Shown: piece by piece, positions 1 to 36,228 of the stretch
How the letters are laid out: each line of letters begins with the position of its first letter
Numbering within the stretch: the first letter of the stretch is position 1
Assembly (NCBI GenBank): GCA_027486025.1
Contig: JAIXPY010000122.1
Span: forward strand, 1 to 36,228
Direction: 5' to 3'
From: Burkholderiaceae bacterium
GTDB lineage: Bacteria > Pseudomonadota > Gammaproteobacteria > Burkholderiales > Burkholderiaceae
DNA length: 36,228 nucleotides
Translations under genes and position numbers: made by a program
Notes under the pieces: model-generated
What the model saw: only the letters and a program-made list of their open reading frames with translations
Database searches by the model: none
Told to the model about the DNA's origin: nothing

Positions 1-94
1 GCCAACTGCAGAGCGCAAGCGCAAAAAAGCTGCTGCCGCAAAACGCCATTACAAGCGTATTCGCAGCCAGATGTTGCCTAAAAAGCTCTACTAA
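1..94 (+). CDS. rpsU: 30S ribosomal protein S21, C-terminal part (truncated by window start)
   Basis: Translation from base 2: [30 protein letters not shown], typical S21 C-terminus, followed by yqeY-dnaG-rpoD. Confidence 0.9.
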
Positions 95-141
95 TAGGGC
101 AGCCCGAATACAGGCACTCAATTTATGGAGTTGCCAACAAG

Positions 142-177
142 CCCGCTGACGGTAAAACGCAGCGGGTTTTTGTTTTT
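142..177 (+). terminator. Rho-independent terminator after rpsU
   Basis: CCCGCTG (142-148) / CAGCGGG (160-166) stem followed by TTTTTGTTTTTT. Confidence 0.85.
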
Positions 178-225
178 TGTTGTACTAATAGACACCAAGA
201 CATTCAATAATCGCAAGGAAATGCA

Positions 226-672
226 ATGAGCCTGAAAGACCAGATCACCGAGGATATGAAAAACGCCATGCGCGCTAAAGAGGCCGAGCGTTTAGGTGCG
301 ATTCGCCTTTTGCTGGCGGCGATCAAACAACGTGAGGTTGATGAGCGCGTGGTGGTGGATGACGCTGGCGTGATTGCGATTGTCGAAAAATTAATTAAGC
401 AGCGCAAAGATTCCATCAGCCAGTTTGAAAAAGCAGGCCGCGCTGATTTAGTGGCGATCGAAGCGGCTGAGATGGCCATCATGCAAGCCTATTTACCAGC
501 ACAGTTATCCGATGCCGAAGTGGCTGCGATTGTGACCGCAACCATCAAACAACTGGGCGCCAGTGGACCGCAGGATATGGGTAAGGTGATTGGCGCGCTC
601 AAGCCGCAATTGGCAGGCAAAGCCGATATGGGAGCAGTATCTGGCCTTGTGAAAGCAGCGCTCGCCCAGTAA
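226..672 (+). CDS. GatB/YqeY domain-containing protein
   Basis: 148 aa ORF; MSLKDQITEDMKNAMRAKEAERLGAIRLLLAAIKQREVDER is typical of the YqeY family; sits between rpsU and dnaG. Confidence 0.92.
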   Translation: MSLKDQITEDMKNAMRAKEAERLGAIRLLLAAIKQREVDERVVVDDAGVIAIVEKLIKQRKDSISQFEKAGRADLVAIEAAEMAIMQAYLPAQLSDAEVAAIVTATIKQLGASGPQDMGKVIGALKPQLAGKADMGAVSGLVKAALAQ

Positions 673-691
673 GCCTTAGGCGAAGCACATC

Positions 692-2626
692 ATGGGCATG
701 ATCCCTCAATCGTTTATTGCGGATTTATTAAATCGGGTCGACATCGTTGATGTGGTGGGGCAGCACGTTAAGTTAAAAAAAGCAGGCGCAAACTACCAAG
801 GCTTATGCCCCTTCCACCAAGAAAAATCCCCGTCGTTTTCGGTGTCTGCAACCAAGCAGTTCTATCACTGCTTTGGCTGTGGTGCCCACGGTTCTGCCAT
901 CGGCTTTTTAATGGAGTATTCCGGACTCGGTTACGTCGAAACGATTGAAGAGCTTGCGCGTTCTGCCGGACTCACCGTGCCACGCGAGGAGCGCACTGCT
1001 AATGATGTAGCGAGGCAGCAGCAGGCCCTTGCCTTAAGTGAGGTTATGGGCTTAGCAGCCGATTGGTACAAAAATCAGTTAAAGGCCGCGCCGCGCGCGA
1101 TTGATTATTTAAAAAGCCGCGGGCTGACCGGTGAAGTTGCGAAGCGCTATTCATTGGGGTATGCGCCCGATGGCTGGCAAGGGTTGGAAGCGGTGTTTGG
1201 CAGTTATACCGATGATGCTACTGCCAAGCCTTTACTTGAGGGCGGCTTGTTAATTCAGAGCGAGACCAGCGAGTCCAATCAAACAGCGCGTCGCTATGAT
1301 CGCTTTCGGGATCGCGTGATGTTCCCCATCCGCAATCACAAGGGTCAGGTGATTGGTTTTGGTGGCCGTATCTTGGATCAAGGTGAGCCAAAGTATTTGA
1401 ACTCCCCTGAAACCCCACTCTTTTCTAAAGGCAATACGCTGTATGGTTTGTTTGAGGCGCGCCAAGCGATTCGGGCGCAAGAGTACGTCTTGGTTTGCGA
1501 AGGCTATATGGACGTGGTGGCCTTGGCGCAATTGGGCTTTCCGAATGCCGTAGCGACCTTAGGTACCGCATGCACTGCAAATCACGTGCGCATGCTTCTG
1601 CGTCAAACCGATCGGATTGTGTTCGCGTTTGATGGCGATGCCGCAGGCCAACGTGCAGCGCAGCGCGCACTGGAGGCCTGCCTGCCATTAATGTCCGACG
1701 ATAAAGAAATTCGCTTCTTATTTTTACCAACGGAACACGATCCCGATAGTTACGTTCGAACCTACGGCGCACCCGCATTTGAAAAAGCCATTAAAGAAGC
1801 GACGTCATTTTCCAACTTCTTTTTCAGAATAGTGAGCGAAGGCCATGACTTAACTTCGCCAGAAGGGCGCGCACAAACGCACCATGCTGCCAAGCCCCTC
1901 TTCTTGTCGATGGCGCCCATCGCCTTGCGCTCACAAATGCTACGCGAGGTGGCAATACGAACATCGTCTACGGCTGCTGAGTTAGAAGCATTTTGTGGAC
2001 TCACGATTGCACCAGCCGCGCGCAGCAATACGCAAGCGCAGGGACCATCGGCAGTATCAACTGGCGCCGGAGTTCGAACACAAACAAATACGTGGCAGCC
2101 CGGTAAGGGCTATGGTAAGAAACCAGCGGGGCCAGTCATTCCACCACCCAATGCACCGATGGATTTAGCAGAACAACTATTGCGTTTGTTCATTCAGTTT
2201 CCGCATTTGGGCAAGAGCCTCAATACCGAACAACGGCAGTTGGTCTTGGCGGCAGCGGAGCAACGCTCAGCCAATGCATTGATGCTGATGACCGATTTAC
2301 TCAAGCAGTGCGATCAATTAGATTATTTGCCAAATACATCCAACGCAGAACAGGCTCCAGGCGCCGGTGCCTTCGCATTATTTCAGGAGCAACTCTCCCG
2401 AAGTGAATTGGCATCGATGTATGAAGTGCTACGCAAACGGGTGATGGAGTCGGATTTGGATGCAGCGGGTGCCGCCGCCGACCTGGGCGGCGCCCTAAAA
2501 AAGCTCCATTTGCTGCAGCTGAAAAATGAAATGACAGCCATTACCCAGCGCATCTCCAGCGGCGAAGCGTCCGATGCCGATCGGGCGCGGTACCGCGAAT
2601 TGGGCGAGCGCTTAAAGTTTTCCTAA
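692..2626 (+). CDS. dnaG: DNA primase
   Basis: 644 aa; CHC2 zinc finger region (CPFHQEKSPSFSVSATKQFYHCFGCGAHG), TOPRIM region (VLVCEGYMDVVALAQ, FAFDGDAAGQRAAQRA). Confidence 0.97.
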   Translation: MGMIPQSFIADLLNRVDIVDVVGQHVKLKKAGANYQGLCPFHQEKSPSFSVSATKQFYHCFGCGAHGSAIGFLMEYSGLGYVETIEELARSAGLTVPREERTANDVARQQQALALSEVMGLAADWYKNQLKAAPRAIDYLKSRGLTGEVAKRYSLGYAPDGWQGLEAVFGSYTDDATAKPLLEGGLLIQSETSESNQTARRYDRFRDRVMFPIRNHKGQVIGFGGRILDQGEPKYLNSPETPLFSKGNTLYGLFEARQAIRAQEYVLVCEGYMDVVALAQLGFPNAVATLGTACTANHVRMLLRQTDRIVFAFDGDAAGQRAAQRALEACLPLMSDDKEIRFLFLPTEHDPDSYVRTYGAPAFEKAIKEATSFSNFFFRIVSEGHDLTSPEGRAQTHHAAKPLFLSMAPIALRSQMLREVAIRTSSTAAELEAFCGLTIAPAARSNTQAQGPSAVSTGAGVRTQTNTWQPGKGYGKKPAGPVIPPPNAPMDLAEQLLRLFIQFPHLGKSLNTEQRQLVLAAAEQRSANALMLMTDLLKQCDQLDYLPNTSNAEQAPGAGAFALFQEQLSRSELASMYEVLRKRVMESDLDAAGAAADLGGALKKLHLLQLKNEMTAITQRISSGEASDADRARYRELGERLKFS

Positions 2627-2857
2627 GAAAAGCCCCTTAAGCCCCATAGGCCCGTAAAAATTACCTGTTTAAGCTCAATTTATTGCTTACTCCAAGGTCG
2701 GAAAATACCGAATCGACTATAATCCTCTGTTCAGAGAAAAAATACGAAGTAATTCAGTCACTTGCGCCATTAATTTGAATTTATTGACCGTAGTGACCCA
2801 GGCAATTGGTCTGACCCATTGAAACCAACCATTATTTAAGTAAGTGAGCGTAAACCT

Positions 2858-5473
2858 ATGCCAAGCAGCAAGATCAAGAAAAGCGCGAAACCCGTGAAAA
2901 ATACCTCAGCAGCAAGCAAGTCCAAACCGCTTGCCAAGAAAACGGCCGCCCCAGCGAAAAGCAAAGTAGCTGCGAAGGCGCCAGTAAAGAAAGCCGCTGC
3001 TCCAGCCAAAGCCAAAGCGCCTGCCAAAAAGGCGGTAGCAGTAAAGGCAAAGCCAGCGCCAAAGGCAGCACCCAAAAAGGCAGCTGCACCTGCGAAGGCA
3101 GTAAAAAAGGCAATCGCCAAGCCAGCAAAGCCAGTAGCTAAAAAGGTAGCAAAGCCAACAGCAAAAGTTCCAGCCAAGGAAGTTAAAAAACCGGCCAAGC
3201 CAGCAAAGCCAGTAGCAAAGGCAGGTAAGCCTGCGGCGAAGGCGCCAGTGAAGACGGCTGCAAAAGCAAAGCCAGAAGTAAAGCCAAATAAAGAAACGAA
3301 AAAAGCTGTTGTTGCTGCAAAAACAAACAAAGACGTTCCAGCCAAAAAAGGCAAAGCAGTCGAGCCTGAAGTGGCTACACCAAAAGGCAAGGGCAAGTCC
3401 AAAGCGGCTGCACCGACCGAGGCATTGCAAGACGTAGAAGCAGTAGATGAGGGTAAAAAAACCAAAGGACGTAAAGCCAAGGCTGAAGTCCCTGCCGTGG
3501 AATCAGGTGAAGACAATCGCACCGATCGTCAAAAAGCGAGAGACCGAAAGGCCAAAGAGAAGGCCCTCTTAAAAGAATTTGCAGCACAGCAATTGGGCTC
3601 AGAAGAGCAGCAAGAGTTACGTCGCGCACGCCTGAAAACCCTGATTAAGATGGGTAAATCCAAGGGCTACCTAACCCACGGCGAAATGAATGACGTGATG
3701 TCCGATGAATTGTCAGATGCGGACGCACTCGAAACCTTAATTGGTTTGCTTAATGACATTGGCATTACCGTATACGAGCAAGCCCCCGATGCTGAAACCC
3801 TGCTCCTCAATGAGAATGGGATTTCAGGGGCATCTGATGAAGAGGCGGAAGAAGAGGCTGAGGCTGCACTATCGACCGTTGATTCCGAGTTTGGCCGCAC
3901 CACCGATCCTGTGCGTATGTATATGCGTGAGATGGGAACAGTAGACCTGCTGACCCGTGAAGGCGAGATTGTCATTGCCAAGAAAATTGAGGCAGGCCTC
4001 AAGGACATGGTCATGGCGCTTTCTGCATGCCCGGTCACCATTGCTGAAATTATTGGCAATGCGGACAAAATTGTTTCAGGCGAAATGGAGATCGATCAGT
4101 TTGTTGATGGCTTGGTTGATCCCAATGCGGAAGACATTCAGCTGGGACCTGAAGAGCCAGAAGAAGACCTCGACGCAGTCGAGGGGGATGATGATGGTGG
4201 TGAAGAGGATTCTGGTGGCGGAGGTGGCGGTGCAAGCACAGCGAGCGCCAAGCAGCTCGAAGAACTCAAACAGATTTCCTTGGAAAAGTTTGCCATCATC
4301 CGTACTCAAGCCGACAAGATGCGCCGTGCCTATGATCGTGATGGATATAACTGCCCTGGATATATCAAGGCACAAGAAGCTATTCGAAATGAATTACTCG
4401 GTTTCCGTTTGACAGCGAAGAGCGTTGAAAAACTCTGCGACACCATGCGCTCCCAAGTGGATCAAGTCTGGAAACTCGAGCGTGGCATTGTGAGTTTGTT
4501 GGTCGACAAAATTGGCGTACCCCGCGGTGAAGTATTAAAAGACTTCCCTAAGATGTCCATGAACTTGAAGTGGACCGCCAATTTACTGAAAGACAATAAG
4601 TCCTACAGTGCACTCTTAGAGCGTAATGTTCCTGCCATTCAAGAGCTGCAGCAAAAGCTGATTGATATTCAGACCAGAGTCGTATTGCCTTTGCCTGAGT
4701 TAAAAGAAGTGAATAAGCAAATGATTGCGGGTGAGAAACGCGCACGTGAAGCCAAACGGGAAATGACCGTTGCTAACTTGCGTTTGGTGATCTCGATTGC
4801 TAAAAAGTACACCAACCGCGGTTTGCAGTTCCTCGATTTGATTCAAGAGGGCAATATTGGTCTGATGAAAGCAGTAGATAAGTTTGAGTATCGCCGTGGT
4901 TATAAGTTTTCTACCTATGCGACCTGGTGGATTCGTCAGGCCATCACCCGTTCGATCGCCGATCAGGCCCGCACCATTCGTATTCCGGTGCACATGATTG
5001 AGACCATCAATAAGATGAACCGGATTAGCCGTCAGATTCTGCAAGAGACTGGACACGAGCCAGATGCGGCAACCTTAGCCTTGAAGATGGAGATTCCGGA
5101 AGACAAGATCCGCAAGATCATGAAGATTGCCAAAGAGCCTATCTCTATGGAAACACCGATTGGCGACGATGAAGATTCCCATTTGGGCGACTTCATTGAA
5201 GACGGTAATACATTGGCACCAGCCGAAGCGGCATTGCATGAGTCGATGCGCGATGTAGTGAAGGATGTGCTCGATTCGTTAACGCCACGCGAAGCAAAAG
5301 TATTGCGTATGCGCTTCGGTGTCGAAATGAGCACAGACCATACGCTTGAGGAAGTCGGTAAGCAGTTTGATGTAACGCGTGAGCGTATTCGTCAGATTGA
5401 AGCCAAGGCCCTGAGAAAGATGCGTCATCCTAGCCGCAGCGACAAACTGAAGACCTTCCTCGAGGAAGATTAA
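2858..5473 (+). CDS. rpoD: RNA polymerase primary sigma factor RpoD (sigma-70) with a long Lys/Ala/Pro-rich N-terminal extension
   Basis: Sigma regions 2-4 ([88 protein letters not shown]). Confidence 0.97.
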
Positions 5474-5489
5474 GCAACCGAACTGCCGT

Positions 5490-5517
5490 CGTGAATCCTT
5501 AGATAAAAGGATTCACG
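5490..5517. terminator. 11-bp hairpin between convergent rpoD and PIN toxin genes
   Basis: CGTGAATCCTT (5490-5500) - AGATAA - AAGGATTCACG (5507-5517), perfect stem; overlaps the last codons of the minus-strand toxin. No long T-tract on either side. Confidence 0.5.
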
Positions 5518-5903
5518 ATTTGCAGTCGTTTGTCGATGGTTTGGCGGTGTTGCATGTCTTCGGAATAGAGTCGCTCGCAACCTGCTTGCAGGGCAGCTGC
5601 AATAATCATGGAATCGTAGTGCTGATATCCATATCGTCGCGATACCATTAAGCCAGTTTCAAAGGTTTCAAGGTCCAGCGGCCGTACATTGAAGGTCGAT
5701 GTAAATAACTCTAAAAATACATCCAGTTCAGCATGCGTCAGTTTAATTTTTCTCAAGCTGGCCGATGTGAACTCATTTAGTACCTGAACACTAATCACAT
5801 TGGATTGCTGTAGATTGCGGCTTACCCAATTTGACTTATCCTCATCCGAGGAAAGAAGGTAAAGCAGGGCATTGGTATCAAAAAATATCTTCTTAGCGTT
5901 CAT
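5499..5903 (-). CDS. PIN domain ribonuclease toxin (VapC-like)
   Basis: 134 aa; FFDTNALLYLLSSDE, VLNEFTSASLRKI, YGYQHYDSMIIAAALQAGCERLYSEDMQH: PIN acidic-residue pattern; downstream of an AbrB-like ORF. Confidence 0.9.
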   Translation of the reverse strand: MNAKKIFFDTNALLYLLSSDEDKSNWVSRNLQQSNVISVQVLNEFTSASLRKIKLTHAELDVFLELFTSTFNVRPLDLETFETGLMVSRRYGYQHYDSMIIAAALQAGCERLYSEDMQHRQTIDKRLQIVNPFI

Positions 5904-6123
5904 TCAGTTCAGATCGATCAAAGTGAAAATCGGCGGGCATGCGACCCCGGAATTTTCTCAGACCTTCAACCCTCTCTTGAAGGGATGGTTTCTTTTTCAC
6001 TTGAAAATGTTTTTTATCGGCGACATGGATTTCAATGTCATCGCCTTCCTTTAGCTTGAGGTATTCAACGACTTGAGCGGGCAGTCGTATGGCCAAGCTA
6101 TTTCCCCATTTTGATACGACCAT
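5893..6123 (-). CDS. AbrB/MazE-family antitoxin (VapB-like); start revised from 6153 to 6123
   Basis: MVVSKWGNSLAIRLPAQVVEYLKLKEGDDIEIHV is a SpoVT/AbrB-type motif; AGGAG upstream of the internal ATG; 4-nt-type overlap with the toxin. Confidence 0.85.
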   Translation of the reverse strand: MVVSKWGNSLAIRLPAQVVEYLKLKEGDDIEIHVADKKHFQVKKKPSLQERVEGLRKFRGRMPADFHFDRSELNER

Positions 6124-6145
6124 GGTCTTGTCTCCTGATAAATAG

Positions 6146-6167
6146 ATATACATATATTAATGTATAT
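6146..6167. promoter_or_regulatory. Candidate operator of the VapBC-like operon
   Basis: Inverted repeat ATATACAT-ATATTA-ATGTATAT just upstream of the antitoxin start. Confidence 0.55.
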
Positions 6168-6240
6168 TTAGTAGAAATAAAACCTCTTATCCTGCTTTAA
6201 GAAAGGGTAACAATGGCCCATCAATTACAATGAAGGCATA

Positions 6241-6317
6241 GGGCCTATAGCTCAGTTGGTTAGAGCAGAGGACTCATAATCCTTTGGTCCCAGGTTCAAG
6301 TCCTGGTGGGCCCACCA
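6241..6317 (+). tRNA. tRNA with CAU anticodon, probably tRNA-Ile2 (lysidine-modified) rather than tRNA-Met
   Basis: 77-nt cloverleaf GGGCCUA-UA-GCUC...GAGC-A-GAGGA-CUCAUAA-UCCUU-UGGUC-CCAGG-UUCAAGU-CCUGG-UGGGCCC-ACCA. C4-G69 and C5-G68 and an Ile2-like variable region (UUGGUC) favour Ile2. Confidence 0.9.
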
Positions 6318-6326
6318 ATAAATTCA

Positions 6327-6360
6327 ATGACTTAGCGTGCAAACGCTAAGTCATTTTTTA
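6327..6360 (+). terminator. Rho-independent terminator after the tRNA
   Basis: ATGACTTAGCG-TGCAAA-CGCTAAGTCAT followed by TTTTTTA. Confidence 0.85.
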
Positions 6361-6604
6361 TAAATGCGTAGTTAATGTGTAGTAAATACCTCCGCTAAGC
6401 CCAAATACATATATGGACCTCACTTGGGTGTCTAAACTATTTGTAGATTTAATTTACAGAGCAATACTTATCTAAGCTGATGGCTAAAGTCTTGGTGGGC
6501 AACCAAAAATCTAAGTCTTCACCAGTGATAGTGGGGTAACTGAGAGCTTTTATAAATTAATTATCGAGGAGATAAATTGAAGAATAAATTTTAATGTTTG
6601 AAAT

Positions 6605-8062
6605 TTAGTCGCGATGGAACAAAAACTTTTTAATTTTTTGCGCCAAGGCTCCCATCAAGCGATGCTTTTCTTCGACCCGATCGGTATGACTGAGCGAAGT
6701 TTTAGTTTGTGCCATGCGTTGCGCGAGCAACTCAGCCATCTGCTCTACTAAGCGTAGATTGCTTTCCAAAATTGGTGAAATATCGTCTTTGCGGATTTCC
6801 AATAAAACACTCTCGGTGCGCGCGATCACTTGTGCGGAGCGTGGCTCACCGGTCATCAGGGACATTTCACCCACGCAACTGCCGGGCCACAAGGTTGCAA
6901 CCTTTACGAAGGTATTGGCCTCATTGGGCGCGCTCACATCAATTGTCCCTTCGATCAAAATAAACATCGAATCGGCTTTTTCTTGATAACGAATTACCGC
7001 ATCACCGGCTTTAAATCGCAGCATTGAAACCGTTTTAGCCAATTGATCAATTTCATGTTGATTAAGATCTTTCAGAATTCCGAATTCGCGCACGGCCAGC
7101 AAACGTTGCTTCACATAGTCGGTTGCGGTATTAGCTGGATAAATTTCTACGGTGTAATTAACATTTGCACCACTAGCTAGTAGGAAACGTATCGCGGCGC
7201 TATTCACAACGTGATTGGAGCGCGCTCGCGACAAGCAAGGGTGGCACTCGTATTTAATCTCGTAGATGTAAATACCAGATTTAATCTCGACAAGTAAGCA
7301 GTAATAAAACGAATTAAAGTTGGAATCGGTCTCAATCACCGATTGCATGGCCTGATCCAAAACTTCGAGTACTTGAGTGATCGGTGTGGTGTTGGTAATT
7401 TCAATGCGAATCTTACGCCGCACTCCTTTGGTATTGGGCTGCTTCGTAATGTTAATGTATTTGTAATTCAGAAACTCCCGATTAGGGATACGAACAAGGT
7501 GCTTGTCGACGTTAAGTAGCGTCACCATTTGATGATCAATTTGCACAACTTGAAAAAATTCAGACGGGGAGGCATCGGTGACCTCAATCCAATCATTGAT
7601 ACTCACAAGCCCCTCAAGTTGCAATTGAATGCTCGCCATAATATTGGCAATCATTTCACGAAAAGCATAGGCAAGAGCTACTACGACCATGCCTGAAGCA
7701 GCAATCAAGTTGGTAAAAGATTTGTCGTAGACCACCACGTAGACTAATAGACCAACTAATGCATAAGCAACAATTGTCACAATTTGGACCAGGATTGCTG
7801 AGATTTGATGTGCCGGATTGCGACGATTAAAAAAAACCACAAGACTACGAATGCTCATGTCGAGTGTTACTGCAAATAAAATTACCTGAAAAATGGCTAT
7901 GATTTCAATAATCTGAGGCTTAAAAATATTATGAAATTCGCCAGCCTCCAATCCCCATGGCGTGCCACTTTCTTGATGGATCCAGTACAGTAAGCCAAAA
8001 TTTGCCAAAACAAGTAGGCTATATAAAGCCGGCGGTAGATAAAACAACTGAAATCTATTCAT
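6605..8062 (-). CDS. MscS-family mechanosensitive channel fused to a C-terminal cyclic-nucleotide-binding domain
   Basis: 485 aa; N-terminal TM segments, MscS-like core (AYAFREMIANIMASIQLQLEGLVSINDWIEV), C-terminal cNMP fold (FKAGDAVIRYQEKADSMFILIEGTIDVS...PGSCVGEMSLMTGEPRSAQVIARTES). Confidence 0.9.
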   Translation of the reverse strand: MNRFQLFYLPPALYSLLVLANFGLLYWIHQESGTPWGLEAGEFHNIFKPQIIEIIAIFQVILFAVTLDMSIRSLVVFFNRRNPAHQISAILVQIVTIVAYALVGLLVYVVVYDKSFTNLIAASGMVVVALAYAFREMIANIMASIQLQLEGLVSINDWIEVTDASPSEFFQVVQIDHQMVTLLNVDKHLVRIPNREFLNYKYINITKQPNTKGVRRKIRIEITNTTPITQVLEVLDQAMQSVIETDSNFNSFYYCLLVEIKSGIYIYEIKYECHPCLSRARSNHVVNSAAIRFLLASGANVNYTVEIYPANTATDYVKQRLLAVREFGILKDLNQHEIDQLAKTVSMLRFKAGDAVIRYQEKADSMFILIEGTIDVSAPNEANTFVKVATLWPGSCVGEMSLMTGEPRSAQVIARTESVLLEIRKDDISPILESNLRLVEQMAELLAQRMAQTKTSLSHTDRVEEKHRLMGALAQKIKKFLFHRD

Positions 8063-8359
8063 TATTTATTGTGACTTATTAGTGGCAGTGTGAAGGTTTA
8101 TACATTATTAACTAATTTTGTTTATGCATTCAGTCTTATAGCTTTGGCTCTTTTATATGTAAATAAGAGCGGTAATAAAACATTGTCATATTACAAATTA
8201 ATTTTGATTAGCATATCAAAATTTAGCTTCTTAGAGACTAATATTGGGTTAATGTACAAAGCATATTTCAAGCTAACGCCGAGCCAAGCTTTAGCTTGAA
8301 AGTGCTGTTGAAGGTCTAGAGACTAGACGGCACCCATCTAAGTTGAGCAATCAATATGA

Positions 8360-8483
8360 TGAAGGCATAGTCCAGGGAGTTGTGAAAGCAAGACAAACCG
8401 GAATCCTTTGGTCCCAGGTTCAAGTCCTGGTGCTCATCAGCAATGGTGGGGGTTTTGTCTTTTGAGCGTTGCTTAAAGTAACG
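8360..8483 (+). repeat. Repeat module A: TGAAGGCATAG + degenerate tRNA + T-rich segment + palindromic tail
   Basis: TGAAGGCATAG as directly upstream of the tRNA; 31 nt AATCCTTTGGTCCCAGGTTCAAGTCCTGGTG (8402-8432) identical to tRNA 6278-6308; then CATCAGCAATGGTGGGGGTTTTGTCTTTTGAGCGTTGCTTAAAGTAACG. Near-copy at 11209-11354. Confidence 0.85.
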
Positions 8484-8651
8484 GTCACTGCAAATATTGA
8501 GCCTATTTGTGTTCAGGGAAGTAAACTTATATTGGAGGTCGAGGCTCACGATGAGGTGGACGTCATTTCGCGAGGCAGATATGAAAGAATGATTATTAAT
8601 AAAGAGCAGTTTGAAGAACGTATGCGATCAAAATTGATTTGCTCTCAATAA
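8469..8651 (+). CDS. Short hypothetical protein or gene remnant
   Basis: 60 aa ORF (LKVTVTANIEPICVQGSKLILEVEAHDEVDVISRGRYERMIINKEQFEERMRSKLICSQ), plausible composition; start lies inside the repeat tail. Confidence 0.35.
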   Translation: MLKVTVTANIEPICVQGSKLILEVEAHDEVDVISRGRYERMIINKEQFEERMRSKLICSQ

Positions 8652-8727
8652 ATTCGTGAGGCTCGCTTAATATTTGTTGTGCCCATATATGAAAAAGAGT
8701 GAAAGAGTGAAAGAGTAAAAAGAACAC

Positions 8728-10368
8728 ATGGAATTCGAAATACCAGAAACCCTGGCCAATACGCTACTTGGAACGATCAATGAGGATTCTCTGCTTGCTA
8801 GGCGGCTGAGGGAGTACGGCCTTTCCCGAGGCAAACGTGTGGTGCCCAGCCGCCTTTTCGATGCCGACTCACTTAACACACTCTATGACCTGTGCCGTAC
8901 AGCCAACGAGCGTGAGCTGTTGTTCCAAATGCTGGCGCTAGATAATATCCACTCTGCGCCGGCTGCCCGAAAAATTCCCAGCTTGGAGCATCTGATCCCC
9001 GGTCTGATCGCTTGGCTGTCGCGCGACATGATCGATGGCTGGCTTTATAAGCTCGGCAAGGACGGTGTGTTACAGCCTTGGTTGGTCCATTCTATGCGCC
9101 ATGTGCAGCCTGTCGATAGCGCAGCTTACGTCATCATCGGCCTGCTGGCCAATACATTGCAGGCTGCGGGACGGGGGCCGGTCGCCGATCCGAGGCTAAG
9201 GTATACCGCCATGACCAATAGCATTAGCTTTCATGCCGAGGATATTTTGGATTTCACGATTCCCGAATTGATGACGGGTCATGGTTACTTCAAAGAATGT
9301 ACAGAATTCAAAAATGAATACGAGACACACTCAAAGCGTTTCATGCAGATGCAGCCAAAGTTTGGTGCGCAGTTTACTGTTTCTGGCAATGTCTGGATGT
9401 CCAGCGAAGGGCCTCGTCCACAACTCGAATGCATGCGGCTGCAGGCAGGCACAACGGCGCGTTGCGTAAATGACGAAGAGCTGCTGGAACGTCACTTTGA
9501 CACCACCGCCGATGCAACCTTCTGGCGCGGAAGTGGTATCAGCGAGGGTTTTGAACGGATTCCCCAACATTGCTATCTACACCTATTCCACCTGGATTAC
9601 CACCGCAACATATGGGCGCATGTACAAAATGTAAGTGCGTATCGTTACAAGCCGGAATTGCGTGACAAGCTGGTTTTGCCGCATGCTCATCGCAACTTGA
9701 TTGATATCTTGACCGCTGATCGTAACTTCCTGATGGAGGACATTGTGGAGGGTAAGTCGGGAGGAACAACCATCCTGTGCAAAGGCGCGCCTGGCCTAGG
9801 TAAGACGCTGACAGCAGAGGTCTATGCTGAGGTCGTCGAGAAACCACTATACCGCGTGCATTCTGGTCAACTCGGCGTGACGGCAAGCTCAGTGGAAGCC
9901 AGCCTTTCGAAAATCCTGCGCCGCGCGGCGCGCTGGGATTCGGTGCTGTTGCTCGACGAGGCCGACGTCTACATTCGCCGCCGCGACAACGATCTCCAGC
10001 ACAACGCCATCGTGGCTGAGTTTTTGCGTACACTCGAGTACTTCAACGGCTTGCTATTCATGACCACGAACCGGGTAGCTGATATTGATGACGCCGTCCT
10101 GTCTCGTTGCATCGCCATCATTCAGTTTGAGACACCGACACAAGTGCAGGCGAAACAATTATGGAAATCGCTAGCGCAGCAGTTCAACATCGAATTGTCC
10201 GACGACCTGGTTGAGCATTTGATAGTAACCTATGCAGCTGCCAGCGGCCGCGATATCAAGGAGTTACTCAAGCTGACGCTCAAGTTTTGCAAGGGTAAGA
10301 ATTTGTTACTCAGCGAGGAAGCCTTTGCTCAGTGCGCGGCTTTCCGCAGTATCGGTAAACCCGTCTAA
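8728..10368 (+). CDS. AAA+ ATPase (classical AAA domain at C-terminus, unknown ~300 aa N-terminal region)
   Basis: Walker A KGAPGLGKTLTAE; Walker B SVLLLDEADVYIRRR; sensor-1 LLFMTTNR; second-region-of-homology DIDDAVLSRCIAI. Confidence 0.9.
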   Translation: MEFEIPETLANTLLGTINEDSLLARRLREYGLSRGKRVVPSRLFDADSLNTLYDLCRTANERELLFQMLALDNIHSAPAARKIPSLEHLIPGLIAWLSRDMIDGWLYKLGKDGVLQPWLVHSMRHVQPVDSAAYVIIGLLANTLQAAGRGPVADPRLRYTAMTNSISFHAEDILDFTIPELMTGHGYFKECTEFKNEYETHSKRFMQMQPKFGAQFTVSGNVWMSSEGPRPQLECMRLQAGTTARCVNDEELLERHFDTTADATFWRGSGISEGFERIPQHCYLHLFHLDYHRNIWAHVQNVSAYRYKPELRDKLVLPHAHRNLIDILTADRNFLMEDIVEGKSGGTTILCKGAPGLGKTLTAEVYAEVVEKPLYRVHSGQLGVTASSVEASLSKILRRAARWDSVLLLDEADVYIRRRDNDLQHNAIVAEFLRTLEYFNGLLFMTTNRVADIDDAVLSRCIAIIQFETPTQVQAKQLWKSLAQQFNIELSDDLVEHLIVTYAAASGRDIKELLKLTLKFCKGKNLLLSEEAFAQCAAFRSIGKPV

Positions 10369-10369
10369 G

Positions 10370-11086
10370 ATGGCAACGTTTGACACGTCTTTCCTAGGAG
10401 GTTCGCTGCTGGGCCGGCTCAGTTTTCGACCCGGCACTGTACCCGACAAACCAGCTTTGCCCGCTGGTCGTCACAACCTGGGTATTGCTAGCGAGCGCGA
10501 CGCCGTATTGATCGTGCCGGATGGTCTGCAGCCTGGAGTTCCAGTCGCTTTGCTCGTGATGTTTCATGGTGCCGGTGGTAGCGCCGACAAGGTGCTGCCA
10601 TTCTTGATCGACTATGCGTGTCAGCGTGGCTTTTTGCTTCTGCTGCCGCAGTCTCAGTTTCCAACTTGGGACTTGGTCGTGGGCGGTAACGGCCCAGACC
10701 TGGAGCGGCTAGACAAAGCATTACACGAAGTGGCATCACGTTTTTCAATCAATCCATTCTATTTGGGATTTGCTGGCTTTTCGGACGGAGGCAGCTATGC
10801 GCTGTCAGCAGGCGTGACCAATGGCGACATTGTTAGCCACGTGATCGCATTTTCCGCAGGCTTCATGTCAGTCTTTCAGCAAAACGGTCTCCCCCGCATT
10901 TTCATCGCCCACGGTTTGCAAGACGAGCAGCTGCCGATTGAAACTAGTGCGCGTCTTCACGTAGCCAAACTTAAGGCCGCAGGTTATGACGTAACCTCCT
11001 TGGAATTCAGAGGTCCGCACCACATCGAGCCGCCAGTGGTTGCATTGGCAATTGATTTCTTCCTGAAACCGACGGCGCAGCCGTAA
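10370..11086 (+). CDS. Alpha/beta-hydrolase (phospholipase/carboxylesterase or dienelactone-hydrolase-like); start revised from 10325
   Basis: HGAGG oxyanion motif, GFSDGGS nucleophile elbow, HGLQDEQLP acid, GPHHIEP histidine; ATG 1 nt after the AAA+ stop. Confidence 0.88.
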   Translation: MATFDTSFLGGSLLGRLSFRPGTVPDKPALPAGRHNLGIASERDAVLIVPDGLQPGVPVALLVMFHGAGGSADKVLPFLIDYACQRGFLLLLPQSQFPTWDLVVGGNGPDLERLDKALHEVASRFSINPFYLGFAGFSDGGSYALSAGVTNGDIVSHVIAFSAGFMSVFQQNGLPRIFIAHGLQDEQLPIETSARLHVAKLKAAGYDVTSLEFRGPHHIEPPVVALAIDFFLKPTAQP

Positions 11087-11208
11087 CAAGTCAGGCCTCG
11101 GAGTAGTAATAGATCGTGCTAATAATTTGACTATAGAGTACATGGGAGTGCGGTCATTTTTAGGGGATGTGCGCCAAAGTGTTGCTTGGAAAATAACGCT
11201 AAATTTGG

Positions 11209-11354
11209 TGAAGGCATAGTCCAGGCAGTTGAGAAAGCAACACAAACTGGAATCCTTTGGTCGCAGGTTCAAGTCCTGGTGGGCCCACCAGAAAAGCAAA
11301 CCCTCATCAGCAATGGTGGGGGTTTTGTTTTTTTGAGCGTTACTTTAAGTAACG
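11209..11354 (+). repeat. Repeat module B: degenerate tRNA + palindromic tail (near-copy of module A)
   Basis: TGAAGGCATAGTCCAGGCAGTTGAGAAAGCAACACAAACTGG, then 40 nt matching tRNA 6278-6317 with one mismatch (11251-11290), CTCATCAGCAATGGTGGGGGTTTTG, GAGCGTTACTTTAAGTAACG. Confidence 0.87.
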
Positions 11355-11368
11355 ATTAGTATCGTTGG

Positions 11369-11623
11369 CTACTGTTTGCCCTTGCTATTCGATCCTTTGC
11401 CACCCGGTACTTCAGCATCTTTAAAGTTGGGTTGATTTTTATCTTGCTGTCCCGGCGCATAGGATTTAGCAGACTGACCTGAATTTTTTTCTTGTCCAGG
11501 AGCAAACTGCTTTGCGGATTGCCCTCCCCCCTTTTGTTTTCCTGGCGCATTGGCGCTATTACCCTGAGCAAAAGCAATACATGGAATTGCTGCGAGAATA
11601 CCAATTATCACAAATTGTTTCAT
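11369..11623 (-). CDS. Small secreted low-complexity protein
   Basis: 84 aa; signal peptide MKQFVIIGILAAIPCIAFAQG; internal repeats QSAK(Q/S)(F/Y)APGQ; SD-like AGGAGATC before ATG. Confidence 0.7.
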   Translation of the reverse strand: MKQFVIIGILAAIPCIAFAQGNSANAPGKQKGGGQSAKQFAPGQEKNSGQSAKSYAPGQQDKNQPNFKDAEVPGGKGSNSKGKQ

Positions 11624-12027
11624 TTTGATCTCCTAGGGTAGGGTTATTAGATCCTATGCCCATATTGCTGTAATAGCAAATTTCCATATCCTATAACTTG
11701 GGGCTTTTCGGGCGCTAAGCCATTTTCAGTAGTAGTTCGGGGTTTTGTCCTTGAAATGTTGCATTAAGTAAGACGCATTCAAAATCGTTATTAAAGGTAA
11801 AGATTTCAAAAATCTAAAGTATTTTGAGAAGGAAAAATAGTTAGCAATACCTAAGCGAGAGTCGAGTAAATTATGATGAAGATATTTCACCCTTTACTGA
11901 ATAAATAGGGTAGTATGGATGTAGTGATTTTCAAGCAAATAGTGTTGTTGTACTAGTAATTAATACCGCAGTTCTGCGATAGTTCTTCTTAGCATCTCCC
12001 CCGCCATTCTTGACTTTCGCCCTACTT

Positions 12028-12057
12028 GGGGCATAGCCCCTTTTTAATTTTTTTAAG
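12028..12057 (+). promoter_or_regulatory. Terminator-like hairpin plus T-tract in the csp leader
   Basis: GGGGC-ATA-GCCCC (12028-12040) followed by TTTTTAATTTTTTT, ending about 15 nt before the csp ATG. Confidence 0.6.
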
Positions 12058-12069
12058 GAATAGTCAGAT

Positions 12070-12273
12070 ATGGCAAACGGAATTGTGAAATGGTTTAACG
12101 ACGCTAAAGGCTTCGGCTTTATTACCCCTGATCTTGGTGGCGATGATTTGTTCGCTCATTTTTCAGCAATTAATAGCAATGGATTTAAATCGCTAGCTGA
12201 AGGTCAAGCGGTTACTTTTGATATTGCTACAGGCCCTAAAGGCAAGTTAGCATCCAATATTCAACCTGCTTAA
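12070..12273 (+). CDS. Cold-shock protein (CspA family)
   Basis: 67 aa; [34 protein letters not shown] with RNP motifs. Confidence 0.96.
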
Positions 12274-12314
12274 ATAAGAAGCAAATACCAGGCTTAAATT
12301 ATTTTGCCTGGCCT

Positions 12315-12348
12315 AAAGCCCAGCATGTCTGGGCTTTTTCATTTTTAT
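12315..12348 (+). terminator. Rho-independent terminator or attenuator between csp and infA
   Basis: AAAGCCCAG-CATGT-CTGGGCTTT followed by TTCATTTTT, about 12-20 nt upstream of the infA ATG. Confidence 0.75.
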
Positions 12349-12360
12349 TAAGGATGCAAA

Positions 12361-12621
12361 ATGGCAAAAGAAGAATTACTTGAAATGGAAGGTCTTGTTG
12401 ATGAAATTCTGCCGGATTCTCGTTATCGGATTACTTTAGACAATGGCCATAAGCTCATTGCCTATACAGCAGGAAGGGTCAAAAAAAATCACATCCGTAT
12501 ATTGGCTGGAGATAAGGTTTCTTTGGAGATATCCACTTATGACTTGAGCAAAGGTCGTATCACATTTAGACATCTTGAGAAGAAGCAATCGTTTGCTGGT
12601 TCGCCGAAAAGACGATATTGA
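12361..12621 (+). CDS. infA: Translation initiation factor IF-1
   Basis: 86 aa; [70 protein letters not shown] is a recognisable IF-1 S1-like fold sequence. Confidence 0.92.
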
Positions 12622-12699
12622 TCTTTAAAGTTTAAATCGCAAGTTAAATTAATTTTTGCAAGGAGACTCAGACTCTGGTCGATTCGGCCCTGGGCCGCC

Positions 12700-12810
12700 C
12701 ACTCATTAAGCGTTAGTTTAAGTAACGCTTATCTCCTTAAAACCACTTTGGAGCAACGAAGTGCTAAACAGTTGCTCCAAAAATCCTGTGGTTTTGAAAA
12801 CTAACGAGTG
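12700..12810. repeat. Nested inverted-repeat element (about 110 nt)
   Basis: CACTC/GAGTG, CGTTAGTTT/AAACTAACG, AAAACCAC/GTGGTTTT, TTTGGAGCAAC/GTTGCTCCAAA nested in order around a 13-nt loop. Confidence 0.8.
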
Positions 12811-13003
12811 AGGGAGCATTTCTCAAATGATGTGTTATTTCACTATGTAAAGTACTACACGCCGATAATGAGGCGACGTAAGCTCTTGAAACATAGCGGT
12901 TTTGTCTTTTGAGTGCCGCTTTAAGTAACGGTTGTGTGGGTGTTTTCCCCTTGTTTTATTTAGTTCTATTTAAAACGCCAAAACCATTAAATTTCTACAG
13001 GGT

Positions 13004-13037
13004 TTGACATTGGTCAATATATGTACTATATTAGTAC
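13004..13037 (+). promoter_or_regulatory. Sigma-70 promoter with overlapping palindromic operator for the MarR gene
   Basis: TTGACA (13004-13009) - 17 nt - TATATT (13027-13032); palindrome GTACTA-TAT-TAGTAC (13023-13037) covers the -10. Confidence 0.75.
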
Positions 13038-13041
13038 GCAT

Positions 13042-13461
13042 ATGAACTTTTTACCTATCGTTAAAGAGCTTGCTAGAACCTATCAAGAATTTGAGGCCTA
13101 CTCTTCCGCCCACATTCGCGGCTTGGGTCTATTGCCAGTCCAGTTCGATGTGATTGCCACTCTAGCCAATCAGCCGCCAATGACCTATAAGCAATTGGGT
13201 GAAAAAACCTTGATTTCTAAGAGCTCTCTTACTGGCGTAGTTGAGCGCATGGTTCAAAAAGGTTTTATCACAATCCTAGAGAACCCTGATGATGCTCGCA
13301 GTCATCTGCTCAAGTTAACAGTTAAGGGCCAAAATATTTTCGAAAAAGCTTTTCCAGGGCATCTTGAGCATCTTGAGTTGGCTTTTAAGAAGCTATCAAA
13401 AAGTCAAATGAAAGAAGTTGAAGAATCACTCAAAACACTTAAATCCATCTTTATAAGCTAA
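13042..13461 (+). CDS. MarR-family transcriptional regulator (start revised from 13021)
   Basis: Winged-helix MarR motif (PMTYKQLGEKTLISKSSLTGVVERMVQKGFI...NPDDARSHLLKLTVKGQ); the 13021 ATG lies inside the promoter. Confidence 0.92.
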   Translation: MNFLPIVKELARTYQEFEAYSSAHIRGLGLLPVQFDVIATLANQPPMTYKQLGEKTLISKSSLTGVVERMVQKGFITILENPDDARSHLLKLTVKGQNIFEKAFPGHLEHLELAFKKLSKSQMKEVEESLKTLKSIFIS

Positions 13462-13471
13462 AGGAAGCACA

Positions 13472-13708
13472 ATGAATCCACATATCGCCAAAAAAGCACC
13501 TTACCCAGTAGAAGTAACTGCTGGCCAGTCCTATTACTGGTGCTCTTGCGGTCTAAGCAAGAATCAGCCATTTTGTGACGGGAGTCATAAAACCACCGAA
13601 TTCACGCCAGTAGCATTTACAGCAGAAAAGACCGAAACCGTTTACCTATGCGGATGTAAGCATAGTGCCAATGGTGCGTTTTGCGATGGCAGTCACAACA
13701 AGCTCTAA
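13472..13708 (+). CDS. CDGSH iron-sulfur domain protein (two CDGSH motifs)
   Basis: WCSCGLSKNQPFCDGSH and LCGCKHSANGAFCDGSH. Confidence 0.95.
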   Translation: MNPHIAKKAPYPVEVTAGQSYYWCSCGLSKNQPFCDGSHKTTEFTPVAFTAEKTETVYLCGCKHSANGAFCDGSHNKL

Positions 13709-13738
13709 GAGTTTTAAAAAATATTGAAAGGACAAAAC

Positions 13739-14149
13739 ATGACAAGCTTTGAAAACAGTTTCAATTTCCTGGGCCGAATTGCGATTGCGGCATTGTTTCT
13801 ACCAGCAGGCGTCAATAAGTTAATGGGTGTTGAGGGTACAACAGGCTATTTCGCATCTCTTGGATTGCCCGCTGTAGTTGTATTGGTTTGGGTGGTTATT
13901 GCCATCGAAATTTTAGGCGGCCTTGCTTTAATTCTTGGCTACCATACTCGCGTTGTCGCAATTGGTTTGGCACTTTTCACCTTGTTGGCCAGTATTGCTG
14001 GTCACGCATTCTGGGCAGCACCCGCGGATGCCGCATTTATTGCTCAGCTGTTGTTCTTTAAGAACATCGCCGTGATTGGTGGTTTGTTGGTATTAGCCTC
14101 ATGCGGCGCCGGTAAATTCAGTATCGATGGCTTCCAGCAATCAAATTAA
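13739..14149 (+). CDS. DoxX-family membrane protein (start revised from 13724)
   Basis: Four hydrophobic segments; RIAIAALFLPAGVNKLMG...LEILGGLALILGYHTR; AAAGGACAAAAC SD before 13739. Confidence 0.85.
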   Translation: MTSFENSFNFLGRIAIAALFLPAGVNKLMGVEGTTGYFASLGLPAVVVLVWVVIAIEILGGLALILGYHTRVVAIGLALFTLLASIAGHAFWAAPADAAFIAQLLFFKNIAVIGGLLVLASCGAGKFSIDGFQQSN

Positions 14150-14173
14150 ATAATCTTAAATAAGGAGAGCAAA

Positions 14174-14731
14174 ATGACTAAAGTCGCAGTAGTCTTTCAT
14201 AGTGGTTATGGGCACACGGTTAAACAAGCTGAGGCAGTAGCTAATGGCGGTAAAGGCATATTGATAGCGATTGATGCCGAAGGTAATTTAACCGATGCAC
14301 AATGGGCAATCCTAAATGAGGCAGATGCAATCGTGTTTGGTTCACCCACTTATATGGGTTCAGTAAGCTGGCAATTTAAGAAATTTGCCGATGCGAGCTC
14401 TAAACAATGGTTTACTCAGCAATGGAAAAATAAAGTCTTTGGCGGCTTTACGAACTCTGCAACCATGAATGGCGATAAGCATTCAACCCTTCATTATTTC
14501 TTTACATTGGCTATGCAGCACTCCGGTATTTGGGTCGGGACTGGGTTAATGCCATCGAATGCTAAATCAGCCAAACGTGATGATGTCAATTATGTTGGTT
14601 CTTCTGCTGGCGCCATGATGACCACGCCCTCGGATGCTAGTGCAGATGAAGTGAATAGCGGCGATGTAGAAACAGCGCGCCTATATGGGGAGCGCATTGC
14701 CAAGATCGCCAGCGAACTTCACATCAAGTAA
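14174..14731 (+). CDS. Flavodoxin/NAD(P)H-quinone-oxidoreductase-like protein (WrbA-like)
   Basis: FMN-binding start KVAVVFHSGYGHTVKQAEAVA; ADAIVFGSPTYMGSVSWQFKKFAD. Confidence 0.9.
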   Translation: MTKVAVVFHSGYGHTVKQAEAVANGGKGILIAIDAEGNLTDAQWAILNEADAIVFGSPTYMGSVSWQFKKFADASSKQWFTQQWKNKVFGGFTNSATMNGDKHSTLHYFFTLAMQHSGIWVGTGLMPSNAKSAKRDDVNYVGSSAGAMMTTPSDASADEVNSGDVETARLYGERIAKIASELHIK

Positions 14732-15142
14732 CCAAGCAATTTAAAGAGGCGAGAAATGCTTCTCAGAAAATCGGGTGAACGTGACCATGCTGATCCCGGT
14801 TGATTAAGGCGTTTTGGCTCGCTCTCATTTACCAATCAGGCCAGCCCCAAAGTAGATTGCCAAAGAGATTCGCGAGTGATTGTTGGGGGTTGTATGGAAT
14901 GGAGTAGCTTTAAGCAATCGAATAGGCTATGCCGATAGTTACATTAAATCGGCATATAAAAGTAGATCAAAAAGAAGAGAGCCACATCAATAGGAGCAAA
15001 AAACACGGTTTAGTGCGTGTTTATCGCTTTTGATGTGTTTGATCTCGCCTGTTTTGTGCGAATAACACTGCTTGACAGCCCATTTTGGATTACCTAGAAT
15101 AGGCGCGAGTATGCAGTCAAGTAGTCAATGTAGGTAAGATTG

Positions 15143-15325
15143 GTATCGGGAGAGACCGCATTGAATTGCGGCGCCGAAGGAGCAACCGCCCCGGAAACTC
15201 TCAGGCAAAAGAACCGTTACCCCTTACATCTCTGAAGAGCCTTTAGCGCGCGTCCGCTAGAGCACCGCAGGAGCAAGCGCTTTTCTAAAAAGTGCGAATC
15301 TCTCAGGTCCAAAACAGAGGGGGCG
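15143..15325 (+). promoter_or_regulatory. Tandem glycine riboswitch
   Basis: Aptamer 1: ATCGGGAGAGACC...GGCGCCGAAGGAGCAACCGCCCCGGAAACTCTCAGGCAAAAGAACCG; aptamer 2: TCTCTGAAGAGCC...GCACCGCAGGAGCAAGC...AATCTCTCAGGTCCAAAACAGAGGGGGC. Confidence 0.93.
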
Positions 15326-15379
15326 TTTGCTAAGCATGGTGCAGGCAAGCCTAACCCCCGACGTTTTTTTGGACAATTT

Positions 15380-16639
15380 ATGAAAACCTTTGTCATTATT
15401 GGTGGCGGTATTACGGGCGTCACTACAGCCTATGTTTTAGCAAAACGTGGATACGATGTCACCTTAGTTGAGCGTCATCGCTATTCTGGAATGGAAACCT
15501 CATTTGCCAACGGCGGACAGCTCTCCGCTTCCAATGCCGAAGTATGGAACCATTGGTCAACCATTATGAAGGGCATGAAGTGGGTCTTTAAAAAAGATGC
15601 ACCACTCTTAATTAACCTCAAACCAGACTGGCATAAGGCTTCCTGGTTTGCTGAGTTCATCGCATCCATCCCAAACTATAAAAACAATACCGTCCAAACT
15701 GCGCATATGGCGATTGAAGCCAGAAAACACCTGTTTTCTTGGGCCAAGCAAGAGGGCATTGATTTTGATTTAAAGCGCGAGGGGATTTTGCACATTTATC
15801 GTGATAAGTCAGGCTTTGATCATGCCGGTAAGGTTTCCAAAATGCTGGCAGAAGGCGGCTTAGGCCGCATTGCCGTAACACCGCATGAGATGAAGGAAAT
15901 TGAACCCACACTTGCAGGTCTATATTACGGCGGTTACTACACCGAGAGTGATTCAACCGGTGATATTCATAAATTTACTTATGGGCTATCTGAGGCTGCC
16001 ACTAAGTTAGGCGTCAAAACCATTTATGAGCATGAGGTAACTTCGGTCAAGTCAGACGGAAACCAAGTAAGCGTATTTCTAAAGAAAGATGCTCAAACGA
16101 CCCAACTCACTTTTGACAACATAATTGTCTGCGCTGGAGTTGGTAGTCGTGATTTGGCTTCGCAGTTAGGGGATCGAGTAAACGTCTATCCAGTCAAAGG
16201 CTATTCCATTACAGTTAATCTCAATGACAGGGCTAGTCAAGAAGGCGCGCCAAACGTGAGCCTGCTAGATGATGAAACCAAGCTCGTAACAAGCCGTCTT
16301 GGAGTCGATCGCTTTCGGGTTGCTGGTACTGCGGAGTTCAATGGCATCAATAAAGACATCCGCGCCGATCGGATTAAGCCACTAATCGACTGGGTTAATC
16401 AATGCTTCCCAGAAGTTAGCACCCGCACAGTCATTCCCTGGGCGGGCCTGCGCCCAATGATGCCCAATATGATGCCAAAAGTAGGTCAAGGCAATAGACC
16501 GAATGTTTACTACAACACAGGGCATGGGCATCTTGGTTGGACACTATCTGCCTGCACTGCCGAAATGATTGGTGATGTCATACAGTATGGAGAGCAAACC
16601 CTCAAGACCAAGTTATCTCCTAGCTTGAAGTTTTCCTGA
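15380..16639 (+). CDS. dadA: D-amino acid dehydrogenase small subunit-like FAD-dependent oxidoreductase (DadA family)
   Basis: 419 aa; FVIIGGGITGVTTAYVLAKRGYDVTLVERH Rossmann; C-terminal PWAGLRPMMPNMMPKVG...NTGHGHLGWTLSACTAEMIGDVI. Confidence 0.9.
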   Translation: MKTFVIIGGGITGVTTAYVLAKRGYDVTLVERHRYSGMETSFANGGQLSASNAEVWNHWSTIMKGMKWVFKKDAPLLINLKPDWHKASWFAEFIASIPNYKNNTVQTAHMAIEARKHLFSWAKQEGIDFDLKREGILHIYRDKSGFDHAGKVSKMLAEGGLGRIAVTPHEMKEIEPTLAGLYYGGYYTESDSTGDIHKFTYGLSEAATKLGVKTIYEHEVTSVKSDGNQVSVFLKKDAQTTQLTFDNIIVCAGVGSRDLASQLGDRVNVYPVKGYSITVNLNDRASQEGAPNVSLLDDETKLVTSRLGVDRFRVAGTAEFNGINKDIRADRIKPLIDWVNQCFPEVSTRTVIPWAGLRPMMPNMMPKVGQGNRPNVYYNTGHGHLGWTLSACTAEMIGDVIQYGEQTLKTKLSPSLKFS

Positions 16640-16650
16640 AATAAAGCGAA

Positions 16651-16701
16651 ATGAGCGTTACTTTAAGTAACGCTCATTACCGGTAATGAGCGAATTTTTT
16701 T
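16651..16701. terminator. Two overlapping perfect palindromes, the second with a T-tract (terminator of dadA)
   Basis: ATGAGCGTTACTT-T-AAGTAACGCTCAT (16651-16677) and CGCTCATTACCGGTAATGAGCG (16671-16692) + AATTTTTTT; they share CGCTCAT. Confidence 0.8.
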
Positions 16702-16749
16702 AAAACAATCCCGACTAAAAAGGTATGGTTGGCGCTGGCCAGCATTTAA

Positions 16750-16875
16750 TTAATTGGCTTGCGGTACATATGCTTTTTTGAGCTGCCACCGCGTTACATT
16801 GCTCGTTAACATGGGTTGACTCAGCTTCGCCGTCACGGAGCCAACATGATCATTGGCAAAATGCTCCTTGCCCAT
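16750..16875 (-). CDS. Possible 41-aa small protein or relic
   Basis: ATG preceded by GGAGGCGGTG; MGKEHFANDHVGSVTAKLSQPMLTSNVTRWQLKKAYVPQAN*; not in the supplied ORF track (short). Confidence 0.35.
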   Translation of the reverse strand: MGKEHFANDHVGSVTAKLSQPMLTSNVTRWQLKKAYVPQAN

Positions 16876-17029
16876 CACCGCCTCCGTTTGGTTTAATTAA
16901 ACTATAACGGCGTCTATTAGACTGTGGGTAGTCCACCTTAACAAAGTGTCTGTAAAACCGGGTTTAGCTCAATCCTGGAAAATGGGCGCTAGCGTATTAA
17001 TGATTGAGTGGCACTATAGCCATTTATAG

Positions 17030-17152
17030 GTAATACAGGCTATTGAACAATTGTGTGGGGCAAATCCTAAAAAGCAAATTGAGGCTGATAGTAGGGCGGG
17101 TGACATTTATCCCAGCAAAAAGCGGGCTCAAAAACAGCAATTGGCTGCTTAG
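17030..17152 (+). pseudogene. Possible C-terminal gene fragment
   Basis: Open frame without credible start: VIQAIEQLCGANPKKQIEADSRAGDIYPSKKRAQKQQLAA*. Confidence 0.3.
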
Positions 17153-17177
17153 AAGGACAAAGCTAGACTTTAAATAA

Positions 17178-17209
17178 AAGTTCCAAAAAGGAACTTATAG
17201 CGCTATAAT
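17178..17209 (+). promoter_or_regulatory. Candidate promoter/operator of the ParD/RelE-like TA operon
   Basis: AAGTTCC-AAAAA-GGAACTT (17178-17196), TTATAGCGCTATAA palindrome, TATAAT -10 (17204-17209). Confidence 0.6.
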
Positions 17210-17233
17210 GGAACCAGCTAATGGAGAACCATC

Positions 17234-17443
17234 ATGTCTATTAACGTGAAATTGTCAGAAAACCTCGTAGAGCAAGCCAAAGTGTTTGGAAGCGTTGAGC
17301 ATCGCTCAGTGCCCAAGCAAATTGAGTATTGGTCGCAAATTGGCAAGATTGCCCAAGAAAACCCAGACTTACCATTTTCGTTGATTCGGGAGATCTTGAT
17401 TGCAGATCAAGAGCCAGTCATTGGTGAATACATTTTTAGTTAA
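17234..17443 (+). CDS. ParD-like antitoxin
   Basis: 69 aa; MSINVKLSENLVEQAKVFGSVEHRSVPKQIEYWSQIGKIAQENPDLPF; TAATG overlap with downstream toxin. Confidence 0.82.
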   Translation: MSINVKLSENLVEQAKVFGSVEHRSVPKQIEYWSQIGKIAQENPDLPFSLIREILIADQEPVIGEYIFS

Positions 17444-17721
17444 TGCGTTTACTGATTACAGCCAGCTTTGCAAGGGCTATAAAAAAACTGCACGCCCCGC
17501 AAAAGCTAGAGTTAGATCATGCGCTTAAACTGATTGCCAAAGATCCCATTATTGGTGAGGCAAAAGTAGGCGATTTGCTGGGAGTGTATGTTTATAAATT
17601 TAGACTGTCTCAGCAACAGGTTTTATTGGCTTATCGAATTGTGGATCAAGAAAGTATTAAGCTGTTAACGTCTGGCCCGCATGAAAATTTCTATCGGGAT
17701 TTAAAGCGCCAAGGCGAGTAG
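17443..17721 (+). CDS. RelE/ParE-superfamily toxin
   Basis: 92 aa; ITASFARAIKKLHAPQKLELDHALKLIAKDP...LLAYRIVDQESIKLLTSGPHENFYRDLKRQ. Confidence 0.85.
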   Translation: MRLLITASFARAIKKLHAPQKLELDHALKLIAKDPIIGEAKVGDLLGVYVYKFRLSQQQVLLAYRIVDQESIKLLTSGPHENFYRDLKRQGE

Positions 17722-17908
17722 CTCTTAAATCTCAAAGGCCTTCCTTAAATAGGGATCAATATCCCTTTTAGCAAGAAGCCACTAATCGTTGGAATGAATA
17801 ATCCACCATCTTGGTATTGTCGATAATCTGTACCGTAATAGAGCCTTTTCTTCTTTATCAGCACTGCTGCTAATGCATCATTAAATGAGCCATAGGTTCC
17901 GATAAGTA

Positions 17909-18091
17909 TTAATGCAGAGTATGAATTATTGGATCAATGTAATGCTCTAAAGGTTTTGATATTGGATAGCTTTCTAATTGATTGAGGGTGGTTTTGGCGG
18001 TCTGGATCTTTTGCCGAGTTCGTTAAGCCTTGACTGCTGCTTGCGCTCGTTTAGCCTGATCTTTAAGGGCTTTGATTCTCGCCTGTGCTGG
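17909..18091 (-). pseudogene. Decayed gene fragment with an in-frame stop
   Basis: Minus frame reads PHPAQARIKALKDQAKRAQAAVKA*RTRQKIQTAKTTLNQLESYPISKPLEHYIDPIIHTLH*; the internal TAA (18023-18025) is the only interruption. Confidence 0.5.
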
Positions 18092-18101
18092 GTGGGGATT
18101 G

Positions 18102-18241
18102 CCTGGGCAGTCCCGGCGGATGACGCATTTATAGCTCAGCTTTTGTTCTTTAAGAACATTGCAGTCACCGGCGGTTTATTGATGCTAGCTTCATCGGGCG
18201 CTGGCTTTATTAGCTTCGATAGCCTCAGGGCTAAAGGATAG
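18102..18241 (+). pseudogene. 3' fragment of a DoxX-like gene (paralogue of 13739-14149)
   Basis: WAVPADDAFIAQLLFFKNIAVTGGLLMLASSGAGFISFDS vs FWAAPADAAFIAQLLFFKNIAVIGGLLVLASCGAGKFSIDG in the intact DoxX. Confidence 0.85.
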
Positions 18242-18393
18242 CAACTTACATCGATTGAACTAGAGTTAGGCAGCCTTGGCTATAGTAGGACTTTCTGTTC
18301 TCATATGCAGCATGACTAAATCGCCATAGAATGGTCATAGAAATATGAAATAGACGCCAAGAGGCAGGTGCACCATTTACACTAGGTCAACAT

Positions 18394-18825
18394 ATGCATG
18401 ATTTATCAGTATCCAATCCAATCAGTGGCGATGAACTGGTTGCTGCCCTCAATGAATTGCTGGAGGCGGAGCGGGCTGGCGCTCGAGTGGCTCTAGAAAC
18501 AGCCAATCAAATAAAGGGTCATGACTTAGCGCCCTTAGTCGTTGAGATTCAGCAAGATGAAGTGCGTTGGTGCAAGATGCTTCTGGGGGTTATTGGATCG
18601 CTTGGTCATTCGCCATCCACTATCACAGGCGATTTTTATGAAAAAGCCATTGCCATTGAAGAGCTCAAGGAGCGTTTACTCTTTTTGAACCGAGGCCAGG
18701 GCTGGGTAGTGCGTCGCCTAGAAAAACTAATTCCACGAATTCAAGAGTCAAATATTCGTTCCCAGCTACAAGCGATGCTGGATGCGCACATCCAGAATAT
18801 TCAACGTGTCGAGGAGGGCGTTTAG
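18394..18825 (+). CDS. DUF6306-like/ferritin-like-fold protein
   Basis: 143 aa helical: ELVAALNELLEAERAGARVALETANQIKGHDLAPLVVEIQQDEVRWCKMLLGVIGSLG. Confidence 0.6.
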   Translation: MHDLSVSNPISGDELVAALNELLEAERAGARVALETANQIKGHDLAPLVVEIQQDEVRWCKMLLGVIGSLGHSPSTITGDFYEKAIAIEELKERLLFLNRGQGWVVRRLEKLIPRIQESNIRSQLQAMLDAHIQNIQRVEEGV

Positions 18826-18838
18826 TGGATGGTTGATC

Positions 18839-18868
18839 TCAGGCTCAAGTTCTGGTGGGTGCACCAAC
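18839..18868 (+). repeat. Degenerate tRNA 3' end
   Basis: CTCAGGCTCAAGTTCTGGTGGGTGCACCAA resembles tRNA CCCAGGTTCAAGTCCTGGTGGGCCCACCAA. Confidence 0.6.
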
Positions 18869-19532
18869 AAAATCAGGTGTGTACCGGACGCATGCTTTAC
18901 ACATCTACTTTTGCTTCCCCAGCACCTAGGGGCCTTATGGGTTTTATAGGCCAATACCAATAGATTATCGTATTTGAGTATTGAGGAACTGGTATCACCT
19001 AGTTACCGTTGCCACCTGGAGTAGATTGGTTTCGGGGGGCATTCAAACAGCATCTAGTTGCGTCATGAAAAGTAGTAAGGATTTTGTGGGAATACTATTT
19101 CTTACGTCATCCATAACTTAAAATTATGTAAGAAAGTACAGATTTTTATGTGAGACGGCATCTGAATTCTCATTTAAAAATCGTACATATAGACGATTTA
19201 ACGTATTTTGAGCAAGCGTAATATAGCTAATGCAGTCTTAATTAGATAAATTCACCACCCACTTTATTGATTATCTTTGGCAATCAGCGCTGATTCAAGC
19301 CGGGTTTAATCGCAAAACAGCTTCCTCCAATCAAAAACTTTTTTAATCTATAACTTTATATATTGATTTTGCTCAGCACGGAGTAGGTTTGTAGGATCGC
19401 CGCCATTTTAGGCTGGTAAAGTAAAAAATCCTGAATCGATTGCAGTTTAGAAGCATAGGGGACATGGCTTTGCTGGCTGAATAATAAAGATCGTTATTAT
19501 CTTAATTCGGTCATTTTATGAGCTCATGCATG

Positions 19533-19589
19533 ATGCGTTCGCAATGCGAACGCAATGCTAGAAAAATGCGAACGCATTGCGAACGCATT
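19533..19589. repeat. GCGAACGC-rich inverted/direct repeat
   Basis: 16-bp inverted repeat ATGCGTTCGCAATGCG (19533-19548) / CGCATTGCGAACGCAT (19573-19588); direct repeat GCGAACGCATT x2 (19568-19589). Confidence 0.9.
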
Positions 19590-19592
19590 GCT

Positions 19593-19641
19593 ACCAGTCA
19601 CCAGTCACCAGACTCCATACTCCAGTCTCCAATCATCAATC
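19593..19641 (+). repeat. Heptameric tandem repeat, 7 units
   Basis: ACCAGTC ACCAGTC ACCAGAC TCCATAC TCCAGTC TCCAATC ATCAATC. Confidence 0.88.
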
Positions 19642-19873
19642 CGATGGTAGTAAAGCGTATAGGCAACTTTTCGATGTAGTCCTCCAGTTCCTCACCTTTT
19701 TCGCTGGGCTGGGCTCTTGCGCTTGCGGAACTGAATCGGGTAGGATTCGATACATGAGCAATTATTTCAATACCAAGGCACCTGCCGCCTGCCGAGCAGA
19801 AATCGATCGCCAAGCACCTGCCATCTTGAATCAATTCATTGCCAGCGCAATCTATTAAAAGCGAATCCCTAAG

Positions 19874-21259
19874 ATGCCTTTGCCTCCAGCAGTGATTACA
19901 GGATTACAAACTTTACTTGGTGGGCGTTTTAGTCAGGCAAAAGCGGTGAGAGACCACCATGCTCGAGACGAGTCTCCTTATCCCGAATTAGCCCCAGATG
20001 CGGTGGCGTTTGTGCGGACCAATGAAGAGGTTGCTGGTGTAGTTAAGCTGTGCAATGCCCATCACGTGCCCTTGGTAGCCTATGGTGCGGGATCCTCCCT
20101 AGAGGGGCATATATTGCCGATTCATGGTGGAATATGCCTCGATTTAAGTCAAATGAATGCCATTTTAGACATTGCGCCCGATGATTTTCTGGTGACGGTT
20201 CAGGCTGGCGTGCGGCGCAAGCAACTCAACCTCGAGATGAAAGAGCACGGTTTGTTCTTCCCGGTAGATCCTGGGGCCGATGCCAGTATCGGTGGAATGT
20301 GCGCCACTCGGGCCTCTGGTACGAATGCGGTGCGCTACGGCACCATGCGAGAAAATGTTGTAGCTTTAACGGTAGTCACTGCGACTGGCGACATCATTCG
20401 GGTCGGTTCGCGCGCACGTAAATCAGCAGCTGGGTATGATCTGACGCGGCTGTTGATTGGCAGCGAAGGCACGCTGGGAATCATGACGGAAATCACCTTA
20501 AAGCTCTACCCATTGCCTGAGGCCATTTCTGCTGCAACCTGCGTCTTTCCGTCGGTGAATGCTGCGGTTCAAGCGGTGATTGCCATTATTCAATATGGAA
20601 TTCCGATTGCGCGCGTTGAGTTGGTCGATGAAACTGCGATTGCAGCGATTAATCACTATTCCAAGCTGAGCCTGCAGGAGAAGCCCACACTATTTTTTGA
20701 GTTTCACGGCTCACCGCGCGGCGTTCAAGAACAAGCTGAAACTACCCAAGCGCTTTGCCTCGACTACGGCGGTAGTGGTTTTGAGTGGTCCGCTAATCCA
20801 GAAGATCGAACTAGGCTCTGGCAGGCTAGGCACAACGCCTATTACGCGTGCTTACAACTGCAAGCCGGTGCACGCATCCTCAATACGGATATTTGTGTGC
20901 CGATTTCCAAGTTAGCCTACTGCATTGATCGGGCGCGCGATACGCTCAATCAATCCCATTTAAAGAGCGCCATACTGGGCCATGTGGGCGATGGTAATTT
21001 TCATGCCTTGATCATCATTGATCCCAATCGCCCAGAAGATATGCAGGAAGCAGAGCGCTTAAATCACTGCATTGTGCAAGATGCTTTAAGTGTAGGCGGA
21101 ACATGTACGGGGGAGCATGGGGTAGGCATGCATAAAATTCAATTTATGCTGCAAGAGCATGGTGCTGATGCAATTGAATGCATGCGTGCAATCAAAGCCG
21201 TATTTGATCCCAACAACATCCTCAATCCAGGAAAAATGCTACCTGCTCCATCGCTATAA
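19874..21259 (+). CDS. FAD-binding oxidase, GlcD/D-lactate dehydrogenase (cytochrome) family
   Basis: 461 aa; PLVAYGAGSSLEGH, GADASIGGMCATRASGTNAVRYGTMRENV, GEHGVGMHK. Confidence 0.93.
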   Translation: MPLPPAVITGLQTLLGGRFSQAKAVRDHHARDESPYPELAPDAVAFVRTNEEVAGVVKLCNAHHVPLVAYGAGSSLEGHILPIHGGICLDLSQMNAILDIAPDDFLVTVQAGVRRKQLNLEMKEHGLFFPVDPGADASIGGMCATRASGTNAVRYGTMRENVVALTVVTATGDIIRVGSRARKSAAGYDLTRLLIGSEGTLGIMTEITLKLYPLPEAISAATCVFPSVNAAVQAVIAIIQYGIPIARVELVDETAIAAINHYSKLSLQEKPTLFFEFHGSPRGVQEQAETTQALCLDYGGSGFEWSANPEDRTRLWQARHNAYYACLQLQAGARILNTDICVPISKLAYCIDRARDTLNQSHLKSAILGHVGDGNFHALIIIDPNRPEDMQEAERLNHCIVQDALSVGGTCTGEHGVGMHKIQFMLQEHGADAIECMRAIKAVFDPNNILNPGKMLPAPSL

Positions 21260-21366
21260 AATCCCTATGGCTCGAGTATCATGAAATGATGGTATTTAAT
21301 GTAATCAAAGAATTTCATCAACAGAAGCGGTTTAAATGAAATTTACCTCTTTTTTATAAAACACCG

Positions 21367-22488
21367 ATGAGAGAAATGATGATTAAAAAAATAGTAGCTG
21401 CATCCGTTTCTATTACCTTGGCAATCGCCCCTATGGCAAGTTATGCGTGCACCGCTGTCAATATCGTCGCAAAAGATGGTTCAGTTGTAGCAGGAAGAAC
21501 CATGGAATGGGCTTTTGATATGAAGTGGGAGCTCACCGCAAATCCGAAGGGAACTCCCATTTCCCTCAGCGCCCCAACTTCACTGAAGCTGCCAGCAACA
21601 ATCTTGCCTAGTAAATATGCATTTGTCGCAATTGCACCCGGCGTTTTGGCGGGTCCTCCTGCCTATCTCGAAGGTCAAAACGATGCAGGTCTTGCCATTA
21701 GCGGAAATTTTTTGCCCGGTTTCACTGAATACCAAACCGTTACCCCGCAAGATAAAAACTATGTTTCTATCTTGAACTTAGGTGGTTTCATATTAGGTAT
21801 GTTTAGTACGGTGAAAGAGTTGCGAAGCGAGCTCCCTAAATATAAGGTGTGGTTTGATCCCAGCGAAGTCAAAGGTTTGCCAACTCCACCTTGGTTGCAT
21901 CTGGTATTAACCGATCGTGGTGGCGACAGTATTATTGTTGAGTTTGTTAAGGGTCAAATGGTGATCCACGACAATATTGCAGGGGTTTTGACCAATGCAC
22001 CTACCTATGACTGGCATCTGAATAATGTACGCAATTATTTGTCACTCACAACTACACCAACAGCAGCAGTAACTGTAGGTAAGACCAACGTCACTGAGCT
22101 TGGTCAGGGCGGGGGTTTGCTTGGTTTACCAGCAGATTACACTCCGCCATCGCGCTTCGTCAGGGCAGCCTATCTAAAGCAGTTTGCCTATCAGCCCAGT
22201 AATAGCGCTGAAGCGATGCAAGCCACGGGTCATATTCTGAACAACGTAGATATTCCGGTTGGCGTGGCTCGCTCTTCTGATGGCAAGCAAGTTTTTTCTG
22301 ATTACACGCAGTGGGTCAATATCAAAGACCTAAAGAATAATCGGATGAAAATTGCGAACTATGCAAATCGCACGAACTTCATTGAAATTAATCTGAATGA
22401 AGTATTTAAGTCCGGAAAATCGAAGACCTGGCAGGTTGATAAGTTGCCGTACCCTAAGAATGACCTAACAGTAGAGTTCTTAAAATAA
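21367..22488 (+). CDS. Secreted linear-amide C-N hydrolase (choloylglycine hydrolase/penicillin V acylase family, Ntn)
   Basis: 373 aa; signal peptide then SYACTAVNIVAKDGSVVAGRTMEWAFD with Cys nucleophile exposed after cleavage. Confidence 0.92.
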   Translation: MREMMIKKIVAASVSITLAIAPMASYACTAVNIVAKDGSVVAGRTMEWAFDMKWELTANPKGTPISLSAPTSLKLPATILPSKYAFVAIAPGVLAGPPAYLEGQNDAGLAISGNFLPGFTEYQTVTPQDKNYVSILNLGGFILGMFSTVKELRSELPKYKVWFDPSEVKGLPTPPWLHLVLTDRGGDSIIVEFVKGQMVIHDNIAGVLTNAPTYDWHLNNVRNYLSLTTTPTAAVTVGKTNVTELGQGGGLLGLPADYTPPSRFVRAAYLKQFAYQPSNSAEAMQATGHILNNVDIPVGVARSSDGKQVFSDYTQWVNIKDLKNNRMKIANYANRTNFIEINLNEVFKSGKSKTWQVDKLPYPKNDLTVEFLK

Positions 22489-22499
22489 GCTAGTTCACT

Positions 22500-22526
22500 A
22501 AACCGCCTTCGGGCGGTTTTTCTTTT
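22500..22526 (+). terminator. Rho-independent terminator
   Basis: AACCGCC-TTCG-GGCGGTT followed by TTTCTTTT. Confidence 0.9.
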
Positions 22527-22695
22527 GTACCATAAAGCAGGATGGACTCAATTAATCCTCGGGTATACCTAAGATATTCGAATCTATGGCGCCCAAAAAT
22601 ACAATCTCGTAAAAAATAATTCGATAAAATTTATATCTGAAATGATAATTCTCTACATTAAGCAAGAGCCCCCTCATTGATAAGGCATTACATAA

Positions 22696-23490
22696 ATGAA
22701 ATTATTTACAAAAATTCTGTTTGTTCTTCCAATCGCACTCACAAACCAGTTGGCATTAGCTCAAGCTAGCGCTGATATATCCCCGATTCCTAAAGTCTCA
22801 GACGAGTGGCGCTTTGAGGTAACCCCCTACTTATGGGGTACCGGCATTCGTGGCACCGTTAATCTGAATAATGAGCTTGCTAGGTCTGCTGACATGTCGA
22901 CTAGCAATGTACTCAGTAACCTGAAGTCCGGCGGCATGATCGCTGCTGAAGCGCACAAAGGTAAGTGGGGCATCATGGGTGACCTTATCTCCGCCACCTT
23001 GCAAAATTCAGGATCGGTGCCGGTTGAGGGCGGCGTAGCTACGGTTGCAGACAGGATTACCTTGCAGCAAACCATCTTAACAGGCGCCTTTACATATACG
23101 CTGGCCAATACCAAAGATGCTTACGTTGATGCCTTGCTTGGCGTGCGGGCGATTGATATCACCGCCACTCTGGCTTTGAATGTCGACGGGTTTCCTTTGC
23201 AGCGCTCAATTTCAAAGAAAACTTCCACAGTTGATCCCATTATTGGTGCCAAGGGCCGTTACCGGATCGCAGACTCTTCTTGGTACATCCCCTTCTATGG
23301 CGACATTGGTAGTGGCGGCGGCACCACGAACGTAACCTGGCAGGCTATGGCTGGCGTTGGTAAGACATTTAATAAAGTGGTGGATGCCTCTTTAACCTAT
23401 CGCGCCCTGTATTACGACATGAAGGATGGTGGTGTGCTTGCAAAAACCACCATGCTTGGACCGCAGATTGCGGTGACATTTAAATTCTAA
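22696..23490 (+). CDS. Outer-membrane beta-barrel-like protein
   Basis: 264 aa; signal peptide; alternating barrel strands; C-terminal ...GPQIAVTFKF. Confidence 0.7.
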   Translation: MKLFTKILFVLPIALTNQLALAQASADISPIPKVSDEWRFEVTPYLWGTGIRGTVNLNNELARSADMSTSNVLSNLKSGGMIAAEAHKGKWGIMGDLISATLQNSGSVPVEGGVATVADRITLQQTILTGAFTYTLANTKDAYVDALLGVRAIDITATLALNVDGFPLQRSISKKTSTVDPIIGAKGRYRIADSSWYIPFYGDIGSGGGTTNVTWQAMAGVGKTFNKVVDASLTYRALYYDMKDGGVLAKTTMLGPQIAVTFKF

Positions 23491-23510
23491 TCATGAGATA
23501 CATTTCTTTT

Positions 23511-24359
23511 ATGAGCACCTTCAAGACCATTCAGGCTGCTGTAGTGGTAGCCACTCTCTCGACCGGTGCCGCATTCGCACAAGAGGCAAAGCCAAGCACC
23601 GTGCCAGCCCCTAGCGGCGCAGTCGATAAGGTCGGTATTGCTAAAAAATTAGCCAATCCAATTGCCAACATGATTTCTGTGCCATTGCAATATGAGTTCA
23701 GTCGCGGAGTTGGGGCAACCCAGGGCGGCTCAGAGCAGACCCTCTTGTTTCAGCCAGTCATGCCCTTTAATTTGGGCGGCGGTGATACCTTTATTGTTCG
23801 TCCGATTGTGGCTGGGGTTCGGGAGGTCAATGTCCAAGGTGCCAGTGGACAGCCTTATTCTGGTTATGGTATTGCAAACGTCACCATCGAATCCTTTTAC
23901 GCACCCAATACCAATTCGTCTTGGATTTGGGGTGTTGGCCCCTATGCTGTCTCCCCAGTGAGTAATAGTGGTAAGTTTGGTTCGCAGCAAACGGGTCTCG
24001 GTGCAACTGGTGTGGTTCTCAATCGTGCTGGTCCTTGGACTTATGGATTGCTGGGCTATCAGTCTTGGAGCGTTGGCGGCAATCCTGACTTCGGTACGCA
24101 AAATAACCTCTATGGCCAGCCGTTTGTTGCCTACACTACAAAAGATGCATTGACCGTTACCGCCAATATGGAGGCACTTTACAACTACGATACGCGCCGC
24201 ACCTCAAACCCACTATATGTTGGCGCCTCTAAATTAATGGTGATTGGTGGCGTACCATTTTCGTTTGGTGCAGGCCCCATGTACTACGTCAGTAATACGC
24301 CCGGCGGCCCATCCGGCTGGGGTGCTCGTGCCACTGCAACCGTGGTGATTCTGAAGTAA
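23511..24359 (+). CDS. Outer-membrane barrel/transporter-like protein (start possibly 23493)
   Basis: Signal peptide MSTFKTIQAAVVVATLSTGAAFAQE; IANMISVPLQYEFSRGVG..., barrel-like periodicity. Confidence 0.65.
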   Translation: MSTFKTIQAAVVVATLSTGAAFAQEAKPSTVPAPSGAVDKVGIAKKLANPIANMISVPLQYEFSRGVGATQGGSEQTLLFQPVMPFNLGGGDTFIVRPIVAGVREVNVQGASGQPYSGYGIANVTIESFYAPNTNSSWIWGVGPYAVSPVSNSGKFGSQQTGLGATGVVLNRAGPWTYGLLGYQSWSVGGNPDFGTQNNLYGQPFVAYTTKDALTVTANMEALYNYDTRRTSNPLYVGASKLMVIGGVPFSFGAGPMYYVSNTPGGPSGWGARATATVVILK

Positions 24360-24376
24360 TTTCTTCCTTTATTTAT

Positions 24377-24700
24377 TCATGCGAATAGATCGCCGTGTTT
24401 CTCAGCCCCAGAATTGATTAAGGTCAGCTGTTTAACCTCGCAGGAGATCACCCAGTCTTTGACTGTCGCTTTCATATTCAGGTAATGCGCTGATGCGCGA
24501 TGGGCATCCACTGCCTTTTTATCGTGATAAATCTCATAGAGGTAAAACACAGTGGGATTGTTTTCATCTCGGCATACGTCAAAGCGATCGCATCTCGGTT
24601 CATTGTTGAGTGATGCCTGTGCATTGATGAGGATTGCCGTTTCAAAGTCCGATACCCATTGTTCATGAATAACAAATGTGACCGATAGAACTTCAGGCAT
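24377..24700 (-). CDS. Antibiotic biosynthesis monooxygenase (ABM) domain protein (start revised from 24799)
   Basis: SLNNEPRCDRFDVCRDENNPTVFYLYEIYHDKKAVDAHRASAHY: LsrG/ABM pattern. Confidence 0.85.
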   Translation of the reverse strand: MPEVLSVTFVIHEQWVSDFETAILINAQASLNNEPRCDRFDVCRDENNPTVFYLYEIYHDKKAVDAHRASAHYLNMKATVKDWVISCEVKQLTLINSGAEKHGDLFA

Positions 24701-24758
24701 AGCGTGACCTCTTATGAGTGTGTATGAAGGCGGCGTATCCAATTGCCGGATTCCTGGA

Positions 24759-25634
24759 TCATCTTGCCTCGATTTGGGATTTTGGTGGGGGGCTTGCATG
24801 GTGATTCCAGATCAGCCAGGCACCGGATGAGGCAATCAGCGCCATACCAACAAAACTCCATCCATCTGGAAGTTCATGAAAGATAAAGTAACCGTAGGCA
24901 ATTGCCCAAATTAACTGCAAAAATACTAGTGGCGTTAGTTTATGTGGGCGCATTTGGTAGAAAGCCAGCACCACAAGCAGGTGGGCTAAACCGCCCAGCA
25001 GGCCCAATAGCGCAAATAGTACCCAAGCCGTTATCGATAAATTGGGAAGTGGCTCTGCAAATGGCAGCAGTGCACTCGCCAGTGCCAGCCCAACCAGGCC
25101 ACTATAAAAGAAGGTAGTGTAGGCCGAATCGCGCGTCAGCTTTCGGGTGATGAGCTGGAAGATGGCATTCACCAAAGCCATCAGCACCAGCAGCAGGGCG
25201 GCCCAGTGGTAAATAGCTGTACCAGGCCTGGCGATCAATAAGATGCCCATAAAGCCGACCCCTGCAATGAGCCATTCCTTTAATCCGACTTCTTCTCCCA
25301 GGATTGGTTTAGATAGAATCGCCACCCAAATTGGCGCCGTAAATGTAATGGAGGAGGCTTCTGCTAAGGGCAGCCAGTAGAGGCCTGCAAAAAATAAGCT
25401 TGATGTCGCCACCAGCAAAACAGAGCGAAACAGCTGGAGTTGAAGGTGGCTGGTCTTCCAAAAATGGGATCCCAAGAAGTACCAGGCAACCGGTACTGCC
25501 AATAAACATTGGCCAAAAAAACGGGACCAAACGACGGCAATGAGATTGGTTTCTTGAACCAGTATTTTGGCAATGGCATCAAGGGTAGCAAATAAAATAC
25601 CACTGAGTATGAATAGGAAGACGGGTGACTTCAT
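24759..25634 (-). CDS. EamA/DMT-family transporter
   Basis: 291 aa, ~10 TM; SGILFATLDAIAKILVQ...FTAPIWVAILSKPILGEEVGLKEW. Confidence 0.92.
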   Translation of the reverse strand: MKSPVFLFILSGILFATLDAIAKILVQETNLIAVVWSRFFGQCLLAVPVAWYFLGSHFWKTSHLQLQLFRSVLLVATSSLFFAGLYWLPLAEASSITFTAPIWVAILSKPILGEEVGLKEWLIAGVGFMGILLIARPGTAIYHWAALLLVLMALVNAIFQLITRKLTRDSAYTTFFYSGLVGLALASALLPFAEPLPNLSITAWVLFALLGLLGGLAHLLVVLAFYQMRPHKLTPLVFLQLIWAIAYGYFIFHELPDGWSFVGMALIASSGAWLIWNHHASPPPKSQIEAR

Positions 25635-26531
25635 TTAGTTTTCTGCTACTCCCGCTTCACTGCAAATCCATTTGGTAAATTGCTGTACTTTTTTACTGTT
25701 TTTGGTATTAGAGCGAAACGATAAAAAATGCGTTTTATCCGTGGTGGGTAAAAAGACATCCGCCCCCAGAACTACGAGCTCCCCGCGCGCTAGTTCGCGC
25801 TCAGCAAAGCGCGTACTCTCCAGTACTGCGCCCATGCCATCGACGGCTGCCGATATGGATAAGGCGGCACGGTCAAATGCCATCTTTCGAGTGGATGGGT
25901 TTTTCAGGCGATTGCGCTCGAACCATTGACCCCAGGTGTGGTGATTGAGGGACGATTCGATCAGGGTGAGTCGACACATCAGCTCTTCTACTGGAATGCT
26001 TTGATCAACTAATTCGGGAGCACACAACGGTGCAATGTGCTCATCCCCTAAAGAGATGGAGGTAATGCCTGGACCTGCTCGAGCCGCTTGATATGAAATA
26101 GCAATATCGATTTCTTGATTTTGCAATAAATCAATCGGCTCTGCGCCGGAGGTAAGCCGAATCGTAATGTCTGGATTTGCTTTAATGAAGCTAGGCAATC
26201 GGGGGCTCAGCCACTTTGCGGCAAAACTCGGTGAGCAGTGCAATGCCAACACTTGCGAATTGGGCGATAGCGTTACTTCGTTGCAGGCCGATTCGATGAC
26301 ATCAAACACGCGCGATAAAGAGTCAAGCAAGCGTCGCCCCTCTGCAGTGGGCTCGACCGTGCGATTTTTACGCAGAAACAGGGCTTTGCCAAAATGATCT
26401 TCGAGGTCGCGGATTTGGTGGCTGATAGCCGACTGGGTAAGGTGGAGTTCTTTAGCGGCTAGCGTAAAGCTTTCGAGACGGGCGGCAGCTTCAAAGGTGC
26501 GCAATAAAGTGAAGTTTGGTATTTTCCTCAT
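25635..26531 (-). CDS. LysR-family transcriptional regulator (GcvA-like)
   Basis: 298 aa; LRTFEAAARLESFTLAAKELHLTQSAISHQIRDLEDHFGKALFLR HTH. Confidence 0.94.
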   Translation of the reverse strand: MRKIPNFTLLRTFEAAARLESFTLAAKELHLTQSAISHQIRDLEDHFGKALFLRKNRTVEPTAEGRRLLDSLSRVFDVIESACNEVTLSPNSQVLALHCSPSFAAKWLSPRLPSFIKANPDITIRLTSGAEPIDLLQNQEIDIAISYQAARAGPGITSISLGDEHIAPLCAPELVDQSIPVEELMCRLTLIESSLNHHTWGQWFERNRLKNPSTRKMAFDRAALSISAAVDGMGAVLESTRFAERELARGELVVLGADVFLPTTDKTHFLSFRSNTKNSKKVQQFTKWICSEAGVAEN

Positions 26532-26561
26532 GTAAATATTATATACATGAATTTAATTCAT
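26529..26561. promoter_or_regulatory. Candidate LysR operator(s)
   Basis: CATGTA-N9-TACATG (26529-26549) and ATGAATT-T-AATTCAT (26547-26561; T-N11-A type) in the divergent intergenic region. Confidence 0.55.
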
Positions 26562-26677
26562 CTATTCATGAAAAAGTGTCGTTTGTCAGGGTGAGCCAAA
26601 AGGACCATCATCTCCCTATCAGGCAAGATTTGTTAAAAAGGCTTGCCCAGTTCAAACCAATGCAAAAAGGAATACAG

Positions 26678-27517
26678 ATGGCCCACACAATGGAGCGCGA
26701 ACGTAAATTGGATCTGGGCGGCAGAGAGTCCATTTATCAACCAGAAGATACGAGCTTGATTTACCCATACCAGCCTAAATTTAAATCGTTTGCCGAAGAG
26801 CGGCAGCATTTAAAAGAGCGCTTAGTCGCAGCGTGCAGGGCATTTGCGTTGGAAAAGTTCGATTATGGTTTTGCGGGCCACTTAACGGTGCGCGATCCGG
26901 AGCACCGCAATTTGTATTGGACAAATCCTATGGCCGTGCACTTTGATCAAGTGAAGGTATCCAATTTAATCTTGGCGGACCACGAGGGGAATGTGCTGGA
27001 GGGCAAGCATGCTCTGAATCGTGCCGGCTTTGTATTGCATGCAGCGGTGCATGAAAAACACCAAGATATCGTCGCCATGTGCCATGCTCACACAGTATAT
27101 GGCACTGCATTTGCTGCGCTGGGCAGGCCGCTCGATCCGATTTCTCAGGATGCAGCCGCTTTCTTTGAGGACCACATGGTGCTGGCAGAGCAAGCGGGCC
27201 AAGTCGCAGTTGAGGACAATGCGGGTTACAACGTCGCGGGTTCATTAAAAAAAGTGAAAGCCATTATTCACCGCAATCACGGTTTGTTAACCGTGAGTCG
27301 CCATAGCATCGAGGCTGCAGCTTTTTGGTTTATTGCTCTAGAGCGTTGCTGCAAGCAGCAGATGTTGGTTGAGGCCACTGGTATTAAACCAAACTTGTTA
27401 AGCCCAGAGGTCGCGCGTTACAGCCGTGAACACGTTGGTAGCGAGTACATTGGTTGGCTGCACTTCCAGCCAATTTGGGGCCACCTAAAAGAAAACCAGC
27501 CTGACATGTTTACCTAA
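26678..27517 (+). CDS. Class II aldolase/adducin family protein (start revised from 26516)
   Basis: FDYGFAGHLTVRDPEHRNLYWTNPMAVHFDQV; VAMCHAHTVYGTAFAALGRPLDPISQD; HRNHGLLTVS metal-binding motifs; AAAAAGG SD upstream. Confidence 0.9.
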   Translation: MAHTMERERKLDLGGRESIYQPEDTSLIYPYQPKFKSFAEERQHLKERLVAACRAFALEKFDYGFAGHLTVRDPEHRNLYWTNPMAVHFDQVKVSNLILADHEGNVLEGKHALNRAGFVLHAAVHEKHQDIVAMCHAHTVYGTAFAALGRPLDPISQDAAAFFEDHMVLAEQAGQVAVEDNAGYNVAGSLKKVKAIIHRNHGLLTVSRHSIEAAAFWFIALERCCKQQMLVEATGIKPNLLSPEVARYSREHVGSEYIGWLHFQPIWGHLKENQPDMFT

Positions 27518-27705
27518 GGTATGCGCGTAACAGGCTGTTTAATGATTAGTGACTTTGCATTGATTGCTAATTCTTACTTCACTTAACCGATCTCGATTGA
27601 AACGGCAGATATTGCAAATAGCGCCATTTAGTAAAAAAGAGGCGCTACCTTTTTTATAATTAGGGCATTTTTCTAGCTGATAAGGCTAAAATGGTTTAGT
27701 TCAAT

Positions 27706-29424
27706 ATGCGCAAACAAAATATGAAAATCGCTTCTAAATTCCTTGTATTTGCCTTCATCGCCCAATGTGGATTTGCTATTGCAAAAGGCAATGCCGATAC
27801 GATTTTTTATGGTGGTCCAGTTGTAACCGTTAATTCAAAGAATGAAGAGGTACAGGCGATTGCCGTGCAGGGCAGCAAAATTGTGGCACTTGGTACAAAG
27901 GATGAAATTACCAAAGACTGGCAATCCAAGACAACTCAAGTAATTGATCTGAAGGGCCAAACCCTGATGCCTGGTTTTGTAGAGCCCCACGTTCACATCA
28001 TGATCACTGCAGTATTTGAGGGCTTAGGACTAAACCTCAGTAACTTTACTTTGCCCTACGACACCAAGGAAACCCTCATTACAAAAATGAAGGCCCACCT
28101 CAAAACCATCCCTCCGGGTGGTTGGTTATTTGGTTTTGGTGTTGACCCATCGCGCACCAGCCCTTTTATGGCTGAACTCACGGCAGATGATTTGGATAAG
28201 GTGTCTAAAGACGTCCCCATTTTTATCGTCAATCAATCGGGCCATATCGGCTATGTCAATAATAAGGCGATTGCGCTTGCCGGTATTACCAATAAGACGC
28301 CGAACCCCCCAGGCGGTGGTGTTTATGTGAAGGATGCGCAAGGTAAGTTGACCGGTAAATTGGTTGAGCCGCCTTCTTACTTACCATTTATGGCAAAAAT
28401 GCCAGTTCCAACCGAGGCGCAATTGTTTGGCGCTATCCAGCAAACCATGAAGCGGTTTGCAGCAACGGGAGTAACCACAGCCTCGGAGATGAGTGTTGGC
28501 GGTAATTTCGGTATCGATAAAGAAATTGCAATTTATAAGGCAATTTTTGCGAAGAATGCATCACCCATTCGTGTACGCGGCTATCTGTTCAGTCAAGCAA
28601 TGCCTGCAGGTTATAAGACCATCAAGCCCAACGATGGCGATGACATGCTGCGCTTCATTGGAATCAAATACGTTGCAGACGGCTCTACTCAGGGATTAAC
28701 TGCAGCATTAAATGAGCCTTATATTTACCCTAAAAACTCCAAGTGGACTGGCGCGCTGAACTACAAAGATACTGATATTTATGCTTCCATGAAATCCTAC
28801 TTTGATGAAGGCTGGCAGATTTCAACCCATTCCAATGGTGACAAAGCCATTGATCAAGCGCTCAACGGTTACGCCAAGCTCCTAGCTGGAAACAAACAGC
28901 CCCAAGAACGCCGCTTGCGGATTGAACACTTCACTGTAAACAACGAATCTCAGGCCAAGAGAGCGGTGCAACTGGGTGTCGTGCCCAGCTTTACGATTGG
29001 TCATGTGCATTATTGGGGATCGGCATTTGATAATTTTATTATCGGGCCAGAGCGCGCGAAGCGCATTGACCCCGCTGCTGAAATCAAACGTTTAGGTGGA
29101 AAATTCACATTGCATAGCGATACGCCGGTTTCGAATGTGGGTCCCCTCAATTACATAACGGAAGCGGTGACTCGGGTATGGCAGTTGCCACCCAAAAAAG
29201 TATTGGGCCCGGACCAAGTCATCAGCGTCGATGATGCCATTCGTGCTGTCACCATTGATGCGGCATATCAAATTTTTGCTGACAATAAGGTGGGCAGTTT
29301 AGAGGTGGGCAAGCAAGCCGACTTTGTCGTGCTGGAAAAAAATCCACGCACGACTCCAGCTGCAGATATTCGCAATATCAAAGTAAATCAAACTTGGATA
29401 GATGGCAAAAGGCAAGCTTGGTAG
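27706..29424 (+). CDS. Exported amidohydrolase (YtcJ-like)
   Basis: 572 aa; signal peptide; LMPGFVEPHVHI, ISTHSNGDKAIDQAL, HSDTPVSNVGPL, LEVGKQADFVVL. Confidence 0.93.
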   Translation: MRKQNMKIASKFLVFAFIAQCGFAIAKGNADTIFYGGPVVTVNSKNEEVQAIAVQGSKIVALGTKDEITKDWQSKTTQVIDLKGQTLMPGFVEPHVHIMITAVFEGLGLNLSNFTLPYDTKETLITKMKAHLKTIPPGGWLFGFGVDPSRTSPFMAELTADDLDKVSKDVPIFIVNQSGHIGYVNNKAIALAGITNKTPNPPGGGVYVKDAQGKLTGKLVEPPSYLPFMAKMPVPTEAQLFGAIQQTMKRFAATGVTTASEMSVGGNFGIDKEIAIYKAIFAKNASPIRVRGYLFSQAMPAGYKTIKPNDGDDMLRFIGIKYVADGSTQGLTAALNEPYIYPKNSKWTGALNYKDTDIYASMKSYFDEGWQISTHSNGDKAIDQALNGYAKLLAGNKQPQERRLRIEHFTVNNESQAKRAVQLGVVPSFTIGHVHYWGSAFDNFIIGPERAKRIDPAAEIKRLGGKFTLHSDTPVSNVGPLNYITEAVTRVWQLPPKKVLGPDQVISVDDAIRAVTIDAAYQIFADNKVGSLEVGKQADFVVLEKNPRTTPAADIRNIKVNQTWIDGKRQAW

Positions 29425-29461
29425 CGCATTACTTGATCAATTTCTGTAATAAAGTAGGCTG

Positions 29462-31189
29462 ATGAATCCCCGCTATTTTTTTCTCAGCCTTCTCTTCACC
29501 TTGTTTATAAATCCTGCTTTTGCCAATACAGCGAGCGTTTACTTTAACGGCGATATTCTGACCATGGAGGGCGATTCGCCCAAGTATGCAGAAGCGCTTG
29601 TTGTCCGTGGCAGTGACATTGCCTTTGTTGGCGACAAAAGTAAGGCATTCGCACTGGCTGGCAAAGACGCAAAACAGATTGATTTGAAGGGTGCGACCTT
29701 GCTCCCTGGTTTTATTGATTCCTGGGGACACTTCACGCTGATTGCGCAAAATACCCTTGGGGTCAACTTAGCCTACTTTTCTGCGAAGCCGCCGCAAAAT
29801 AAGGCGCAACTCATTCAAAAATTAGAAAAAGAGGGTAAGCCGTTTAATGGTTGGCTTTTGGGTAATGGCTACGCCGACCCTTTTTTAAGCGATGGCCCTC
29901 TTACGCTTGCCGATCTGGATAAAGCCTTTCCAACACAACCCCTGCTTCTTTCCAATATCTCTACCTTAACTGGCATCACCAATTCTGCTGGTCTCAAAAA
30001 GCTCGGTATTAGCAAAGCCACAAAAGCGATTTCTGGTTTTATTCCAGTGGACCCCAAGACGGGAGAGCTAACGGGTGAACTGATTGGTATGCCCTTTTTG
30101 GAAGCTGCCGCCAAATCGATTGGCAGCTACTCGCGTGATCTCACATTCCAAACCTATCGCAAGGCGGAGCGTATGTATCTTGAGAATGGTTTTACGACCG
30201 CTCAAAGCTATGAATCGACGGTGGATGATATTGCCTCCATGCGCACTGCAGTTGAAAAAGGCATCGTATCCATTGATTTAATTGCCTTGCCTACATTTGA
30301 CGTGGTGGATCAGCTTTTAAAAACCAATCCCAATTATTCTTTTGGTACGTATACCAATGGTAGGCGTGGATTTAAGGTCGCCGGAATCATGGCGCCCACC
30401 GATGGCGCCCCACAACTGCGTTTGGCTTTTATGACCAAGCCCTACCTCATCAGTACTGGCTTTGAGCCCAATTGGCGGGGCTTTCCATATTATGCACAAA
30501 GCACAATTGATCATTACGCTAAGCTGGCTTATGAAAAGAACATTCAGTATTTTGCCTACAGCAATGGCGATGCCGGTATTGATATGACTTTGGCTGCATT
30601 AAATAAAGCCATCAAAGAAACAGGCATTACAGAAAATCGTAGAACGGTTGTGTCGCACGCAATGTTTGTTCGTCAAGATCAGTTGCAGCAGTTTAAAGAG
30701 AAGAACATATTGCCCATCATGCTGATTAATCACCTGTGGATGTATGGCGACGTCTATGAAAAAACCGTGGGTAACGAGCGAGCCGCCAATCAGAATCCCC
30801 TGAAATGGGTAGAATCAGCCGGACTTCGCGTGGGCATGCACAACGACACCCCATCATCAGGGCCCAGCGCTATGTTTTCGATGTGGACTGCGGTAAACCG
30901 CAAGACTCTGGGCGGCATGACCTTGGGCCCGGATCAACGAATCAGCCCATATCGGGCCTTGCAAGCTTTTACCAGCAGCCCCGCATATCAATACAAAGAA
31001 GAATTCAATAAAGGCAAGCTTGCAAAAGGTATGTTGGCTGACCTCGTTGTGCTGGATCAAAATCCATTGAAGGTCGATGCCAATGAAATCAAGAACATTC
31101 GCGTTCTGAAAACCATTAAGGGTGGGGTAGAGCGCTTTAGTTATTCAGTATCTAATACGCGCATGGAATTCATGGCCGTTAAAAATTGA
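29462..31189 (+). CDS. Exported amidohydrolase (YtcJ-like), paralogue of the preceding gene
   Basis: 575 aa; signal peptide; LLPGFIDSWGHFTL, YSNGDAGIDMTLAAL, VGMHNDTPSSGPSAM, LAKGMLADLVVL. Confidence 0.92.
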   Translation: MNPRYFFLSLLFTLFINPAFANTASVYFNGDILTMEGDSPKYAEALVVRGSDIAFVGDKSKAFALAGKDAKQIDLKGATLLPGFIDSWGHFTLIAQNTLGVNLAYFSAKPPQNKAQLIQKLEKEGKPFNGWLLGNGYADPFLSDGPLTLADLDKAFPTQPLLLSNISTLTGITNSAGLKKLGISKATKAISGFIPVDPKTGELTGELIGMPFLEAAAKSIGSYSRDLTFQTYRKAERMYLENGFTTAQSYESTVDDIASMRTAVEKGIVSIDLIALPTFDVVDQLLKTNPNYSFGTYTNGRRGFKVAGIMAPTDGAPQLRLAFMTKPYLISTGFEPNWRGFPYYAQSTIDHYAKLAYEKNIQYFAYSNGDAGIDMTLAALNKAIKETGITENRRTVVSHAMFVRQDQLQQFKEKNILPIMLINHLWMYGDVYEKTVGNERAANQNPLKWVESAGLRVGMHNDTPSSGPSAMFSMWTAVNRKTLGGMTLGPDQRISPYRALQAFTSSPAYQYKEEFNKGKLAKGMLADLVVLDQNPLKVDANEIKNIRVLKTIKGGVERFSYSVSNTRMEFMAVKN

Positions 31190-32003
31190 GTGATACCTTG
31201 CTATACACAGACCAATCGTATTGGTAATAGGATTGGATTACCTGTTTGCTTGCGCCCACGGCAAATAGAAGGCGTTTGTTAATGCGATGCGCCACCATGG
31301 CATCAATAGGGACAAACCAGCCACCACCATCAGAGTTATAGACCGCACCATTTTCATCCCACAGCCGTAATTGTGTATTGGCACTTAATCTAAATCCAAT
31401 AGTGGGATAGAGCTGTAGGTTGCGAATCAGCGTCGGTTGATTGGGGTTGACCTGAAATGAATTGCTTTTCGTATCAAAGCCATACATGTAGCGCGCTAGG
31501 GGTGAGAAGTCTGTTACATCCAAAGGATTATTCCCTGTGGGTTTGAAACTGGCGCCTATCTGCGGTCCTGCTGCCCACTGGCCGTTGTTGCCGAAGGGAA
31601 AAATAACGCGAGCGCCTAGATTGGCGCCCCAACTTGGGAAAAGGTTTGGGTGATTTCCCCAAAACGTGAGCATCGTATTGCCCTCGCTGTAGCGATCAGA
31701 TGTACCGATCGGCGTGCCCGTGCCGTACGCCCGCACATATGTTGTATCAAGACGTAGGGTGCCATTAAAGCGATTAATATTGAGAGGCTGATAGTAGCGC
31801 AGCCGGACGGTTTCTTGATAGTTGCCACTCCCCTGTGAATCATGGTAGCCCCACAGCTCCAAAATGCGATCCCGCCCATATTGCTCGGAGGAGTTTTCAA
31901 ACCGGGATGAAAACTTGTTTGCATCTTCCGATGCAAAAGCAAGCCCCATCATCAGTGGATGACTGAGGAACAATACAGTTAGAGATAGAAGGAGTCGATG
32001 CAA
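31179..32003 (-). CDS. Outer-membrane barrel/transporter-like protein
   Basis: 274 aa; signal peptide, barrel-like strands, terminal ...YSKVSLNF. Confidence 0.65.
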   Translation of the reverse strand: MHRLLLSLTVLFLSHPLMMGLAFASEDANKFSSRFENSSEQYGRDRILELWGYHDSQGSGNYQETVRLRYYQPLNINRFNGTLRLDTTYVRAYGTGTPIGTSDRYSEGNTMLTFWGNHPNLFPSWGANLGARVIFPFGNNGQWAAGPQIGASFKPTGNNPLDVTDFSPLARYMYGFDTKSNSFQVNPNQPTLIRNLQLYPTIGFRLSANTQLRLWDENGAVYNSDGGGWFVPIDAMVAHRINKRLLFAVGASKQVIQSYYQYDWSVYSKVSLNF

Positions 32004-32317
32004 AGAAGTCCGTTGTAATTAGGTGCAATTGGCTTGATCGGATTGATTCATTTCAAGGTCAAGTGTGCGACACTAATTGGTGCACACCGATTTTGCGGTG
32101 TAACGCATCAATTCAGCCTCACAAAAAAGCGCAGTAAGGTCGCCGCAACCCCAGGCCAGTTTGCAGAGAGGGTAGCCACTCCACCGTGGGCGACTGCGCC
32201 GCGACTGCGATTCAGTTTAAGTCTTGGGAATAGATAAAAAATCATTTAATTAAGATACTTGGATAGCAATTACTTGATTTGGCGCAGTCCAGTCAAGCAT
32301 ATCTCGATGGCTGCTAT

Positions 32318-33202
32318 CTAAAATGCTTTGGCATAGCGCACGATAAAACGATTACTTTCCATGAAGCCATTCATGGTGGTGATGTCGTTACCGTATTGCA
32401 CGGTAAATCGACCGACGCGCGTATGGGCTACACCACTGACGAAATAGCGCTGGGTAACGAGGGTATTGTTACGCTCAATCCCATTCCATGCAGTTTCACC
32501 GCCGGTGACGTAGACATACGTTGCAGCGATCGTATAGGTTTGATTAATCCTATAAATCGGACCGGCTTGGGCGGTATACAAGGGTTTTTGCGTCAGTTGC
32601 AGATTTTGATTAGATAAACAGGCTGCAGCGCAGGCACTATTGGCGCCATACCAGGTAGTATCGACAGCAACTGCAGCATCTACTTTTTTGCTGATGGGGC
32701 GCTGGTAACCCATTTGCAATGCTTGTGCATAACGATTACTACCCAGATTGAAGGCTTTGGCATTGGAATACTCACCAGTAGGTAGAAACAGGTAGGCCGC
32801 AAGTCCAAGATATGTTCTAGTGGCGTGATTAGAGTAGGGCCAAATAGCTGTCACGATGCTGGAGTCCGTCATGCCCTTGCTACCCGGAAAGGCCGCCAGT
32901 GATCCATCGGTTGAGAGGGCTCCAGTTCCTGTTTGTACGAAACTCACTGCAGGGAGCGAGCCAATGGTGTAGGTATGGCTTAACCGAAAAAACACCGAAT
33001 TGCTTTCGAGCTTGGGATCTGCGCCGGTATTGACGCCGTTTCGGAATAGATCGTTGTTTTGGCTGTTTACATACGATATGGTTGCTAAGGTGATATTGGG
33101 TGGCGGGGCGACAATATCGCCCGGTTGCAGGTCAATCGCCAAGGCAGGGCGAAAAAGCCCGCTCAGAGCAAATAGAAATAGCAAATAAGCTGTTTTTTTC
33201 AT
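32318..33202 (-). CDS. Outer-membrane transporter-like protein (phenol meta-pathway OM protein-like)
   Basis: 294 aa; signal peptide, IDLQPGDIVAPPPNITLATISY, YLGLAAYLFLPTGEY. Confidence 0.75.
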   Translation of the reverse strand: MKKTAYLLFLFALSGLFRPALAIDLQPGDIVAPPPNITLATISYVNSQNNDLFRNGVNTGADPKLESNSVFFRLSHTYTIGSLPAVSFVQTGTGALSTDGSLAAFPGSKGMTDSSIVTAIWPYSNHATRTYLGLAAYLFLPTGEYSNAKAFNLGSNRYAQALQMGYQRPISKKVDAAVAVDTTWYGANSACAAACLSNQNLQLTQKPLYTAQAGPIYRINQTYTIAATYVYVTGGETAWNGIERNNTLVTQRYFVSGVAHTRVGRFTVQYGNDITTMNGFMESNRFIVRYAKAF

Positions 33203-33345
33203 GAATGGCTATTCTACTGAACCAAGCTGTTTAACCACCTCAAAACCAAGATTTATCAATTTGGTGCGGATTTCCGGGGGAAGCCATCCTTTTTTCGTAA
33301 TTTCTATTACAGTAAGCTGTTACGAGAAAAATGAATAGGAACCCC

Positions 33346-33947
33346 ATGAACACACTTGATGCCATTCGCCAGCGCAGAGCAGTTAAGCACTTTGATGCCG
33401 CGCACCAGATTACCCCGCAGAAACCGACGCATTAATTGATTTGGCGATGCAAGCTCCCTCCTCTTTTAATATTCAGCACTGGCGTTTAGTCAATGTAAAA
33501 GACAAGGCATTGCGAGTACAGTTGCGTGCAGCAGCACACGATCAAGCGCAAGTGACCGATGGTTCACTCTTATTTGTAGTTACCGTTGACATCAAGGCAT
33601 GGGATAAAGATCCTGCACGTTATTGGGTGAATGCACCTAAGGCAGCCCAAGATATCTTAGTGCCATGGATTAATCCGTTTTATTCTGGAAATGAGCAGTT
33701 GCAGCGCGATGAAGCCATGCGCTCTGCCGGCATCCTATTGCAAACCATGATGTTGGCAGCAAAAGCGATGGGTTACGACTCATGTCCAATGGTCGGCTTT
33801 GATTTTAAGAAGGTTGCTGAGCTCATTCATCTGCCAAAAGACTATGCAGTTGCTGCAATGCTGGTGATTGGCAAAGGAACTCAAGCGGCATGGCCCAAGC
33901 CCGGATTCATTCCTAAATCAGAAATGGTGATTGACAATCATTTTTAA
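33346..33947 (+). pseudogene. Nitroreductase-family gene with a -1 frameshift near 33417-33424
   Basis: Frame 1: MNTLDAIRQRRAVKHFDAAHQITPQ; frame 3: ETDALIDLAMQAPSSFNIQHWRLVNV...; one base missing between CCGCAG and AAACC. Confidence 0.85.
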
Positions 33948-33948
33948 T

Positions 33949-34572
33949 ATGCTTAAAAGCACATTGTTAACTGCTCTGCTGTTTTGTAGCGCATCCGTAT
34001 GGGCGCTGGAGTTTTCCGATATTGCCGCTGAAGGCCAGATCAAATACCTGAAAGAACGCCCCGACCCCGGAGCGTACTCCTATGAATCGCGGGTAAAAAT
34101 TACTACAGCCAGTTTGGAAAGTGGCAGTGTGCAGATTGCGACATGTCACTACCAGCTTGATCCCATTCGAAAAGTCGTGATTGTTTTTAATCCCGATCGC
34201 ATTCAAGCGATTGCAGTTAAAAGCGTTGATAAGATGGCCTCAGCCGAAGTAAAAAATAATCAAGTGGTTTTGACGGATGTTGAGCGGGGTGCATCGATTT
34301 GCATTGATCTGCAATCCAAAGCTTTAGATCAGGTGGGGGCAGGCCAATATCGCTTAAATGCCGGTCCTCTGATGCGCCGCTACTTAGATGGCTACTTACC
34401 CATGGCAGCAAAAATACGCGTGGATTGGCCTGCCAATATGCTGAGGGTAGATAAAACTACCCCTTCTGAAAAAGAAGGTATTCAGGTGGTGCAGGGGAAT
34501 GATGGCGTGCAATTGAATATGATTTTTGCAGGCAAGATGACGGCGCGAATTGATTTGAAGAAACCAGACTAA
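33949..34572 (+). CDS. Hypothetical secreted protein (start revised from 33931)
   Basis: Signal peptide MLKSTLLTALLFCSASVWA. Confidence 0.7.
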   Translation: MLKSTLLTALLFCSASVWALEFSDIAAEGQIKYLKERPDPGAYSYESRVKITTASLESGSVQIATCHYQLDPIRKVVIVFNPDRIQAIAVKSVDKMASAEVKNNQVVLTDVERGASICIDLQSKALDQVGAGQYRLNAGPLMRRYLDGYLPMAAKIRVDWPANMLRVDKTTPSEKEGIQVVQGNDGVQLNMIFAGKMTARIDLKKPD

Positions 34573-34639
34573 TGCCTGGGGCCAACTCTTTATTGCGCTG
34601 GCATTCATTCTCTTTTTAACTCATTAACGAAAAGCAGCT

Positions 34640-35032
34640 ATGCCACCTAACTTAATAAGCCTTTACATTGTTGCAGCCATGGTCGGCATCATGGTGTTCT
34701 TTACGATTGCGGTAGCGCCTACGGTATTTAAGGTGCTTCCAGCCGAATGGTCTAGTAAGTATGTGCGGAGTTTCTTTCCAAAGTACTATGCTTTTTTATG
34801 CTTTACCTGTATTGCAGCATCGCTTTTAGCGAACGATGCGCTGATTAGTAGCTTGACATTTATTTGCGCAATTCTTTTTGCGATAGCGCAATTCATTCTC
34901 ACGCCCGCCATCAATAAAGCGTCAGACAACAAAGACAAAAAGCGTTTTGGTCTTTTACATGGACTGAGCGTAGTGATCAATGTGCTGCAGTTGGGTATTT
35001 TTATCTACATCTTGTGGCCATCAGTAGGCTAA
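34640..35032 (+). CDS. DUF4149-like membrane protein
   Basis: 130 aa, 4 TM; VGIMVFFTIAVAPTVFKVLPAEWSSKYVRSFFPKYYAF. Confidence 0.75.
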   Translation: MPPNLISLYIVAAMVGIMVFFTIAVAPTVFKVLPAEWSSKYVRSFFPKYYAFLCFTCIAASLLANDALISSLTFICAILFAIAQFILTPAINKASDNKDKKRFGLLHGLSVVINVLQLGIFIYILWPSVG

Positions 35033-35097
35033 TCGATCGTCTGATGGCATCTCCCCACCTTCATCACCTTTGCGATCCTTATTATTATTTATAAATC

Positions 35098-35799
35098 ATG
35101 ATGCTTCTTCGAAAATCAAGTGACCGCGGCTACGCTAATCACGGCTGGCTAAAAAGTTTTCATTCCTTTTCATTTGCGGGTTATCACGACCCTGAGTATA
35201 TGGGGTGGGGCAACTTACGCGTGATCAATGAAGATCGGGTGGCTGCCGGGCGTGGCTTTGGTAAGCACGGCCATCGCGATATGGAAATCATTAGTTACGT
35301 CCTATCGGGTGAGCTGGCGCACGAAGACAGCATGGGGAATATCAAAGCAATTCCACCAGGTGATGTTCAGCGCATGAGTGCGGGGACCGGCGTTGTTCAT
35401 AGCGAGTTTAATCATGCGCCAGATCAAGAAACCCATTTTTTACAAATCTGGATCGAACCACTGCATATGAACGTTGAGCCAGGATACGAGCAGAAATCGA
35501 TTCCATTGAATAGTAAAAAAGGATGCTTGCGCTTAATTGCATCGCATGATGGCGCCCATGACTCAGTCAAGATGAATGCCGATGCCCAGATTTTTGCTGG
35601 CCTGTTTGATGGCGACGAGTCTGCTCGTTTAGAGCTGAATCCAGCGCGCAAAGCCTACGTTCACTTGGTACAAGGTAAGTTACTTGTGCAAGGGCAGCAG
35701 CTTGAGGCAGGGGATGCGCTCATGATGGAGGGTGAGGCATTGCTCACTTTGGAGCGCGGTATTGGCGCTGAAGTATTGGTATTTGATTTGCAGCCATAG
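35098..35799 (+). CDS. Pirin family protein
   Basis: 233 aa; RGYANHGWLKSFHSFSFAGYHDPEYMGWGNLRVINEDRVAAGRGFGKHGHRDMEIISYVLSGELAHEDSMGN. Confidence 0.96.
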   Translation: MMLLRKSSDRGYANHGWLKSFHSFSFAGYHDPEYMGWGNLRVINEDRVAAGRGFGKHGHRDMEIISYVLSGELAHEDSMGNIKAIPPGDVQRMSAGTGVVHSEFNHAPDQETHFLQIWIEPLHMNVEPGYEQKSIPLNSKKGCLRLIASHDGAHDSVKMNADAQIFAGLFDGDESARLELNPARKAYVHLVQGKLLVQGQQLEAGDALMMEGEALLTLERGIGAEVLVFDLQP

Positions 35800-35849
35800 T
35801 CGCGTAATCACGATTCACCACGGCGCTTTACTAAAAGAGGAGGATTGCA

Positions 35850-36008
35850 ATGGACGAATTCAATTTCTATAAGTTCATTGCTTACCTCATTGGCTTTGCC
35901 GTTCTGGCTCTGCTGTTGCTAAAGTTGTACTTGATGTATACCTTTCGAAAAATAGAAAAAGAAGAACGCCAAGGGCAACAGGAACGATCAGAAGAGTCGT
36001 TAAATTAG
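35850..36008 (+). CDS. Small single-pass membrane protein
   Basis: 52 aa MDEFNFYKFIAYLIGFAVLALLLLKLYLMYTFRKIEKEERQGQQERSEESLN; AGAGGAGGA SD upstream. Confidence 0.6.
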   Translation: MDEFNFYKFIAYLIGFAVLALLLLKLYLMYTFRKIEKEERQGQQERSEESLN

Positions 36009-36160
36009 CCCATTCCAGCCCTGCTGCATTGCATCGACTTAAATCCTTTAAGTCACTGATTTATATCGATTTAAATAATATCCCTATAAATAAATTGACT
36101 TTTATTGCGTATTTTGTAAATATATTGTGACATTCGTCTATGTAAATTTTAATTTACTTA

Positions 36161-36198
36161 GTCGGATGTATTTATGGGTACCCATAAATAAATCCGAC
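36161..36198. repeat. 38-nt near-perfect palindrome
   Basis: GTCGGATGTATTTATGGG-TACCCATAAATAAATCCGAC; one mismatched pair; perfect 22-nt core TATTTATGGGTACCCATAAATA. Confidence 0.9.
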
Positions 36199-36228
36199 GT
36201 GCAGGATTGGCACGGGTATTGAAGTCGA

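Follow-up and report, generated by a model that had tools for sequence, protein, structure and literature searches.

An ATPase–esterase gene pair between group I intron relics: a putative accessory cassette of a Polynucleobacter tRNA island

What is a classical AAA ATPase gene doing next to an esterase gene, between two copies of a tRNA-derived repeat, and does one of the two proteins serve the other? The window in which the question arises, i.e., the whole stretch of DNA that was analyzed (36,228 nt), is a 36-kb contig of a freshwater Polynucleobacter MAG (1.87 Mb, 206 contigs, 85% complete), the host genus being assigned because a near-identical locus occurs in that genus. The layout is simple: dnaG and rpoD precede an intact CAU tRNA gene, where the island starts, and the mscS/cNMP gene is followed by the left repeat module, then by the ATPase and the esterase, whose ATG comes one nucleotide after the ATPase stop codon, and finally by the right module, ending at about 11357 (Table 1). 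The overall explanation that we consider best, with a probability of about 0.5, is that this is a two-gene accessory cassette in a tRNA island, with the ATPase serving the esterase. The parts of this explanation differ in strength and are best taken one at a time, beginning with the repeats.

Table 1. Positions of the features of the locus within the window
Feature	Position	Strand	Support
tRNA gene, intact, intronless, CAU anticodon; island head 3′ of rpoD	6241..6317	+	ARAGORN; Rfam RF00005, 73.6 bits
mscS-like channel gene with cyclic-nucleotide (cNMP) domain, between tRNA and cassette	6605-8062	-	domain search
Unit common to the window and Polynucleobacter Kol15 (L013 7529-10567)	8269..11294	+	96.4% nt identity
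Left relic: group I intron 3′ part, then 31 nt of tRNA 3′ exon (8402-8432; acceptor end lost)	8272..8432	+	80% to G456 intron-tRNA 124-288
Terminator-like hairpin and T-run after tRNA 3′ end, common to both modules	8433..8463	+	repeat D6; terminator read by eye
Classical AAA ATPase, 546 aa; ~300-aa N-terminal region, then one AAA module	8728..10368	+	Pfam PF00004
Walker A, GAPGLGKT, residues 353-360	9784..9807	+	G353, G356, G358, K359, T360 invariant in alignments A1 and A3
Walker B, VLLLDE (within LLLDEAD context), residues 406-411	9943..9960	+	D410/E411 invariant
Alpha/beta serine esterase, 238 aa	10370..11086	+	NCBIfam PRK11460, 9.4e-9; fold match
Catalytic Ser138 codon (GFSDG)	10781..10783	+	invariant in alignment A2
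Catalytic Asp185 codon	10922-10924	+	invariant in alignment A2
Catalytic His217 codon	11018-11020	+	invariant in alignment A2
Right relic: last ~45 nt of group I intron and full tRNA 3′ exon (11251-11290, one substitution)	11202..11290	+	92% to G456 intron-tRNA 214-297
Decayed integrase 3′ end, 154 bp	16980..17133	+	79% nt to L013 integrase

Intron relics and the tRNA island

The preliminary description, made from the window alone, saw near-identical modules of about 125 to 145 bp on both sides of the pair and called them a pseudo-tRNA repeat. That they are direct repeats holds, with 91% identity over the 80 nt of repeat D5 (8353-8432 and 11202-11281) and 97% over the 31 nt of D6 (8433-8463 and 11303-11333), a similarity far above chance, but the left module starts further left than had been thought, at about 8272. 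The pseudo-tRNA label has to be given up: compared with complete copies elsewhere in the genus, each flanking repeat is recognizable as a 3′ fragment of a group I intron joined to the 3′ exon of a CAU-anticodon tRNA, and the intact tRNA gene is a separate feature, lying before the mscS/cNMP gene. Neither window copy is a complete intron, the 5′ part being missing from both; the left relic retains the last ~130 nt of the intron and, because that 5′ part is missing, has no Rfam match of its own. A tandem tRNA duplication was also considered; it was rejected because the modules have intron, not tRNA, in their 5′ portion.

The complete form is found in the genome G456, where an intron-split tRNA gene stands directly upstream of the ATPase, with a 5′ exon ending in GGACTCATA, an intron of about 220 nt that Rfam reads as a group I catalytic intron, and a 3′ exon running ATCCTTTGG...CCACCA. 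The Rfam match (L130 7882-8107) scores 58.3 bits against the RF00028 gathering score of 50, and the near relative L013 has a like arrangement with a 216-nt intron; in sister strains, intact copies have an intron of ~215 nt, and some of them stand directly upstream of the pair. Twelve intact intron-tRNA copies align end to end, with P9 among the stems that show compensatory changes and with at least one double change in 15 of the 85 predicted pairs, and intact copies would be able to self-splice. The obvious candidate relative of this intron is that of the Azoarcus tRNA-Ile: the BH72 intron (subgroup IC3) is likewise small, of group I, and hosted by a tRNA gene of a betaproteobacterium, the anticodon there is also CAU, and the core sequences are presumably very alike. 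The Polynucleobacter introns differ from it in that they belong to an island hot spot, occur in multiple copies, and are in many cases truncated. The Azoarcus pre-tRNA-Ile group I intron is named in a review (PMC3984707); in the open literature that we searched, no description was found of a group I intron at the attachment site of an integrase in a bacterial tRNA island. As for the tRNA at the island head, ARAGORN labels it and related CAU tRNAs as Met. It could instead be tRNA-Ile2(CAU), whose sequence it resembles.

When the 401-bp left module was used as query, 138 of the 151 genomes of Polynucleobacter proved to contain relatives, most of them more than one, and the typical layout 3′ of rpoD is a lone 5′ exon, ~160-200 bp, and then a full intron-bearing tRNA. 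Upstream of each of the 16 Polynucleobacter copies of the pair that were examined there is a 3′ end or relic of a CAU tRNA, lying within 0.5 kb in most and 1.9-3.4 kb away in G411, G469, G435, and G440; the one upstream of the chromosomal copy in G473 is very decayed. Just downstream, a tRNA relic is present in 11 of the 16, and none was recognized in the other 5; in G408, G435, and G475 the downstream relic, read by eye, looks like that of a different tRNA, resembling tRNA-Phe. This combination of variable content after a tRNA and repeated tRNA 3′ ends is that of an additive tRNA island, and the pair in Polynucleobacter is, as judged from these comparisons, an accessory cassette of such a CAU-tRNA island. 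As in the additive flexible islands of Methylophilaceae and the tycheposons of Prochlorococcus, variable cassettes follow a tRNA and tRNA 3′ ends recur, and the tyrosine recombinase of such islands is found in some of those studied here; in Polynucleobacter, however, pieces of group I intron form part of the repeats, intact intron-bearing tRNAs recur, and for this cassette a unit of transposon size that contains its own recombinase is not delimited. The island type is a known one, with one Methylophilaceae example beginning at a tRNA-Met(cat) (PMC10872708), and it is the group I intron component that is unusual.

Integrase-family genes lie, by coordinates, inside several of the island regions (G470, G504, and G435), and the L013 island has one at 11956-13320 (PHROG 1, 1.7e-31). 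Within the 36-kb window there is no intact integrase, only the remnant, so the mobility of the cassette is deduced from comparison among genomes. The cassette has tRNA 3′ ends at its edges in Polynucleobacter, and a 3′ piece of the group I intron is often still joined to them. The probable course of events is that the island builds by repeated tyrosine-integrase insertion, by recombination among tRNA/intron copies, or by both, at an intron-bearing tRNA gene; self-splicing of intact introns would leave the tRNA usable. Integrases that target tRNA genes usually leave repeated tRNA 3′ ends behind, and the flanking modules might be nothing else, i.e., ordinary att repeats of integrated elements to which the intron is incidental. 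Just such repeats mark the additive islands of Methylophilaceae (PMC10872708), but copies with the intron are found again and again, in many strains and with several in one genome, and intron is part of the relics along with exon; we hold the incidental-intron reading to be a minority possibility.

Transfer and conservation of the pair

Comparison with Polynucleobacter Kol15, which is another species, bears out the earlier proposal that two genes were transferred as a unit associated with a tRNA. The shared unit is 96.4% identical, against 65-79% for the upstream blocks covering yqeY, dnaG, and rpoD. We note that it begins inside the left intron relic, and not at an exon; on the right it stops where the 3′ exon ends. 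In most species pairs, homology to the window is confined to the two genes, about 8700-11090. The coding sequence had been described as richer in GC than its spacers, and so it is: 0.53-0.55 in the two genes versus 0.39-0.42 in adjoining stretches, and 0.51-0.56 across all copies, again higher than the surrounding spacers. A 50-row tree of the ATPase (IQ-TREE) groups Polynucleobacter in a single clade with Polaromonas as its sister (95/85), and the two together fall within a comamonad group (100/100), apart from the genera of Polynucleobacter’s own GTDB family. The tree thus points to a Polaromonas-like comamonad as the source of the Polynucleobacter pair, and because of this nesting we infer that transfer ran from comamonad to Polynucleobacter. 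The empty site that the preliminary description had suggested seeking in other strains is available in part: G472 has no pair at that place and is homologous from the tRNA-Phe-like relic onward, i.e., on the right flank. The left flank of G472 is mismatched, which makes it a partial empty site only.

The conservation that the description had asked about is found far beyond the genus. Within Polynucleobacter, 15 of 151 genomes have the ATPase, and all of these have the esterase, of which one more fragment lies at the edge of a contig; in a sample of the GTDB family, each gene occurs in 53 of 250 genomes, with matching lists. In an order-wide sample, the esterase is present in 3 of 280 genomes, all three having a close ATPase, and was not found in the 277 without one; a distant ATPase (36-55% identity across the matched part) is present in another 18 genomes, which have no esterase. 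Gene order is ATPase-esterase in Polynucleobacter, Polaromonas, and Variovorax (Comamonadaceae plus Polynucleobacter) and esterase-ATPase in Paraburkholderia and the remaining genera of the family (the Burkholderia-type order), the genes are convergent in Keguizhuia, and in Oxalobacteraceae and Rhodocyclaceae they are unlinked, usually with both present. A check covered 27 genomes, picked for having the ATPase; of the 19 betaproteobacterial ones in which no esterase adjoined it, 17 have the esterase at another place in the genome. It was absent from the three Actinobacteria in the same set. Protein distances of ATPase and esterase correlate at r=0.96 overall and at 0.89 for nine unlinked genomes, where the correlation is confounded by species relatedness. 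Both genes are under strong purifying selection (median omega, 0.09 for the ATPase and 0.13 for the esterase). In one genus (g4), the flanks within 4 kb of the pair are homologous, and hence syntenic, in most comparisons; in another (g3), they are mostly not homologous. The pair is core-like in one genus and mobile in others.

Co-occurrence within linked lineages partly follows from linkage itself. A reading in which two unrelated accessory genes share an island and are conserved by linkage only would expect just that, but the three relative arrangements, the unlinked copresence, and the lack of the esterase from the order-wide genomes without a close ATPase had already put this reading at a disadvantage, and we consider it very improbable. 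Since the pair is shared in various gene arrangements, the data point to a conserved partner pair under selection that would act as one functional unit. That such a pair exists, and that Polynucleobacter has it as a traveling cassette within an additive CAU-tRNA island, is very probable, with a comamonad as its likely source. The pair matches no named system, and our search of the open literature found no account of it.

What the ATPase may do for the esterase

Assignment of the two proteins to broad classes is straightforward. For the ATPase, the PF00004 match (2.7e-15; 57.4 bits versus a gathering score of 21.2), together with the Walker A and Walker B motifs, intact as first described and invariant in our alignments, gives classical AAA membership; a TTNR...SRC region is also present. 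For the esterase, a GxSxG nucleophile, the Asp, the His, and the fold match identify an esterase-type alpha/beta hydrolase, and the triad, which had been called intact, is invariant across 18 homologues. The model, which has moderate confidence (pLDDT 70), shows a compact alpha/beta hydrolase, and the structure search matches the fold to LC-Est1 and other esterases. No named subfamily is reached above cut-off (PF02230, 22.2 versus 23; PRK11460, 34.9 versus 191). No signal peptide is evident, and its location is inferred to be cytosolic.

The AlphaFold model of the ATPase is good (pLDDT 87), with PDB matches limited to the AAA module (Msp1 and proteasomal ATPases); the N-terminal ~300 aa, first described as uncharacterized, have no meaningful PDB match in the structure search. 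By profile, the nearest proteins are Rix7 and p97. The ATPase has the AAA core and conserved motifs in common with these classical remodellers (Rix7, p97, Msp1) but differs in its N-terminal region and lacks their aromatic pore-loop-1 motif. A resemblance to eukaryotic AAA proteins, suggested in the preliminary description, gains some support in that predicted giant-virus ATPases match a larger part of the model, with a best TM-score of 0.60-0.64 by query length. Where Rix7 has ELLNKYVGE, the alignment has HSGQLG(V/I/T)(T/S)A, and a canonical aromatic-hydrophobic-Gly pore loop 1 was not found in it, so by its sequence the protein would not classify as a threading unfoldase. With HSGQLG-TA occupying the stretch in which the aromatic pore loop is expected, classical substrate threading appears doubtful. 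A homologue in the Bacillus jumbo phage AR9/PBS1, gp082, matches the ATPase at 46% identity over 91% of its length, including most of the N-terminal region; unlike the window ATPase, it has no esterase annotated nearby, and it bears the name “ATP-dependent protease” (PHROG 29662). A protease function taken from that annotation was rejected, as Pfam finds no protease domain in the window ATPase.

The tentative last step of our explanation is that the ATPase would form rings and act as an AAA remodeller with the esterase as its dedicated client. With the energy of ATP it would activate the cytosolic esterase, help to assemble it, or recycle the enzyme or its acyl form, and it would not thread substrates into a protease. 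A pattern that supports a dedicated activase is that other ATPase clades adjoin other enzymes: one clade adjoins a NafY-type FeMo-co protein and a GST (two genomes), or GST alone in several more, and in the three Actinobacteria an intradiol dioxygenase is the neighbor. Not every neighborhood speaks to the point. The plasmid neighbors tested (about 150, 105, and 250 aa) gave no Pfam family, and those in Herminiimonas, exbB by Pfam and exbD-, lpxK-, kdsB-, and adk-like genes read from sequence, offer no functional clue. A bolder extension, which we think unlikely though worth stating, is that the ATPase represents an unrecognized family of client-dedicated AAA activases, with a different enzyme in each clade, of which the esterase pair is the one that spreads in intron-tRNA islands.

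The two proteins could also work in a shared metabolic or envelope pathway without contact, such as turnover of an ester-substituted metabolite linked to periplasmic glucans, the ATPase serving another protein. The genes can be unlinked, as that would allow, and the esterase directly follows an MdoG-family (opgG/opgD) gene in Oxalobacteraceae and stands just before one in a Rhodocyclaceae MAG; of the envelope or lipid role once suggested, this adjacency is the weak hint that is left. However, no opgG/opgD neighbor was seen in Comamonadaceae, Burkholderiaceae, or Polynucleobacter, and the glucans are periplasmic, whereas the esterase carries no evident signal peptide. We rate a contact-free pathway as rather unlikely.

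Antiphage defense, the first role that had been put forward, fares worse. An island-borne module of AAA sensor and esterase effector would suit the patchiness of the pair in Polynucleobacter and the variable island, which in L013 also holds a SoFic gene (a PADLOC family), and the AAA core is weakly similar to IetA and TRIP13. One parallel is IetAS, which has in common with the pair an AAA core and a two-gene operon; its partner, IetS, is a protease of the subtilase type and ours is an esterase, and the ATPase scores 42.6 bits against the IetA equivalog cut-off of 510. PADLOC matches span the AAA core only, with none for the esterase, and the two genes do not match any one known antiphage system in PADLOC or NCBIfam. 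As a named family, defense was rejected, the two resources yielding generic AAA-core similarity alone. Moreover, the flanks in g4 are syntenic over 4 kb, the genes are chromosomal and unlinked in Oxalobacteraceae, and relatives of the ATPase occur in phages and plasmids themselves. A defense role is, on this balance, quite improbable, and a dedicated ATPase serving the esterase continues to be the reading that we prefer.

The significance of the locus is twofold. A widespread, selected ATPase–esterase pair comes as just two genes in a short operon, with natural presence and absence between strains. The island, for its part, places a predicted self-splicing intron at an insertion hot spot for mobile elements; should the intron preserve a usable tRNA while insertions follow one another, this would help to explain how the array persists in a small, streamlined genome.

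Contents and probable far edge of the island

Between rpoD and the left intron relic lie two sets of genes (see the table), the second of which, the MscS-type channel gene, is missing from the corresponding place in the locus of Polynucleobacter Kol15 (L013) and, for that reason, is probably a separate insertion. A PIN/MazE-type pair similar to that in the window occupies the equivalent position in Kol15. At the other end, the further degenerate tRNA(CAU) 3′ end is the probable far edge of the island. The cargo includes a cold-shock-type gene, whose leader scores 37 bits, below gathering, as a cspA-thermoregulator-like element; after this gene, the island carries an extra gene for translation initiation factor IF-1.

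Features in and around the island in the window
Feature	Position	Remark
PIN toxin and MazE-type antitoxin	5499-6153	between rpoD and tRNA
MscS-type channel with cyclic-nucleotide domain	6605-8062	between intact tRNA and left intron relic
Dispersed palindrome GAGCGTTACTTTAAGTAACGCTC	11334-11357, 12707-12737, 16651-16682	
Cold-shock-type gene with cspA-thermoregulator-like leader, then extra IF-1 gene	11940-12340 and 12361-12621	inside island
DoxX-family gene end, partial duplication	14011-14134 and 18103-18226	124 nt, 76%
Further degenerate tRNA(CAU) 3′ end	18827-18871	

A dispersed palindrome and a second copy of the pair

The palindrome, which in many cases lies close to tRNA-relic terminators, is present in the Kol15 locus and in a further Polynucleobacter genome (G472) too, and it is possible that this is a genus-wide repeat. 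In another genome of the genus (G473), a second copy of the ATPase-esterase pair, with intron relics on either side, is found on a small separate contig (C2, 23.6 kb; loci L143 / L020).

Neighbours of the homologues in other genomes

ATPase homologues are carried on plasmids of Methylibium, Xanthomonas, and Citrobacter (L064, L066, and L067), where the recurring order, given by protein size, is approximately 150 aa, ATPase, approximately 105 aa, and approximately 250 aa; the small proteins tested beside the ATPase in this plasmid set matched no Pfam family. In one distant clade, the ATPase is adjoined by a GST gene (L009, L011, L012, L227, L229, and L231) and, in L011 and L012, by a gene for a dinitrogenase FeMo-cofactor protein as well. 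The esterases that do not adjoin an ATPase have opgG/opgD-type genes as immediate neighbours in 5 loci (L210-L213 and L218).
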